From NCBI GenBank assembly GCA_020630015.1, contig JAHDCF010000001.1:19946-83945 (forward strand): a DNA stretch of 64,000 nucleotides. Direction: 5' to 3'. Made by a program: the position numbers and the translations under genes. The stretch comes from Planktomarina sp. (lineage in GTDB: Bacteria; Pseudomonadota; Alphaproteobacteria; Rhodobacterales; Rhodobacteraceae). Each line of letters opens with the position of its first letter. Within the stretch, counting starts at the first letter, position 1. Below, piece after piece: positions 1 to 64,000 of the stretch. The notes below the pieces were generated by a model. It had not been told where the DNA came from, searched no databases, and worked only from the letters and a program-made list of their open reading frames with translations.

Positions 1-2
1 AG

Positions 3-308
3 GGTTTTGACACCGTAAACGCTCGATCTAAAAGTTGGGATGAATTTGCTGCACCGGATTCCCCTGTCATGGATGCGGTGATCACGGTTTGCGGATCAGC
101 TGCGGGGGAAGAATGTCCCATTTGGCCGGGCGCGCCTATCACTGTTCACTGGGGGGTTGATGATCCCGCAGCTGCTGATGAAACGGAATGGGAAGATGCA
201 TTCCGTTTGGCATTTATAATACTTAAAAAGCGAGCTGATGCCTTTGTAAACGTGGACGCAAACCTGTCGCTTCGTGAGCGTCTTCATCTGGTCAGCAATC
301 TGACATGA
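3..308 (+). CDS. arsC: Arsenate reductase ArsC (LMW-phosphatase fold), 3' part
   Basis: The gene enters from the left edge; about 101 C-terminal residues are visible, open in frame from base 3, so the true start and the N-terminal CX5R phosphate loop lie outside the window. Visible hallmarks are NARSKSWDEFA, TVCGSAAGEECPIWPG and the HWGVDDPA segment, which together are typical of proteobacterial arsenate reductases related to low-molecular-weight tyrosine phosphatases. The two cysteines of CGSAAGEEC should act as the resolving redox pair that recycles the enzyme through thioredoxin or glutaredoxin. It would reduce arsenate to arsenite in the cytoplasm. Its stop overlaps the start of the next gene (ATGA), so the two are translationally coupled, which supports an arsenic detoxification role. 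Confidence 0.85.
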   Translation, partial: GFDTVNARSKSWDEFAAPDSPVMDAVITVCGSAAGEECPIWPGAPITVHWGVDDPAAADETEWEDAFRLAFIILKKRADAFVNVDANLSLRERLHLVSNLT

Positions 309-955
309 AACAAACGTTGGTTTCTGAATTTATGGGTACGGCCATGCTCTTGATCGGCGTGGTGGGATCTGGAATCGCGGCTGAAACTCTATCAGGTGGG
401 AACGTCGCAATTGCACTTTTGGCGAATGCCATTGCAACAGGTTGCATGCTTTATGTGTTGATCACGTGTTTATCCAGCGTATCTGGGGCTCATTTCAATC
501 CGGCGGTAACCATTGCATTTTGGGTCAAAAAACAGATTTCGCTTCGCACAGCATTCTTTTATTGCCTGTCGCAAATCACCGGGGCCATTGTAGGGGTTTG
601 GTTAACACACGCCATTTATGGTCTTGAAATAATGCAAATATCCCAAACCGATCGCTTTGGGGGCAATCTTTGGATCTCAGAGGCTTTTGCAACTTTCGGC
701 CTTTTGTTTGTGATTTTTGGTGGAATAAAATTTGCGCCTGATAAAATCGCTACGCTTGTCGCTGTTTATATTACGGGCGCCTATTGGTTTACTTCATCCA
801 CCAGCTTTGCAAATCCGGCCGTCACCATAGGGCGGCTATTTTCCGATACTTTTGCAGGGATTTCACCAACTAGCGTTCCCCCATTTATCATCTGCCAATT
901 GGCAATCGTGGTGCCCACGGTTTTATTTTTCAATTGGTTATGGGCAAAAGATTAA
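305..955 (+). CDS. MIP-family aquaporin, probable arsenite channel (AqpS-like)
   Basis: A 216-residue integral membrane protein with the aquaporin repeat: HFNPAVT (NPA at residues 65-67) and FANPAVTIGR (NPA at 170-172). The length and hydrophobic profile fit six membrane segments plus two half-helices. The start overlaps the arsC stop by four bases. In rhizobia an aquaporin next to arsC (AqpS) lets arsenite leave the cell down its gradient, and the same role is inferred here. In most water channels an arginine directly follows the second NPA and closes the pore; here that position is valine, which should give a wider filter. Its stop codon interlocks with that of the convergent regulator. A glycerol or water channel is the alternative, less likely given arsC. 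Confidence 0.85.
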   Translation: MKQTLVSEFMGTAMLLIGVVGSGIAAETLSGGNVAIALLANAIATGCMLYVLITCLSSVSGAHFNPAVTIAFWVKKQISLRTAFFYCLSQITGAIVGVWLTHAIYGLEIMQISQTDRFGGNLWISEAFATFGLLFVIFGGIKFAPDKIATLVAVYITGAYWFTSSTSFANPAVTIGRLFSDTFAGISPTSVPPFIICQLAIVVPTVLFFNWLWAKD

Positions 956-1575
956 ACCAATGACGTCACCCACAAAATGGTGGCGTCTTCTGCACTTGTT
1001 GAAATGACATTATGCCCCATGGAGGCGTCATAATATGCGCTATCCCCACGCCGCATTTCCAAAGGTTCATAGAATTCAGTGTAGAGCTTAACCACGCCAG
1101 TAAGAACATACATGAATTCTTCACCATCATGTCTAACCCAACCATCGAATTCATCCATGCTGCGTGCACGAACACGGGTGTGATACGGCAACATGTTCTT
1201 TTTCGTTAAGCTGTCCGAAAGCAAAAGATGTTCGTAGGTTGCTGTCGGAATTTCCCTGCCTCCACCCGAGGGAGTATGGGCAAGGCGGCCATTGATCTGA
1301 CCTTTCACGGGTGGCGTGAACAATTGTGGAATTGAAATCTGCAAACCTTCCGCCAGCTTTTTCAAAGCATCGTAGGTTGGTGACATCTGCCCATTTTCAA
1401 TCTTTGAAAGCGTGGATCGTGCAAGGCCTGCATGGGTCGCGGCTTGCTCAAGCGTCCACTTTTTGGCTTTGCGAAGCTCGCGAACACGATGCCCCAAATC
1501 AAGAGGTTGCACGTCTTCACTTTCCCCACGTTGGCGGGCGATTTTAAGTAAAACAGAAGGGTTCTCGTCGTTCAT
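952..1575 (-). CDS. XRE-family regulator with C-terminal cupin domain
   Basis: A 207-residue protein: an N-terminal Cro/C1-type helix-turn-helix (roughly residues 25-85, with RVRELRKAKKWTLEQAA and STLSKIENGQMSP) followed by a cupin beta-barrel (about 130-205, with HDGEEFMYVLTG and RRGDSAYYDA). This architecture is that of small-molecule-sensing repressors such as PuuR-like proteins, where the cupin binds the effector. I chose the ATG at 1573-1575, preceded by GGTGAA, because the longer open frame to 1671 would run into the divergent acyl-CoA ligase gene. The divergent arrangement suggests it controls the ligase/FrnE operon and itself from the interval 1576-1640. The effector is unknown. Confidence 0.85.
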   Translation of the reverse strand: MNDENPSVLLKIARQRGESEDVQPLDLGHRVRELRKAKKWTLEQAATHAGLARSTLSKIENGQMSPTYDALKKLAEGLQISIPQLFTPPVKGQINGRLAHTPSGGGREIPTATYEHLLLSDSLTKKNMLPYHTRVRARSMDEFDGWVRHDGEEFMYVLTGVVKLYTEFYEPLEMRRGDSAYYDASMGHNVISTSAEDATILWVTSLV

Positions 1576-1640
1576 TTCACCATATAAGCGCCGGGCTTCG
1601 GGGCTTGCAAGAACTCTGTTAAGCCAATAGCCCCCATGAC

Positions 1641-3134
1641 ATGATTGCAGAAATAGATCTTGGCCCTCCACCCGCGTGCCCTACCCCTTTCAATTTGGCA
1701 AAGTATGTTTTGGCGGCTGGTGACCCTGCAAAAATCGCACTAACGGTTGTTAAGAAGTGTGGCAAACTTGAACAAATCAGTTACGCCAAACTTCGAGGTC
1801 TCGTAAATGGAACGGCAAAGCACTTTTGCGAAAGCGGCGTCCAAAATGGCAATCGTGTTATGCTGCGGATCGGGAATACGTCTGAATTTCCGATTACTTT
1901 TTTGGCGCTTTCTTGGATCGGAGCCGTTCCAATAATCACCTCTTCTGCACTGACGATCCCCGAGGTTGAAGAACTTATACAAATAAGCCAACCAGAATTT
2001 ATGATCGCAGATGATCATACTTTGGTACCGCAGTGCAATGTTCCATGCATTCGCTCAAAGATCATCTTTGATAAAGCCCCTCCGATTCCCGCTGTTATGG
2101 AAGATCCCAATCGCGCTGGATTTGTCATGTTTACGTCTGGCACGTCAGCGAAACCCAAAGCAGTGGTTCATGCGCATCGCGCCGTTTGGTCAAGGCGGAT
2201 GATGTGGGCAGATTGGTATGATCTAAAAGTCGATGACCGCGTTTTCCATTCAGGTGCATTCAATTGGAGCTATACCTTGGGTACTGGGTTGCTTGATCCA
2301 TGGGCGATTGGAGCCACCGCTGTTATAGCCCCAGATATCCCAGTAAAAGACATTCCTAATTTGTTGGAAAAATGCAGGATAACAATTTTTGCGTCATCAC
2401 CAGCGATGTTTCGAAAAATTTCTAAATCTGATGTTGGTTTAAAACTTAGCGATTTTAGGCATAGCCTAAGTGCCGGGGATGTATTGCCCGAAAAAGTACG
2501 GTCGAAATGGGAAGAAATCACGCAACGTCCAATTTTCGAAGCTTTCGGGATGACAGAGTGTTCAACGTTCCTGTCACAAAGCCCACATGACCCCACATTG
2601 TCACCTCAGCGTGGGCGACGTATTTCGATCAGAAGTGGAAATGCCGCGGTACGCAAAGACAATGTGGGCAGTATTGCCGTGCACACGAACGATCCGGGCT
2701 TGATGTTGGGGTATTTAGAGAGGGATTGTGTCAGCCTCCCACAGCAAAATGGCTGGTTTATAACCTCCGATACAGGCAAAATGCATGATGGACATCAAAT
2801 TGAGTTTCTGGGTCGCAATTCCGACCTTCTGAACGCTGGGGGTTTTCGTGTATCTGCGCTTGAAGTTGAGGAAACCCTTTCAAAAGCAATCGAAGCTGAG
2901 GTTGCAGTGGCCAGTATCGTCGTCAAAAAAAATGTTGAGGTTATCATGGCCTTCGTAACCTCAACAGACGAACAAGAAATTGAAACTTTGGAGCAATTTG
3001 CAAAATCAAATCTGGCACGATTTAAGCAGCCAAGAGCATATATACCGGTCGGAACATTGCCACGTACGGCCAACGGAAAACTGGTTAGAAATAAATTTCA
3101 AAAGATTTGGGAACAATACCATGGTCAAACTTGA
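1641..3134 (+). CDS. Acyl-CoA synthetase / AMP-dependent ligase
   Basis: A 497-residue class I adenylate-forming enzyme that should activate a carboxylic acid to its acyl-CoA via an acyl-AMP. Visible core motifs are A3 FTSGTSAKPK (residues 164-173), A5 FEAFGMTE (299-306), A7 TSDTGK, A8 GRNSDLLNAGGFRV and the A10 lysine in TANGK (near residue 480). Length is slightly short for the family. The substrate cannot be read from sequence; the next gene resembles 2-hydroxychromene-2-carboxylate isomerases, so an aromatic acid is possible but unproved. It overlaps the downstream gene by 14 bases and is divergent from an XRE-cupin regulator that probably controls it. Confidence 0.85.
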   Translation: MIAEIDLGPPPACPTPFNLAKYVLAAGDPAKIALTVVKKCGKLEQISYAKLRGLVNGTAKHFCESGVQNGNRVMLRIGNTSEFPITFLALSWIGAVPIITSSALTIPEVEELIQISQPEFMIADDHTLVPQCNVPCIRSKIIFDKAPPIPAVMEDPNRAGFVMFTSGTSAKPKAVVHAHRAVWSRRMMWADWYDLKVDDRVFHSGAFNWSYTLGTGLLDPWAIGATAVIAPDIPVKDIPNLLEKCRITIFASSPAMFRKISKSDVGLKLSDFRHSLSAGDVLPEKVRSKWEEITQRPIFEAFGMTECSTFLSQSPHDPTLSPQRGRRISIRSGNAAVRKDNVGSIAVHTNDPGLMLGYLERDCVSLPQQNGWFITSDTGKMHDGHQIEFLGRNSDLLNAGGFRVSALEVEETLSKAIEAEVAVASIVVKKNVEVIMAFVTSTDEQEIETLEQFAKSNLARFKQPRAYIPVGTLPRTANGKLVRNKFQKIWEQYHGQT

Positions 3135-3768
3135 TATCTTATCCGATCCTATTTGCCCTTGGTGTTATATCGGCAAAACGCAATTAGATCGCGCCCTTTT
3201 ACAAATGCCTAATCACCCTTTCACGATTGAATGGCATCCTTTCCAATTGAATCCAGAAATGCCCAAGTCCGGTATGGATCGGCGCGACTATTTGGAACGC
3301 AAGTTTGGAGGCAAAGAGGGCGCCGTGCGCGTGTATAGTCAGATTGAGGCGCACGCAAAATCCTTAAATTTGCCAATTGATTTTTCGGCGATGAAGCGAA
3401 CACCGAATACCATTGACGCCCATCGTTTGATCTATTGGGCCGGCTTGGAACAAAAGCAAAATGAAGTGGTACAATCTCTTTTTGAAGCATATTTTTGCAA
3501 AGGTGAGGATATCGGAGATGCAGAGGTCTTATCAAAAATTGGTTCTGAAAGTGGGATGGATGAAACTGTGTTGAAACGCCTTTTGTCGGGCGCTTCTGAT
3601 ATCGATTCCATAGAAGAACGTGATGCCCATAGTCGAAAAATGGGGGTTAATTCTGTACCCACTTTTATCGTTGCGAACCAACACGTGGTACCAGGTGCAC
3701 AAACAGCTGAGGTTTGGACCAAAGTGATTGAAGAAGTTAATGATAATCTTTCTAAGGCAAATACTTAA
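3121..3768 (+). CDS. DsbA-family protein, FrnE / HCCA-isomerase-like
   Basis: A 215-residue thioredoxin-fold protein with a helical insertion. The CPWC active-site motif lies at residues 12-15 (SDPICPWCYIG), and the cis-proline loop VNSVPTFIV is near the C-terminus. This belongs to the cytoplasmic DsbA/FrnE branch, which includes polyketide-linked oxidoreductases and glutathione-dependent 2-hydroxychromene-2-carboxylate isomerases. Retention of both CPWC cysteines argues for disulfide chemistry rather than the kappa-class isomerase, which normally has a serine there. There is no signal peptide. I chose ATG 3121 over an upstream in-frame start at 2980 because the latter lies deep inside the ligase gene. 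Its stop interlocks with the mfd stop. Confidence 0.8.
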   Translation: MVKLDILSDPICPWCYIGKTQLDRALLQMPNHPFTIEWHPFQLNPEMPKSGMDRRDYLERKFGGKEGAVRVYSQIEAHAKSLNLPIDFSAMKRTPNTIDAHRLIYWAGLEQKQNEVVQSLFEAYFCKGEDIGDAEVLSKIGSESGMDETVLKRLLSGASDIDSIEERDAHSRKMGVNSVPTFIVANQHVVPGAQTAEVWTKVIEEVNDNLSKANT

Positions 3769-6700
3769 CCAGCTTTCTTCAACTTAGCTTTTATTGCTAA
3801 ATCTTTTGCGATTGCGAACGCGCCTTTGATTTTGTCAGATGTTTTGGTCCAATCGCGGCGCACTACAATTTTGTTATCTTTAACTTTTGCCAACCCTCGT
3901 TGATCTTGAATAAACTCAACAAGACCTTCGGGAGAGGCGAACTTATCATTGTGAAACTGTAATGTCGCGCCTTTGGGACCGCCATCCAATTTGGCTATAC
4001 CGGCCTTTCGGCACATTGCTTTGATCCGCACAATCAACATCAAAGTGTTTACTTCTTTTGGAAGTGTTCCAAAACGATCAATCAATTCAGCGGCAAAACC
4101 TTCCAATTCAACCTTGGTGGAAAGACCAGATAAGCGCCTATACAAACCAAGACGCACATCCAAATCCGGAACATAGGATTCGGGTATCATGACAGAAACG
4201 CCAAGATTGATCTGTGGCGCCCATTTATCTGTTTCTTGCGGAAGTTCGTGTTCACCGGATTTAATCTTTGCAATCGCCTCTTCCAGCATCTGTTGGTAAA
4301 GTTCGTAGCCAACATCCCGCATTTGACCTGACTGTTCTTCACCCAACAGGTTACCAGCTCCGCGAATATCCAAATCTTGGCTGGCCAAAGTGAAACCTGC
4401 CCCTAAACTGTCCAAGGTGCCTAATACCCTTAGTCTTTTCTCCGCCGCGGGGGTTAGCCTTTGTCTAGGTTTTGTGGTCATATAAGCAAACGCTCGTGTT
4501 TTAGAACGCCCTACCCGACCACGAATTTGATACAATTGCGCAAGTCCAAACATGTCAGCACGATGAACAATCATCGTGTTCGCGGTTGGAATATCTAATC
4601 CAGATTCAACAATCGTCGTGGCCAACAAGACGTCAAATTTACCGTCGTAAAACGCGTTCATTTTGTCGTCCAGTTCGCCTGCAGGCATTTGCCCATGTGC
4701 CACCACAAACGAAATTTCCGGTATCTGTTCCGTCAAAAATTCTTCGATTTCGGGAATATCTTTAATGCGGGGAACCACAAAAAAGCTTTGTCCGCCCCGA
4801 TAATGTTCGCGCAGCAGCGCCTCGCGAATGGTTATGGTGTCAAATTCACTGACATATGTGCGTATGGCCAGACGATCCACCGGTGGTGTTCCAATGATGC
4901 TTAGGTCACGCACCCCCGAAAGCGACAGTTGGAGCGTTCTAGGTATGGGTGTCGCTGTCAAAGTTAGCACATGAATGTCGGATCGCATTTCCTTTAATCG
5001 TTCTTTATGCGCAACCCCAAACCTTTGTTCTTCATCTATGACCAGCAAACCCAAGTTGTTAAACCGCACTTGTTTTGCCAAAACTGCATGGGTGCCAACA
5101 ACAATGTCGACAGTCCCACGTGCAAGACCCTCTCTTGTTTTGTTGGCCTCTGAAGTTCCCACAAATCGAGAGAGTTGCCTGACTTCTATTGGAAAACCCC
5201 GAAACCTTTCTGCAAAGCTTTTGGCGTGCTGACGCGCCAAAAGCGTGGTGGGTGCAATTACAGCCACCTGGAGGCCAGACATGGCCGCAACAAACGCGGC
5301 CCGCATCGCCACTTCTGTTTTTCCGAAACCAACATCACCACAGATCAATCGGTCCATTGGAAGGCCCGCATTCAAATCATCAACCACCGAAGCGATTGCC
5401 GAAAGCTGATCATCTGTTTCCTGGTATGGGAACCGGGCGCAAAAGGCATCCCACATACCTGCGGGGGGATCTATAATTGGTGCTTTGCGAAGCGCCCTTT
5501 CCGCTGCGATACGCATAAGACGGTCGGCCATCTCCTTTATACGTTCTTTCAAACGGGCCTTTTTGGCCTGCCATGCACCGCCACCCAATCGATCCAGCAG
5601 GCCTTCTTCGTGGCCGTATCTGCTTAGGAGTTCGATGTTTTCCACAGGAAGATAAAGTTTTGAGCCTTCCGCATACTCCAGCAAAAGGCATTCATGTGGG
5701 GCCCCGGCCGCTGTCACGATTTCCAATCCTTGATAACGTCCAATGCCATGATCAACGTGAACGACAAGGTCACCCAAGCTCAAACTCTGAGTTTCTGTCA
5801 GAAAATTTTCGGCACGCTTTCGTTTTCGAGGGCCCCGTACAAGTCTATCCCCTAAAACATCTTGCTCTGAAATCACACAAATGTCTTCGGTTTCAAAACC
5901 GTGATCCAAGGCGAATACGGCTAAGTAAACACCAGAACCTCTTATGGCAGTTGCCGTCGAAACCTCTATCTGTTCTGCGATCCCCTCATCCGCCAATAGA
6001 CCCGACAATCGTTCACGGGCCCCATCTGAATAACTGGCGATTAACACGGGCTTCACATCAGACTTTTCTTTAATGAAGTTAGATAACGCATTAAAAAGGT
6101 TGATATTTTCAGTTTGTCTTTCCGGCGCAAAATCCCTGCCAATGCGTGCGCCGGCATCGGTAACATTCAATCCGGTTGGTTGCGGTAAAACGGACAACGT
6201 CACCACACGCTTTCCCTTGAGGCTTGATTGCCAAGCCGCGGTATTCAAATACAAATCTTCAGCTGGAACGGGTTTATAAACGGTATCCATCCGCTGTTTA
6301 GAGCTCAAAGCTTCTTTTCGCGCGTCATATTGATCGGCAATTGTTTCCCAACGCGCCAAACGCGCAGCTTCAAAGGCATCATCCAAAACGATTGTGGCAT
6401 TTGGCAGATAATCAAAAAGCGTTTCCAAAGTTTCGTGAAACATGGGCAGCCAATGTTCCGCACCTTGATGTTTGCGACCAGCTGAAACGGCCTCGTACAA
6501 GGGATCATCAGATCCGGCGGCGCCAAATTCCACCCTGTAATTTTGGCGAAAGCGCCTGATCGATGCTTCATCAAGAAAGATCTCTGAGACGGGTGAAAGC
6601 TCAATCTTATCCAAATGGTCGATCGTTCTTTGCGTTTCCACATCAAAAGTTCTGATGCCATCCAAGACATCCCCGAAGAAATCCAATCGAACAGGTGTAG

Positions 6701-7193
6701 ATCGCCCAGGTGGGAAAATATCGATTATTCCACCACGCACAGAATAATCCCCTGCTTCAACAACTGTTGGGCTTTGACGGAAACCCATTTTGATAAGGGT
6801 CTCACGCAAAGAAGCTTCGTTAATATGCTGATCTTTTGCCGCAAAAAATGTGGTGTGTTTCAACACCTCGCGGGTTGGAACAAATTGTGTGACAGCGGCC
6901 AGTGTTGTTAAAACGATGAACTTTTTAGGCAGTGTTCCAGTGAACATCGCAAGCGTCGCCATACGCTTCGCCAACAACTCACTTTGCGGTGAAACACGGT
7001 CAAACGGCAAACAATCCCAAGCAGGAAATTCAAAAATTGGAATCGATGGTGCAAAAAACTCCAACGCAGCTTTCGTCGCCATCATTCGTTTCGCATCCAA
7101 CGAAACGTGAATCACGCCATTGGCAGCTTGGTCTGCAATAATCTTGGCATCAAATCCCGGTGGGACGCCACTTATGGTTACATGTTCAGACAT
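3765..7193 (-). CDS. mfd: Transcription-repair coupling factor Mfd
   Basis: A 1142-residue SF2 translocase that pushes stalled RNA polymerase off damaged template strands and recruits UvrA. Domains in order: UvrB-like N-terminal module (about 1-350), RNAP-interacting CarD-like domain (about 470-535, with LVVHVDHGIGRYQGLE), translocation ATPase with Walker A GDVGFGKT (619-626) and DEEQ (720-723), helicase C domain with GRVGRSKTRAFAYM, and the C-terminal TRCF domain. Length is normal. I chose the ATG at 7191-7193 (MSEHVTISG) over an upstream in-frame codon at 7235, since family alignment begins near it. It is convergent with the FrnE-like gene, sharing four bases, and no terminator lies between them. 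Confidence 0.97.
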   Translation of the reverse strand: MSEHVTISGVPPGFDAKIIADQAANGVIHVSLDAKRMMATKAALEFFAPSIPIFEFPAWDCLPFDRVSPQSELLAKRMATLAMFTGTLPKKFIVLTTLAAVTQFVPTREVLKHTTFFAAKDQHINEASLRETLIKMGFRQSPTVVEAGDYSVRGGIIDIFPPGRSTPVRLDFFGDVLDGIRTFDVETQRTIDHLDKIELSPVSEIFLDEASIRRFRQNYRVEFGAAGSDDPLYEAVSAGRKHQGAEHWLPMFHETLETLFDYLPNATIVLDDAFEAARLARWETIADQYDARKEALSSKQRMDTVYKPVPAEDLYLNTAAWQSSLKGKRVVTLSVLPQPTGLNVTDAGARIGRDFAPERQTENINLFNALSNFIKEKSDVKPVLIASYSDGARERLSGLLADEGIAEQIEVSTATAIRGSGVYLAVFALDHGFETEDICVISEQDVLGDRLVRGPRKRKRAENFLTETQSLSLGDLVVHVDHGIGRYQGLEIVTAAGAPHECLLLEYAEGSKLYLPVENIELLSRYGHEEGLLDRLGGGAWQAKKARLKERIKEMADRLMRIAAERALRKAPIIDPPAGMWDAFCARFPYQETDDQLSAIASVVDDLNAGLPMDRLICGDVGFGKTEVAMRAAFVAAMSGLQVAVIAPTTLLARQHAKSFAERFRGFPIEVRQLSRFVGTSEANKTREGLARGTVDIVVGTHAVLAKQVRFNNLGLLVIDEEQRFGVAHKERLKEMRSDIHVLTLTATPIPRTLQLSLSGVRDLSIIGTPPVDRLAIRTYVSEFDTITIREALLREHYRGGQSFFVVPRIKDIPEIEEFLTEQIPEISFVVAHGQMPAGELDDKMNAFYDGKFDVLLATTIVESGLDIPTANTMIVHRADMFGLAQLYQIRGRVGRSKTRAFAYMTTKPRQRLTPAAEKRLRVLGTLDSLGAGFTLASQDLDIRGAGNLLGEEQSGQMRDVGYELYQQMLEEAIAKIKSGEHELPQETDKWAPQINLGVSVMIPESYVPDLDVRLGLYRRLSGLSTKVELEGFAAELIDRFGTLPKEVNTLMLIVRIKAMCRKAGIAKLDGGPKGATLQFHNDKFASPEGLVEFIQDQRGLAKVKDNKIVVRRDWTKTSDKIKGAFAIAKDLAIKAKLKKAG

Positions 7194-7235
7194 TGTGTCG
7201 TGACCTACGCCGCATCGCGCGTAAGTCAACCACAA

Positions 7236-7715
7236 TTAAATTGCGTTCACCGTGGAAAGCGCAACGGCTAACAATATCACGCCAATCCATATGAAAATTC
7301 TCGCCGATTTCTCGCGTTGCCAATGCGGTAGTCGATCATGTGCCGGAACGCCATTTTGCACCAAAGCCCAGTCGCGCGAAACCACGTACGCCTGTGGAAA
7401 TATGATTATCAAAAGTGCCTGAAAAATCTCCACTCTTGCAAACAACGCGAGATAAATCAGAAAGAACGATATCGCAGCTAGGAACAATATCGATAATGAC
7501 GAAATTCCGTAAAAAGACCGTTCCATTCTGTCTTTGTGCAGCTCAACAAATCGATTGAATTGCACTAGGCCATCGTTGGTTTGCTTTGCGCGTTCGATAA
7601 CATCGGCAGGCACCCCACCAATCCAAGTGAGGTTCACGATCCATTGGACAAAAAGCAAAATCCAAAACCACAAGCTGTCAAACGCAGACCATTTGAGATA
7701 AATGAGGATATCCAT
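7236..7715 (-). CDS. Small integral membrane protein of unknown function
   Basis: A 159-residue protein with three or four hydrophobic stretches (about residues 13-35, 75-95, 97-112 and 135-157) and a charged cytoplasmic-looking loop (ADVIERAKQTNDGLVQFNRF). I do not recognise a characterised family. The SLWFWI motif near the N-terminus resembles Rhodobacterales proteins that have been labelled a component of the SufBCD complex, but nothing here supports a role in Fe-S assembly. It sits 42 bases upstream of the mfd start on the same strand, so it may be cotranscribed with mfd. It is divergent from hemB. Confidence 0.7.
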   Translation of the reverse strand: MDILIYLKWSAFDSLWFWILLFVQWIVNLTWIGGVPADVIERAKQTNDGLVQFNRFVELHKDRMERSFYGISSLSILFLAAISFFLIYLALFARVEIFQALLIIIFPQAYVVSRDWALVQNGVPAHDRLPHWQREKSARIFIWIGVILLAVALSTVNAI

Positions 7716-7809
7716 CTTTCATTTCCCGCATGTCAAAGCTTGTGAAAACAAGCTCTTGGCACCCGCCTTTGGGCATGTCAGTTTCGTAAAGTACATTTGG
7801 GTGAATGCA

Positions 7810-8808
7810 ATGACTGAATCAAATCACAACTTGAAAATCGCTACACGCTTTCGCCGCTTGAAAAAGATCGATGCGCTAAGGCGTTTGGTTCAAGAAAACA
7901 CGGTTTCACCATCTGATTTCATTTGGCCGATATTTGTCATGGATGGCAAAGGGGAAACAGCGGAAATTCCATCGATGCCAGGTGTGGTGCGGTACACGAT
8001 TGATCTTTTGCCTGATGTGGCGCGTCGCGCAAATAGACTGGGAATTCCAGCTGTTTGTGTTTTTCCTTACACTGATCCTGTTCTTAAAACCCAAACCTGC
8101 GAAGAAGCATGGAACCCAAATAACCTGAGCAATCGCGCCATAAAAACGATCAAGGACGCCGTTCCAGACTTGGCCGTGATGACCGACATCGCGCTTGATC
8201 CCTATAATATCAATGGACACGATGGAATTGTCCGGGACGGGACAATTGTGAATGATGAAACGGTTCAAGCCTTAGTACGCATGGGAAGATCGCAAGCTGA
8301 AGCGGGAGCAGACATTCTAGGCCCATCAGACATGATGGATGGACGTATTGCCGCCCTGCGTCAAATGTTGGAGTGCGACGGTTTTCAGGATGTTTCGATT
8401 CTGTCATATGCCGCGAAATATGCCAGTGCGTTTTATGGCCCATTTCGTGATGCTGTCGGCGCAAGTGGTGCTTTGGTTGGCGACAAAAAAACGTACCAGA
8501 TGAACCCTGCAAATTCTGACGAAGCCCTGAGAATTGTCCAACGCGACATTGAAGAGGGTGCCGACATGGTTATGGTTAAACCAGGGATGGCCTACTTGGA
8601 TGTGTGCCAGCGCGTTAAATCAAAGTTTGGTGCCCCCACGTTTGCATATCAGGTTTCTGGCGAATACGCGATGATTCAAGCCGCTTCCCAAAACGGTTGG
8701 TTGGATGCTGACGACGTTATGTTTGAGAGCTTGATGAGTTTCAAACGCGCAGGTTGCGACGGGATCTTAACCTATTTTGCACCACGCGCCGCAGAATTAC
8801 TGGGGTAA
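7810..8808 (+). CDS. hemB: Porphobilinogen synthase (delta-aminolevulinate dehydratase) HemB
   Basis: A 332-residue enzyme that condenses two 5-aminolevulinates to porphobilinogen in heme, siroheme and bacteriochlorophyll synthesis. The Schiff-base lysines are at 203 (SYAAKYAS) and 257 (MVMVKPGMAY). The metal-site segment reads TDIALDPYNINGHDG (125-139): the three cysteines of zinc-dependent enzymes are replaced by Ala/Asp residues, placing it in the Mg-stimulated or metal-independent group known from Pseudomonas and Rhodobacter. I took the ATG at 7810, which gives the family's usual N-terminus (RFRRLKK); the open frame extends upstream to 7702 but that overlaps the divergent gene. A weak terminator follows at 8829-8850. 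Confidence 0.96.
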   Translation: MTESNHNLKIATRFRRLKKIDALRRLVQENTVSPSDFIWPIFVMDGKGETAEIPSMPGVVRYTIDLLPDVARRANRLGIPAVCVFPYTDPVLKTQTCEEAWNPNNLSNRAIKTIKDAVPDLAVMTDIALDPYNINGHDGIVRDGTIVNDETVQALVRMGRSQAEAGADILGPSDMMDGRIAALRQMLECDGFQDVSILSYAAKYASAFYGPFRDAVGASGALVGDKKTYQMNPANSDEALRIVQRDIEEGADMVMVKPGMAYLDVCQRVKSKFGAPTFAYQVSGEYAMIQAASQNGWLDADDVMFESLMSFKRAGCDGILTYFAPRAAELLG

Positions 8809-8828
8809 CGAGCGGTAACATAAGGTGA

Positions 8829-8850
8829 GGTGACAAACCACCACTTTTTT
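8829..8850 (+). terminator. Possible intrinsic terminator after hemB
   Basis: A GGTG / CACC stem with a six-base loop (8829-8842), followed by ACTTTTTT (T6 at 8845-8850). The stem is short, so termination may be partial. It falls between hemB and the lipoprotein gene, as expected for separate transcripts. Confidence 0.4.
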
Positions 8851-8894
8851 GGTATCGGGGCCTCAAGATCGTGTAAACACGGCATACAGGCAAA

Positions 8895-9464
8895 ATGGAC
8901 ACAGACATGAAAAACGTTTCAAAACGTAATCTGCTTTTGGCAATGGGTGCGCTGGCGGCGATGGTCGGGTGCGGAAACGGCATCGGCAGCGACGGTGGTG
9001 CTAAAATTGACGCACGTGTCGAAGCAACTCTTAAGCATATGTACGAAAGACACCCCGCCACACGGCAGCTGGCAAGCAATTCCAAAGGCATGCTGGTGAT
9101 CCCACTAGTGACAGAGGGTGGATTTGGAATTGGTGGCGGTTTTGGCCGTGGGTCTCTGCTCATCAATGACAGGACTGTTGATTACTATTCAGCTGCAAGC
9201 GCAAGCGCAGGTATTCAAATTGGGGTTCAGCAATATTCACACGTTTTATTCTTTATGACGCCAGACGCTTTGCAGGAATTTCGCGCATCAAGTGGTTGGG
9301 CGGCTGGCGCGAACATCGAATATGCGCTTTTGGACAAATCCGATGATTTGCGCGCTGAAACAACAACCAGCCTTTCACCGGTGGTTGCTGTCATTTTTGC
9401 GCAAGCGGGCCTACGGGCCGGTGTTACCCTAGAGGGCATCAAATACACCCGTATTATTCCCTGA
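8895..9464 (+). CDS. SYLF/YSC84-domain lipoprotein
   Basis: A 189-residue protein whose N-terminus is a lipoprotein signal: basic start (KRNLL), hydrophobic stretch and AMVGC, so the mature protein should begin at that cysteine and be anchored in a membrane. An internal ATG at 8907 is an equally plausible start. The rest is a SYLF (Ysc84-like, actin-binding/lipid-binding in eukaryotes) domain: glycine-rich GGFGIGGGFGRGSL, AGIQIGVQQYS, and the C-terminal repeat-like SPVVAVIFAQAGLRAGVTLEG. Bacterial members are exported lipid-binding proteins of unclear role. Its stop lies only three bases from the convergent dehydrogenase gene. Confidence 0.85.
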   Translation: MDTDMKNVSKRNLLLAMGALAAMVGCGNGIGSDGGAKIDARVEATLKHMYERHPATRQLASNSKGMLVIPLVTEGGFGIGGGFGRGSLLINDRTVDYYSAASASAGIQIGVQQYSHVLFFMTPDALQEFRASSGWAAGANIEYALLDKSDDLRAETTTSLSPVVAVIFAQAGLRAGVTLEGIKYTRIIP

Positions 9465-9467
9465 CGC

Positions 9468-10340
9468 TTAGGTTGCGTTTCTCAACCTTTTGATCAGGCT
9501 CGAGGTATCCCATCGTCCACCGCCTTGGGCCTGAACTTCTTTGTAAAACTGGTCTACGATCGCAGTAACAGGAAGACTTGCACCGTTTTCGTTGGCAGTC
9601 GCAAGGCAGATGCCAAGATCTTTGCGCATCCAATCCACGGCAAACCCGAAGTCATATTCATCGTTTGCCATCGTTTCAAATCGATTTGACATTTGCCACG
9701 AACCAGCTGCCCCTTGACTGATGACAGAGACCACCTCTGGGATATCCAGCCCAGCTTGTTCTGCAAAATGCAGTCCTTCTGAAAGGCCTTGCACCAAACC
9801 TGCAATGCAAATCTGATTTACCATCTTGGTAAGCTGCCCTGCTCCGCTTGGTCCCAATCTTCGACAGGCTTTTGCGTATACTTGCATAATTGGTTCGGCC
9901 TTATCGTAATCATCTTGATCACCACCACACATAATCCCCAATTGGGCATTTTCTGCTCCCGCTTGCCCACCGGAAACGGGTGCATCAACAAAGCCGATCC
10001 CTCTGATTTTGGACGCTTCGTAAAGCTCTCTTGTCACTTTTGCAGACACCGTTGTGTGATCCACAAACAAAGCCCCATCTGACATGGTCGAAAACGCGCC
10101 GCTTTCGCCCAATACGACTTGCCTTAAGTCATCATCATTTCCCACACAGCACATAACAAAATCTGCGCCATCTGCAGCTTTTGCAGGCGTGTCGGCCATA
10201 TGCCCACCATAGGTGTTTGTCCAAGATTCGGCCTTGGCTTTTGTACGGTTGTAAACGGTGACCGAATGCCCTGAATTCTGCAAATGTCCGGCCATGGGAA
10301 AGCCCATCACACCCAATCCAAGAAAACTCACTTTCGCCAT
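9468..10340 (-). CDS. NAD(P)-dependent beta-hydroxyacid dehydrogenase (3-hydroxyisobutyrate dehydrogenase family)
   Basis: A 290-residue enzyme with a Rossmann fold beginning at the first residues (GLGVMGFPMAGHL), the substrate-binding signature DAPVSGGQAGAEN and the catalytic lysine in GAGQLTKMVNQI. It oxidises a beta-hydroxyacid such as 3-hydroxyisobutyrate, or reduces tartronate semialdehyde; the sequence does not decide between valine breakdown and the glyoxylate route. ATG 10338-10340 (MAKVSFLGLG) fits the family; an upstream in-frame start at 10364 would only add a short basic tail. It is transcribed alone, divergent from the penicillin-acylase gene. Confidence 0.85.
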   Translation of the reverse strand: MAKVSFLGLGVMGFPMAGHLQNSGHSVTVYNRTKAKAESWTNTYGGHMADTPAKAADGADFVMCCVGNDDDLRQVVLGESGAFSTMSDGALFVDHTTVSAKVTRELYEASKIRGIGFVDAPVSGGQAGAENAQLGIMCGGDQDDYDKAEPIMQVYAKACRRLGPSGAGQLTKMVNQICIAGLVQGLSEGLHFAEQAGLDIPEVVSVISQGAAGSWQMSNRFETMANDEYDFGFAVDWMRKDLGICLATANENGASLPVTAIVDQFYKEVQAQGGGRWDTSSLIKRLRNAT

Positions 10341-10418
10341 GGGTTTGCGCCCCCCTCTAATCATGTTTATGTCACGTCAGAACTTATCGAGTGAGCAAGA
10401 GAGGTCAATCGACAGGAC

Positions 10419-12884
10419 ATGGACAGAGCGTTTTTTTTACTGTTGCGACTGGCTTTTTTCGGGCTTTTCTTGTGTGGTTTGGCCACCTTCGCGTTATTCA
10501 TGTTTCTGTCGCGTTCGATCCCTGATTTCGAAGATGAAATTGAAGTGTCAGGGATTGAAAACCCAATTGAAATTGTAAGGTCGACCCACAACGTCCCTCA
10601 TATTTTCGGAGAGTCAGACAAAGATGTAATGTTTGCCCTTGGGTTTGCGCACGCGCAAGATCGGCTTTGGCAAATGGTAACGGCAAGACGGACCGTTCAA
10701 GGTCGTATGTCAGAAGTATTTGGTCGTGAAACCTTGCCAAGCGATATGCTTATGCGGCGGTTGGATTTATACCAATTGTCGCGCCAATCTTTCACCGCAT
10801 TGTCACTGGAAACGCAAAACATTCTGGGGTCCTACGCCGATGGTGTAAATGCGTGGATTAAACATGTTAATGAAAACGCACTAGGCCGTGGTGCGCCTGA
10901 ATTTTTCGTGTTTTCAAATGCCATTGCCCCGTGGCAACCAGCCGATAGCGTTGCACTGATAAAACTATTGGGTGTGCAACAAACAGGTCATCTGCAAGAC
11001 GAGGTTTTACGTGCGCAATTATCCTTGGCTTTGGATGACAATCAATTATTTGACATCTTTCCGGACGTCCCTGGCACTGGCATTGCCGAACTTCCAGACT
11101 ATGCAAAAATAGCACCCGGTGTGGTTCCCTACTCGACTAACGGCGCCATGCGCCTTGCCGCGAACGCCCCGATCAGGCCTCAGGTCTTTGCTGGCGCGTC
11201 AAATGCTTGGGCTGCGTCTGCCAAGCGAAGTGCGACAGGTTCGAGCATCCTAGCGAATGATCCACACGGGATTTTGACCGCACCCTCTCAATGGTATTTG
11301 GCCCGTTTGGAACTGTCATCGGGTGGCGTCATAGGAGCGACAATACCCGGCGTTCCAGCAATTGTTTTGGGGCGTTCTGCCAAACTCGGATGGGGTTTGA
11401 CCGCATCATATCTTGATGACCAAGATCTTTATATCGAAAAATTGGAACCAAACGCGCCCGAGAAATATCTCACTCCAAACGGGTATAAAGCCTTCAAAAC
11501 CCGCCAAAGCATTATCAATATCAAAGAAGAGCCTGCCATTACTCTGCAGCTCAGATGGACAGACAATGGCCCGGTTTTGCCGTCAAATCGTTTTGATTTG
11601 GGTTCAATAACGCCACCCAATCACGTAATGTCAGTGGCCTGGAGTTTGCTTTCACCGAAAGATACCACATTGGATTCCATGGTTCGAATGATGCAGGCTC
11701 AAACAATCGCAGAGGCTTTGAAAATAACTGATGATTTCATTGCACCTTCACAAAACCTTGTGCTGGCGGATTCAACCCAGATTGCCATGAAAACAATTGG
11801 TGCCCTGCCCCAGCGAAGCTTCGCACATCAATCCAAAGGTCGATTGCCAACTCCCGGATGGTTGATCGAAAATAGATGGCAAGGTGTTTTCCCACCCGAA
11901 ACCAACCCGGTTTTTCGGGCAATTGACGGCGGCATTGTTGGAAATACGAACAACAAAGTTGTATCGGAAAGCTTTCCAAAGCATCTTTCGTTCACTTGGG
12001 GCGACACCCAACGGGTGCAAAGATGGCAGCGATTGATGCAAAATCGGAAGGTCCATACCCGCGGCAGCTTTGTCGAAGCGCAGCTGGATACAGTTTCCCC
12101 CACAGCGCGCACCATTCTTCCTTTGATCGGTGCCAACCTGTGGTTTGAAGCCAGTGCCGCAGAACCCGGAAGTGATGATGCAAGACGTCAAGAGGCCCTA
12201 AAGTTATTGGCAAACTGGAACGGTGAAATGAATGAACATATTCCCGAGCCTCTAATTTTTTCTGCATGGATGCGGGCCTTGCAACTTAGATTGATACAAG
12301 ATGAACTTGGGCCTTTGGTGGCTAAATTTCAGCACCCTCAACCACTGTTCATCGAAAAGGTATTTCGCGATATCGAAGGAGCCGCGCGATGGTGTGATAT
12401 TTTGCAGTCTGCACCAGTGGAAAACTGCGAACAAATAGCGCGCGTTGCACTGGAAGATGCATTGAACTGGTTAAAAATCACGTATGGTGGAACCGTTGAA
12501 TCTTTGCGTTGGGGCGACGCGCATCAGGCAACGCATGACCATCCAATGCTAAAAGACGCACCATTGGTGAATTGGTTCGTAAACATTCATCAATCAACAT
12601 CGGGCGGCGATAACACTTTGCTTCGCGGCTTAACCTCTGGTGAGGCTTCAGATCCATTCCGGAACGTACATGGGGCAACATATCGAGGGGTGTACGATTT
12701 TGCTGATCCAGAAAGTTCACTTTACATAATTTCCACTGGGCAAAGCGGACATCCGTTATCGCGACATTATGACGATTTGGGGCAACTTTGGCGCCGCGGT
12801 GAATACATCACAATGTCTTTGGATCCAGCTTTGGCACGCGGCGGGGCCGAAGGCATTACGATGCTTTTTCCCGCTTCTCAATAA
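10419..12884 (+). CDS. Penicillin acylase (Ntn-hydrolase) family protein
   Basis: An 821-residue precursor. An N-terminal membrane segment (about 5-32) would target it to, or anchor it in, the inner membrane facing the periplasm. Residues 50-105 carry the alpha-chain start (IVRSTHNVPHIFGESDKDV and GFAHAQDRLWQM). The autoproteolysis site and nucleophile is Ser261 in AGASNAWAAS, and LANDPH follows. After self-cleavage the beta-chain begins at this serine. Substrates in the family include penicillins, acyl-homoserine lactones and other N-acyl compounds, so quorum-signal acylase is possible but not shown. Its last 29 bases overlap the convergent hflX gene. Confidence 0.88.
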   Translation: MDRAFFLLLRLAFFGLFLCGLATFALFMFLSRSIPDFEDEIEVSGIENPIEIVRSTHNVPHIFGESDKDVMFALGFAHAQDRLWQMVTARRTVQGRMSEVFGRETLPSDMLMRRLDLYQLSRQSFTALSLETQNILGSYADGVNAWIKHVNENALGRGAPEFFVFSNAIAPWQPADSVALIKLLGVQQTGHLQDEVLRAQLSLALDDNQLFDIFPDVPGTGIAELPDYAKIAPGVVPYSTNGAMRLAANAPIRPQVFAGASNAWAASAKRSATGSSILANDPHGILTAPSQWYLARLELSSGGVIGATIPGVPAIVLGRSAKLGWGLTASYLDDQDLYIEKLEPNAPEKYLTPNGYKAFKTRQSIINIKEEPAITLQLRWTDNGPVLPSNRFDLGSITPPNHVMSVAWSLLSPKDTTLDSMVRMMQAQTIAEALKITDDFIAPSQNLVLADSTQIAMKTIGALPQRSFAHQSKGRLPTPGWLIENRWQGVFPPETNPVFRAIDGGIVGNTNNKVVSESFPKHLSFTWGDTQRVQRWQRLMQNRKVHTRGSFVEAQLDTVSPTARTILPLIGANLWFEASAAEPGSDDARRQEALKLLANWNGEMNEHIPEPLIFSAWMRALQLRLIQDELGPLVAKFQHPQPLFIEKVFRDIEGAARWCDILQSAPVENCEQIARVALEDALNWLKITYGGTVESLRWGDAHQATHDHPMLKDAPLVNWFVNIHQSTSGGDNTLLRGLTSGEASDPFRNVHGATYRGVYDFADPESSLYIISTGQSGHPLSRHYDDLGQLWRRGEYITMSLDPALARGGAEGITMLFPASQ

Positions 12885-14142
12885 GCTTATCATACTCCGC
12901 TTTTTGTCTGGTGCTCCAAGAAACGGTAATCTCAAATCCCGTTTCTGATTGGCATTCATTGACCACGATGTTTTGATCGTAGAGCCAGGCACGTTCCTTG
13001 GCCTGTTGGTATTCAAGGAGTAGCGTGACCGTAGTGGTATCTGGCGCCAGCAACGCCTCAACCTTCTCGTAGAATTCATCGATGCCATGCCCGGTTAGGG
13101 CTGATGCTAAAAGTACATTTTCTTGTCTAGCGGCTTGATTTTGTAAAACGTCCACATCTTCTGTGTTTACTTGATCAATCTTATTCCAAAGCTCAATTTG
13201 CGGAACTTCTGGATCAATGCCAATGCCATCCAATATCCTTTCAACATCTTTTGCTTGAGCGGCTGTTTCGGAATGTGAAATATCGCGAACATGAACCACA
13301 ATGTTCGCTGATGTCACCTCCTCCAACGTAGCGCGAAAGGCAGCTACCAATTCTGTTGGCAAATCGGAAATAAACCCAACTGTATCTGACAAAATTACCT
13401 TGCGGCCACTGGGTAACTCGATCGAGCGCATTGTTGGATCAAGGGTCGCAAACAACATGTCTTTGGCAAAAACTTCTGCACCCGTCATACGATTGAACAA
13501 AGTGGATTTGCCGGCGTTTGTGTAACCAACTAAAGCAACAATCGGAAACGGAACTTTTGCCCGTGATGCACGGTGAAGCCCCCTTGTTTTCACGACTTTA
13601 TCAAGTTGGCGTTTCAATCTGTTAAGCTGCGTGTCAATGGCGCGACGATCTGCCTCGATCTGCGTTTCGCCGGGGCCGCCGACAAAGCCAAGCCCCCCTC
13701 TTTGCCGTTCCAAGTGAGTCCACGCCCGGACGAGCCGTGTCCTTTGATAGGTCAGCGCGGCCATTTCAACCTGCAAAACACCTTCGCGTGTTCGCGCACG
13801 ATCTGAAAATATTTCTAAAATCAATCCTGTTCGATCCAGAAGTTTTACCCCCCAAATCTTTTCCAGATTACGCTGTTGAACGGGTGTCACCGGCCCATCG
13901 ACCAGAACCAGATCTATTTCATCCCTTTGAAATTTATCTTTCAGCTCATCGATCTTGCCGCTGCCAAACAATGAACCTGCTTGAGCCTTGGGAAGTTTTA
14001 CAACCTCCCCACCTAAGACCTCAAGTTCAGGCAAAGCCCTGGCCAAAGAAAGACCCTCTGCCAGAGCAGCTTCAGATGAATCGTCTGTACTTGATTGATT
14101 TTTCAAAAAAGGGTGAAGCACCCATGCGCGTGTCAGGCCCAA
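12856..14142 (-). CDS. hflX: GTPase HflX, ribosome-associated
   Basis: A 428-residue Obg-HflX family GTPase that splits stalled or stressed ribosomes. The N-terminal HflX domain shows GSLFGSGKIDELK and the conserved GGLGFVGGPGETQIE (149-163). The G domain shows G1 GYTNAGKST (206-214), G3 DTVGFI and G4 NKID. No ATG fits; the first usable codon is TTG at 14140-14142, preceded by AAAGGGG on the minus strand, so a TTG start is inferred. It follows hfq by 21 bases, the usual hfq-hflX order. Its 3' end overlaps the convergent penicillin-acylase gene by 29 bases. Confidence 0.95.
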   Translation of the reverse strand: MGLTRAWVLHPFLKNQSSTDDSSEAALAEGLSLARALPELEVLGGEVVKLPKAQAGSLFGSGKIDELKDKFQRDEIDLVLVDGPVTPVQQRNLEKIWGVKLLDRTGLILEIFSDRARTREGVLQVEMAALTYQRTRLVRAWTHLERQRGGLGFVGGPGETQIEADRRAIDTQLNRLKRQLDKVVKTRGLHRASRAKVPFPIVALVGYTNAGKSTLFNRMTGAEVFAKDMLFATLDPTMRSIELPSGRKVILSDTVGFISDLPTELVAAFRATLEEVTSANIVVHVRDISHSETAAQAKDVERILDGIGIDPEVPQIELWNKIDQVNTEDVDVLQNQAARQENVLLASALTGHGIDEFYEKVEALLAPDTTTVTLLLEYQQAKERAWLYDQNIVVNECQSETGFEITVSWSTRQKAEYDKLIEKREKAS

Positions 14143-14163
14143 CGCAACCCCTTTCGCTCAGCT

Positions 14164-14394
14164 CTATTCTTCGCCGTCATAAAGACTAATGGACTGGGCT
14201 GGCATGATTGTGGAAATCGCGTGCTTATATACCAATTGTGATTGGCCATCGCGACGCAACAGAACACAGAAATTGTCAAACCAAGTCACCACACCTTGCA
14301 GTTTAACACCATTAATCAAAAAAATGGTGACAGGTACTTTGGCTTTCCGGACATGATTAAGAAAAGAATCTTGCAGGTTTTGCTTATCGGGCAT
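14164..14394 (-). CDS. hfq: RNA chaperone Hfq
   Basis: A 76-residue Sm-like protein that forms a hexameric ring and pairs small RNAs with mRNAs. The N-terminal [10 protein letters not shown], the Sm1 strand region [15 protein letters not shown] and the Sm2 YKHAIST motif with its uridine-binding KH are all present. In alphaproteobacteria Hfq also influences nitrogen-regulation genes, and here it lies in the same gene block as ntrXYCB. It is upstream of hflX and 108 bases downstream of trkH; the gap 14395-14502 contains an AAAGTTAAACTTT inverted repeat near the trkH stop but no obvious U-tract. Confidence 0.97.
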
Positions 14395-14502
14395 TGTTTT
14401 TTACCTTTGGTCGTTCCGGGGACACACACATTTGCCCCGCATGACGCGGAATATGGGTTTGAATCCTCCGATTGACCAGCCCAAAACCGAAAAAGTTTAA
14501 CT

Positions 14503-16008
14503 TTACCGCCAAAGATCCGGATTTAACAAAGAAATAAAGACAAAGGTTTCCAACCGGCCTAACACCATCGCGAAACACAAGACCAGTTTTGAGGCATCGC
14601 TCAAGGCTAAAAAATCAACCGCGTTTTTGCCTGCGACTGCCGACAAAGGACCAGTGTTTGAAAGGCTTGCAACGGTTAACACTAAGCTGTCTTCGAAATT
14701 TGTTCCTGTGAATGCTATCAGTATGAAAATAGAGGCAAGTGAAACAGCGAACACCATAAAAAATACCCAGGCTAAAACCGTTGCGGACATTGTTGTCTTG
14801 CGGGTCGGCAAAACCTGCGATGGTGAAGCAAGCTTTAGCAGCTCAGTTTTGCTGTGACCAATTAATAAACTGACCCTTAGCAGTTTGATCCCACCAGCCG
14901 TCGTGGCAATCCCACCACCAATCAAGGCTAAACCCAGCAGTAGCAAACTTGCCCCGCGAAGACCTGACCAATCCTGTGCGATGTTCCAGCCTTCCGAAAC
15001 ATATCCCGTTGTGGTTAAAAACGACAACGCGGTAAAGGCCCCACCCCAGATTGCCAAAAGCCAAGAAGATTCTTTCACACTCGTCACAGCGACAGAGGCC
15101 GCAACAAAATGATGAATAAAGAATATCATGGCAACCATCGCTACCAGCAAAGCAGCCAAACGAATTTCTTGATCATTTTGCAGCGCACCTACCGCTTTCG
15201 CCCCTGCCACTTTGTTGATCAACGAACGCGATAGACCGAAACACATGAAAATGGCGATGATGGCCTCTGAGAATATGCCGGTATTCAAAACACTTCCGTC
15301 GCCGGGGGGAATAATCCCGGATGTTGATAGAACCCCCATCGCATAGATGGCCGCATCTTCGGGTGGGATATTGGAGGCCAGCAACATCGTGAAAGCGGCC
15401 CCTGTAAGCAAAACATAAATGGGTGCCAGTCTTCCAAGTTCTGACCAAACTCTGAAATCAACTTTTTCGGTTTTGCTTGATTGAATTGTTCCGATCATGA
15501 TTTGGGCATTGCCCCTGGAAAGATGTTCGTATCCACCCAGGTTGAGCGGTGCCAGAATCGACCAAGCGATCACCCAGATGATAAGTCCACCACCCCAAGC
15601 GACAAGCGCCCGCCAAAGATGTAAAGCCGTGCTTAGCCGTTCTTGAGAAAACACCGGAAAGCCCGTTGTGCTGAGGGCTGAAACCATTTCCAAATATGCA
15701 TTGATAAAAGAGGTGTTTTGCAACGCCTCATAGAATGGCACCGCCAAAACCAGCGGAAATAGAGTAAAAACAATAATCAACGTGATAAGTTGTGACCGTG
15801 CAGTATCGATAACGCGCGGTGCGTTTCTGCGTGCAAGATCAATAAAAACAAGCACGAAAAATATGAGCAAAGCTGAATATAAAAACGCACGCCCCTGTTC
15901 AGCGCTTTCCCACAAAAAAGCATAGCTGGCAGGTATCAACATCATCACGGCGAAACCGGCTGGTATCCCGATTAAAATATTGAAACCGCTGGTGTGAGCA
16001 TTTTGCAT
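14503..16008 (-). CDS. trkH: Potassium uptake protein TrkH (membrane subunit)
   Basis: A 501-residue polytopic inner membrane protein of the Trk/Ktr/HKT superfamily, the K+ translocating subunit that works with TrkA. Ten or so hydrophobic segments are visible. Glycine-containing pore loops occur in each quarter, for example SALSTTGFPVFS, LSTSGIIPPGD, TTTGYVSEGW and ASLSNTGPLSA, which are the degenerate selectivity-filter regions. Its ATG overlaps the trkA stop (TAATG), so the pair is translationally coupled. Confidence 0.95.
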   Translation of the reverse strand: MQNAHTSGFNILIGIPAGFAVMMLIPASYAFLWESAEQGRAFLYSALLIFFVLVFIDLARRNAPRVIDTARSQLITLIIVFTLFPLVLAVPFYEALQNTSFINAYLEMVSALSTTGFPVFSQERLSTALHLWRALVAWGGGLIIWVIAWSILAPLNLGGYEHLSRGNAQIMIGTIQSSKTEKVDFRVWSELGRLAPIYVLLTGAAFTMLLASNIPPEDAAIYAMGVLSTSGIIPPGDGSVLNTGIFSEAIIAIFMCFGLSRSLINKVAGAKAVGALQNDQEIRLAALLVAMVAMIFFIHHFVAASVAVTSVKESSWLLAIWGGAFTALSFLTTTGYVSEGWNIAQDWSGLRGASLLLLGLALIGGGIATTAGGIKLLRVSLLIGHSKTELLKLASPSQVLPTRKTTMSATVLAWVFFMVFAVSLASIFILIAFTGTNFEDSLVLTVASLSNTGPLSAVAGKNAVDFLALSDASKLVLCFAMVLGRLETFVFISLLNPDLWR

Positions 16009-17384
16009 TAGAAGAAATCGATTGTAACTTGCAACAAACGCTCAACTGCGGCCACATCTTCGCTCAGCGCAAACAAAACCAAACTATCACCGTCATCGAT
16101 CTGATCCCCTCCCTTCGGGATAATCAGTTCGTTTCCTTTGCGAATGGCGCCAACCAAAACACCTTCTGGAAAATCTATGTCTCTGATTTTTTGACCGGCA
16201 ATCGGTGAAGTCGACAATACCACTGCTTCGATGATCTCGGCCTCTGCATCACCAATTGAATACACGCCTTGAACTCGGCCTTGGCGAATGTGCCGCAGAA
16301 TCGACGAAACGGTTGTTGCACGCGGATTAATATGAGCGTCGATCCCCAACTCTTCCAACAAAGGCACAAGCGTTGGATCGTTCACAAGACACACCGACAT
16401 CTTTGACCCAAGTGCCTTTGCGCGGACGGCGGCCAAAATATTGGTCTTGTCGTCATCTGTCACCGCCAAGACGGCATCGGCGCGATCAATATTTGCTTCT
16501 CGTAAAAGATTTTCGTCCAGACCATCCCCATGCAGGACGATGGTTTTTTCCAACAGTTCCGCGGCACGTTCTGCGCAGGAACGATCTTTTTCAATCACCT
16601 TGGCACGAATACGTGCGGGACTGTTTTCAAGGTGTGACGCCACAGCAAGACCAACGTTTCCGCCCCCAACAAGAACAACGCGTTTTTGGATGTCTTTTTG
16701 TTTGCCAAAAACCTCCAGGGTTCTTGCAACATCTTCAACGTGACTAAACAAATAACACGCATCTCCGGGATAAATCTGATCGCCTGATTCCGGTGAAAAC
16801 AAGTTCCCGTCACGACGGATACCAACAACAATTGCGCGCAGAGTTGAAAATAAATCGCTTAACTGACGCAGTGGCGTGTTCACAACTGGGCAGTCCTCAT
16901 CCACGCGAATTCCGATAAGTTGCGCTGTTCCACCTAAGAAAAATTCTGTTTCAAAGGCGGAAGGTGTATCCAAACGACGAAGGGCCGCGTCTGCGACTTC
17001 ACGTTCAGGGCTGATAACCACATCAATGGGAAGATGATCCCTTCTGTAAAGATCGGCATAAATTGCGTCCAAATAACTTTGAGCACGCAACCTGGCAATC
17101 TTTCGGGGTATATTGAAAACGGAATGAGCGACCTGACAGGTCACCATATTCACTTCGTCGGAATGTGTTGCGGCAATGATCATGTCGGCGTCTTCGGCAC
17201 CAGCTTTTTCCAATACATTGGGATAACTCGCAAATCCTGCGAACCCTTGAACGTCCAATGTATCCGTCGCACGACGAACCAAATCAGCATTGCGATCAAT
17301 AATCGTCACATCGTTTTTTTCGTTCGCAAGGTGCCTGGCAATCTGCCAACCCACCTGCCCCGCACCGCAAATAATGACTTTCAT
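16008..17384 (-). CDS. trkA: Trk system NAD-binding regulatory protein TrkA
   Basis: A 458-residue cytoplasmic protein made of two RCK modules. The first Rossmann motif is GAGQVGWQIA (7-16) and the second GGGNVGLAVAS (240-250); each is followed by a TrkA-C domain. It binds NAD(H) and ATP and gates TrkH. It lies directly downstream of ntrX with a 62-base gap, the usual alphaproteobacterial neighbourhood of the ntr genes. The gap 17385-17446 has no clear terminator, so partial read-through from ntr is possible. Confidence 0.96.
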   Translation of the reverse strand: MKVIICGAGQVGWQIARHLANEKNDVTIIDRNADLVRRATDTLDVQGFAGFASYPNVLEKAGAEDADMIIAATHSDEVNMVTCQVAHSVFNIPRKIARLRAQSYLDAIYADLYRRDHLPIDVVISPEREVADAALRRLDTPSAFETEFFLGGTAQLIGIRVDEDCPVVNTPLRQLSDLFSTLRAIVVGIRRDGNLFSPESGDQIYPGDACYLFSHVEDVARTLEVFGKQKDIQKRVVLVGGGNVGLAVASHLENSPARIRAKVIEKDRSCAERAAELLEKTIVLHGDGLDENLLREANIDRADAVLAVTDDDKTNILAAVRAKALGSKMSVCLVNDPTLVPLLEELGIDAHINPRATTVSSILRHIRQGRVQGVYSIGDAEAEIIEAVVLSTSPIAGQKIRDIDFPEGVLVGAIRKGNELIIPKGGDQIDDGDSLVLFALSEDVAAVERLLQVTIDFF

Positions 17385-17446
17385 ATTTCTGCGCCTTCAC
17401 TGCAGTATCACGTTAAAGATCTCGCAGTTTACCGCAGATAGGTCAA

Positions 17447-18853
17447 TCACACCGCTTCGTCTTCATTTAATTTGGCAATTCGGCCGCCGCCCCGATTGCT
17501 GGTTACAACACCAAGAGATTTCAGTTTTCGGTGCAAGGCTGACCGTTCCATCCCGACGAAATTCGCAGTGCGACTGATGTTGCCACCAAATCGATTGATC
17601 TGGGTAAGCAGGTATTCCCGCTCAAAATATTCGCGCGCTTCTCTCAAAGACAGTGTTGCCATATTGCCTGACAAAACAATGCGGCCATCCATACTTTTGC
17701 TTTGCGATTCATTCGCTGGCAACTCTTCGGTTGTGATTGGTCCATTTTGTCGACCTAAGATCAATATGCGCTCAATTACATTTTTAAGCTGGCGAACATT
17801 TCCAGGCCATAACATGCTTTGCAACATGGTTGAGACATCAGCCTCGAAATCGCGTTTTGGCAAACCTTGTTCCGAATGAAGCTTCTCAATGAAGTATCTG
17901 GCCAATAATGGAATGTCTTCACGGCGGTCTTCTAGACTGGGAACGGAAACTGGTACTACATTTAACCGATGGTAAAGTTCTTCTCTGAAGCGCCCTTCCG
18001 CTGTTTCCTCGCGCAAATCCTTGCATGTTGCCGAAACAATGCGAACATCTACCTTTTGTTCGGTGCTACCACCAACCCGTTTGAACTTTTGATCCACCAA
18101 TACGCGCAGTAATTTGGACTGCGTTTCCAAGGGAATATCAGCGACTTCGTCTAAAAACAAAACACCACGGTCGGCCGATTCCAATACCCCGGGTTTCACT
18201 CCATCCGGCCCTTCATGCCCGAACAAAACTGTTTCCACTGTGTCTGGCGCCATGGATGCGCTGGAAACGGTCACGAAAGGATGATCTGATCGATTAGAAT
18301 TGGTGTGTATATATCTGGCGGCAATCTCTTTTCCTGCGCCAGCTGGCCCTGTCAACATCACCCTTCCATTGGATTTTGTCACTTTATCAAGACTGCTTTT
18401 TAACGTGCGAAAGACAGCAGACTCACCAATCATTTCCAATTCGGGTGAATCTTGGCGCCGAAGTGCGCTATTTTCTTGACGTAAACGCGAGGTTTCCATC
18501 GCGCGCCTGATCACAACAAGCAGTTGATCAATATTAAAGGGCTTTTCGATGAAATCATAAGCACCTTGTTTGATCGCGGCCACGGCTATTTCTATGTTTC
18601 CGTGCCCAGAAATGATAACCACCGGAATGTTTGGCGTGTCTTGTTTCACAGCTTTCAGAATGTCGATCCCATCCATGCTGCTGTCTTTGAGCCATATGTC
18701 CAAGATCAAAAGATCAGGCTGTTCTTCAGACAATTCCGACATAGCCGCATCTGAGGTTCCAGCAAGACGTGTCGTATACCCTTCATCGATCAGGATATCC
18801 GAAATGAGTTCTCTAATATCGCGCTCATCGTCTACAATAAGAATATCACCCAT
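17447..18853 (-). CDS. ntrX: Nitrogen-type response regulator NtrX, lacking the GAFTGA loop
   Basis: A 468-residue response regulator partnering NtrY. The receiver domain carries Asp52 (LDIW). The AAA+ domain has Walker A GPAGAGKE (169-176) and an intact Walker B VLFLDEV (231-237). Where sigma-54 activators carry GHEKGAFTGA, this protein reads FGHEGPDGVKPG (211-222), so the loop that touches sigma-54 is missing. A C-terminal Fis-type helix-turn-helix follows (FGGNISRTANFVGMERSALH). NtrX in this group is linked to envelope, redox and cell-cycle control. It overlaps ntrY by eight bases. Confidence 0.95.
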   Translation of the reverse strand: MGDILIVDDERDIRELISDILIDEGYTTRLAGTSDAAMSELSEEQPDLLILDIWLKDSSMDGIDILKAVKQDTPNIPVVIISGHGNIEIAVAAIKQGAYDFIEKPFNIDQLLVVIRRAMETSRLRQENSALRRQDSPELEMIGESAVFRTLKSSLDKVTKSNGRVMLTGPAGAGKEIAARYIHTNSNRSDHPFVTVSSASMAPDTVETVLFGHEGPDGVKPGVLESADRGVLFLDEVADIPLETQSKLLRVLVDQKFKRVGGSTEQKVDVRIVSATCKDLREETAEGRFREELYHRLNVVPVSVPSLEDRREDIPLLARYFIEKLHSEQGLPKRDFEADVSTMLQSMLWPGNVRQLKNVIERILILGRQNGPITTEELPANESQSKSMDGRIVLSGNMATLSLREAREYFEREYLLTQINRFGGNISRTANFVGMERSALHRKLKSLGVVTSNRGGGRIAKLNEDEAV

Positions 18854-21086
18854 AACTTACCTCTTTTGATTTCAGTTCTTCCACCTTCAATAATGGAAGA
18901 AGAATAGTTGCGGTCGCCCCTTGTGTTTTTTGCCCATCCGTATCGATGCGGTCATCCAACGTTAAGGTTCCACCATGTTCTTCAATAATTTTCACAACAA
19001 TCGGCAAACCCAGTCCTGTCCCCTCATCGCGGTGCGTGACATAGGGTTCGAACAATGTGCTGCGGTCCTCGGGTAAACCAAGTCCGTTGTCAGAAATTTT
19101 AACCTCAACACACTCACCGAACTCCTCAACTTTGATTTCAATGCACCCTTTTGGCAAAGGCTGAAATTCCATTCGCATTTCAATGGCTTCACCCGCATTT
19201 TTGATAAGATTGGTCAGCGCTTGACGAAGCATGGTTTGATCAAATGCGAACTCAATATCACCCTCGGAAATGGATAAATCGAAGCTGACTTCTGGTTGGC
19301 CGGATTCTTGAAGCGACACCACATCTTTCAAAAGACTACCGAATGATCCCATTCGTTTTTCAGGTTGTGGCATTCGCGCGAACTTCGAAAATTCATCGAC
19401 AATACGCCTCAGATCATCCGTCTGGCGTACAATTACACCTGTCATGGCTTCCAGCTTTTCTGCTTCTGCCCCCAAGGCTGGTGCAAATTTCCGTTGGATC
19501 CGGTCTGCCGACAGCTTAATCGGTGTGAGAGGGTTTTTGATTTCATGTGCAATCCGTCTTGCCACATCACCCCAAGCCGCCATTCTTTGCGCACTTACCA
19601 AATCCGTAACATCTTCAATTGCGATTACGGTGCCTTCTACTTCACCATGCTCGTTCGTTCGGTTTGCCACCTGTACAAGCAAACTTTCTTGTTTTCCTTT
19701 GCGGACAAGCTTTATTTCTTTTCGAACACTGCTTCCCACGCTCACGCGCAGATCCTCTAACAGAGGAATAAATTCTGGTGCGCAGTCAGCAATTTCCGCC
19801 CCCATCACATCTTTTTCTAGCGCTAAAATTTCGTGTGCCGCGCGATTCACAAATGTAATTTTTCCGGTTTGATCGACCCCCAAAACCCCTGATGTAACCG
19901 AAGACAAAACTGAATCGAACAAGCGCCTGCGACGATCAGCCTGTTCAGCGTTTTGTATGAGGTTATCTCGTTGACCTTTAAGCTGTTTGGTCATTTGATT
20001 AAAATAACGTCCGAGCATCGAAATCTCGTCGTCGCCTTTTAGGTTTTCCACCCTGGCCGTTAAATCACCGCCACCCACACGACGGGCTGCGGCCGTCATT
20101 TCACCGATTGGATTGGCCAAACGCTCTGCAAACCACAATCCAACCCAGGTCGCCGCAAGAACAAGGATCAACGCAAAAACGATGTATAAAACACCGAAGT
20201 CGAAAATAAGCCGACCACGCTCTTGTTCAAGCTGCTGATAAAAAACTGCCGTTGCTGCCGTTTCATCCAACAATTCAGCGAGGGTACCGTCGATTTCGCG
20301 CGTCACATACAGGAAATGATTGGGAAATTCTTCCAACTTCAATATCCCGCGGATTTCGTCGCTTTCGGGATCAATCGTAATTTGGGCGTCACCGGCCTCA
20401 GCGGTCTGCATCGTCTCCAAGCTTGGCTTATCAAAGTTAAAGAGATAGCTGTTTGGTCCCCTAACTCGAAGTTCCCCTAAGTTATCAATGACAAACAGTT
20501 CCTTTAAACCGCGCTGCACTTGCGGGCCAAGCTCTGCTAATGCCTGGCGCAATGCACCGTCATCCATCAATCGCGTTCGACCCTCACGGTTCAAAACAAC
20601 ACCGAGCGCCGACAAATCCTCAACTAACGCAGATTTTTGATCGTTTTGATAAGAAGTGGCAGCTGACAGCGAAACACCAACTGCATTTCGAACACGATCA
20701 GAGAACCAACTTTCTAAACCCTGATTAACAGTCAGCATTGCAAAAACGGCAACCAAAACCGTTGGAACCAATGCGAGGCTCGCAAAAACTGCTGAAAGTC
20801 GCAGATGAAGTCTGGAACCCGAAGATTTTGCACGCCTTGCTGAAACAACATTCGAAATGCGCAAAACCACCAAAGTGGCAACCACAAGAACATAGACCAA
20901 ATCACATGTCAGAATGAGCCTTAGATATCTTGAAGTACCCTGCAAAGGTTGCAGCGCTAGGAAAGTCAGAACAACCAGAATGGGTCCCAAAACCACCAAC
21001 AAAACAGCAAACAAAGAGCGCACATCAGACCGATGTCGCAAGTCGGCAATAAATGAAGCCCAATCGCTTGCCATGCCATCTCGCAT
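18846..21086 (-). CDS. ntrY: Sensor histidine kinase NtrY
   Basis: A 746-residue membrane sensor kinase. Hydrophobic segments lie at about 27-47, 58-76 and 98-120, followed by a periplasmic-size region to about 295 and another membrane segment at 297-320. Then come HAMP (about 320-375), PAS (about 390-495), HisKA with the phospho-acceptor His514 (RRIAHEIKNPLTP), and a HATPase domain with LTNLIKNAGEA, DNGLGL and GTGLGLPIV. It should phosphorylate NtrX. An internal ATG at 21074 (MASDWASF) is an alternative start. The 72-base gap to ntrC suggests ntrYX may have its own promoter. Confidence 0.95.
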   Translation of the reverse strand: MRDGMASDWASFIADLRHRSDVRSLFAVLLVVLGPILVVLTFLALQPLQGTSRYLRLILTCDLVYVLVVATLVVLRISNVVSARRAKSSGSRLHLRLSAVFASLALVPTVLVAVFAMLTVNQGLESWFSDRVRNAVGVSLSAATSYQNDQKSALVEDLSALGVVLNREGRTRLMDDGALRQALAELGPQVQRGLKELFVIDNLGELRVRGPNSYLFNFDKPSLETMQTAEAGDAQITIDPESDEIRGILKLEEFPNHFLYVTREIDGTLAELLDETAATAVFYQQLEQERGRLIFDFGVLYIVFALILVLAATWVGLWFAERLANPIGEMTAAARRVGGGDLTARVENLKGDDEISMLGRYFNQMTKQLKGQRDNLIQNAEQADRRRRLFDSVLSSVTSGVLGVDQTGKITFVNRAAHEILALEKDVMGAEIADCAPEFIPLLEDLRVSVGSSVRKEIKLVRKGKQESLLVQVANRTNEHGEVEGTVIAIEDVTDLVSAQRMAAWGDVARRIAHEIKNPLTPIKLSADRIQRKFAPALGAEAEKLEAMTGVIVRQTDDLRRIVDEFSKFARMPQPEKRMGSFGSLLKDVVSLQESGQPEVSFDLSISEGDIEFAFDQTMLRQALTNLIKNAGEAIEMRMEFQPLPKGCIEIKVEEFGECVEVKISDNGLGLPEDRSTLFEPYVTHRDEGTGLGLPIVVKIIEEHGGTLTLDDRIDTDGQKTQGATATILLPLLKVEELKSKEVSYG

Positions 21087-21158
21087 GGAGCCCCCAACAC
21101 AATTTCCACCCGATGACGCTTTTTTGACTATTGTATATGCGCCACTAATGTTGCGCTT

Positions 21159-22529
21159 TTACATCAATTTGCGTCCGCGTGTCACTACTATTTTAAGCTC
21201 TGTGATCTTTTTTCTTAGGGTATTTCGATTAATTCCAAGCAATTCCGCGCATTTCGCTTGGTTTCCTTGCGTGGCATTCAACGCAATTTCAATTAGGGGA
21301 ACTTCAACTTCACGAAGAATCCGCTGGTACACACCCGAAGGTGGCAACTCACCTTCATGTAAATCAAAATATCGTTTCAGGTGTCGGCCAACCGAATCTG
21401 ATAACTTTGCCCCCCCTTCATCCTTGGTGTTTGCCGAAGGATTTCTCCCGGAAATGTTTAAGGCTGCTGAGATATGTTGCTCTGCGATTTCAGACTCGGT
21501 GGAAGAAATGAAAGCTCTTTGAACAATGTTTTTCAGCTGTCTCACGTTTCCCGGTAAAGTTGCAGATTTCAAAACAGACATCGCTGCTTCAGTAAGTGTT
21601 TTCGACTCCGACATTGTTTGATTAAGGTGTTGAAGGAAACTTTCCGCAATATCCGGAATATCATCAATTCGATCTCTCAAAGGTTCGGCTGTAATCTCAA
21701 CCCCAGCCAAGCGATAATACAAATCTTCCCTGAACTTGCCCTGTTTGATCAAAGCAGAAATGGGAATCTGACTCGTAGAAATTAAGTGAGGGAGTTTATT
21801 GGTTTCATGTTGGGACAGAAATTGAACGAGTCTAGCCTGAACATCCAAGTTCATGTCCGCAAGGTTTTCAAAAACAATAGTTCCTTGCAAAGTATTCTCG
21901 AACACAGTTTCTAAAACAGCCGCATCCTGAATTTGTTCAGCACCTATCGAAATAAAAGGCTGATCTGATCTGTCGGAAAGTCCGTGAATGGTTTGTGCAA
22001 TAAGAGATTTTCCACTGCCACTTTCACCGTCAATTAAAATGCTCAAATCGGTGTTCATGATGCGCGCGATCGTTCGATAAAGCGCCTGCATAACTTCAGT
22101 TTTACCGATTAAGGGGGCGTCTTTACCTTTAACGTCCTCCATTTTTTTAGCAGGTAAAACGCGCCTTTTGTGCTGTAAACCTTTCGCCGCACGCGACATC
22201 AACTCTGGCAAATCAAATGGTTTCGGCAAATAGTCAAATGCCCGAGCTTCGGTTGCTTTGACTGTCGTCACAATGGTATTTTGTGCTGAAATCACGATAA
22301 CGGGTAAATCCGGATGTAATTGCAATATTTCGGGAATCTTTTCGATACCATTTCCATCTGGCATCATGACATCTGTAATGACCAAATCCCCTTTTCCTTC
22401 ATGCACCCAACGCATCAAAGTTCCCAAAGATGAGGTTGAATGCACTTTGCACCCCGCCCGCGTGAAGGCTTGGGTCAAAACGGTTCGAATTGTACGGTCG
22501 TCATCAGCAATGAGTACGGTTCCATCCAT
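21159..22529 (-). CDS. ntrC: Nitrogen regulator NtrC, sigma-70-type (no GAFTGA, altered Walker B)
   Basis: A 456-residue response regulator for nitrogen assimilation. The receiver domain has Asp53 (ITDVMMPDG). The central domain keeps Walker A GESGSGKS (168-175) and the FREDLYYRL arginine-finger region, but has no GAFTGA; the segment between the two is shortened. The Walker B region reads GTIVFENLADM, so the usual Asp-Glu pair is Glu-Asn. The Fis-type helix-turn-helix is GNQAKCAELLGINRNTLRKK. Rhodobacter capsulatus NtrC likewise lacks GAFTGA and activates the housekeeping polymerase, needing ATP binding rather than hydrolysis. The start overlaps the ntrB stop (TGATG). Confidence 0.94.
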   Translation of the reverse strand: MDGTVLIADDDRTIRTVLTQAFTRAGCKVHSTSSLGTLMRWVHEGKGDLVITDVMMPDGNGIEKIPEILQLHPDLPVIVISAQNTIVTTVKATEARAFDYLPKPFDLPELMSRAAKGLQHKRRVLPAKKMEDVKGKDAPLIGKTEVMQALYRTIARIMNTDLSILIDGESGSGKSLIAQTIHGLSDRSDQPFISIGAEQIQDAAVLETVFENTLQGTIVFENLADMNLDVQARLVQFLSQHETNKLPHLISTSQIPISALIKQGKFREDLYYRLAGVEITAEPLRDRIDDIPDIAESFLQHLNQTMSESKTLTEAAMSVLKSATLPGNVRQLKNIVQRAFISSTESEIAEQHISAALNISGRNPSANTKDEGGAKLSDSVGRHLKRYFDLHEGELPPSGVYQRILREVEVPLIEIALNATQGNQAKCAELLGINRNTLRKKITELKIVVTRGRKLM

Positions 22530-23605
22530 CAGCCTGCCATCCTTTCATTTTGAATGTCTGACAAAGGAAGTGATATTTTAAAAATCGTGGATCCCGGTTT
22601 GGATTTTACAGAAACCCAACCACCATGATCTGCAATGATTTTGGCCACCAATGCCAAACCCAAGCCCGTTCCATTTTCCTTTCCCGAGACGAAAGGATCA
22701 AAAACCATTTCGGAAATGCTTTCTGGAATACCTGGGCCATCATCACATATCTCAATTTGCAAAGGCAAAGCCCTGCGATGCCCACTTGGATCAACCACAC
22801 GCAAAGCGATATCGTAAAATGTTCTAAGCCAAATGGTGCCCGAACCTTTTTGAGCTTCAGAAGCGTTTTTCAACAAATTCAAAATGACTTGAACCAATTG
22901 ATTGATATCCGCATCTGTCATCGGCAAAGAAGGATCGAAATCCTCTACAAACTGCATGTGCGTGGCGAACCCCAATGCCGCACTTCGGCGTGCCTGATCC
23001 AAAACATCATGTACATTCACAGGTTCTCTTTTCGGCGGCAACAAATTACCAAATTGTTCAACCTGTTCTAAAAGCTGAACAATTCTTTTGGTTTCTTTCA
23101 GAATAAGATCTGTCAGTTCTATATCTGGTTCGGTCAAATTCATTGCCAACAATTGTGCCGCACCAGATATCCCTGCGAGGGGATTTTTGATTTCATGCGC
23201 GAGCATTTCAGCCATCCCAATGGCAGTTCGAGCCGCATTGCGGGTTGAATTTCGCACCGCGATTTCCGACATTCCGTCCTTTGGGTTCATTAGGACGTGC
23301 AGGTAACCTCTTCCGCTAGAAACCTCAGACACATTTAAAGTGCACGGAATGTTTCTCGCGGATGGCAAATGTACATTTATGTCACTTGCGGTGACCGGCA
23401 TTCCTGATCCGCGTACGCGCATAAAAAGATCCAAAAGGTCAATTTCAAATTCGGCACAGTCAGAAAAATTTACCCCGCGCAGTCCACTTTGCGATTGATT
23501 TAAAAATGCCTCAGCTGCGGGATTAGCACGCATAATTCCATTTTGTTGATCGATCACCAAGGCTGGCACCGGAATAACAGACCACAAATCTTCGGTGTCT
23601 TTCAT
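22529..23605 (-). CDS. ntrB: Nitrogen sensor histidine kinase NtrB (GlnL)
   Basis: A 358-residue cytoplasmic kinase with no membrane segment. A PAS domain (about 10-110) precedes the HisKA domain with His137 (AEMLAHEIKNPLAG) and a HATPase domain with NLLKNASEA, DDGPGIPE and GTGLGLALVAKI. It phosphorylates or dephosphorylates NtrC depending on PII protein status. It is coupled on both sides: the start overlaps the dusB stop (ATGA) and the stop overlaps the ntrC start. The dusB-ntrB-ntrC order is the classic nifR3-ntrB-ntrC operon. Confidence 0.95.
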   Translation of the reverse strand: MKDTEDLWSVIPVPALVIDQQNGIMRANPAAEAFLNQSQSGLRGVNFSDCAEFEIDLLDLFMRVRGSGMPVTASDINVHLPSARNIPCTLNVSEVSSGRGYLHVLMNPKDGMSEIAVRNSTRNAARTAIGMAEMLAHEIKNPLAGISGAAQLLAMNLTEPDIELTDLILKETKRIVQLLEQVEQFGNLLPPKREPVNVHDVLDQARRSAALGFATHMQFVEDFDPSLPMTDADINQLVQVILNLLKNASEAQKGSGTIWLRTFYDIALRVVDPSGHRRALPLQIEICDDGPGIPESISEMVFDPFVSGKENGTGLGLALVAKIIADHGGWVSVKSKPGSTIFKISLPLSDIQNERMAG

Positions 23606-24606
23606 GCCGCTTTTCCAACCTGCGCATCTTGGAAGACGGACAAAAGCAAACTTACAACCTGTGCATTTCGCTTTTCCGTCAAAATTTCTTTTCTGAGTTT
23701 TGGATCGACATCAATCTTTTGAAGATACCAGCCCAAATGCTTCCGGGCGACGCGATTTCCCAGTTGTTCACCATAAAACGAAAGCATTGCCTCATAGTGC
23801 CCCACCACAACTTTTGCGAGTCTACCGCCCGTCGGGATCTCGGGCTTTGAGGTTTGCCAAATGTCGGCGGCAATTTCTGCCAGTCGCCATGGTGCCCCTT
23901 GGATGCCACGACCAACCATAACACCATCGGCCCCTGATTTTTCCAAGGCGACCTTTGCAGATTGCGAATCCACAATATCACCATTGGCAATAACGGGAAT
24001 TCGTACGGCTTGGACGACACTTTTGATTGCACCCCAATCCGCCTGCCCTTTATAGAATTGACACCGGGTTCGACCGTGAACTGTTATCATTTGCACACCC
24101 GCATCTTCGGCACGTCGGGCAATGTCAGCTGCATTCATGCAATCATGATCCCAGCCAAGTCGCATTTTGAGAGTGACGGGTAATTTTGTGGCGCCAACCA
24201 CAGCTTCGATCAATGTCAGCGCAAAATCAGGAGTGCGCATCAAAGCGGATCCTGACAATCCATGGGTTACCGTTTTTGCAGGACAGCCCATATTTATGTC
24301 GATTATTTTTGCGCCATTGGCTTCGATCATCTTGGCGGCTTCTGCCATCCAAAATGCATCTCGACCCGCAATTTGAACCGACGTGTGGTTCTGGGAAAAG
24401 CCAAGCTCCGCTTTTTCGCGCGTTCCCTGACGCCCCTGAACCATTTCATGGCTCGCAATCATTTCTGAAACAACAAGCCCTGCACCAAAACTGGAGACAA
24501 CATTTCTAAAGGGTAAATCCGTAATTCCTGCCATTGGTGCCAAAAATACCGGAGGCGACAGTTTCAAATTACCAACAGAAATGGAACTCTTGTTCGTTGA
24601 ACTCAT
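23602..24606 (-). CDS. dusB: tRNA-dihydrouridine synthase DusB (NifR3)
   Basis: A 334-residue FMN enzyme that reduces uridines in the D-loop of tRNA. It shows the start of the TIM barrel PMAGITDLPFR, the catalytic cysteine in DINMGCPAKTV, the substrate-site MRLGWDHD, HGRTRCQFYKG, and FMN phosphate-binding IANGDI and GVMVGRG. It is the first gene of the ntrBC operon, as in Rhodobacter. The 105-base interval 24607-24711 to the divergent ispDF gene must hold the promoters for both directions. Confidence 0.95.
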   Translation of the reverse strand: MSSTNKSSISVGNLKLSPPVFLAPMAGITDLPFRNVVSSFGAGLVVSEMIASHEMVQGRQGTREKAELGFSQNHTSVQIAGRDAFWMAEAAKMIEANGAKIIDINMGCPAKTVTHGLSGSALMRTPDFALTLIEAVVGATKLPVTLKMRLGWDHDCMNAADIARRAEDAGVQMITVHGRTRCQFYKGQADWGAIKSVVQAVRIPVIANGDIVDSQSAKVALEKSGADGVMVGRGIQGAPWRLAEIAADIWQTSKPEIPTGGRLAKVVVGHYEAMLSFYGEQLGNRVARKHLGWYLQKIDVDPKLRKEILTEKRNAQVVSLLLSVFQDAQVGKAA

Positions 24607-24711
24607 TGTCTTAACAACTTTGCTGAATTTTTGATCAATGCCTCATTATTAGGCAAATACAATGGGCTGCTGCCCTTTGCAAGTTGACAAGCTTCAGCGT
24701 AAAGACCCGGT

Positions 24712-25860
24712 ATGAGTTCGCAAAAATCCAATGTGGTGGCAATAATTGTCGGGGCTGGTCGTGGTGTTCGGGCGGGTGGTGATGTTCCAAAGCAATGGCA
24801 AGCTCTTGCAGGGCGTCGCGTTGCAGACTGGTCCGTTGACGCATTTCTAAACCACCCGGATATTAATAATGTCGTCCTGGTACACCATCCTGATGATGCC
24901 GCTGAAGTGGCGACGTTGCCCACATCAATCGCGAAATGTGTAGGCGGCGAAACACGCGGACAGTCCGTTTTGGCCGGTCTGGAATTTTCGGAAAGATTCA
25001 ATCCCGATCAAGTTCTGATACATGATATTGCGCGCCCTTGCGTCACAAACGCTATGATTTCTGATTGTTTGGAGGCGCTAAGGCATTCGTCGGCCGCCGC
25101 CCTTGGGGTAAAGGTGCAAGATGCAATTTGGCATTCCAGTAGAAACAAGGTCAGCCACACAGTGGACCGAACACGACTTTGGCGCGCGCAGACACCCCAG
25201 GCTTTTGCGTTCAATCAGATATTGCAGGCACATCAAAACCAAAATCATGATGCGAAAGATGACGTAGAGGTTGCAAGAGAAGCTGGGATTGAAGTCACGA
25301 TAATTGACGGTGACGATAGCAACTTGAAAATCACTACGCCCAGTGATTTTTTGAAGGCAGCACAAATTCTACGAGGCAACATGGACATCAGGGTCGGCAA
25401 TGGATTTGACGTTCACCGTTTTGAAGATGGTGATCACGTCATCCTATGCGGTATTAAAATTCCGCACGAGAAATCCCTCAAAGGACATTCGGATGCGGAT
25501 GTTGCGATGCATGCAATTACGGACGCTATTTATGGCGCGCTTGCCCAAGGGGATATCGGACAACATTTCCCACCAAGTGATCCAAAATGGGCAGGTGCGG
25601 ATAGCAGTATATTTTTAAGGCACGCCGCCAACCTTGCATCGGAACATGGGTACACAATTCAAAACATAGATTGCACAATTGTTTGCGAAATGCCCAAGAT
25701 CGGCCCCGTTTCTTTGGAAATGCGCGAAAATCTTTCAAAAATCATAAATCTTTCGACGGACCGAATAAGTGTAAAAGCCACTACATCTGAAAAACTTGGC
25801 TTTACGGGACGAGGTGAAGGAATCTCCAGCCTGGCAACGGCAACTTTGGTATCAAAATGA
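24712..25860 (+). CDS. ispDF: Bifunctional IspD/IspF isoprenoid enzyme
   Basis: A 382-residue fusion of two MEP-pathway steps. The N-terminal IspD part (about 1-218) transfers CMP to 2-C-methylerythritol 4-phosphate and shows VGAGRGVRAGGDVPKQW and the DRTRLWRAQTPQAF segment. The IspF part begins near residue 224 (MDIRVGNGFDVHRF) and forms the cyclic diphosphate; its metal ligands lie in DVHR, and LKGHSDADVAMHAI and TSEKLGFTGRGEG are present. The fusion is common in alphaproteobacteria, where it skips the intermediate IspE step. Its TGA overlaps the pgpA start (ATGA). Confidence 0.96.
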   Translation: MSSQKSNVVAIIVGAGRGVRAGGDVPKQWQALAGRRVADWSVDAFLNHPDINNVVLVHHPDDAAEVATLPTSIAKCVGGETRGQSVLAGLEFSERFNPDQVLIHDIARPCVTNAMISDCLEALRHSSAAALGVKVQDAIWHSSRNKVSHTVDRTRLWRAQTPQAFAFNQILQAHQNQNHDAKDDVEVAREAGIEVTIIDGDDSNLKITTPSDFLKAAQILRGNMDIRVGNGFDVHRFEDGDHVILCGIKIPHEKSLKGHSDADVAMHAITDAIYGALAQGDIGQHFPPSDPKWAGADSSIFLRHAANLASEHGYTIQNIDCTIVCEMPKIGPVSLEMRENLSKIINLSTDRISVKATTSEKLGFTGRGEGISSLATATLVSK

Positions 25861-26324
25861 TTCAGCTTTTTGTCACTGTATTTTATTCCGGCTACATCAA
25901 GCCAGCACCGGGAACATGGGGAAGCGCAGTTTCGCTTGGGATTGGGATTTTGATTTATGCTCTACTTGGGGTCGTATATTTTTTGATCCTGACCGTTTTG
26001 ATTTGTGTTTTGGGAATATGGGCAATCAATGCAATGACCAAAGGTAAAAGCAATCACGATCCATCCGAAATCGTCATTGATGAATTGGTGGGGCAATGGA
26101 TTGCCTTATTGCCTGTCTTTCTGTTTGCACCACACACCTTAATTCAAAACGCAATTTTGTGCGTTTTGGCGTTTCTTGCTTTTCGCGTTTTTGACATCCT
26201 CAAACCCGGCCCTGTCGGATGGGCCGATAAACGCGATGACGCCTTCGGCGTAATGTTTGACGATGTCATCGCAGGGTTGATGGCTGCCGTTTTGGTGGGC
26301 ATTACGGCCATTTGGATCATCTAA
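25857..26324 (+). CDS. pgpA: Phosphatidylglycerophosphatase A
   Basis: A 155-residue inner membrane enzyme that dephosphorylates phosphatidylglycerophosphate to phosphatidylglycerol. Three or four hydrophobic segments and the family signatures GTWGSAVSL, DPSEIVIDELVGQWIAL and GWADKRDDAFGVMFDDVIAG are visible; the acidic residues of IVIDE and the DD pair are the likely metal-binding catalytic site. It is translationally coupled to ispDF upstream and to the next gene (TAATG), so all three are one operon. Confidence 0.93.
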   Translation: MIQLFVTVFYSGYIKPAPGTWGSAVSLGIGILIYALLGVVYFLILTVLICVLGIWAINAMTKGKSNHDPSEIVIDELVGQWIALLPVFLFAPHTLIQNAILCVLAFLAFRVFDILKPGPVGWADKRDDAFGVMFDDVIAGLMAAVLVGITAIWII

Positions 26325-26803
26325 TGACCCGTGAAATTGCTCAGCAAATTGTTCAGATTGGCACCACAAAAAAATTGTCAGTGACAACGGCCGAAAGCTG
26401 CACTGGTGGTATGGTTTCAGCTTCCATAACTGACATTGCGGGATCATCAAAAATTTTTGAACGTGGATTCGTCACCTACTCCAACCAAGCAAAGATCGAG
26501 ATGCTCGGCGTTTCGGAACAAACCCTCAATCAACACGGAGCGGTTTCAGAAGAGATAGCAATGGACATGGCGACCGGAGCACGAGAGAAAGCAAATGCTT
26601 TTTGTGCCATTGCAATAAGCGGTATTGCCGGACCGGGGGGCAGTGAGTTCAAACCAGAAGGACGCGTCTGCTTTGCGATTGTGACTAAGCAAAGCGTGAA
26701 AACAGAAACAAAAGAATTTGGCGCTGTGGGGCGTGAAAACGTTCGTCGTTTGGCTTGTGAACATGCACTTGGCCTTTTGCTTGAAGCATTACAAAGTGGT
26801 TAA
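26324..26803 (+). CDS. pncC: Nicotinamide-nucleotide amidohydrolase (CinA C-terminal family)
   Basis: A 159-residue stand-alone CinA C-terminal domain that deamidates NMN to nicotinate mononucleotide in pyridine nucleotide salvage. It shows TTAESCTGGMVSASIT, the SNQAKIEMLGV region and ISGIAGPGGSE. The N-terminal molybdopterin-like CinA domain is absent, as in E. coli YgaD. I take the ATG at 26324, overlapping the pgpA stop by one base, over an in-frame ATG at 26312 that lies inside pgpA. Confidence 0.92.
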   Translation: MTREIAQQIVQIGTTKKLSVTTAESCTGGMVSASITDIAGSSKIFERGFVTYSNQAKIEMLGVSEQTLNQHGAVSEEIAMDMATGAREKANAFCAIAISGIAGPGGSEFKPEGRVCFAIVTKQSVKTETKEFGAVGRENVRRLACEHALGLLLEALQSG

Positions 26804-26816
26804 TTTATTTCCATAA

Positions 26817-26840
26817 GGGCCGATCTTCAGCCCATTTTTT
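26817..26840 (+). terminator. Probable intrinsic terminator after pncC
   Basis: GGGC at 26817-26820 pairs with GCCC at 26830-26833, with a C/A mismatch and a further G-C and A-T pair inside, followed by six T at 26835-26840. It separates the ispDF operon from amtB. Confidence 0.45.
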
Positions 26841-26933
26841 ATGCAATTTATGAACACTTATCTTTCTTCGTCCATCAAAGGCTCATTCAATTTGAGAGGG
26901 CTTTGATTATCAAGGAAACACGTCCCCAAATTG

Positions 26934-26941
26934 AAGGAGGG
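26934..26941 (+). promoter_or_regulatory. Strong Shine-Dalgarno site of amtB
   Basis: AAGGAGGG lies six bases upstream of the amtB ATG. It is a near-perfect anti-16S match, stronger than at most genes in the window, and fixes the amtB start. Confidence 0.75.
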
Positions 26942-26946
26942 ACACC

Positions 26947-28152
26947 ATGAACGGAGCGGATACCGCTTGGATTATCGTTGCGACAGCTTTGGTGCTGTTT
27001 ATGACGTTGCCGGGTTTGGCACTTTTTTACGGCGGCCTCGTGCGCGCCAGAAACGTTTTAAGCGTTTTTATGCATTGCTTCGCCATTGCATGTTTGATGA
27101 GCATTCTGTGGCTCGCATTTGGTTATTCGATTGCTTTTGGCGATGGAAACGCAATTTGGGGCGGCCTTGGGAAAAGCTTCCTTTTGGGCGTAACCTCAGA
27201 CAGTCTGTCTGGAACTTTGCCAGAGATTTTGTTCTTTGCCTTCCAGATGACGTTTGCAATCATCACCCCTGCCCTGATTGTCGGTGCTTATGTTGAACGT
27301 ATCACCTTTTCCTTTGTTCTGATTTTCTCAAGCCTGTGGATGTTGTTTGTTTATGCGCCTGTGGTTCACTGGATATGGGGCGGAGGAATGTTGGCTGGCG
27401 GTGATGGCGGCTTGTTCGCCGCTGGTACTCGCGATTTTGCCGGAGGCATTGTGGTACACGAAACCGCCGGTATCGCAGCCTTGATTTTGGCAATGATGCT
27501 TGGACCAAGAAAAAATAAAAATGTGCCACCCCACAACCCTGGCATGGTCATGATTGGGGCTGCGATGCTTTGGGTCGGATGGTTTGGTTTTAACGGCGGC
27601 TCCCAATTGGCGGCTGACGGTGGTGCTGCGATGGCAATCACCGTGACGCATTTGTCTGCAGCTGCGGCATCGCTGACGTGGGCTTTGTGGGAAAAAATTC
27701 GTTTTGGAAAGGCCTCTCTGGTCGGGATGGTCACCGGCACGATTGCAGGTTTGGCGTCCATCACCCCTGCCTCTGGATTTGTGGGCCCTATCGAAGCACT
27801 GATCATCGGGAGCGTCGCCGGGGTTATTTGCCAAGAAGCCTGCGCACTGGTTAAATCAACGTTTGGGATTGATGATACTTTGGATGTATTTGCCGTACAC
27901 GGATTGGGTGGAATTTTCGGCACGCTGATGATCGCTTTGTTCGGAACAGTTTTGGCCAAAGAAGGGTATGAAGGTGCCTGGGCGGCCCAAGTTGGGGCCT
28001 TGGTCATCGTGGGTATCTACACTGTAGTTGCAACCACACTCATAATCTTTGTTGTTAAAATGATTACGCCTTTGCGCGTGTCAGAAGAAGATGAAGTCAC
28101 AGGACTTGATCTGACGGCACATGGTGAACGTGGTTACGACTTCACATCATGA
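26947..28152 (+). CDS. amtB: Ammonium transporter AmtB
   Basis: A 401-residue Amt/Mep channel for ammonium. Eleven hydrophobic segments are expected. The twin histidines of the pore can be seen in VVHWIWGGGML and AVHGLGGIFGTL, and the family signatures FYGGLVRARN and DFAGGIVVHETAG are present. A strong ribosome site (AAGGAGGG) lies six bases before the ATG. The protein begins directly with the first helix, without an evident cleaved leader. No glnK lies upstream: the gap 26804-26946 has only a terminator and leader. Proximity to ntrB/ntrC fits nitrogen control, but I cannot identify an NtrC site. Confidence 0.95.
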   Translation: MNGADTAWIIVATALVLFMTLPGLALFYGGLVRARNVLSVFMHCFAIACLMSILWLAFGYSIAFGDGNAIWGGLGKSFLLGVTSDSLSGTLPEILFFAFQMTFAIITPALIVGAYVERITFSFVLIFSSLWMLFVYAPVVHWIWGGGMLAGGDGGLFAAGTRDFAGGIVVHETAGIAALILAMMLGPRKNKNVPPHNPGMVMIGAAMLWVGWFGFNGGSQLAADGGAAMAITVTHLSAAAASLTWALWEKIRFGKASLVGMVTGTIAGLASITPASGFVGPIEALIIGSVAGVICQEACALVKSTFGIDDTLDVFAVHGLGGIFGTLMIALFGTVLAKEGYEGAWAAQVGALVIVGIYTVVATTLIIFVVKMITPLRVSEEDEVTGLDLTAHGERGYDFTS

Positions 28153-28158
28153 ACTGTT

Positions 28159-28186
28159 TGGGCGCAGCCTCAGGTGGACGCGCCCA
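28159..28186. repeat. Hairpin between amtB and the convergent START gene
   Basis: TGGGCGC (28159-28165) and GCGCCCA (28180-28186) are perfect arms around a 14-base loop that itself contains CCT/AGG. It spans the stop codon of the convergent gene at 28170. No T-run follows on either strand, so it is a terminator-like or mRNA-protecting hairpin rather than a classic terminator. Confidence 0.5.
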
Positions 28187-28631
28187 GATCGCTATATAAA
28201 TCTTGTGCACGCTTTTCAAAAGCGTGCACAATTCTCTGCATCGCTTCGTGAAACACGACCCCGATCACCTTTTGCAAAATCGCATTCTTAAATTCAAAAT
28301 CTACAAAAAAGGATACATCGCACCCCGCGTCGGTATCTTTGAATGACCAATTGGATTTCATGAATTTAAATGGGCCATCCAGATATTCGGTATCGATTTC
28401 AAAGGACTTTTGTTTCAGTGTGACACGGCTGACGAAACGCTCACGAAAAACTTTGAATGATATAACTAGGTCTGCTGTCATCACCTCTGAGGTGCCTTCA
28501 TCCACAATGGATTTGATACGTGCCGCCGCACACCAAGGTATAAATTCTGGATATTTGTCAACGTCAGCCACAAGATCAAACATCTGTTTTGCGCTGTACG
28601 GCAACGATCTTGTTTCAGCGTGCGTTGGCAT
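28170..28631 (-). CDS. START/SRPBCC protein of the Coq10/RatA family
   Basis: A 153-residue protein of the Coq10 type, a START-like fold that binds ubiquinone in mitochondria and aids respiration. Visible are the N-terminal PTHAETRSLPYSAKQMFDLVADVDKYPEFIPWC and the C-terminal LQKVIGVVFHEAMQRIVHAFEKRA helix. Bacterial members have been named RatA toxin, but a ubiquinone-binding chaperone role is the likelier reading in alphaproteobacteria. I take the ATG at 28629-28631; an upstream in-frame codon at 28658 adds a tail outside the family. Confidence 0.85.
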   Translation of the reverse strand: MPTHAETRSLPYSAKQMFDLVADVDKYPEFIPWCAAARIKSIVDEGTSEVMTADLVISFKVFRERFVSRVTLKQKSFEIDTEYLDGPFKFMKSNWSFKDTDAGCDVSFFVDFEFKNAILQKVIGVVFHEAMQRIVHAFEKRAQDLYSDLGAST

Positions 28632-28695
28632 TCCGTTTCCTTCTGGCCTTTTCTGCACATTTCGTTAAGTCTGACACCAAGTTCAAGGGGTTAAT

Positions 28696-29232
28696 ATGTC
28701 CGACAAACCATATGTGATTGATCAGATGATTTCTGCCAAATCGATTGCTGCTCGCATCGAAGAACTTGTCGTGGAAATCGAAACGGATTTTGCCAAAACG
28801 GATAAGCTGGTCGTGGTTGGATTGTTGCGCGGGTCATTTGTGTTCATTGCCGATTTGGTGCGTGAATTGTCTTTGCCAATAGAAGTCGATTTTCTGGAGG
28901 TTTCTTCTTATGGCGACAGTATGGAATCCTCTCGGGAGGTCAGAATATTGAAAGATTTACGAGGAACCATAGAAGATAGAGATGTTCTGATCGTGGAGGA
29001 TATCGTTGATACCGGCCACACAATGTTAAATGTAACCAAACACTTAATGCGTCGGCAGCCCCGCAAACTTCGCTCTATTGCATTACTCGATAAACCGTCA
29101 CGTCGCGAAGTTGATTTTCAGGCAGATTACCTTGGCTTTGAAATTCCGGATGAGTTTGTTGTCGGTTATGGAATTGATTACGCGCAACGAAACCGCAACC
29201 TGCCATTTATTGGCAAGGTTCGATTTACATGA
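28696..29232 (+). CDS. hpt: Hypoxanthine phosphoribosyltransferase
   Basis: A 178-residue purine salvage enzyme that makes IMP (and GMP) from hypoxanthine (guanine) and PRPP. It has the PRPP-binding loop [14 protein letters not shown], the [18 protein letters not shown] loop and LDKPSRR. The terminal segment [21 protein letters not shown] is typical of the HPRT family. It overlaps the next small gene by four bases. Confidence 0.94.
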
Positions 29233-29417
29233 GCCCATGGTTCTTTCTGCGGATGGCCAAGCTTGTTCGCAGGCCCCCATCAAAACGCCAAATCATATTG
29301 GTTGGGTCAGTTTTGATTATTGCGTTTTTTCTGTTCGGTTTTGAAAAACTTTTTGGGTGGCCTGATTGGCTAACGGTCAACATGACCCGTGGACGCTTTG
29401 GCGGCGGCTTAAGATAG
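29229..29417 (+). CDS. Small single-pass membrane protein of unknown function
   Basis: A 62-residue protein with a basic N-terminus ([14 protein letters not shown]), one membrane segment (about residues 21-40) and a short C-terminal tail ending in a glycine-rich RGRFGGGLR. It is translationally coupled to hpt (ATGA) and its end overlaps the convergent lipA gene by nine bases, which argues that both reading frames are kept by selection. I do not recognise a characterised family. Confidence 0.6.
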
Positions 29418-30356
29418 CTCTTTTTGGCGCGCTTCACACAGACGCGCGAAATCTTCTCCGGCATGATAAGATGATCTGGTCAAAGGCGTCGCCGAAACCA
29501 TCAAAAAGCCTTTGCCCCACGCGGCTTTTTCGTAAGATGAGAATTCATCAGGTGTCACGAATTTGGCTACAGCGTGATGTTTCGGGGTCGGCTGAAGATA
29601 TTGGCCAATCGTGATGAAATCGATGTTTGCCGCGCGCATATCATCCATCACTTGAACGACTGATTGCCGGTCTTCGCCAAGACCAACCATAATGCCTGAT
29701 TTGGTAAAGCATGATGGATCAATTTCTTTAACCCGCTGCAAAAGACGAAGTGAATGGAAATACCGCGCACCAGGTCGCACCTCTGGATACAAACCCGGAA
29801 CCGTTTCCAAATTATGATTAAAAACATCAGGTCTTGCTTCAACAACCTGTTCTAATGCACTGTCATCACAACGTAAAAAATCAGGGGTTAAGATTTCAAT
29901 CGTTGTGTTCGGCGATTGTTTGCGAACAGCACGAATGGTTTGTGCAAAATGTGAAGCCCCTCCATCATCCACATCATCACGGTCCACCGACGTAATCACC
30001 ACATGATTTAAGTCCAACTTTTTCACAGCAGCTGCGACGCGCCCGGGCTCAAAAACATCCAAATCTTCAGGTGGCTTGCCTGTTGCGATGTTACAAAATG
30101 TACATGCACGGGTGCACACCTCTCCCATGATCATCATGGTGGCGTGCCCCTGATTCCAGCATTCACCAACATTTGGACAACCTGCTTCTTCACAAACAGT
30201 TACCAACTTATGTTCGCGCAGCGTATTTCTTGTTTTCTGATACCCTTCGCCGACTGGTGCTTTTACCCGAATCCAGTCAGGCTTCTTGGGTTGAGGGTTA
30301 TCTGGTTTATGGTTTTTTTCAGGGTGCCGCTGTGCTGGAATCTTTAAGTCGCGCAT
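29409..30356 (-). CDS. lipA: Lipoyl synthase
   Basis: A 315-residue radical SAM enzyme that inserts two sulfurs into the octanoyl chain on lipoyl-dependent enzymes. The auxiliary cluster cysteines are C55, C60 and C66 ([12 protein letters not shown]), and the radical SAM motif CTRACTFC supplies C81, C85 and C88. The C-terminal serine ligand is visible in [13 protein letters not shown]. It is monocistronic by spacing. Confidence 0.97.
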
Positions 30357-30443
30357 GTTCAGAACTCCGGGTTTCGGTTCTTTTTATGCGCATTCGTGCC
30401 GCGTGAAAAGCAAGGATCGGTGTGTCATAACCGTTATACCTGT

Positions 30444-30489
30444 GATGCAAGGCTGTCATCCCACCAATGGTGAGGAGGTTCCTTGCATC
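30444..30489. repeat. Inverted repeat spanning the stop of the DUF6456-type gene
   Basis: GATGCAAGG (30444-30452) and CCTTGCATC (30481-30489) are perfect nine-base arms; the loop holds a smaller CACC/GGTG stem and the stop codon of the minus-strand gene (30456-30458). No T-run follows. It could fold as an mRNA 3' hairpin. Confidence 0.5.
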
Positions 30490-31535
30490 TTATAGTGGTT
30501 TTTCAAGCGTTGCAGAGCGATGCGGAGAACAATCTTGCCGGAACGTGCGGACCATCCCATCGCCTGTTCAGTTTTTTCCAAACCCAAAAGCTGGCAACAT
30601 GTTTTATAAGCCACGTCGGTCAAGCCCGGTCCAAGCTCTTCAAAGTCAAGGGCGACGCGATGTCTTGCACGACCAGCAGCGTCAGTTGCATGAGGATCCA
30701 GTTGGAACCCTTGCCAAACCGCTGGTGTCGCACCTGATAAACATGCGATTTCAAAATCCTCTCGAAGCCTTTCCCCCGCTTGCACGATCTCTGCGGACAA
30801 AAATCTTTCGCCATTTGCCTCTTTGCGACGAGACAATATCATGAGTGGGCTTTCAAATTTCATCGCCCGATAATTCCGTTGCCCCGTTTCCTGCGCGGTT
30901 TCGGGTTCCGACAAAATACCGATTAAAGGCAGTTCGTTTAGAAGCTCACGCAACTTGGCCCGTCCCTGATGCGACAAACGGTAGCGCACAATTTTCAGAT
31001 CTGGGTTGTCCGTTTCAATAAAACCATGAAGAGACAGAAATTGAATGATACTGCGCTTAGCCAATCCCAAGCGTTCGGTGTTGCCATCATCACGCTCACG
31101 CACAATCACCGCGGTTTCCATATCGGAAACCACAGCCAACAACGCCCCTTTTTCGTTCAAACGCACTAGAACTTGGCAAATTTCAGGGTCTGATGGTTGT
31201 GCGGTGGGGGGAATTTCCTTTGCTTTCAGACTTTGCAACGTTTCTAATCCTTTTCGATTGCGTTGATTTTGCCCAAAAAAACTTTTGGCAAAATCATCAA
31301 TGGCTTGATCAAAAAGCGGATCTTCACGTCGGGCTTCAATTTTACGAATTTTCCGTAACACTGTGGATGGATGAAAAGATCTTTGGCGAGCAATCGAACG
31401 AATTGATTGTCTCATCGCAACATGAGAAACGTATATCTCAATGTCTTCATTCGGCATGGCCCCAAGCCAAGGATCGCTCGGTTTGGGTACCTGCAATGTC
31501 ATTGCACAAGACATTTTATCCACCATTTTATCCAC
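30456..31535 (-). CDS. HTH / DUF6456-type conserved protein
   Basis: A 359-residue protein. The N-terminal third has a helix-turn-helix-like stretch (RQSIRSIARQRSFHPSTVLRKIRKIE), suggesting DNA binding. The centre contains a winged-helix-like region (RSIIQFLSLHGFIE to HQGRAKLRELL). The C-terminal portion (SPLMILSRRKEANGERFLSAE, DPHATDAAGRARHRVALDFEELGPGLTDVAYKTCC) matches what I recall as DUF6456, found across alphaproteobacteria with no assigned function. A CtrA-like box lies upstream at 31564-31578. No characterised homologue is known to me; a regulator is the best guess. Confidence 0.75.
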   Translation of the reverse strand: MDKMVDKMSCAMTLQVPKPSDPWLGAMPNEDIEIYVSHVAMRQSIRSIARQRSFHPSTVLRKIRKIEARREDPLFDQAIDDFAKSFFGQNQRNRKGLETLQSLKAKEIPPTAQPSDPEICQVLVRLNEKGALLAVVSDMETAVIVRERDDGNTERLGLAKRSIIQFLSLHGFIETDNPDLKIVRYRLSHQGRAKLRELLNELPLIGILSEPETAQETGQRNYRAMKFESPLMILSRRKEANGERFLSAEIVQAGERLREDFEIACLSGATPAVWQGFQLDPHATDAAGRARHRVALDFEELGPGLTDVAYKTCCQLLGLEKTEQAMGWSARSGKIVLRIALQRLKNHYKMQGTSSPLVG

Positions 31536-31563
31536 AGTATTGTTAACCTTATGCTCAAATTCG

Positions 31564-31578
31564 TTACCTGAGCGTTAA
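31564..31578. promoter_or_regulatory. CtrA-box-like site between two conserved genes
   Basis: TTAC-N7-TTAA (31564-31567 and 31575-31578) differs by one base from the CtrA consensus TTAA-N7-TTAA. It lies 29 bases upstream of the minus-strand DUF6456-type start and 139 bases upstream of the plus-strand small gene, in the intergenic promoter region. It is a candidate only; one mismatch motifs arise by chance. Confidence 0.35.
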
Positions 31579-31716
31579 AATACGCGCCTTTTCAAAGGAT
31601 TGTTTCGCAATATTAAACAATTAGAAAAGCACCGCTCGCTGTTTATGGGGAATGCGCAACGGCAAAATTTTTGTGTTTTGGTGGTTAAAACCGCAGTCTA
31701 ACAGGACACAAATCAA

Positions 31717-31995
31717 ATGTTACACACAGAACTAAATTCCCTAAAGCGTCCTTCGCTTTTGTTAAATGCTGCACGATCGGCAGTGGGATCTTGTTCCATC
31801 GATGCGTTGCTTCAAAGATTGACTAATTTTGGATTGATCCAGAATAAACGTAATCCATGGCGTGACCTGATGAATTTTGAGAGAGAGCAAGATCACATGC
31901 GGCGACAGGCAAGTCCCTCGTATTCGGTCGCTCTGCACATTGAATGTTTGGTTGCCCTAATGGTGTTGGCAACCAAACAGATTGAATGCGATTAG
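31717..31995 (+). CDS. Conserved small protein, DUF6477-like
   Basis: A 92-residue soluble protein: LKRPSLLLNAARSA near the start, LQRLTNF, ERE and the C-terminal YSVALHIECLVALMVLATKQ. I recall this pattern (PxLLxxAAR and YSxxxHIExLxALM) from Rhodobacterales proteins classed as DUF6477; no function is known. It is divergent from the DUF6456-type gene, and its stop interlocks with that of the convergent methyltransferase-family gene. Confidence 0.65.
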   Translation: MLHTELNSLKRPSLLLNAARSAVGSCSIDALLQRLTNFGLIQNKRNPWRDLMNFEREQDHMRRQASPSYSVALHIECLVALMVLATKQIECD

Positions 31996-33533
31996 ATGAA
32001 TGCGTCTGGCATCGACGCCTTCTTTTCGGCAACATAGTTTTCAAGCGCAAGTTTGATGCCGGGATCAATTGCAGGCTGTTGGTAATTATCAAGAAGGTAT
32101 TGAACCCGCTGGCTTGCCAGCATCTCAGTGTCGCGTGCCCCCTCTTCCTGCCACGTTTCAAATGGTTTGTAGTCAAACAATTCAGTGCGCCAGAATGCGT
32201 CTGTATAATTTTCTTGCGTGTGGGCACAGCCAAGGTAGTGGCCGCTCGGTCCAACTTCGCGAATTGCATCCATTGCCTGACCGTTTTCGGTGGTGTCTAC
32301 TTCTGATCCAAGTTTTTGCAAAGTGCCTAGTTGATCGGCATCCATGACAAATTTTTCAAAGGAGCTGACCAAACCGCCTTCAAGCCAACCACAGCTGTGA
32401 AGCATGAAGTTAACGCCCCCCATCATAGCGGCGTTCAACGTATTCGCAGATTCATAGGCCGCCTGCGCGTCAGGAAGTTTTGATCCGCAAAGCCCTCCAC
32501 CAGATCTGAAAGGTAGGTTCATGCGCCGGGCAAGTTGGCCGGCACCATACAGGATTTGGCTCGCTTCGGGGGTTCCGAACGTCGGTGCACCTGAATTCAT
32601 ATCGATGGATGAAACAAATGTTCCAAAAATAACGGGCGCACCTTTGCGAACGAGTTGGCTATAAGCGATCCCAGCTTGAACCTCTGCCAGAACTTGCGTC
32701 AGAGTTCCAATGACGGACACTGGCGCCATCGCGCCACCAACAATAAAGGGGGACACAATGCTGGCTTGATTGTTGCGGGCAAACACTTCCAATGCGCCCA
32801 TCATGATGCCATCAAATGTCAAAGGCGAGTTGATGTTAATCAACGACGTCATAACCGTATTTTCTTGGACAAAATCTTTTCCAAACAAAATTTCGCACAT
32901 TTCAACGGAATCTTGGGCGCGGCTGGGTTCTGTGACTGAACCCATAAATGGTTTGTCCGAATAAACCATATGCGCCAACAGCATATCCAAATGGCGTTTG
33001 TTCACAGGAATGTCTGTTGGTTCGCAAACCGTTCCGCCTGAGTGATGCAGGTATTTGGACATATATGCCAATTTCACAAACTTGGTGAAATCATCCATGG
33101 TTGCATATCTGCGACCGCCTTCAAGATCACGCACAAAGGGAGGGCCATACACTGGCGCCGCGACCAAAGTTTTCCCACCGATCACAACATTTTTGTCAGG
33201 ATTTCGCGCATGTTGCGTAAATTGCGAAGGGGCAGTTTTGCACAATTCACGAGCCAAACCGCGAGGAATTCGAACCCGTTCCTCGTCCACGGTTGCGCCG
33301 GCAGCTTTCCAAAGTTCCAAAGCTTCAGGATTGTCAACAAAATTGACGCCAACTTCTTCCAAGATTGTATCGGCATTATATTCGATCATCGACAAGACAT
33401 CGTCGGAGAAAAATTCAACCACAGGACTTTTACGATCGATGTAAGGGGCCGTTTCAATCTTGAACGACGTCCGTTGTGCGCGACGTGCCGCGCCGCCGCC
33501 ACTGCGTGATCTTCTGGTTGCTCTCTCGCTCAT
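31992..33533 (-). CDS. Trimethylamine methyltransferase (MttB) family protein, non-pyrrolysine
   Basis: A 513-residue protein of the MttB superfamily, corrinoid-linked methyltransferases with a TIM-barrel fold. The N-terminus is basic and disordered (RRSRSGGGAARRAQR). Segments such as GGTVCEPTDIPVNKRH, SLININSPLTFDG and PFRSGGGLCGSKLPDAQAAYES are typical of the proteobacterial branch. The frame is continuous without an in-frame amber codon, so it is not the pyrrolysine enzyme; it belongs to the non-Pyl group that includes glycine betaine methyltransferases. No corrinoid protein or second methyltransferase is adjacent, so the substrate is open; quaternary amines are likely in marine Rhodobacterales. 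Confidence 0.85.
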   Translation of the reverse strand: MSERATRRSRSGGGAARRAQRTSFKIETAPYIDRKSPVVEFFSDDVLSMIEYNADTILEEVGVNFVDNPEALELWKAAGATVDEERVRIPRGLARELCKTAPSQFTQHARNPDKNVVIGGKTLVAAPVYGPPFVRDLEGGRRYATMDDFTKFVKLAYMSKYLHHSGGTVCEPTDIPVNKRHLDMLLAHMVYSDKPFMGSVTEPSRAQDSVEMCEILFGKDFVQENTVMTSLININSPLTFDGIMMGALEVFARNNQASIVSPFIVGGAMAPVSVIGTLTQVLAEVQAGIAYSQLVRKGAPVIFGTFVSSIDMNSGAPTFGTPEASQILYGAGQLARRMNLPFRSGGGLCGSKLPDAQAAYESANTLNAAMMGGVNFMLHSCGWLEGGLVSSFEKFVMDADQLGTLQKLGSEVDTTENGQAMDAIREVGPSGHYLGCAHTQENYTDAFWRTELFDYKPFETWQEEGARDTEMLASQRVQYLLDNYQQPAIDPGIKLALENYVAEKKASMPDAFI

Positions 33534-33680
33534 GTTCGAATCCCCCTAGGGTGCTGCTTGTATGCGAGGTACAATGTTGCCTGCGTTCTGCAGTGGGGTT
33601 TTTCGCCATTTGCGACGGGAAAGCGACATTGGGCCGTTTTTCCATCTTGAACCCACGCGTTAAGCTGCGTAGCTGATGCC

Positions 33681-35237
33681 ATGACACCTTCTCATGATCG
33701 CCTACTTATCATTGATTTCGGCAGCCAAGTTACACAGCTAATCGCCCGTCGGTTACGCGAACTGAATGTATATTGCGAAATCCATCCTTATCAAAACGTA
33801 ACAGATGCTTTTTTGAAGGAATTCGCGCCCAAGGCCGTGATCTTTTCGGGGGGGCCAGCTTCGGTTATTGATGAGGGATCCCCGCGACCACCAAAATCTG
33901 TCTTTGATCTTGGCGTTCCGATATTGGGCATTTGTTATGGCCAACAAGTCATGATGCATTGCTTGGGTGGTCTTGTCGAAACTGGTCATGGCACAGCTGA
34001 ATTTGGACGAGCCTTTGTGACACCGAAAAATGACTTGCCGTTACTTGATGGCTGGTTTGAGCAAGGCGACGAACAAGTTTGGATGAGCCATGGCGATCAC
34101 GTCAGCAAAATAGCACCGGGGTTCGATGTCTATGGCACATCACCCAATGCACCCTACGCAATCACGGCAGATACGGATCGCAAATTCTTTGCCGTCCAAT
34201 TCCATCCAGAGGTACATCACACGCCCAAAGGCGCCAAACTGTATGAAAACTTTGTCCGGCTTGCTGGGTTTGGTGGCGATTGGACGATGGGCGCCTATCG
34301 GGAAAAAATGATTGCTGCAATTAAAAAACAGGTAGGTGATAAAAAGGTTATCTGTGGCCTGTCGGGTGGGGTCGACAGTTCTGTTGCAGCGATACTGTTG
34401 CACGAGGCGATCGGTGAAAACCTTACATGTGTTTTTGTTGACCATGGCCTTTTACGCAAGAATGAAGCGCAGGACGTGGTTTCCATGTTTCGCGAACATT
34501 ATAATTTGCAATTAATTCATGCAGATGAATCTGATTTGTTTTTAGGTGAACTCGAAGGTCAATCTGACCCTGAAACAAAACGCAAAATCATTGGCAAACT
34601 TTTTATCGATGTATTTCAGAAATACGCAGATAAGGTAGAGGGCGCTGAATATTTGGCGCAGGGAACGTTGTACCCAGACGTTATTGAAAGTGTCAGTTTT
34701 TCTGGTGGGCCTTCAGTAACAATCAAATCACATCACAATGTGGGCGGCCTTCCTGAAAAAATGGGCCTTAAGCTTGTGGAACCTTTGCGTGAATTGTTCA
34801 AAGATGAGGTTCGCGAGCTTGGCCGCGAACTTGGGTTGCCAGAAAGCTTTATTGGGCGACACCCCTTCCCCGGCCCCGGCCTTGCCATTCGTTGTCCGGG
34901 AGAGATAACCCGCGCAAAGCTTGATATATTAAGAGAGGCCGATGCCATTTATATCGATCAGATCAGAAAGCACGGGCTCTACGATGAAATCTGGCAGGCT
35001 TTCGTTGCTATCTTGCCGGTTCGTACCGTTGGCGTCATGGGCGACGGCCGAACTTATGATTATGCCTGCGCGCTGCGGGCTGTGACGTCTGTTGATGGGA
35101 TGACGGCTGACTATTATCCGTTCGATCATGATTTTCTTGGCGAAACGGCAACCAGAATTATCAATGAAGTTCCTGGCATAAATCGCGTAACTTATGACAT
35201 TACATCGAAACCACCCGGTACGATTGAGTGGGAATGA
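33681..35237 (+). CDS. guaA: GMP synthase (glutamine-hydrolysing)
   Basis: A 518-residue enzyme converting XMP to GMP. The class I amidotransferase domain has Cys85 (GICYGQQ) with His175 and Glu177 (HPEV). The ATP pyrophosphatase domain has the PP-loop SGGVDSS (228-234), and the C-terminal dimerisation domain ends in the standard PPGTIEWE. Its stop overlaps the next start (ATGA). Confidence 0.97.
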
Positions 35238-35632
35238 TAAAACAAATTCCAAACCTGCTGATGATGTTGCGCAACAAAATTTGTCAGAAGGTTTTTCATG
35301 ACCTCATGATCTTTTGGGCGCTGTTACTTTGCGTTTCTTCAGCCCAGGCCGCGTGGTATCCTGATTTGGAATGTAAAGGTAAAGATCCAATTTGGATACT
35401 GTCGATTTGGGATACGACCGCACAATTCAGGTTTAACGAACAAACTATCGATTTTGATATTGTCGATACAACAATCGGGCAACCCGGGCCTTGGCCGATT
35501 GCCCTAACCTTGTTGGCACCGCGCGACACTGCGATTGTGATACTTCGCATGGCTGATGAATTTGAGGTCGATATTTTGACCCAACATCGTGACCTGCCAG
35601 TTTTGTTTTCCGGCGAATGTGACGTTCAATGA
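35234..35632 (+). CDS. Exported protein of unknown function
   Basis: A 132-residue protein with a long N-region and a hydrophobic core ([12 protein letters not shown]) ending in AQA, a good signal peptidase I site; the mature part is about 95 residues, beta-rich, with two cysteines (LECKGK and SGECDVQ) that could form a disulfide. It overlaps the guaA stop (ATGA) and the following transporter gene start (ATGA). An internal ATG just before the hydrophobic core could be the real start. I do not recognise the family. Confidence 0.65.
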
Positions 35633-36492
35633 AGCCGGACGTTGATTTTCGACTTCGGGCCACATGGTGGATGTTGGGGGCCATCGTTTCTTTTACAACT
35701 ATGGCAATCGCAGGGCGTTTTGCCCGTTTGGATCACGACACCTTCGAAATCATGTTTTTTAGATCCATCCTGGGTATCTTAATCGTCGTCATCTGCGCAT
35801 GGCATTTTAAAACGCTTCAAGAAATCAACACAAAACGCCTTGGTCGGCACGCGCTCAGAAATCTCGCACATTTCACAGGACAGAATCTTTGGTTCTTTGC
35901 CCTTCCCATGATCCCATTAGCACAGCTTTTTGCATTGGAGTTTACGGGCCCAATCTGGGTACTTTTATTGGCGCCACTCTTTTTGGGTGAAAAACTGACA
36001 TTGCAAAAAATGGGATTTGCGGCGCTTGGTTTCATTGGGATTATGTTCGTCGCACAACCTAATTTCAACGGAGTTGGCATAGGGATCATCACCGCTGCTG
36101 CGGCGGCCTTTGCCTTTGCGCTAACTGCAATTTTCACAAGACAATTAACTGAAACCGCTTCGATTACTTGTATTCTATTTCACTTAACCCTGATGCAAGC
36201 GGTGTTTGGTTGTGTAACCGTATTTTGGGATGGTGTGGTGACACTGCCCTCTGCAACTGCATTGCCTTGGTTGTTTCTTATCGGTGTTGCCGGTTTGGCC
36301 GCTCATTTTTGCCTGACGAAGGCTCTTTCCATTGCACCGGCAAGCATCGTGATGCCACTTGATTTCGCCCGCCTGCCAATCATCGCGTTTATCGGTTTGG
36401 TTTTCTATGGTGAGTCCTTAAACATTTGGGTGTTGTTTGGCGCTTTGCTTATCTTTGCTTCCAACTACCTCAATGTGACTCGGTCCACGTAA
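35629..36492 (+). CDS. DMT-superfamily (EamA) transporter
   Basis: A 287-residue inner membrane protein with about ten hydrophobic segments in two EamA repeats. Typical features are the FRSILGILIV loop, the ALEFTGPIWVLLLAPLFLGEKL end of the first repeat and PLDFARLPIIAFIGLVFYGE in the second. Such proteins usually export amino acids or other metabolites; the substrate is unknown. It is coupled to the exported protein upstream. Confidence 0.85.
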   Translation: MKPDVDFRLRATWWMLGAIVSFTTMAIAGRFARLDHDTFEIMFFRSILGILIVVICAWHFKTLQEINTKRLGRHALRNLAHFTGQNLWFFALPMIPLAQLFALEFTGPIWVLLLAPLFLGEKLTLQKMGFAALGFIGIMFVAQPNFNGVGIGIITAAAAAFAFALTAIFTRQLTETASITCILFHLTLMQAVFGCVTVFWDGVVTLPSATALPWLFLIGVAGLAAHFCLTKALSIAPASIVMPLDFARLPIIAFIGLVFYGESLNIWVLFGALLIFASNYLNVTRST

Positions 36493-36546
36493 GGTAATTT
36501 CCCTGTGGGTTTGCAAATCATGTGAAACCGAATAAATCGGTCAACT

Positions 36547-37419
36547 ATGATATATACGTCTGCAGATGAATGGCTCGGATGCCAAAATAAACGTGCATTA
36601 CTGTTTGCAATGTCAGGGCTGGGCAAAACGCACCTGTCATCGATGTTGCGCGCCAAAGGTGACTGGTTTCATTACTCCATCGATTACCGAATTGGTACGC
36701 GGTACATGGGGGAATATATCGTCGACAACTTTAAACGGGTTGCGATGCAAGACCCGTTCCTTGCGGATCTTTTGCGAAGCGATTCAATCTACATTGGCGC
36801 CAACATGTCTTTTGAGAACCTGCTGCCGTTGTCAACGTATCTGGGCAAACCGGGCGATCCAGACCTGCAAGGCATTCCGATAGAGGAATACCAAAAGAGA
36901 CAAAAGCAGCACCACCGGGCAGAAATTCAAGCGTTGCTTGACACGCCAATGTTCATTGAGCGTGCTGAAAGCATTTATGGATACAACAATTTCATTTGTG
37001 ACACCGGTGGGTCGATTTGCGAAGTTGTTGACCCCAAAAATCCACACGATCCCGTTATGAAAACCCTTCATGATCATGTGTTGATGATCTGGATCCAAGG
37101 GAGCGATACCCACACTGCCGAGCTTATTCGTCGTTTTGATAAAGCGCCGAAACCTATGTGCTATGATGCAGAATTCTTGACCTCGGCATGGGCAGATTAT
37201 CTGGAAGATCAATCCATTGCACCGGATAAAGTAAATCCAGATGACTTCATTCGCTGGACCTATGCCCGGGCAATGACTCGCCGACAGCCAAAATATGCCG
37301 CCATGTCCGAATGGGGATTAACAATTTCCGCGGAAGACGCGCAAAACATAGAAACACCACAAGCTTTTGAAGCCTTGATTGCCAAAGCTTTGGATGAACG
37401 CGTCACGGGATCAAAATAA
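36547..37419 (+). CDS. P-loop NTPase/kinase-like protein of unknown function, coupled to metA
   Basis: A 290-residue soluble protein with a Walker A at residues 21-28 (AMSGLGKT) right after a short beta-strand, resembling shikimate or adenylate kinase-like folds. Further charged conserved-looking segments are [32 protein letters not shown] and [22 protein letters not shown] see no characterised family; the fold suggests a small-molecule or regulatory kinase/ATPase. No Shine-Dalgarno precedes the ATG; an ACCGA/TCGGT inverted repeat does (36527-36541). Its stop overlaps the metA start (TAATG), so the two are translated together. Confidence 0.7.
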
Positions 37420-38336
37420 TGCCAATAAAAATCCCGGCCAGCTTGCCTGCACATGATGTTTTGCTTTCGGAGGGCGTAATGGTGGTGGATCCTGCATCCG
37501 CCGATCGCCAAGATATACGACCTCTCAAAATCGGCTTGCTTAATCTGATGCCGAAAAAAATCCAAACCGAAAACCAATTTGCAAGACTGATTGGTGCGAC
37601 ACCGCTTCAAATCGAATTATCTTTGATCCGGATGAGCGAGCATAAAACCAAAAACACCGCTGCTGAACACATGAAGGAATTTTACCGCCCGTTTCAAAGC
37701 GTTAAAGAAGAAAAATTTGATGGCTTGATCATCACCGGGGCACCCATCGAACATCTTGCCTTCGAAGATGTGACCTATTGGGAAGAGCTGACTGAAGTGA
37801 TGAATTGGACGCAAACAAATGTGCATTCCACTTTCGGTGTCTGTTGGGGGGGGATGGCGATGATTAACCACTTTCACGGCATTCAAAAACATATACTTCC
37901 GGCCAAGGCATTTGGTTGCTTCCGTCACAAAAACCTTGCCCCCACCTCCCCTTTTCTTCGTGGGTTTTCAGATGATTGCGTGATCCCAGTCAGCCGTTGG
38001 ACAGAAATGCGCCAGCCCGAGATTGACGCAGTTTCCAATCTCAAAACCCTATTGGGTTCGGATGAAACTGGCCCGTGTTTGATAGAAGATCCCGACCACC
38101 GGGCGTTGTATATCTTTAATCATTTTGAATATGACAGCGACACTTTAAAAGGTGAATATGATCGCGACGTTGCAAAAGGCGTGCCCATCAACGTTCCTTG
38201 CAACTATTACCCAAATGATGATCCCAAACAGGAACCACAAAACAGATGGCGTTCACACGCGCATCTTTTGTACGGCAATTGGATTAACCAGATTTACCAA
38301 TCCACCCCTTTCGACACGAGGTTGATCGGTGCTTAA
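37419..38336 (+). CDS. metA: Homoserine O-acyltransferase MetA (acetyl-CoA type)
   Basis: A 305-residue enzyme that acylates homoserine as the first step of methionine synthesis. The nucleophile is Cys142 ([10 protein letters not shown]). Residue 111 is Glu (TGAPIEHL); in this family Glu at 111 goes with acetyl-CoA use, while Gly goes with succinyl-CoA as in E. coli. Homoserine O-acetyltransferase is therefore the more precise name, by inference. It is coupled to the P-loop protein upstream and overlaps the hydrolase gene downstream by eight bases. I see no SAM riboswitch in the 54-base leader upstream of the pair. Confidence 0.93.
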
Positions 38337-39306
38337 GTTTCTTCTTTTCTTCGGCATCATTCTTCTTTTTGCCATCGGTATAACACAGTGGTTCGCCCAT
38401 AAACGAGACCGAGATGCCAATGAAAAATTTCCCCCTTTGGGTCAACTCATTGATGTTGATGGCGTAAAAATTCACGTTGCTGTCAAAGGGGACCATGGAT
38501 CAGATCTGGTGTTGATCCATGGGGCAAGTGGCAACCTCAGAGAGTTCGCATTCGATTTAGCGGACCGCTTGGCCAAATCGCATCGCGTGTTCATGGTAGA
38601 TCGCCCTGGCATGGGGCACAGCGATTTAGCCGGACCAGAGTATGGAAAAGTATTTTCCACAAAATCAGCATCCATCAGTAAACAAGCAAGTCTTATTAAA
38701 AATGCAGTACAAAAAGCTGGCGCTGAAAAACCGATTGTGATCGGTCACTCTTATGGCGGTGCGGTTGCCTTGGCATGGGGCGTAAGATTTCCGGATGAAC
38801 TTGGTGGGATCGTGGCGCTTGGCGCTGCGTCCAACCCATGGGTCACGAACTTGGGTCTTTACTACGATATCAACGGGTCGCTTTTAGGTGGGGCAATTGG
38901 CCCGCCCATTGTGTCTGCCTTTGCGCCCACTTCCAAAGTTTTGAAAACCATGGACGAGATATTTGAACCACAACAAACCCCAAAGGGTTACGCTGAATAT
39001 GTTGGCGCTGAATTGGTCCTGAGACGTCATTCCTTGCGTGCAAATGCACGGCAAGTGCAAGCTTTGCTTGGAGAAATAGAAGAACTTTCACCAAGATATG
39101 GTGAAATCAAAGTCCCAGTGAAAATCATTCACGGCGATCTCGATACAATTGTACCCTTGCGCATCCATTCCCAAAAACTGGTGAACCAAGTGCAAAATGG
39201 TGAATTGAATGTTTTGAAAGGTGTTGGACACATGCCACACCATTCGCATCCAGAAATCGTCTTGAAGGCTGTTCAAGACATCATTTCATTGCAGTCTGCG
39301 GAATGA
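38329..39306 (+). CDS. Alpha/beta hydrolase, membrane-anchored
   Basis: A 325-residue protein. An N-terminal membrane segment (about 2-20) is followed by a basic linker and an alpha/beta hydrolase domain with oxyanion region VLIHGASGN, nucleophile elbow GHSYGG, acid in HGDLDTIVP and catalytic His in [12 protein letters not shown]. The start is GTG at 38329, inside the last codons of metA; no ATG fits. The substrate is unknown; the metA linkage could be positional. Confidence 0.82.
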
Positions 39307-39342
39307 TCCCCATATTAAAACTGAATATATGAGGCCCAAAAA

Positions 39343-40212
39343 ATGACCCTTCCTTTTGATGGCGCAATTCGAAGTTTCTATGAAACTGAGGCCCCTGAAG
39401 ACGTTAGAGATATTATAAAAACAGCTCAGGGGAAAACCATCCTGTCCCCCTCTTTTCCGTATAACAAGCGTATGAAGCGGCAAGATTACGATGATCAGAT
39501 CTATGCACTTCAGATTGAACTGGTGAAGTTTCAAACTTGGGTTCGCGATACAAATCAGCGTATTGTCGTTCTTTTCGAGGGGCGGGATGCAGCAGGAAAA
39601 GGCGGCACCATTAAACGTTTTCGGGAAAACCTTAACCCGAGGTCCGCACATGTTGTTGCACTTTCAAAACCCACAGAACGCGAAAGCGGTGAATGGTATT
39701 TTCAACGTTATGTTCGACATCTTCCGACCAAAGGGGAAATTTTGTTTTTGGACCGGTCTTGGTACAATCGCGGCGTTGTTGAACATGTGTTTGACTTTTG
39801 CACTTCGGATCAAAGGTCAAAGTGGTTTGAACAGGTGAACCCCTTTGAAAACATGTTGGTTGAGGACGGCATTTCCCTTTCCAAAATTTGGTTGAACGTT
39901 GGGCGCGCAGCGCAGTTGCAACGATTTATGGACCGTGAAACCGATCCATTAAAACAATGGAAACTTAGCTGGATTGATGTGGAAGGTTTGAAGCGTTGGG
40001 ATGCATATTCTGATGCGATTTGGGAAACACTTTCAAAAACCCATACTGACAACTGCCCTTGGACGATTATACGTTCCGATGACAAACGTCGGGCACGCAT
40101 CAATGCAATTCGATCAGTCTTGTCAAAATATGAATATACCGGGCGAGACGATTCCGCCCTAGGATTGACTGATCCAAAAATTGCCGGTGGCCCAGAGGTT
40201 TGGGATGCCTAA
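39343..40212 (+). CDS. ppk2: Polyphosphate kinase 2 family protein
   Basis: A 289-residue nucleotide:polyphosphate phosphotransferase. Walker A is [11 protein letters not shown] (79-89) and Walker [10 protein letters not shown] (136-144), with the lid region between them ([16 protein letters not shown]). It is a single-domain class I type PPK2, which uses polyphosphate to phosphorylate nucleoside diphosphates, or the reverse. It overlaps the downstream TetR gene by eight bases, which suggests co-regulation. Confidence 0.93.
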
Positions 40213-40822
40213 GCAAGGGTATCACCACGGCAACTTACGTCAGGCCCTTGTGGATGCTGCCTTAATCTTAGTCGAGGAACGCGGTCCGACTGGATTTACT
40301 TTATCTGAGGCTGCCAAGCGTGCGGGCGTGACACCAGCCGCGGTTTACCGCCATTTTGAAGGTCGTGACGATCTGATTGCCGAATGCGCCTTACAAGGGT
40401 TTCATATATTCGCGGATGTCATGGAAAAGGCCTTTGACCAAGGAAATCCATCCGCCTTACTTGCATTTGAGGCAACTGGACGGGCGTATCTTTCTTTTGC
40501 CCGCGAAAATCCTGGTCATTATATCGCGATGTTTGAAAGTGGAATTTCGATCCAGAGATCACAATCTCTTTACGATGTTGCGCAACGTGCCCTGCAAGTT
40601 ATGGAAGATGCTGCTGTTCAGCTTTCCCAACACATTCCTCAGGACAGGCGCCCCCCACCCCAGATGTTTTCCGCCCATATATGGGCCATGAGCCACGGTG
40701 TGGTCGAACTCTATGCACGTGGAAACTCAGGTATGAAAGGGCCATTTCCGCCAGAGGATTTATTGGAAACAGGGATCGGGATCTATCTGCGGGGTTTGGG
40801 TGTTTTACCCCACGACGCTTGA
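40205..40822 (+). CDS. TetR-family transcriptional regulator
   Basis: A 205-residue regulator. The N-terminal helix-turn-helix reads [21 protein letters not shown], followed by DLIAE and an all-helical ligand-binding domain with a WHG/TetR-C-like pattern ([15 protein letters not shown]). ATG 40205 ([13 protein letters not shown]) is the family-like start; the frame is open upstream within ppk2. Targets are unknown; its own operon with ppk2 is the natural guess. Confidence 0.88.
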
Positions 40823-40845
40823 TCAAAGACCTTCATAAAATGAAA

Positions 40846-40870
40846 AAGCCCGCCATTGGCGGGCTTCTTT
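40846..40870. terminator. Bidirectional intrinsic terminator between tetR and rpsI
   Basis: AAGCCCGCC (40846-40854) pairs with GGCGGGCTT (40858-40866) across a three-base loop. On the plus strand CTTT follows; on the minus strand the stem is followed by a run of T. It ends the rplM-rpsI transcript and probably the ppk2-tetR transcript. Confidence 0.85.
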
Positions 40871-40887
40871 GTAAATATATTTCCAGA

Positions 40888-41379
40888 TTAACGTTTTGAG
40901 AACTGGAAAGAACGACGCGCTTTGCGCTTACCGTATTTCTTACGCTCAACAACCCGGCTATCGCGTGTCAAGAAACCAGCTGCCTTCAATGCACCGCGCA
41001 AAGACGGATCATAAAGCTGCAATGCCTTTGAGATACCGTGTTTCACAGCACCAGCTTGACCGGTCAAACCACCACCTTTTACGGTAGCAACGACATCAAA
41101 CTGCCCCTCAACTCCGGCAACTTGCATTGGCTGACGCAAAATCAACTGAAGCACTGGACGCGCAAAATATGCATCCTGATCTTTGCCGTTGACTGTAACC
41201 TTACCAGAACCAGGTTTGATCCAAACACGTGCCACAGCGTCTTTACGTTTACCCGTGGCATATGAACGACCAAGGTCGTCACGAACAGGTTCACGTGGTG
41301 CAGACACTTCTACGACGGCTTCTGCTGTTCCTTCAGCAACTGCAGAAAGCTCTTCCAGCGAATTAATTTGATCTGACAT
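40888..41379 (-). CDS. rpsI: 30S ribosomal protein S9
   Basis: A 163-residue uS9 protein. The conserved body starts near residue 38 ([15 protein letters not shown]) and ends in the P-site-contacting tail RRSFQFSKR. The first 35 or so residues are an acidic extension seen in alphaproteobacterial S9. It lies three bases downstream of rplM, the universal L13-S9 pair. Confidence 0.98.
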
Positions 41380-41382
41380 CGC

Positions 41383-41841
41383 TTAAGCCCTCGTATTCTT
41401 TTTGTTCATCGCTTTTACATCCAACACTTGCGGGTCTTGCGCCTCATGTGGATGTTCAGCACCAGCGTACACACGCAGGTTCGTCATCTGTGCGCGGGAA
41501 AGTTTATTCCCAGGCAACATGCGCTTTACGGCTTGCGTCACAACACGCTCTGGATATTTGCCTTCCAGAATTTGGCCGGTAGTACGGGATTTGATCCCAC
41601 CTGGATAACCAGTGTGCCAATAGTTTTCTTTGTTGCGCTTATTACCTGTGACTTGAACCTTGTCGGCATTAATCACGATAACATTGTCGCCCATATCCAT
41701 ATGCGGTGTGAAAGTCGCTTTGTGCTTCCCACGCAGGCGCATAGCGATAATCGACGCCAAGCGTCCCAAGACAACGCCTTCGGCGTCAATCAAGATCCAC
41801 TTTTTATCGATATCTGCAGGCGTTGCAGAAAAAGTTTTCAT
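41383..41841 (-). CDS. rplM: 50S ribosomal protein L13
   Basis: A 152-residue uL13 protein with [29 protein letters not shown] and the signature [20 protein letters not shown]. First gene of the L13-S9 operon; the promoter must lie in 41842-41981. Confidence 0.98.
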
Positions 41842-41981
41842 GTTCTTAACCCATCGAGTTTGGTGATGGGCGGGTTATAAAGCCATCATCGCGCAGGTCA
41901 ACAACCACATAGCCAATAAAAATCAATAATAACAATTAGTTAAAATTTAGGTATTATTTTACCCCACTTGGGCGAGTGATA

Positions 41982-42006
41982 TGCCGGGCCAACTTTTGGC
42001 CCGGCA
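41982..42006. terminator. Strong hairpin after the BCCT gene
   Basis: TGCCGGGCCAA (41982-41992) pairs perfectly with TTGGCCCGGCA (41996-42006) across a three-base loop, eight bases after the transporter stop on the minus strand. It is very stable, but no U-tract follows, so it may act as a Rho-assisted end or a 3' mRNA protector. Confidence 0.6.
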
Positions 42007-42013
42007 ATGTAAT

Positions 42014-43651
42014 TTAGGAGTCCGATCCATGTTTTTCGCGCAATCCATCGCGGATCAATGCTTTAAACAATGAAATCCCCATTAGTGCCATCACCGCTGA
42101 AAACGGCAACGCCCCAATTATCATCGCTGTATTGATCGCCCCTAAACCACCGGCCAGAAGCAAACCGGCAATGACAAGGGTCAAGATACCGCCCCAAACC
42201 AGAATGTGAACACGCCCCTTGGGGCTTTCGTCACCTGCTGCTGCAATCGTATTTATTATCAAAACAGCAGAGTCAGCAGAAGTTACCAAATATGTGAGCA
42301 ACAACACTACGATCACCAGAGACATCAAAGTCGCCATTGTTGGTGAAAGCATATAGTTGATCATTGCAAAAAGCTGACTGGACAAACCCGCACCCGTAAT
42401 TTGATCACCAGCACCACCATTCAAGGTTAGGTCAATCGCGGTACCACCGGCAAATGCGAACCAAATGAAGCACATGATAGATGGTACAATCATTGCGCCC
42501 AAAACGTATTCGCGAATCGTGCGACCTTTGGAAATCCTTGCCAAAAACAAGCCCACAAACGGTGCAAAAGCAATCCACCAGGCCCAATAGAAGATTGTCC
42601 AACCGCCCTGCCAGCCTGCTAGCTGCGCCGCTGTGCTTCCATCGACGCCATCAGACTTCCAGACAACCACACTCATCCAAGGCAGATTAACAATGTAGTC
42701 AAACATCCCGACAAACAGCGACTTCAGCGCAAATACCGTTGAGCCGAACACCAGCAAAAATGCCAAAATGAAGAAGGATAGTCCCATATTGAGGTTCGAC
42801 AACCATTTGATGCCATTTCCTACGCCCGACAAAGCCGAAAGGGTTGAACAAATCATAACGATGACAAGTGCACTTAACATTGCTGCCGTTGTTGGTGTCA
42901 TGTCTTCATTCATCAACCAATTCATACCTGTGATGTTATGAACACCTGCAGCAAATTGTGAAACGCCATAGCCCAAAGTAACCGAAACACCCAGAATGGT
43001 TGCAATTACCGACACAATATCAATGACGTGACCCAGAGGCCCTTCCAAGGATCGCCCTAACAGGGGTGTCAATCCAGATCGAATAGTCAAGGGAAGGCCG
43101 CGAGAATAGCTAAAAAAGGCGAGAGATAAGCCAACAATGGCATAGCATCCCCAAGCCGAAAATCCCCAATGCAGAAACGACCATTGCATTGCAGCACGAA
43201 CATTATCCGCACCTGATCCCGTGGTCTCTCCCATGATAACGTCAGGATTTGTTCCAAAATGGAAAATTGGTTCGCCTGTTGCATATGTCAGCATTCCAAT
43301 TCCGATCCCAGCTCCGAACATCATCGAAAACCAAGAGAAGCTAGAGAATTCAGGTCTGGAGCTCTCTCCTCCGAGTCGAATACGTCCAGTTGCCGGCCAA
43401 AGCGCCAATGCAAGACACACTAATATGTAGAATGTCATTACATACATATACCAACTTCCGGTATTCGCATCGATTGTGCTTCTTATGCTTTTTAATACAG
43501 CACCGGCCGCTTCAGGAAACGCAATCGCCCAGACGATCAACGCACCGACGGCAAGCTTTGAGCCAATAGCGACAAAACGCGAAAAACCTTCGTAGAATCC
43601 ATGTGGATCCGTTTTGATATCTAAATTTCGGATAGGTGGTTTTATTGCCAT
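42014..43651 (-). CDS. BCCT-family transporter (betaine/choline/carnitine type)
   Basis: A 545-residue inner membrane protein with about twelve membrane segments. The BCCT signatures GAGIGIGMLTYATGEP and the tryptophan-rich WTIFYWAWWIAFAPFVGLFLARIS segment are present, and the N- and C-terminal tails are short. It should import a trimethylammonium compound such as glycine betaine with Na+ or H+. Short tails argue against strong osmosensing, so a nutritional role is plausible. A 17-base palindrome lies 42 bases upstream of its start. Confidence 0.92.
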   Translation of the reverse strand: MAIKPPIRNLDIKTDPHGFYEGFSRFVAIGSKLAVGALIVWAIAFPEAAGAVLKSIRSTIDANTGSWYMYVMTFYILVCLALALWPATGRIRLGGESSRPEFSSFSWFSMMFGAGIGIGMLTYATGEPIFHFGTNPDVIMGETTGSGADNVRAAMQWSFLHWGFSAWGCYAIVGLSLAFFSYSRGLPLTIRSGLTPLLGRSLEGPLGHVIDIVSVIATILGVSVTLGYGVSQFAAGVHNITGMNWLMNEDMTPTTAAMLSALVIVMICSTLSALSGVGNGIKWLSNLNMGLSFFILAFLLVFGSTVFALKSLFVGMFDYIVNLPWMSVVVWKSDGVDGSTAAQLAGWQGGWTIFYWAWWIAFAPFVGLFLARISKGRTIREYVLGAMIVPSIMCFIWFAFAGGTAIDLTLNGGAGDQITGAGLSSQLFAMINYMLSPTMATLMSLVIVVLLLTYLVTSADSAVLIINTIAAAGDESPKGRVHILVWGGILTLVIAGLLLAGGLGAINTAMIIGALPFSAVMALMGISLFKALIRDGLREKHGSDS

Positions 43652-43693
43652 TTATCCTTCCCCTTTTCATTGAATTGAAATCCGCCCGTGTTT

Positions 43694-43710
43694 GAACATT
43701 TTCAATGTTC
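43694..43710. promoter_or_regulatory. Operator-like palindrome upstream of the BCCT gene
   Basis: GAACATT-TTC-AATGTTC is a perfect seven-base inverted repeat lying 42 bases upstream of the transporter start. It has the size of a dimeric repressor site. The half-site arrangement is inverted, unlike the direct-repeat LexA box of alphaproteobacteria. The binding protein is unknown. The rest of the 225-base gap 43652-43876 shows nothing else I can name. Confidence 0.4.
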
Positions 43711-43876
43711 TTCACAGATCGTCGTATTTTTGGCCCCCAAGTATGCAGACCAATATTACATTAAGCCCCAGCCTAGGCTTTAGTTTTGAATTTTATCAAG
43801 AAGTTTCGGAAACATTCTGACCAAAAGAATGACGAATTGATGAAGGTTCTTCATCGGAGATCAGGCAAGTCTCTGT

Positions 43877-44290
43877 TCAAAACGGCGGAAGCGAATATGT
43901 CAAACTTGCGCGCGCAACAGGTGCAACGTCGCCTTCCGAATATAACAGACAATCCGTAACAGCCAATGATTTGCCGAGTTTAAGCAATCTACATTCAGCA
44001 ATTAGATCGCATTCAGAAACTGGTTTCCTCATAAAATCAATTGAACAATTTGTTGTAACAGCCAACGCTTTTGGACCAACCTGCGCCAATATGAGAAGAT
44101 AAGCAGAAACATCCGCCAAACCAAACATTGAAGGACCAGACACCGTACCGCCTGGTCGCAAATGTTTTTCAGAGATCTTCAATTTTATTTTGGCCAATGA
44201 ATTTGTCATAGTGATCACCTCAAAATCATCTGCAACTTGAGGGAACACCCGCGTCAAAAAATCTTGAAGTGCTGGAACATCCATCTTCAT
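43877..44290 (-). CDS. PaaI-family thioesterase (hotdog fold)
   Basis: A 137-residue hotdog-fold protein. It shows [25 protein letters not shown], the usual helix of the fold with its acidic catalytic residue, and [16 protein letters not shown] and [17 protein letters not shown] in the strands. It should hydrolyse an acyl-CoA thioester; substrate unknown. I take the ATG at 44288-44290; an in-frame ATG at 44311 (MSEGCDV) is an alternative. The longer open frame to 44668 is antisense to trmFO and rejected. It is divergent from trmFO. Confidence 0.8.
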
Positions 44291-44356
44291 TACGTCGCAC
44301 CCCTCGCTCATCGTCAGCGGCTTTTCATTTCTTCGTTCTACGCCTACACCCGCCCT

Positions 44357-45694
44357 ATGACACAAAGACTCAACATCATTGGCGGCGGTATGGCCGGGTC
44401 CGAAGCGGCATGGCAGGCGGCCCAAATGGGCGTTCCAGTTACACTGTATGAGATGCGCCCCAAAGTTAAAACCTTTGCGCATCAAACAGGTGATTTGGGG
44501 GAAATGGTGTGCTCCAATTCCTTCAGATCTGATGATGATGAACAAAATGCCGTGGGCCTTTTGCATTGGGAGATGCGGCAGGCGGATGGTTTGATCATGA
44601 ACACAGCCCAAAAACACCGCTTGCCTGCGGGCGGGGCTTTGGCTGTTGATCGCGAACCCTTTGCCCAAAGTGTGACAGCCGCGTTAAGATCCCATCCCCT
44701 TATCACCATCCAAGATGAAGAGATCACAGATCTACCCACTCAGGGGCATTGGATCATCGCAACCGGGCCATTAACCAGCGATGGGTTGGCGAAAGCGATT
44801 GCAGATGAAACGGGAACAGAGTCTCTTGCCTTTTTTGATGCGATTGCGCCCATCGCCTATGCAGACAGCATCGACATGAGCATTGCATGGATGCAATCAC
44901 GGTATGACAAGGGTGAAACCGAGGAAGAACAAAAAGCATACCTGAACTGCCCGATGACAAAAGTTCAGTATGAAGACTTCATTGATGCTTTGTTGGCCGC
45001 AGAAAAAACTGAGTTCAAAGACGGTGAAACCGCTGGTTACTTTGACGGGTGTTTACCGATTGAAGTGATGGCGGAACGCGGTCGTGAAACCCTTCGGTTT
45101 GGTCCGATGAAACCCGTTGGGTTAACAAATCCACACACGCCGGATCAAAAACCATATGCGGTTGTTCAACTTCGGCGCGACAACGCATTGGGAACATTGT
45201 TCAACATGGTCGGGTTCCAAACCAAAATGAAATACGGGGCCCAAACAGACGTTTTCAGAATGATACCAGGATTGGCAGATGCGCAATTTGCACGCCTAGG
45301 TGGGATTCATCGCAACACGTTCTTAAACTCCCCCACCCTTTTGGATGAACAACTTCGTTTGAAATCAAAACCACATGTTCGTTTTGCGGGGCAAATCACG
45401 GGCGTTGAAGGTTACGTGGAAAGTGCGGCAATGGGCTTGCTTGCGGGTCGTTTGGCGGCCCAAGAAATCCTGGGGCAATCCCTCCAACCGCCACCACCCG
45501 AAACCGCGATGGGTGCATTGGTCACCCATATCACCGGCGGGGCCGAGGCCAAAACATTCCAACCGATGAATGTCAATTTCGGTCTGTTCCCCCCGATTGC
45601 AGATATCAAAGGTGGCCGAAAAAACCGCAAACTGCGCTACAAAGCCTATACTGATCGGGCAAAGCAATTGTTTAGTGATTGGTTGCAGAGCTGA
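44357..45694 (+). CDS. trmFO: Folate/FAD-dependent tRNA (uracil-54-C5)-methyltransferase TrmFO
   Basis: A 445-residue flavoenzyme that makes ribothymidine at position 54 of tRNA with methylene-tetrahydrofolate. The FAD motif [12 protein letters not shown] starts at residue 9; [12 protein letters not shown] and [13 protein letters not shown] carry the conserved cysteines; [10 protein letters not shown] and FGLFPP follow near the C-terminus. I take ATG 44357 ([11 protein letters not shown]); the frame is open upstream to 44237 but overlaps the divergent thioesterase. Confidence 0.95.
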
Positions 45695-45729
45695 CTTGAT
45701 TTGTAAGTGTTTCGTCATAGGCTTGTGGA

Positions 45730-46353
45730 ATGACCAACGATTCTTACGAAACATTGCAAAAGCCACTTTGGGTTCCGCGTTCGGTTGAGGAAACTATGCA
45801 AATCTATGCGGATTGGGCCGACACCTATGAAGCAGATGTCACCAACGCGGGTTATGCCACGCCAGATCGTATTGCCCAAGCCCTTGTTAACTTTGTTCAA
45901 CATGACGCCAAAATATTGGATTTTGGATGCGGCACGGGTTTGTCTGGACAAGCCTTGGTCAAAAAGGGTTTTAACAACATTGACGGGGTCGATATCTCGC
46001 CTCAGATGTTGGACATCGCCCATGCACGTGACCTGTACAAAACTTTGTGGCTGGGACAACCGGGTGACATGACAGACATTGCAACGGGCACTTATTCCGC
46101 CATCGTTGCGATTGGGGTTGTTTCCCTTGGGGCCGCACCTGCAGAAACGCTTGAAACCTTGCTGTCCAAATTGGAACCGGGTGGCATTCTGGCGTTTTCT
46201 TTCAATGACCCCACTTTGGAAGATGGCAGTTACGATGTGGTTTTGGATCGGTGCATCACTTCGAAGACCTGTAAAATTCTTTTTCGCGAACACGGTGATC
46301 ATTTGCCTGGCAAAGGCATGGGGTCAGACGTGATTATTGTTGAACGCACGTGA
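45730..46353 (+). CDS. SAM-dependent methyltransferase
   Basis: A 207-residue class I methyltransferase. Motif I is ILDFGCGTGLSGQAL (about residues 60-74), followed by DGVDISPQMLDIA and the post-motif region TYSAIVAIGVVSLGAAPAETL. It resembles Williams-Beuren-syndrome-like methyltransferases; the substrate cannot be inferred. It overlaps gluQ by four bases (GTGA). Confidence 0.82.
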   Translation: MTNDSYETLQKPLWVPRSVEETMQIYADWADTYEADVTNAGYATPDRIAQALVNFVQHDAKILDFGCGTGLSGQALVKKGFNNIDGVDISPQMLDIAHARDLYKTLWLGQPGDMTDIATGTYSAIVAIGVVSLGAAPAETLETLLSKLEPGGILAFSFNDPTLEDGSYDVVLDRCITSKTCKILFREHGDHLPGKGMGSDVIIVERT

Positions 46354-47201
46354 TCCGCACTCGATTTGCGCCTTCGCCCACAGGGCCACTGCATCTGGGG
46401 CACGCCTATTCTGCAATTATTTCTGAAAATGTGGCGACCAAAATGGGTGGTGAATTCTTCTTGCGGATCGAAGATTTGGATCAATCTCGTGCGCGTCCAC
46501 ATTGGGAAGAACAGATCTATCAAGATCTGCATTGGTTGGGGGTTAATTGGACTGCGCCAGTGATCCGGCAATCGGATCGGTCCATGCAATACCAAGCCGC
46601 ATTACAAAAGCTGTGGGATCTTGATCTCTTGTACCCTTGCACATGCACGCGAAAAGATATCAAAAATGCAGCACAAGCCCCGCAAGAAGGCGACAGCCCC
46701 CCTGTTGGGCCAGATGGGGTTATCTATCCCGGCACATGTCGCCACAAGCCGCGCTCCAAAAACATACCCAATGATGTGGCCTTGCGTCTCAACATGAAAA
46801 ACGCCCACAGCATCGAAATAGAATTTCGATCCGGCCGGGCCGAATTTCCAGAACATATCACGACCCAAAAGGTGACGCCTGAGGAAACAATTGCCACCGT
46901 CGGGGATCCTGTTCTGGCCCGCACAGGAATGTCTGCAGCCTATCATTTGGCAGTGGTGGTGGATGATGCCGAAACCGGCATTACGCATATTACACGCGGA
47001 CAAGACTTGTTTGATGCCACAAAGATTCATGTGGTGGTACAAAACTGCCTCGGATTGGCCACACCCATTTACCTTCACCACGATCTTATTCGTGATGAAC
47101 ACGGAAAACGGCTGGCAAAGCGCGATGATTCCAAATCAATCGAAAAGTTCCGATCTGAAGGTTACACGCCAACCGACATACGTAAAACGATTGGGTTTTA
47201 G
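46350..47201 (+). CDS. gluQ: Glutamyl-Q tRNA(Asp) synthetase
   Basis: A 283-residue paralogue of the glutamyl-tRNA synthetase catalytic core that attaches glutamate to queuosine in tRNA(Asp). The HIGH-like motif is PSPTGPLHLGHAYSA (residues 8-22), the KMSKS-like motif KRLAKRDDSKS, and the zinc site YPCTCTR with TCRHK. The anticodon-binding domain is absent, as expected. The start is GTG overlapping the methyltransferase stop. Its own stop interlocks with that of convergent hisI. Confidence 0.94.
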   Translation: MIRTRFAPSPTGPLHLGHAYSAIISENVATKMGGEFFLRIEDLDQSRARPHWEEQIYQDLHWLGVNWTAPVIRQSDRSMQYQAALQKLWDLDLLYPCTCTRKDIKNAAQAPQEGDSPPVGPDGVIYPGTCRHKPRSKNIPNDVALRLNMKNAHSIEIEFRSGRAEFPEHITTQKVTPEETIATVGDPVLARTGMSAAYHLAVVVDDAETGITHITRGQDLFDATKIHVVVQNCLGLATPIYLHHDLIRDEHGKRLAKRDDSKSIEKFRSEGYTPTDIRKTIGF

Positions 47202-47554
47202 TTTTCGGGGCCAAAAAGTTCACGTTCTTGCCCGTCAACGATTGAGGTGAAAAAGCAGTTTCTACGGTTCGTGTGACAGGCCGCACCCGTTTGTCGAACA
47301 ATGGCCAAGACACAATCCCGATCACAATCAATGCGAATGTCGACGATTTCTTGGGTATGTCCACTTGTGGCGCCTTTGACCCAAAAGGATTGCCGCGAAC
47401 GTGACCAATAGGTCATTTTGCCTGTTTCCAACGTTCGTTGCAAAGCTTCGACATTGGCCCAGGCCATCATCAACACTTCTTGTGTATCCGCATCTTGGGC
47501 AATGACAGGGATCAATCCGCGCGCATCGTACTTAAGTGTTTCTAAATCAATCAC
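47198..47554 (-). CDS. hisI: Phosphoribosyl-AMP cyclohydrolase
   Basis: A 118-residue single-domain HisI for the third step of histidine synthesis. Metal ligands are in DIRIDCDRDCVLA (the three alternate aspartates and a cysteine) and GAACHTNRRNCFF (two zinc cysteines). The fused HisE domain is absent, as usual in alphaproteobacteria. It is divergent from the scaffold protein gene. Confidence 0.95.
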   Translation of the reverse strand: MIDLETLKYDARGLIPVIAQDADTQEVLMMAWANVEALQRTLETGKMTYWSRSRQSFWVKGATSGHTQEIVDIRIDCDRDCVLAIVRQTGAACHTNRRNCFFTSIVDGQERELFGPEN

Positions 47555-47620
47555 AGCTTTCCCCTTTTACATCGGGCTTTTCCGACCTACCTATGCCCAA
47601 GCACAAAAAAGGCCAAGCCC

Positions 47621-48067
47621 ATGGGCGCTGACGCAGATCTTATCAAGCTTTATTCTTCCAAAATTTTGGCTTTGGCAGCTGATCTTCCCCATGCTGGCAG
47701 ACTTCAATCCCCGCAAGGTTCAGCCATGTGCAGAAGCCCCCAATGCGGTTCAAAGGTCACTGTTGATCTGGTTTTGGATGACGCTGGCAAAATTCAATCC
47801 TTCGCCCAAGATGTGAAGGCTTGTGCCTTAGGTCAAGCAAGTGCCGCCATTTCTGGCGCTGTTATCTTTGGGGCAACACAAGCAACTGTTCAAAAAGCAC
47901 GAGACGAACTGGCAGAAATGTTAAATGGCGGCGGTGAAATTCCAGCTTCACCCTTTGAAGGATACGAAGTTTTAACCCCAGCGGTTGATTTCAAAAATCG
48001 CCACGCCTCAATCCTTTTGACATTGGATGCGACACTGGCAGCAATGGATGATGCACAATCCGAATAA
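47621..48067 (+). CDS. IscU/NifU-like Fe-S scaffold protein lacking the third cysteine
   Basis: A 148-residue protein of the NifU N-terminal/IscU fold. It has Cys42 (SPQCGSKVTVDL) and Cys68 (KACALGQASAA), two of the three cluster ligands. The third position, normally in a RHC motif, reads RHAS (Ala129). An additional Cys37 is present. It may therefore act differently from classical IscU, perhaps as a carrier or regulator. It lies upstream of a strong hairpin and convergent with a small SOS-type gene. Confidence 0.82.
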   Translation: MGADADLIKLYSSKILALAADLPHAGRLQSPQGSAMCRSPQCGSKVTVDLVLDDAGKIQSFAQDVKACALGQASAAISGAVIFGATQATVQKARDELAEMLNGGGEIPASPFEGYEVLTPAVDFKNRHASILLTLDATLAAMDDAQSE

Positions 48068-48103
48068 AAAAACCGCCGCACTTTGAACAATCAAAGGCGG
48101 CGG
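48066..48103 (-). terminator. Intrinsic terminator of the small-protein transcript
   Basis: CCGCCG and CTTTGA on the left (48073-48086) pair with TCAAAG and CGGCGG on the right (48091-48103) around ACAA, with a small internal bulge. Read on the minus strand, the stem is followed by seven U (A7 at 48066-48072 on the plus strand), a textbook terminator. It can also form a hairpin just after the IscU-like gene stop on the plus strand. Confidence 0.85.
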
Positions 48104-48186
48104 GCAAGTAAGCACAAAATCGCAAGGGACCCGGAAATCATTCCCATCACCAAAAGGCAGAACAGATGGGAAATAATGCGCATCAT
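48091..48186 (-). CDS. Possible second tiny hydrophobic peptide in the same transcript
   Basis: A 31-codon frame (MMRIISHLFCLLVMG, then ISGSLAILCLLARRL) ends inside the terminator stem. It would be a single membrane helix with a basic tail. I see no Shine-Dalgarno before the ATG, and GC and length allow chance, so this is a weak call. Two 16-base near-identical copies (48145-48160 and 48181-48196, CATCAyCAAAAGGCAG) flank its start region with a 36-base period. The remaining sequence 48187-48242 shows nothing I can name. Confidence 0.2.
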   Translation of the reverse strand: MMRIISHLFCLLVMGMISGSLAILCLLARRL

Positions 48187-48242
48187 CAAAAGGCAGTAGG
48201 AAGATGCGCGCCGGTGCGTCTGTGCAGGCAGAAAAGCGAAAA

Positions 48243-48356
48243 TTAGAAGTTTGGAATGAACAACCCGATGTAAAGCATTGACATCAAAGCGAAAACACCA
48301 ATCGCATCTTTTATTGCGGCGACGGTTTCTGGGTTCTTTTTAAGTGCATTTTTCAT
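48243..48356 (-). CDS. 37-residue single-pass membrane protein, SOS-box controlled
   Basis: An intact small gene too short for usual ORF lists. The protein has a basic, helical N-terminus (MKNALKKNPETVAAIKDA), one membrane segment (IGVFALMSMLYIGLFI) and a short end (PNF). A GAGAG Shine-Dalgarno-like sequence lies six bases upstream of the ATG. A LexA-type direct repeat is 66 bases upstream, and a strong terminator follows on the same strand. Size, topology and SOS control recall Caulobacter SidA, a 29-residue inner membrane division inhibitor, though there is no sequence likeness I can assert. It lies between the IscU-like gene and recG. Confidence 0.65.
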   Translation of the reverse strand: MKNALKKNPETVAAIKDAIGVFALMSMLYIGLFIPNF

Positions 48357-48421
48357 GGGCTGCTCTCAATCATTTTTTCTTTTGTTGCGTCTTTGTTCTC
48401 ATTTTCACCCTCATTTGTAAA

Positions 48422-48446
48422 GAACTTTTTAAGAACATTTGTGAAC
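48422..48446 (-). promoter_or_regulatory. LexA (SOS) box of alphaproteobacterial type
   Basis: GAAC (48422-48425), seven bases, GAAC (48433-48436): on the minus strand this is GTTC-N7-GTTC, the alphaproteobacterial LexA consensus. A third GAAC at 48443-48446 follows at a spacing of six. The box lies 66 bases before the 37-codon gene and just after the recG stop, with -35/-10-like sequences (TTCACA, TTTACA) bracketing it on the minus strand. Confidence 0.6.
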
Positions 48447-48452
48447 AAAATG

Positions 48453-52735
<4,283 letters not shown>

Positions 52736-52752
52736 TTAAGCCAAGATGGATA

Positions 52753-53466
52753 TCAGGCAAGTGCTGCCAATCGATGTTCCACATCCACCGGTTGCGGATC
52801 GCGCAGAACATATCCCCGCCCCCACACAGTTTCGATATAACTTTGACCATTGGTCGCATTGGCAAGTTTTTTGCGTAGTTTGCAAATGAACACGTCGATA
52901 ATTTTCAACTCAGGCTCATCCATTCCACCATAAAGGTGGTTCAAGAACATTTCCTTGGTCAAAGTTGTGCCTTTGCGCAGGCTTAACAATTCCAACATTT
53001 GATACTCTTTGCCGGTCAGATGGACAGGCTTGCCACACGCCTCCACCGTTTTGGCGTCCAAATTGATACACACATCCCCAATTTCGATAATGGATTGCGA
53101 ATGACCTTTGGATCGACGAATGATCGCATGAATTCTGGCAACAAGTTCGTCGCGATGAAATGGTTTGGTCAGGTAATCATCAGCGCCTGTTCCAAATCCA
53201 CGAATTTTGCTTTCAGTGTCCGAGTCTCCAGACAAAATTAGGATCGGTGTATCCACACGGGCCAAACGAAGTTGGCGAAGAACCTCATACCCGTTCATGT
53301 CTGGCAGGCCCAAGTCCAACAAGATCAAATCATAATCATAGAGCTTGGCAAGATCTAACCCTTCCTCGCCCAGATCTGTTGCATAAACATTAAGATCAGC
53401 ATGTCCCAGCATCATTTCAATGCTTTTGGATGTTGCTGGGTCATCTTCCACAAGAAGTATTCGCAT
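52753..53466 (-). CDS. ctrA: Cell cycle response regulator CtrA
   Basis: A 237-residue OmpR-family regulator. The receiver domain has the phospho-acceptor Asp51 ([11 protein letters not shown]), as in Caulobacter CtrA, and KPFHRDEL. The winged-helix DNA-binding domain has [18 protein letters not shown] and [22 protein letters not shown], nearly invariant in the family. In Rhodobacterales CtrA controls motility, gene transfer agents and some cell-cycle genes rather than being essential. A CtrA-like box lies 47 bases upstream of its start, consistent with autoregulation. Confidence 0.97.
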
Positions 53467-53512
53467 TCCATGCCCCCATATTGCGGTATGGTTGTATTAA
53501 GACTTAGAATGG

Positions 53513-53527
53513 TTAACCACACGTTAC
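53513..53527. promoter_or_regulatory. CtrA-box-like site upstream of ctrA
   Basis: TTAA-N7-TTAC (53513-53516 and 53524-53527) is one mismatch from the consensus TTAA-N7-TTAA, between the ctrA start and the sciP stop. CtrA autoregulation from such a site is known in Caulobacter. Confidence 0.45.
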
Positions 53528-53554
53528 CCGTTATATTATTATTTGATATGCACT

Positions 53555-53833
53555 TTAAGGTTGTCTGTAAATCTTTGTTTTTGTCACCCGCAAACCAGCC
53601 TGTCCAAATTGGCGGAAACTTGCGCACCAGCTGTCAAATTCTTCTTCAGAAAGATCATATCTTTCAAGTGCATCACGACGACTGATTAATTCGAAATAGA
53701 CCGCTTTCACCAGCAACGCCTTGCGCGACGCAACCCATCTCACTATCGATTCATCTGGCAAATCGGCTTGCGAAATAATTGTTCCATCGGGTAATTTAAC
53801 TGCTCGTGGGAAAGAAGTTTTTTTAATGTACAC
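53555..53833 (-). CDS. sciP: CtrA inhibitor SciP (DUF1153)
   Basis: A 92-residue helix-turn-helix protein that in Caulobacter binds CtrA and blocks transcription from CtrA promoters. The family core is visible as AVKLPDGTIISQADLPDESIVRWVASRKA and ALERYDLSEEEFDSW. I choose GTG at 53831-53833 because GAGAGG lies about nine bases upstream; the longer open frame to 53866 reads through that ribosome site. It lies upstream of ctrA on the same strand, so the regulator and its inhibitor are neighbours. Confidence 0.88.
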   Translation of the reverse strand: MYIKKTSFPRAVKLPDGTIISQADLPDESIVRWVASRKALLVKAVYFELISRRDALERYDLSEEEFDSWCASFRQFGQAGLRVTKTKIYRQP

Positions 53834-53930
53834 TTGCGCCCACCTCTCACATATCCCAATTACCAAATAAGCCGTTGGCCATTTAAAGACTGGTGAAGGC
53901 TCACAGTGGGAAATCGATCAAATTTGTCGT

Positions 53931-53947
53931 TATTTTCATTGAAAATA
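53931..53947. promoter_or_regulatory. Inverted repeat just upstream of mnmA
   Basis: TATTTTC-ATT-GAAAATA is a perfect seven-base inverted repeat, ending 13 bases before the mnmA ATG and adjacent to its AAGGA ribosome site. It could be an operator or a weak leader hairpin; A/T-richness makes chance possible. Confidence 0.3.
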
Positions 53948-53960
53948 AAAAGGATACGTC

Positions 53961-55106
53961 ATGCCTGCGTCCATTTTGGACAAACCCCTTAATTCCCTGG
54001 GATTTGCAAAATCCCCCGCTGACACCCGTGTTGTTGTGGCAATGTCAGGTGGCGTCGACAGCTCTGTCGTGGCGGCGGAATTGGCGTTGCAAGGATATGA
54101 TGTGGTGGGTGTCACTTTGCAACTTTATGATCACGGTGCGGCCCTTGCCAAAAAAGGTGCCTGCTGTGCGGGCATTGATATTCACGACGCTCGGCGCGTG
54201 GCTGAACAGTTGAATTTCCCCCATTATGTTCTTGATTACGAGAATATTTTTAAAGATGCCGTCATCGATGAATTCGCTGACAGTTATCTTTCTGGGGCAA
54301 CCCCGGTTCCCTGCATTCGGTGCAATGAAAGGGTTAAATTCAAAGACCTAATGCAAACTGCGCGTGATCTTGATGCGGATTGCATGGCCACGGGTCATTA
54401 TATTCAACGCAAAATGGGTTCTTCAAAAGCGGAACTTCATCGCGCCGCTGATCCTGTTCGCGATCAAAGCTATTTTTTGTTTTCCACAACCCAAGATCAA
54501 TTGGATTTCTTGCGATTTCCTTTGGGACACTTGGCATCTAAGGCGGAAACCCGGGCTTTGGCGGAAAAACATGGCTTGTCGGTTGCCGACAAACCCGACA
54601 GCCAAGACATTTGTTTTGTTCCAAATGGTGACTACGCGGCAGTGATAGAAAAATTGCGGCCCGGCTCTGCGCAACCGGGTGACATCGTTGATGTGTCAGG
54701 TAACGTTCTTGGGCAACATGATGGCGTAATTCATTACACAATCGGCCAACGACGCGGTTTGAAAATAGGTGGTCTAAAAGACCCACTTTACGTGGTAAAA
54801 TTGGACGTCGACAAGCGTCACGTTATCGTCGGCCCAAAAGAGCTTTTGGCAACCAGAACCATCCAGATCAAAGAAGTTAACTGGTTAGGTGATGCTGATT
54901 TCGACGCATCAAAACGCCATGACGTTCTGGTAAAGGTGCGATCAACGCGCCCCCCGACAGAGGCCGTGGTTATCCCGAATTCCTCAACGACCGCCAGCGT
55001 TGAATTGGTGGTTGCAGAACAAGGCATCGCCGCCGGTCAGGCTTGTGTATTTTACGCGCCTGATGGCGAACGCGTTTTGGGTGGTGGTTGGATTACTTCT
55101 TCGTAA
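53961..55106 (+). CDS. mnmA: tRNA-specific 2-thiouridylase MnmA
   Basis: A 381-residue enzyme that thiolates the wobble uridine of Lys, Glu and Gln tRNAs. The PP-loop is SGGVDSS (29-35). The catalytic cysteines are Cys121 ([11 protein letters not shown]) and Cys218 ([10 protein letters not shown]). An AAGGA ribosome site lies shortly upstream. Its 3' end overlaps the convergent lpxB gene by 14 bases. Confidence 0.96.
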
Positions 55107-56235
55107 AATCCAATACAGATTTTGCGGCGCGCAAACCCGGATGATCCTGCCCGCGCCCCAATCTTTCCATCGTCAAATCCAAAGCCGATCTTTGTTTATC
55201 AGGGTGTGACAGAGCCTGGTCGAGGGCTGGGATAATGTTTTCGGCCTGACAATCGGCCCCAATGAATTCTGGAACATCGCGCGTTTCGGAAACCAAATTT
55301 ACCAGTGTCACCGTATCGGTCAGCAACATTCTGCTGATAATGAGGCGTGAAAACCATTGCATATCATAGGCAATTATCATCGGCGTCCCAACAGAGGCTA
55401 ATTCCAAAGATACCGTCCCGGATGCGGCCAGGGCGACATCACAGGCTGCAAAAGCAATGCGCCTTTGTTGCAATCCACCTTCTGCAGGGGCAGGCAAAAT
55501 ACGAAACGGTCTTTTAAATCCATCCAAGTGCTTCGCAATTCCATTTTGCAAGTGTGGAAGAGTTGGAAACAGGAACGTCATTCCAGAAAATTCTGGCGCC
55601 TCGATCACGTTTCGAAACACAGGCATCAAACGATCAATTTCCGAATTTCTTGATCCAGGCAAAACCGCCAAACAAGATGCTGCACCCAAATCATGTTGAT
55701 CACGAAACTCTGTAAGCTGTGTTTTTGTAATTGGCGGATCAACCGCGGCTGGATGCCCCACAAAATCACAACTCATTCCCGCGCGGTGCATGAACGGTGG
55801 TTCAAACGGCAACAATGCCAGAACATGATCAATATATGTGGCCATTTTTGCGGCGCGGCCTGCGCGCCATGCCCAAACTGTGGGCGCTACATAATGAACT
55901 GTCGGTATGTTTTTGATTTCTTTTACTTTTTTTGCGACACGCAGCGAGAATTCAGGAGCATCAATTGTCAAAACCATATCTGCCCTCCATTCAATCGCCG
56001 CTTGCGCGGTTTCACGAATGCGTTTCTTAAAATGAAAATATTTGGGCAGAATTTCTGCGATCCCCATGACCGATAATTCATCCATTGGAAACAAGCTTTT
56101 CAGACCGTGCTGTCCCATCAAAGGCCCACCGACCCCCGCAAATTCGATGGTCGGATACAAAGATTTTAATCCTGACATCAGATCCGCGCCCAAACGATCG
56201 CCGGATGCCTCACCTGCGGTTAAAAATATCTTCAT
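55093..56235 (-). CDS. lpxB: Lipid-A-disaccharide synthase
   Basis: A 380-residue GT19 glycosyltransferase that joins lipid X to UDP-diacylglucosamine. It has [17 protein letters not shown] at the N-terminus, [12 protein letters not shown] and [10 protein letters not shown], and [23 protein letters not shown] near the C-terminus. ATG 56233-56235 overlaps the lpxI stop (ATGA); the TTG at 56244 is not needed. It is the last gene of the minus-strand cluster. Confidence 0.95.
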
Positions 56236-57032
56236 GACGGCCAAGTGGCGATATGAACAATCAAATCCATGTCTGTTGCTTTCTTGGCCACCTTCTCCGG
56301 GTCGATGATCAAGGCTTGACCGTGATGTACCACCACACCATGTAAACCGGCCCGTTGAAGATTGTCTAAAGTATCAACACCAATGGTTGGCAAATCAACA
56401 CGACGATCCTGTTTTGGCTTGGCCGCTTTCACCAACAGACCGCCTTTGGGAAAACGTTCAGTTCGGTTTTGCAAGCTGTCCAACATCCAATCGGTTCCCC
56501 CGACGGCTTCTATGGCCAAGACTTGCCCTTGGGACACAACACATGCTTGTCCAACATCAAGATCGCCAATTGTGTTGATCACATCTTGTGCGCGCGCAAT
56601 GTCCATTTGATCTTGTTTAGAAACCTGCAAGGATCCAAGGGGGCCAGCTTTTGCCAAAAATTCTGGGACAAACTCGTCCGCGCCGCGAACTTTGAAACCA
56701 GCGGTTTCAAAAACCTCTATCACAGTGCGAAGAGCACGATCGTCACCCGTTTTTAATGCCTCTAAGATTCGAGGCACCAGCGGTGCTGTGGCCTGATCAA
56801 TTTTGCTGGGATCAAGTCTTGGGCGCGTGATTGATCCTGCGAAACACACTTCAAAAACCCCAGCAGCGGCAAGTTTTTGAAGTAACGTTCCAAGCGTTTC
56901 AAGGCTGAAGGATATTTCTGGCAAAAGCTCTGTCGGTGGACAATGATCCATCGCGGCAATCAAAGGCCACTTACCAGCACGGGATGCGACACGCGTTGGC
57001 AAATCGCCCTGCCCTGCGATCAACGCCAGCAT
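56232..57032 (-). CDS. lpxI: UDP-2,3-diacylglucosamine pyrophosphatase LpxI
   Basis: A 266-residue DUF1009 protein, the alphaproteobacterial replacement for LpxH, making lipid X from UDP-2,3-diacylglucosamine. It has LALIAGQGDLPTRVA at the start, FAGSITRPRLDP and the C-terminal domain AIEAVGGTDWML and PTIGVDTLDNLQRAGL. ATG 57030-57032 follows the lpxA stop by four bases. The lpxA-lpxI-lpxB order matches its step between LpxA/LpxD and LpxB. Confidence 0.93.
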   Translation of the reverse strand: MLALIAGQGDLPTRVASRAGKWPLIAAMDHCPPTELLPEISFSLETLGTLLQKLAAAGVFEVCFAGSITRPRLDPSKIDQATAPLVPRILEALKTGDDRALRTVIEVFETAGFKVRGADEFVPEFLAKAGPLGSLQVSKQDQMDIARAQDVINTIGDLDVGQACVVSQGQVLAIEAVGGTDWMLDSLQNRTERFPKGGLLVKAAKPKQDRRVDLPTIGVDTLDNLQRAGLHGVVVHHGQALIIDPEKVAKKATDMDLIVHIATWPS

Positions 57033-57036
57033 CGTA

Positions 57037-57837
57037 TCAGCCTGCACCCGGTGTGAGGTAGGAACGATCACTATCGCCCAAAACGAAGTTCACGATATCT
57101 TTGACATATTCGCTATCCGTTTCGTCCCCAAGACGTTTGGCACGGTCTTGAAAGGCACCTTCGCCCTGCGCCAACATTTGAAACGCAGCACGCAACGCTG
57201 TGATATCCGATCGGCTTACCCCCCGGCGTTTTAATCCCACAAGGTTCAGGCCAGACAACTCCCCACGTGGTGCCTGCACCAAGCCGAATGGTATGACATC
57301 GTTGGTAACCATGGTGACGGCGCCTATAATGGCCCCTTTACCGATGCGAACGTGTTGATGAACACCGCATAATCCGCCAACGATCACATCGTCTTCAATT
57401 TTACAATGCCCCGCAATCGCAGCAGAATTCACAAGGATCACCCGATTCCCGATCTGGGCGTCATGGGCCACATGACAGCCCGCCATCAAAAGACAGTCAT
57501 CACCAACACAGGTCAGGCCACCACCGCCCTTTGTACCTGTGTTGATAGTCACGTGTTCGCGAATGCGATTTCGCGCTCCAATCGTCAGCTGGGTTGCCTC
57601 TCCTTTAAATTTTTTGTCTTGAGGAATTTCACCAAGAACCGCAAAGGAGAACACAATAGTATCGTCACCAATTTCTGTTTGTCCCTTCACCACAACGTGC
57701 GATGACAAGATCACACCGGTGCCAAGGCGTACATCAGACCCCACCAAACAAAACGGTCCAATTTCACAATTGGCACCAATCACAGCGCCCTTTTCGATAT
57801 GGGCAGTTGGATGGATATCGGCAGAAGGATCGATCAT
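57037..57837 (-). CDS. lpxA: UDP-N-acetylglucosamine acyltransferase LpxA
   Basis: A 266-residue left-handed beta-helix acyltransferase, the first step of lipid A synthesis. Hexapeptide repeats fill the first 190 residues (for example HPTAHIEKGAVIGANCEIGP). The catalytic histidine lies in MAGCHVAHDAQIG. A helical C-terminus follows. It is six bases downstream of fabZ. Confidence 0.95.
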   Translation of the reverse strand: MIDPSADIHPTAHIEKGAVIGANCEIGPFCLVGSDVRLGTGVILSSHVVVKGQTEIGDDTIVFSFAVLGEIPQDKKFKGEATQLTIGARNRIREHVTINTGTKGGGGLTCVGDDCLLMAGCHVAHDAQIGNRVILVNSAAIAGHCKIEDDVIVGGLCGVHQHVRIGKGAIIGAVTMVTNDVIPFGLVQAPRGELSGLNLVGLKRRGVSRSDITALRAAFQMLAQGEGAFQDRAKRLGDETDSEYVKDIVNFVLGDSDRSYLTPGAG

Positions 57838-57843
57838 AATGGC

Positions 57844-58299
57844 TTAAGCTTCTGGAAGATCCATCATTGCGGTGAATTCAGCCTCAGCCGCCATTTCATC
57901 GCCAACCATTGCCCGGCCTTTGAATTTCCAAATCTTTGATCCACCGCGTAGCGTTTCAACAGTCATTTCCAAGACATCGCCGGGTATCACCTTCCGCCGG
58001 AACTTACATTTATCGATCGCCATAAAATAGATAAGAAAATCTTTGCCGGCCAAATTGTTGGTAACACCGGCCATCACAGCCGCGGTTTGCGCCATTGCCT
58101 CAACGATTGTTACGCCGGGCATAATCGGTGTTCCGGGAAAATGACCTTGGAAATGGGGTTCATTCATCGTGACATTTTTGATGCCCTTTGCCGACTTAAC
58201 CCCATCAATCTCGACAACTTTATCTACCAACAAAAACGGATACCGATGCGGCAAAATCGCTTGAATGTCTTGAATGTCTGCTTGCGCCAAATCTGCCAT
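57844..58299 (-). CDS. fabZ: 3-hydroxyacyl-ACP dehydratase FabZ
   Basis: A 151-residue hotdog-fold dehydratase of fatty acid elongation. It shows [13 protein letters not shown] and the active site [15 protein letters not shown] with the following [10 protein letters not shown] carrying the catalytic glutamate. ATG 58297-58299 ([13 protein letters not shown]) fits the family better than the upstream start at 58335. It competes with LpxA for hydroxyacyl-ACP, hence the shared operon. LpxD, which often sits between skp and fabZ, is absent here. Confidence 0.94.
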
Positions 58300-58359
58300 G
58301 ATGTCCCTCAAGTGCTTTCCCAAAAGGCCTAACAAGTGACGTGCTCTGCCGCAAGCATC

Positions 58360-58905
58360 CTATTGATCTTCGCCTTTGTTCTGAGAACTTTCAAAGGCGG
58401 CATCAATCCTGTTTATCGCATCTTGTGTGATATCAGTTTCAGGCGCCCGAAACCGAACGCTGGCGGCTTCTAGCACAACCAATGCCCCACGTTCTTGCAT
58501 TATTTGGGCAACAAACGGTTCGATCGAAATGCCAAACTGTCGTCTTGCGGCGGCATTGGCTTGCTCAACTTGCCGTTCTTTTTCATCTTGATCACGCCGC
58601 GTTTGCCCTACTTTTTCATCAAATGCACGCGCCGCTGATTGAAATTCTTGCGGGGTCATTTCTGATTTTTTAAGGGTCAGATCGTTTTCTTCGGCCTGAA
58701 GTTCCGCCAAAAGACGTTCATTTTCTTGGCGCAGGGATTCTCTGATTTGTTCAACTTCTGCCCGCAAAGAAGCCCCAAAAATGGAGGTCTGATAAGCGCG
58801 CTCTGTGTCAATTACCAGGACAAGCGTTGCCTGTGCAAATGTTGCGGCAGCAAGAAAAGAAAATGCGGCGACCAGCAAAATCTGTTTTGCAAATCGCCCC
58901 ACCAT
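58360..58905 (-). CDS. skp: OmpH/Skp-family periplasmic chaperone
   Basis: A 181-residue exported protein. A signal peptide (LLVAAFSFLAAATFAQA) precedes VLVIDTERAYQTSIFG and a long charged coiled coil (about 45-120, with ESLRQENERLLAELQAEEND). Skp trimers hold unfolded outer membrane proteins before delivery to BamA. Its ATG overlaps the bamA stop (TGATG). Confidence 0.9.
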   Translation of the reverse strand: MVGRFAKQILLVAAFSFLAAATFAQATLVLVIDTERAYQTSIFGASLRAEVEQIRESLRQENERLLAELQAEENDLTLKKSEMTPQEFQSAARAFDEKVGQTRRDQDEKERQVEQANAAARRQFGISIEPFVAQIMQERGALVVLEAASVRFRAPETDITQDAINRIDAAFESSQNKGEDQ

Positions 58906-61226
58906 CAGAATTTGGTCGAAATTGTCAGATCGAAAGATTCGTCCACATCCAGCGTTTCTTTGGTGATCGTTTCGGTGAAGTTAAACCGCAATGGACCGAT
59001 CGGTGTTTCCCAAAACAAGGAAACACCAGCAACTGCCCGTAAGGAAAAATCTTCATATAAGATACCTGCTTGACCTGTGGTTGTCGCGTTGTCCAATCCC
59101 CAAACCGAGCCAACATCGACAAATGCGCCACCCGAGATCCCGTATTCATCCGGCAACCCAATTGGGAACTGTGCCTCAAAGCGCGCAACCGCAAAGTAGT
59201 TGCCACCCAATGCATCATTGTCAGAACCGACAACTTGTCTCGGGCCAATCCCGCCGGCCTGAAATCCGCGGAACGTTGAAGACCCAAGGAAATAGCGATC
59301 TGTGACAAGGCTGACGTCATCATCAAAGTGCAAAGCTCCCGCCTCAAGCACCGCTGACAGCGTCAAATCTTCATTTAAGACTTTAGTTTCGACCCCGGTG
59401 GATAGAGATGTTTTTATGAATTTCACATCGCCACCCAATGCGAAATCTTGACCAAAGCGGAAATAGAAGGCCGTCTTTGGGTCAAGTCCCGACCGGCGAT
59501 TGTCGTATGAATATTTATACCCTAGACCATAATACGTACGGCGACCCAAATTCTTTTCGGTATCAATCACACCACCAGCAAGCGTCGTAACATCCGTAAT
59601 TTTTTCAGATTGTCCAAATGCGTTAACCGCAAGACGACCGTTTTCGCTGACTGGAAAAGACAGAGACGGGCTTATGCGCAGCGAAGATGTGTCGTAGCGC
59701 GCATTATTATTGTCAGTTGCACGGTAATTAACATCAAACCCAAACGCCAGATCGCGATCTAGAAGCGCCGGTTCAAGAAAAGAGAAGGTGAAGCTTCTGG
59801 TTGAACGGCTCGTGTTCAGACCAAAGTTCAGCTTTTGGCCGCGTCCCAAGAAATTGATCTGTGAAAAATTCGCCAAAAGACCAATGCCATCGGTGGAATT
59901 GTAATTCGCACCGAAACTCAGCGAACCCGTTGATTTTTCTTCCACATCCACTTCGATGATCACTTGATTTGGGCTGTTGCCTTCCCGTGCATTCACCTCG
60001 ACTGATGAGAAAAAGCCCAACGCGCGCAAACGGGTTGCCGCTGCTCGGATCATTCTTGGGTTGAACGGATCACCTTCAACGATGTCAAATTCGCGGCGGA
60101 TAACCCGATCAAGGGTGGTCGTGTTGCCCTCGATATCAATTCGTTCAACAAATATCTTAGGGCCGCGGGCCAAAACAAATTCAATATCAAGGCTAAGGTC
60201 TTCATCATTTCTCGAAACAATCGGTTCGACTTGAATAAAATTCAAACCTTGTCTCAGAGCTTCGATTTCCAATCGATCGATCGTGTTATCGACGGCACCC
60301 GGTGAATATACCGTTCCCTCTCTCAATTTCATTTTTGCCTGGAAAAGATCCGGATCAACATCAGGAAGATCGCTGGTCACGAATGTTTCCCCAAACGTAA
60401 ATTGTTGCCCTTCCCGAACGCGGAAAGTCAAAAAGAAACCGTCTCGATCCTGCGACAGTTCCGCATTTACACCAAGCACCTGAAAGTCAATGTACCCACG
60501 TGACTGATAGAAATCTTTCAAAACCTGCTTATCAAACTCGATACGGTCTTCAATAAAAGTGTCCCGGCGAACGAAGGCTCGGAAAATACCGGCTTGTTTT
60601 GATTCAACAACACGCCGTAAACGACGTTCGGAAAAGCTGCGGTTTCCTACAAACGAAATACGTTGGATTTCGACGATACCACCTTCAACGATCTCATATA
60701 CCAAATCGACCCTATTGTCGGATCGGCGAATAATTCTTGGGGTAACTGTCGCAGTGATGCGCCCTTGCGAGGCATAGGCTTCGGATATTCTGTCTGCATC
60801 CTCGTTCGCAATGGCCGCGTTATACACACGTCGAGGGACGGACCGCACGATTTTGTAAAGCGCATCATCCTTCAACCTTTTGTTTCCCTCGAACACCACG
60901 CGGTTGATCGTTGGGTGCTCTACCACGGTCAAAATCAAACGGTTTCCACGAAGACTGACTTCGACTGATTCAAAAAGGCCGCTGGATCGCACACGTTGTA
61001 TCGCTGCGTTAAGTTCTGCATCTGAAACAACCTCACCGCGGCGAATACCAGCGATGGATTGAATCGTTGCAGTTTCGATGCGTCGATTCCCCTCGACATC
61101 AAAACTATCGACGCGAACGCTTTGCGCCTGCGATTGCAGAGGTATCATGATCACAAACAGGCACATCAAAATGCAAGCTTTGCTGGCCAAAACCATTCGC
61201 AATGCGTGTTTTACAACCAAACTCAT
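58905..61226 (-). CDS. bamA: Outer membrane protein assembly factor BamA
   Basis: A 773-residue Omp85 protein, the core of the BAM complex. A signal peptide ends near LQSQAQS; five POTRA domains follow (about 30-420, for example VRVDSFDVEGNRRIETATIQ and IFVERIDIEGNTTTL). The C-terminal barrel carries the lid-locking motif in SSTFRGFQAGGIGPR and ends in STKF with a terminal aromatic. I choose ATG 61224-61226 (MSLVVKHALR). The gap 61227-61325 to rseP has no clear hairpin. Confidence 0.96.
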   Translation of the reverse strand: MSLVVKHALRMVLASKACILMCLFVIMIPLQSQAQSVRVDSFDVEGNRRIETATIQSIAGIRRGEVVSDAELNAAIQRVRSSGLFESVEVSLRGNRLILTVVEHPTINRVVFEGNKRLKDDALYKIVRSVPRRVYNAAIANEDADRISEAYASQGRITATVTPRIIRRSDNRVDLVYEIVEGGIVEIQRISFVGNRSFSERRLRRVVESKQAGIFRAFVRRDTFIEDRIEFDKQVLKDFYQSRGYIDFQVLGVNAELSQDRDGFFLTFRVREGQQFTFGETFVTSDLPDVDPDLFQAKMKLREGTVYSPGAVDNTIDRLEIEALRQGLNFIQVEPIVSRNDEDLSLDIEFVLARGPKIFVERIDIEGNTTTLDRVIRREFDIVEGDPFNPRMIRAAATRLRALGFFSSVEVNAREGNSPNQVIIEVDVEEKSTGSLSFGANYNSTDGIGLLANFSQINFLGRGQKLNFGLNTSRSTRSFTFSFLEPALLDRDLAFGFDVNYRATDNNNARYDTSSLRISPSLSFPVSENGRLAVNAFGQSEKITDVTTLAGGVIDTEKNLGRRTYYGLGYKYSYDNRRSGLDPKTAFYFRFGQDFALGGDVKFIKTSLSTGVETKVLNEDLTLSAVLEAGALHFDDDVSLVTDRYFLGSSTFRGFQAGGIGPRQVVGSDNDALGGNYFAVARFEAQFPIGLPDEYGISGGAFVDVGSVWGLDNATTTGQAGILYEDFSLRAVAGVSLFWETPIGPLRFNFTETITKETLDVDESFDLTISTKF

Positions 61227-61325
61227 AACACGACCCCCCAAGATCAGATGTGTTCCGAGGTTAAGGGTTACCCCCTCCCAGAATTGGTGTCAAAACGAAC
61301 TGAAAGTTATCCACAGGCTTTTCGC

Positions 61326-62663
61326 CTATGGGCACATAAAATCATTCAAGATGACAAATATCATCAACGAAAACACCAACCCGGCCCCCAAAGTCATCAA
61401 AAACTGCATAGCGCGATCTGATGGTGGGCGGCCGGTGATGGCTTCATAAGCACAAAACATCAGATGTCCGCCATCCAACATGGGAATCGGGAACAGGTTC
61501 ATCAATCCAATTCCGGTGGACATGAATGCCAAAAGAGTCAGAAACGTTACCGTGCCCTGGCTTGCCATTTGGCCTGCGACATTCGCAATGGTGACTGGTC
61601 CTGACAAATTGCAAGATCCAATACTGCCAATGACAATATGATAAAGCCCCGACAAAGACCCAGTAATTATATCCCAAGTTCGTTGCGCCGCATATCCAAC
61701 GGCCTCAATAAACGGTAGCTTCACGCGAGCAGGTTCAAAAAAACTTCCAAAACCAACACCCATCAACCAACGGGTTTCAAATCCGCCCTCAGGTAAAGGT
61801 AAATCAACTCGTTTAGGGGTCACGTCAAATACCTTGATGTCGCCACCCCGCCAAACCTCCACTCGCAAAGTTGCGCCATCCGAACCGATGACCGATTTTT
61901 GAATGTCGGAAACGCCCTGTACTTCTTCACCGTTGACCGCTGTTATGACATCGCCCAATTTCAAACCTGCCTGAATTGCCGCCGAATTGGGGGTCAGGGA
62001 TGCCACCGAAGTTGTGCTCGGATACGGGCCCACAACGTCACGTTCCGCCCCGTCGCGCAAAACCTGATAGGTAACATTCAAACTTTCCGGCAGATTGGAA
62101 ATTGCATTTCCGTACGATTGTGTACTGTCGACCGGGTTTCCCGCGACGCCAACAATCTGATCCCCCACGCGCAATTCATTTTGAACTGGCAGGTCCTGCA
62201 TTTTTTCAATGACCAAACTGTCTTGAAGTTGACCTTGCCACATGAAAACGCCCGCATAAAGAACGATGGTCAACATAAAATTGAACACCGGCCCCGCAGC
62301 GGCGGTGGCCGCGCGCGCCCACACTGGGGCGCCATGCATGGTGTGCCTACGCTCTTCTTCGTTAAGAACGTTCAATTGATGCGCATCGGGTGCACTTGCC
62401 GCGTTGGCATCGCCCTTGAATTTGACATAGCCCCCAAATGGAAGCGCTGCAATTTGCCAGCGCGTGCCACGACGATCGTAACGCGACATCAACACTGGGC
62501 CAAACCCCACTGAAAAAACCTCCGCGTGGATGCCACACCACCGACCAACAATGTAGTGGCCATATTCATGGACCGCCACAATGATTGATATGGCCAAAAT
62601 CGCAAAGAAAACCACCCAAGTTACACTGCCAAAGGCGTTGATCAGGCTTCCGATTTCAAACAT
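61326..62663 (-). CDS. rseP: RIP metalloprotease RseP
   Basis: A 445-residue site-2 protease in the inner membrane. The zinc motif HEYGH lies in the first segment (IIVAVHEYGHYIVG) and the second metal ligand in PIPMLDGGHLM. Between them are PDZ domains (about 140-300, with VAGNPVDSTQ and NSAAIQAGLKLGDVITAV). It cleaves anti-sigma factors or signal peptide remnants. It is 15 bases downstream of dxr. Confidence 0.95.
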   Translation of the reverse strand: MFEIGSLINAFGSVTWVVFFAILAISIIVAVHEYGHYIVGRWCGIHAEVFSVGFGPVLMSRYDRRGTRWQIAALPFGGYVKFKGDANAASAPDAHQLNVLNEEERRHTMHGAPVWARAATAAAGPVFNFMLTIVLYAGVFMWQGQLQDSLVIEKMQDLPVQNELRVGDQIVGVAGNPVDSTQSYGNAISNLPESLNVTYQVLRDGAERDVVGPYPSTTSVASLTPNSAAIQAGLKLGDVITAVNGEEVQGVSDIQKSVIGSDGATLRVEVWRGGDIKVFDVTPKRVDLPLPEGGFETRWLMGVGFGSFFEPARVKLPFIEAVGYAAQRTWDIITGSLSGLYHIVIGSIGSCNLSGPVTIANVAGQMASQGTVTFLTLLAFMSTGIGLMNLFPIPMLDGGHLMFCAYEAITGRPPSDRAMQFLMTLGAGLVFSLMIFVILNDFMCP

Positions 62664-62678
62664 CGTTGAGCACTTTCA

Positions 62679-63839
62679 TTACAGTTCAAGGGATCCAGCC
62701 ACATCACGCGCAATCTGATCGAGGGTTAGTACAGCATCTAAGCTGTCGGGCATGGCATTCAATGCCCCTGTTTGATCCAAATTGTTCAACGTCATTTCCA
62801 CCAAACTGGGCATGTCCATGAAACCGATCTCTCGTTTCAAGAATCTTTCTTGGGCTTTTTCTTTTGCTGCATTAAACGCCGCCCCCCAAAGGCCGCGTTT
62901 TGCCATAACTTCGCGCGCCAATCGCAAGGCGGGATGGCGGATTTCACAGGCTTTTCGAAAGCTAAGATTGCCCAAGGCGACCAAATCCAAACGTTCAACT
63001 GGCACATGGTTGCGATCAGGATAATTCAAGGAAAATCCAATCGCGTGTCGCATATCAGCAGGGCCAAGATGCGCCATCAAAGCACCGTCAGAGAACCCAA
63101 CCAAGGCATGTATCATGCTTTCGGGATGTATGACGGCTTCGATCAGATCAGGATCGATCTGAAAATATTCCCGCGTTTCAATCAACTCCAGTGCTTTGTT
63201 GAATAAAGATGCGCTGTCGATTGTGATTTTTTGGCCCATTGACCAATTTGGATGTGTCGCGGCCTGTTCCGGGGTTGCCTTGATCAGCTTTTCCATTGGC
63301 CAATCGCGAAATGCACCACCGCTCGCCGTAATGATAATGCGTTCCACCGCTGATATGTCCTCGCCAATCAGCGCCTGAAAAACGGCGGAATGCTCACTAT
63401 CGACAGGTAAAATCTTCGTGCCTGCCTCTTGGGCCGTGGCCAACAAAAGTTGGCCCGCACATACCAAGCTTTCTTTATTGGCAAGCGCCAGGGTGGTTCC
63501 TTGCTTGGCTGCGATAAGACCCGGGCGAAGACCGGCGGCCCCAACGATGGCCGACATTACCCAATCCGCTGGCATTTGTGCGGCCTCATCCAAACCTGCC
63601 TCTCCCGCAGCCACCTTTACAGATGTGCCGGACAGCGCATTTTTGAGGTCTTCGTAGGAGGCAAAATCGGCAGTCACTGCCAGTTCAGCATCGAATTCAA
63701 CTGCGTCAGCCGCAAGCTGCGCAATATTGGCCGAACCCGTCAGGCAAACCACCTGATATTCATCACGTCGCGACCGCACCAGATCCAGCGTGTTTTGCCC
63801 AATCGATCCGGTCGCGCCAAAGATAGAAATGCGTTTCAT
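62679..63839 (-). CDS. dxr: 1-deoxy-D-xylulose 5-phosphate reductoisomerase
   Basis: A 386-residue MEP-pathway enzyme. The NADPH motif GATGSIGQNTLDL starts at residue 7; LANKESLVCAG, LPVDSEHSAVFQAL and TASGGAFRDWP are the family signatures around the metal and substrate. ATG 63837-63839 (MKRISIFG) is the family start. With ispDF in the same window, two parts of the non-mevalonate pathway are present. Confidence 0.96.
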   Translation of the reverse strand: MKRISIFGATGSIGQNTLDLVRSRRDEYQVVCLTGSANIAQLAADAVEFDAELAVTADFASYEDLKNALSGTSVKVAAGEAGLDEAAQMPADWVMSAIVGAAGLRPGLIAAKQGTTLALANKESLVCAGQLLLATAQEAGTKILPVDSEHSAVFQALIGEDISAVERIIITASGGAFRDWPMEKLIKATPEQAATHPNWSMGQKITIDSASLFNKALELIETREYFQIDPDLIEAVIHPESMIHALVGFSDGALMAHLGPADMRHAIGFSLNYPDRNHVPVERLDLVALGNLSFRKACEIRHPALRLAREVMAKRGLWGAAFNAAKEKAQERFLKREIGFMDMPSLVEMTLNNLDQTGALNAMPDSLDAVLTLDQIARDVAGSLEL

Positions 63840-63846
63840 GTGGTGG

Positions 63847-64000
63847 CTAGACAAAAACCATAATGATCAGTGCGGTAACCGCCGCGCCAAATAAACCATC
63901 AAAACGGTCCAAGACGCCACCATGCCCGGGGATCAAATCAGAACTGTCTTTTACCCCCAGAATTCTTTTGACCGCGCTTTCAGCGATATCGCCCATCTGG
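63847..64000 (-). CDS. cdsA: Phosphatidate cytidylyltransferase CdsA, 3' part
   Basis: Only the last 50 or so residues lie in the window. The CdsA signature is visible: [18 protein letters not shown] then [14 protein letters not shown], followed by a final hydrophobic segment and TAG at 63847-63849. The enzyme makes CDP-diacylglycerol in the inner membrane. It lies seven bases upstream of dxr, the standard cdsA-dxr-rseP order, and begins beyond the right edge. Confidence 0.93.

Follow-up and report, generated by a model that had tools for sequence, protein, structure and literature searches.

The window (the whole 64,000-nucleotide stretch of a Planktomarina sp. contig that was analysed) carries, on the minus strand between recG and a convergent IscU-like gene, what appears to be one small transcription unit. 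Its features and neighbours, in the direction of transcription of the unit, are as follows.

48453..50543, minus strand: recG, immediately upstream of the peptide gene (list of open reading frames)
48422..48446, minus strand: putative LexA operator array GTTC-N6-GTTC-N7-GTTC (sequence, conservation in the family, and the same box near lexA and recA starts)
48446-48443, minus strand: the extra GTTC, at N6 before the N7 pair (sequence)
48436-48422, minus strand: the N7 pair, GTTC-TTAAAAA-GTTC (sequence)
48416..48421, minus strand: -35-like TTTACA abutting the operator (conserved columns 15-20 of a promoter alignment of 108 sequences)
48384..48398, minus strand: second, inverted putative LexA box, GAAC-N7-CAAC, near the expected transcription start and conserved in the family
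48363..48367, minus strand: ribosome-binding site GAGAG, positions -11 to -7 (sequence)
48243..48356, minus strand: gene for a 37-residue single-helix protein, presumed to be in the inner membrane (ATG start, 37 codons; homologues, selection, AlphaFold2)
48109..48232, minus strand: structured 3' UTR RNA, closing stem P1 around hairpins P2-P4 with CUGCC loops (models R1 and R2, fold z, covariation)
48066..48104, minus strand: predicted intrinsic terminator, hairpin and U tract (fold; counterparts in relatives)
47621..48067, plus strand: IscU-like gene, the convergent neighbour (list of open reading frames), also beside many relatives' copies of the peptide gene

The gene order on the minus strand over 48453-52654 is ligA-like, recG, SOS peptide, with DNA-repair genes directly upstream of the peptide; the first of these is presumably ligA, as we named it from its translation. 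A second hydrophobic open reading frame (48091-48189, 32 aa) overlaps the RNA region and is regarded as a chance occurrence, by judgement rather than by a dedicated test.

A sequence-only reading had proposed the 37-codon minus-strand frame as a gene, and comparison with relatives bears this out. Used as a query, the 37-residue sequence found matches in 18 of the 19 other Planktomarina genomes (all but G006), and in 24 of 61 genomes in total (E <= 1). When 14 homologues were combined in a profile (A1), it matched 203 of 246 Rhodobacteraceae genomes, drawn nearly one per genus (E <= 0.1), and some genomes that A1 did not match have a diverged copy in the equivalent position, for example in L236 and L237. 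With a broader profile built on 55 rows (A4), matches were obtained in 60 of 61 genomes searched in the order, all from Rhodobacteraceae. Outside the family, a class-wide profile search gave 10 weak matches in 237 genomes (E <= 0.05), which is about the level of chance; thus, no homologues were found beyond Rhodobacteraceae. Matches were also not identified in Pfam or NCBIfam (five homologues, E <= 10), and three peptides gave a single match in PHROGs (E 0.079). Plasmid and phage collections yielded no homologues, in searches whose sensitivity is low because one short homologue was the query for each.

We read 109 loci, one per genus, taken from the better-scoring of the 203 rather than drawn at random. 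All 109 contain a syntenic homologue with recG on the same strand no more than 700 bp upstream; a median of 113 bp (range 68-623) separates the start codon from the end of the recG alignment. The peptide typically has 40 residues (76 of the 109 loci). Over the last 28 codons of 18 genus sequences (153 pairs; one N-containing sequence was dropped), the pN/pS ratio is 0.20 in frame, which is not neutral, and reaches 1.26 and 1.86 in the two alternative forward frames. From synteny and selection we conclude that the frame is a real gene under purifying selection, and its translation is nearly certain. Two conditions that the sequence-only reading named as refuting, a lack of homologues in sister genomes and a near-neutral substitution ratio, were examined and both turned out in its favour. 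The GAGAG ribosome site proposed earlier lies where it was claimed to be (48367-48363, minus strand).

The AlphaFold2 model shows one helix (residues 9-36, mean pLDDT 82.4), in agreement with the single membrane helix of the sequence-only reading; insertion in the membrane is presumed from hydrophobicity. By comparison, SidA of Caulobacter has 29 residues. The family consensus is RSxxTLxxDAxGAxALxVMLxxGLHLP, and D17, G20 and L32 are invariant in the A4 alignment (55 rows); the diverged copy L236 lacks the conserved G. The periodicity of conservation along the helix is strongest at 100 degrees per residue; with the 109 rows anchored on D..G, p is 0.0057. This anchoring makes both residues invariant by construction, so p values were also computed without them: 0.034 for the 109 rows, and, in A4, 0.0041 with D and G and 0.029 without (10,000 shuffles for each test). 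The pattern suggests that one face of the helix is constrained, as expected for a helix that docks on a partner.

Upstream of the gene, the GTTC-N7-GTTC box at 48436-48422 (minus strand) is a motif that we take, from the Rhodobacter and Caulobacter literature, to be the alphaproteobacterial LexA site. In a Dinoroseobacter study, predicted LexA sites likewise fall into GTTC and GAAC consensus motifs (PMC6473078). A single box is weak evidence, since the pattern occurs 94 times in the 2.88 Mb genome, less often than the reversed control pattern (131). What makes it significant is conservation: 108 of 109 loci have the box between positions -180 and +15 relative to the start codon, and none of the 109 has it in an equally long control window downstream. 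The N6 GTTC pair is present upstream in 98 of 109 loci (1/109 in the control) and the inverted GAAC-N7-[CG]AAC in 101 (0/109), the latter as a perfect GAAC-N7-GAAC in six. The one locus that lacks the upstream box, L163, has a perfect inverted GAAC-N7-GAAC (GAACAATGCAGGAAC) in the position of the downstream box. Within Planktomarina, GTTC-N7-GTTC accompanies the peptide in 16 of 19 loci, and GAAC-N7-GAAC lies near the start of lexA in 10 of 11 loci (a different open frame was picked in the eleventh) and of recA in 11 of 11. Because the boxes are conserved in the family and shared with the lexA and recA starts, control of the peptide unit by LexA is very likely.

The consensus of the 108 box-aligned promoters reads GTTC-RCAAAT-GTTC-TYAWAAA-GTTC-TTTACA, followed after 13 bases by ATGAGAACAAAGGGGCAAC. 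A further, partly conserved GTTC occurs in many loci (L062-L185) about 10 bp upstream of the N6 repeat, that is, about 20 bp upstream of the N7 box, and the resulting series of up to four GTTC at spacings of 10, 10 and 11 bp hints at cooperative binding of LexA. The sequence-only reading had bracketed the box with -35 and -10 sequences. The first part stands, as the conserved -35-like TTTACA follows the box; the second is doubtful, as no convincing -10 was identified. A sigma-70 scan of both strands of 48040-48520 gave no match.

Downstream of the stop codon, a terminator-like hairpin with a U tract is present within 300 nt in 104 of 109 loci, typically about 170 nt beyond the stop. The strong terminator claimed earlier for the window appears in the minus-strand fold (~48104-48066), with counterparts in relatives, and was missed by a simple terminator scanner. 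Between stop and terminator are conserved CTGCC and CTGTCC motifs. The RNA analysis took the 101 loci with a hairpin below -15 kcal/mol at 90-225 nt (eight were dropped); CTGCCTG is found in 84 of these 101 UTRs and CTGTCC in 82. Up to the terminator, the RNA forms four stems that expose the CUGCC and CUGUCC loops; a UGYCC-like motif recurs four to five times in the column consensus, in conserved and mostly single-stranded copies. Nearly all individual folds of 12 seed sequences contain the long closing stem P1, and in folds of other examples P1 encloses inner hairpins.

A covariance model built from the 12 seeds (R1) matched 63 of 100 loci searched (E <= 0.1). All 63 matches are on the sense strand, 0-109 nt past the peptide stop (median 5). 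In these matches 89.8% of cells pair, compared with 63.7% in shuffled and 37-51% in slid controls; covariation is 0.534 against 0.155 shuffled, and double-sided changes occur in 29 of 29 pairs. The model was rebuilt from the 63 matches (R2) and tried on 44 loci used in neither model, of which it matched 36 (E <= 1), or 28 of 36 if we do not count eight loci that had been fetched because R2 already matched them. The 36 left-out sequences gave a covariation of 0.496 against 0.142 shuffled, again with double-sided changes in 29 of 29 pairs. The alignments were fitted to the structure, yet the slid controls collapse. G-U exceeds A-C at paired positions (76:35 and 42:27), which favours the sense strand. 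With 12 seeds, 61 R1 and 19 R2 matches (the last at E <= 0.01), the RNA is present in 92 of the 109 loci. A whole-genome search with R2 under stricter filters detected one copy each in 107 of 246 genomes (E <= 0.01) and no second copy in any of the 107, and it missed the window's own genome. R1, whose training set lacked the window copy, matches that copy in L031 (23.0 bits, E 0.0043), and the fold z of the copy is -5.0. R2 was trained on alignment A3, of which the copy is a member; it scores 36.4 bits there and matches nothing else in the window.

Rfam has no match within 47900-48700 of the window (E <= 1) nor over the RNA of 10 relatives (E <= 0.5). Matches to Rfam Ysr141 in L087, L138 and L069 were discarded, because they fall outside the RNA and score well short of the cut-off set for that Rfam family. 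The idea that the 3' UTR loops mask the peptide's own ribosome site was also set aside, given pairing energies of -21.4 kcal/mol for own and -21.7 kcal/mol for swapped combinations (101 loci). We consider it highly probable that the RNA is functional.

Taken together, the comparisons support one short mRNA with two opposed LexA boxes, the peptide and a terminator, and, in most genera read, the RNA. The conserved RNA thus sits in the 3' end of a presumed LexA-controlled mRNA, as in DinR-like sRNAs. The structured 3' UTR RNA and the second LexA box are additions to what the sequence-only reading described, and the locus is larger and stranger than it appeared there: a micropeptide plus, in most genera read, a structured RNA.

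The two parts do not always occur together. Among the 19 Planktomarina peptide loci, the RNA is present in four (G000, G011, G013 and G019) and no R2 match follows the peptide in 14; the G003 locus was left unjudged because the contig ends. Most of the loci without the RNA encode a 47-residue peptide. In 11 Planktomarina relatives with a readable 3' region and ftsZ, the peptide is kept and no RNA was detected. Thus, the peptide and RNA arms are separable. In the relatives without detected RNA (L035-L049), the ftsZ site, where it was read, is mostly GCAGGTGGA and not ACAGGCGGAC.

The loops point to ftsZ as a candidate target. CUGCCUGU can form eight pairs (one of them G-U) with the family ftsZ ribosome site ACAGGCGG, which is followed most often by AC, and by ACAG in half of the RNA-positive genomes; the CUGUCC loop pairs with GGACAG. 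CAGGCGG occurs at the ftsZ site of nearly all family genera read (L273-L329, L407-L436) and in none of the 24 ftsZ sites from other families for which a start was recognised (of a set of 29, five had none), a distribution that suggests special translational control of ftsZ in the family.

The letters of the site also vary with RNA status. We compared 67 genomes, one per genus, after re-deriving ftsZ starts in 81. The cut-off for RNA-positive (26 bits) was set after the scores were seen, and the scores come from searches with differing filters. With phylogeny ignored, AGGCGGAC is found in 35 of 47 RNA-positive and 4 of 20 RNA-weak genera (p 8e-5), and GGACAG in 24 of 47 and 0 of 20 (p 2e-5); AGGCGG is indifferent to RNA status (46/47 and 18/20). 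Left out were G003 (contig ends), G006 (no peptide found) and four genomes whose RNA locus was not fetched (G030, G034, G064 and G143). One of these, G030, counts against the association, as it has AGGCGGACAG although the stricter-filter search detected no RNA. A Pagel-type tree-aware test gave p 0.0036 for AGGCGGAC and 0.0099 for GGACAG (0.022 on repeat). In the control for this test, 4 of 14 FtsZ columns also reached p < 0.05, with a top LR of 13.7 against 15.6 for AGGCGGAC, so the empirical support for co-evolution of AGGCGGAC with the RNA is about 1 in 15, which we regard as weak.

Predicted pairing does not single out ftsZ. In 28 genomes, the RNA with its own ftsZ site gave -47.1 kcal/mol and with swapped sites -47.5, with no sign of matched pairs; in this comparison own and swapped pairing differ by up to ~1.2 at control offsets, and the starts of G158 and G210 were mis-set. 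In G171, ftsZ is not outstanding among 734 predicted ribosome sites (40 sampled stretches). Scored with the loop sequences of G171 itself, ftsZ comes 53rd for the 5' motif, 45th for P3, 159th for P2 and 229th for the whole RNA; a separate ranking put it 68th for P2 and P3 together. Third place for ftsZ in this genome was dismissed, since the 5' motif behind it was the family consensus, which G171 lacks; that motif in its own letters gives the 53rd rank above. These own-letter ranks lower the chances of ftsZ, and we consider it unlikely, if worth pursuing, that ftsZ is among the targets of the RNA: it is a lead, not a result.

The nearest working precedents, in our judgement, are SidA for the peptide and DinR for the RNA. 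SidA of Caulobacter crescentus is described, in the excerpts available, as a very small SOS-induced inner-membrane inhibitor of division (PMC4211646, PMC10907235). Set beside this description, the present peptide is likewise very small, presumably in the inner membrane, probably under SOS control and from an alphaproteobacterium. Of what a SidA-type protein would be expected to show, one predicted helix and LexA boxes were observed, and membrane insertion and LexA control are themselves presumed. Two differences are apparent: no structured 3' RNA is mentioned for SidA in those excerpts (PMC4211646, PMC10907235), and one is present here; and the profile of the present peptide family finds nothing above chance outside Rhodobacteraceae. 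DinR, by the excerpt of its description, is an sRNA from the 3' end of the LexA-controlled dinI mRNA that represses ftsZ in Klebsiella pneumoniae (PMC10907235). Both loci thus have a small-protein mRNA, LexA-controlled there and probably here, with an RNA element at its 3' end, and the ftsZ ribosome site, the target there, is a candidate here (PMC10907235). They differ in that DinI, a modulator of RecA filaments, is a different type of protein, that the stretch of DinR predicted to pair with ftsZ is specific to Klebsiella whereas the RNA here covaries strongly and is conserved in most genera read (PMC10907235, excerpt), and that processing and trans action of the RNA here are putative.

We tentatively prefer, at somewhat short of even confidence, a model in which the locus is a LexA-repressed SOS transcription unit, conserved through Rhodobacteraceae, whose peptide and RNA arms delay division. 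DNA damage would lead to cleavage of LexA and switch the unit on. The peptide would enter the inner membrane and there, in the manner of SidA, bind and inhibit a complex of membrane proteins, most probably the divisome; the face formed by the conserved D, G, A/S, L, L, L and P, one every 3-4 residues, may serve for the binding. The RNA, as an intact 3' UTR or as a released fragment, would pair through its C-rich loops (CUGCCUG and CUGUCC) with ribosome sites of target mRNAs, ftsZ being the leading candidate, and both arms would delay division until repair is done. A role in division is considered because of the analogy with SidA, the one-sided helix face and the weakly supported complementarity between the loops and ftsZ. 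The SidA-like mechanism proposed by the sequence-only reading thus seems plausible, and the chances that the peptide acts on division are about evenly balanced; we would say much the same of action of the RNA in trans. The most specific version, a bifunctional SOS checkpoint across most Rhodobacteraceae genera in which the micropeptide blocks the divisome and the RNA silences translation of ftsZ, is improbable.

TisB and DinQ are the main rival models. The peptide could act in the SOS response as a membrane toxin, depolarising the membrane and slowing growth, with the 3' RNA tuning in cis how stable the toxin mRNA is or how well it is translated, and its size and presumed topology fit such a toxin. 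According to the excerpts available, TisB (29 aa, PMC11449926) and DinQ (PMC3567139) are small membrane peptides, the latter SOS-regulated and single-helix, and a section heading states that DinQ does not affect filamentation (PMC3567139). The TisB/IstR-1 and DinQ/AgrB type I systems of E. coli resemble this locus in combining a small hydrophobic SOS peptide with a regulatory RNA. There, however, the peptide mRNA is opposed by an antisense RNA that is separate from it; here the conserved RNA belongs to the sense-strand 3' UTR and may disappear from a locus that keeps the peptide. An unsystematic look at the locus revealed no antisense element; the sigma-70 scan matched nothing on either strand, but it likewise misses the presumed SOS promoter. 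Most Planktomarina keep the peptide without the RNA, so the RNA is not an obligatory antitoxin. The one conserved face of the helix suggests a specific partner, and the RNA pairs at least as well with swapped 5' regions as with its own, which speaks against control in cis. On this evidence we think a toxin unlikely.

Small single-helix proteins often regulate larger membrane proteins, and the peptide might accordingly modulate another SOS membrane process (a transporter, a protease or nucleoid anchoring), with the RNA as an sRNA on unrelated mRNAs. The CUGCC and CUGUCC loops can pair with many G-rich ribosome sites, and dozens outscore ftsZ in G171; no specific partner or target is indicated, however, and we regard this account, too, as rather unlikely. 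The repeated loops might instead form a CsrB-like sponge for an RNA-binding protein, without base-pairing to mRNA. The four to five UGYCC-like copies, and the frequency of the two loop motifs among the UTRs, would suit a sponge. The loop sequences differ between hairpins, which a sponge for a single protein would not require, and we know of no RNA-binding protein of UGYCC-like specificity in Rhodobacteraceae. Such a sponge seems distinctly improbable.

In a limited look at the open-access literature, no title or abstract opening describes the peptide or the RNA, and no paper was found on how Rhodobacteraceae halt division after DNA damage; the searched protein family libraries contain no match for the peptide, and Rfam none for the RNA. 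Should the RNA prove to act in trans, it would represent a regulatory RNA under LexA control with much wider conservation than DinR (PMC10907235, excerpt), and protein and RNA arms of one response would be carried on a shared transcript. Rhodobacteraceae are abundant marine bacteria and include model phototrophs, and this locus offers one testable candidate for how they may arrest division when their DNA is damaged.
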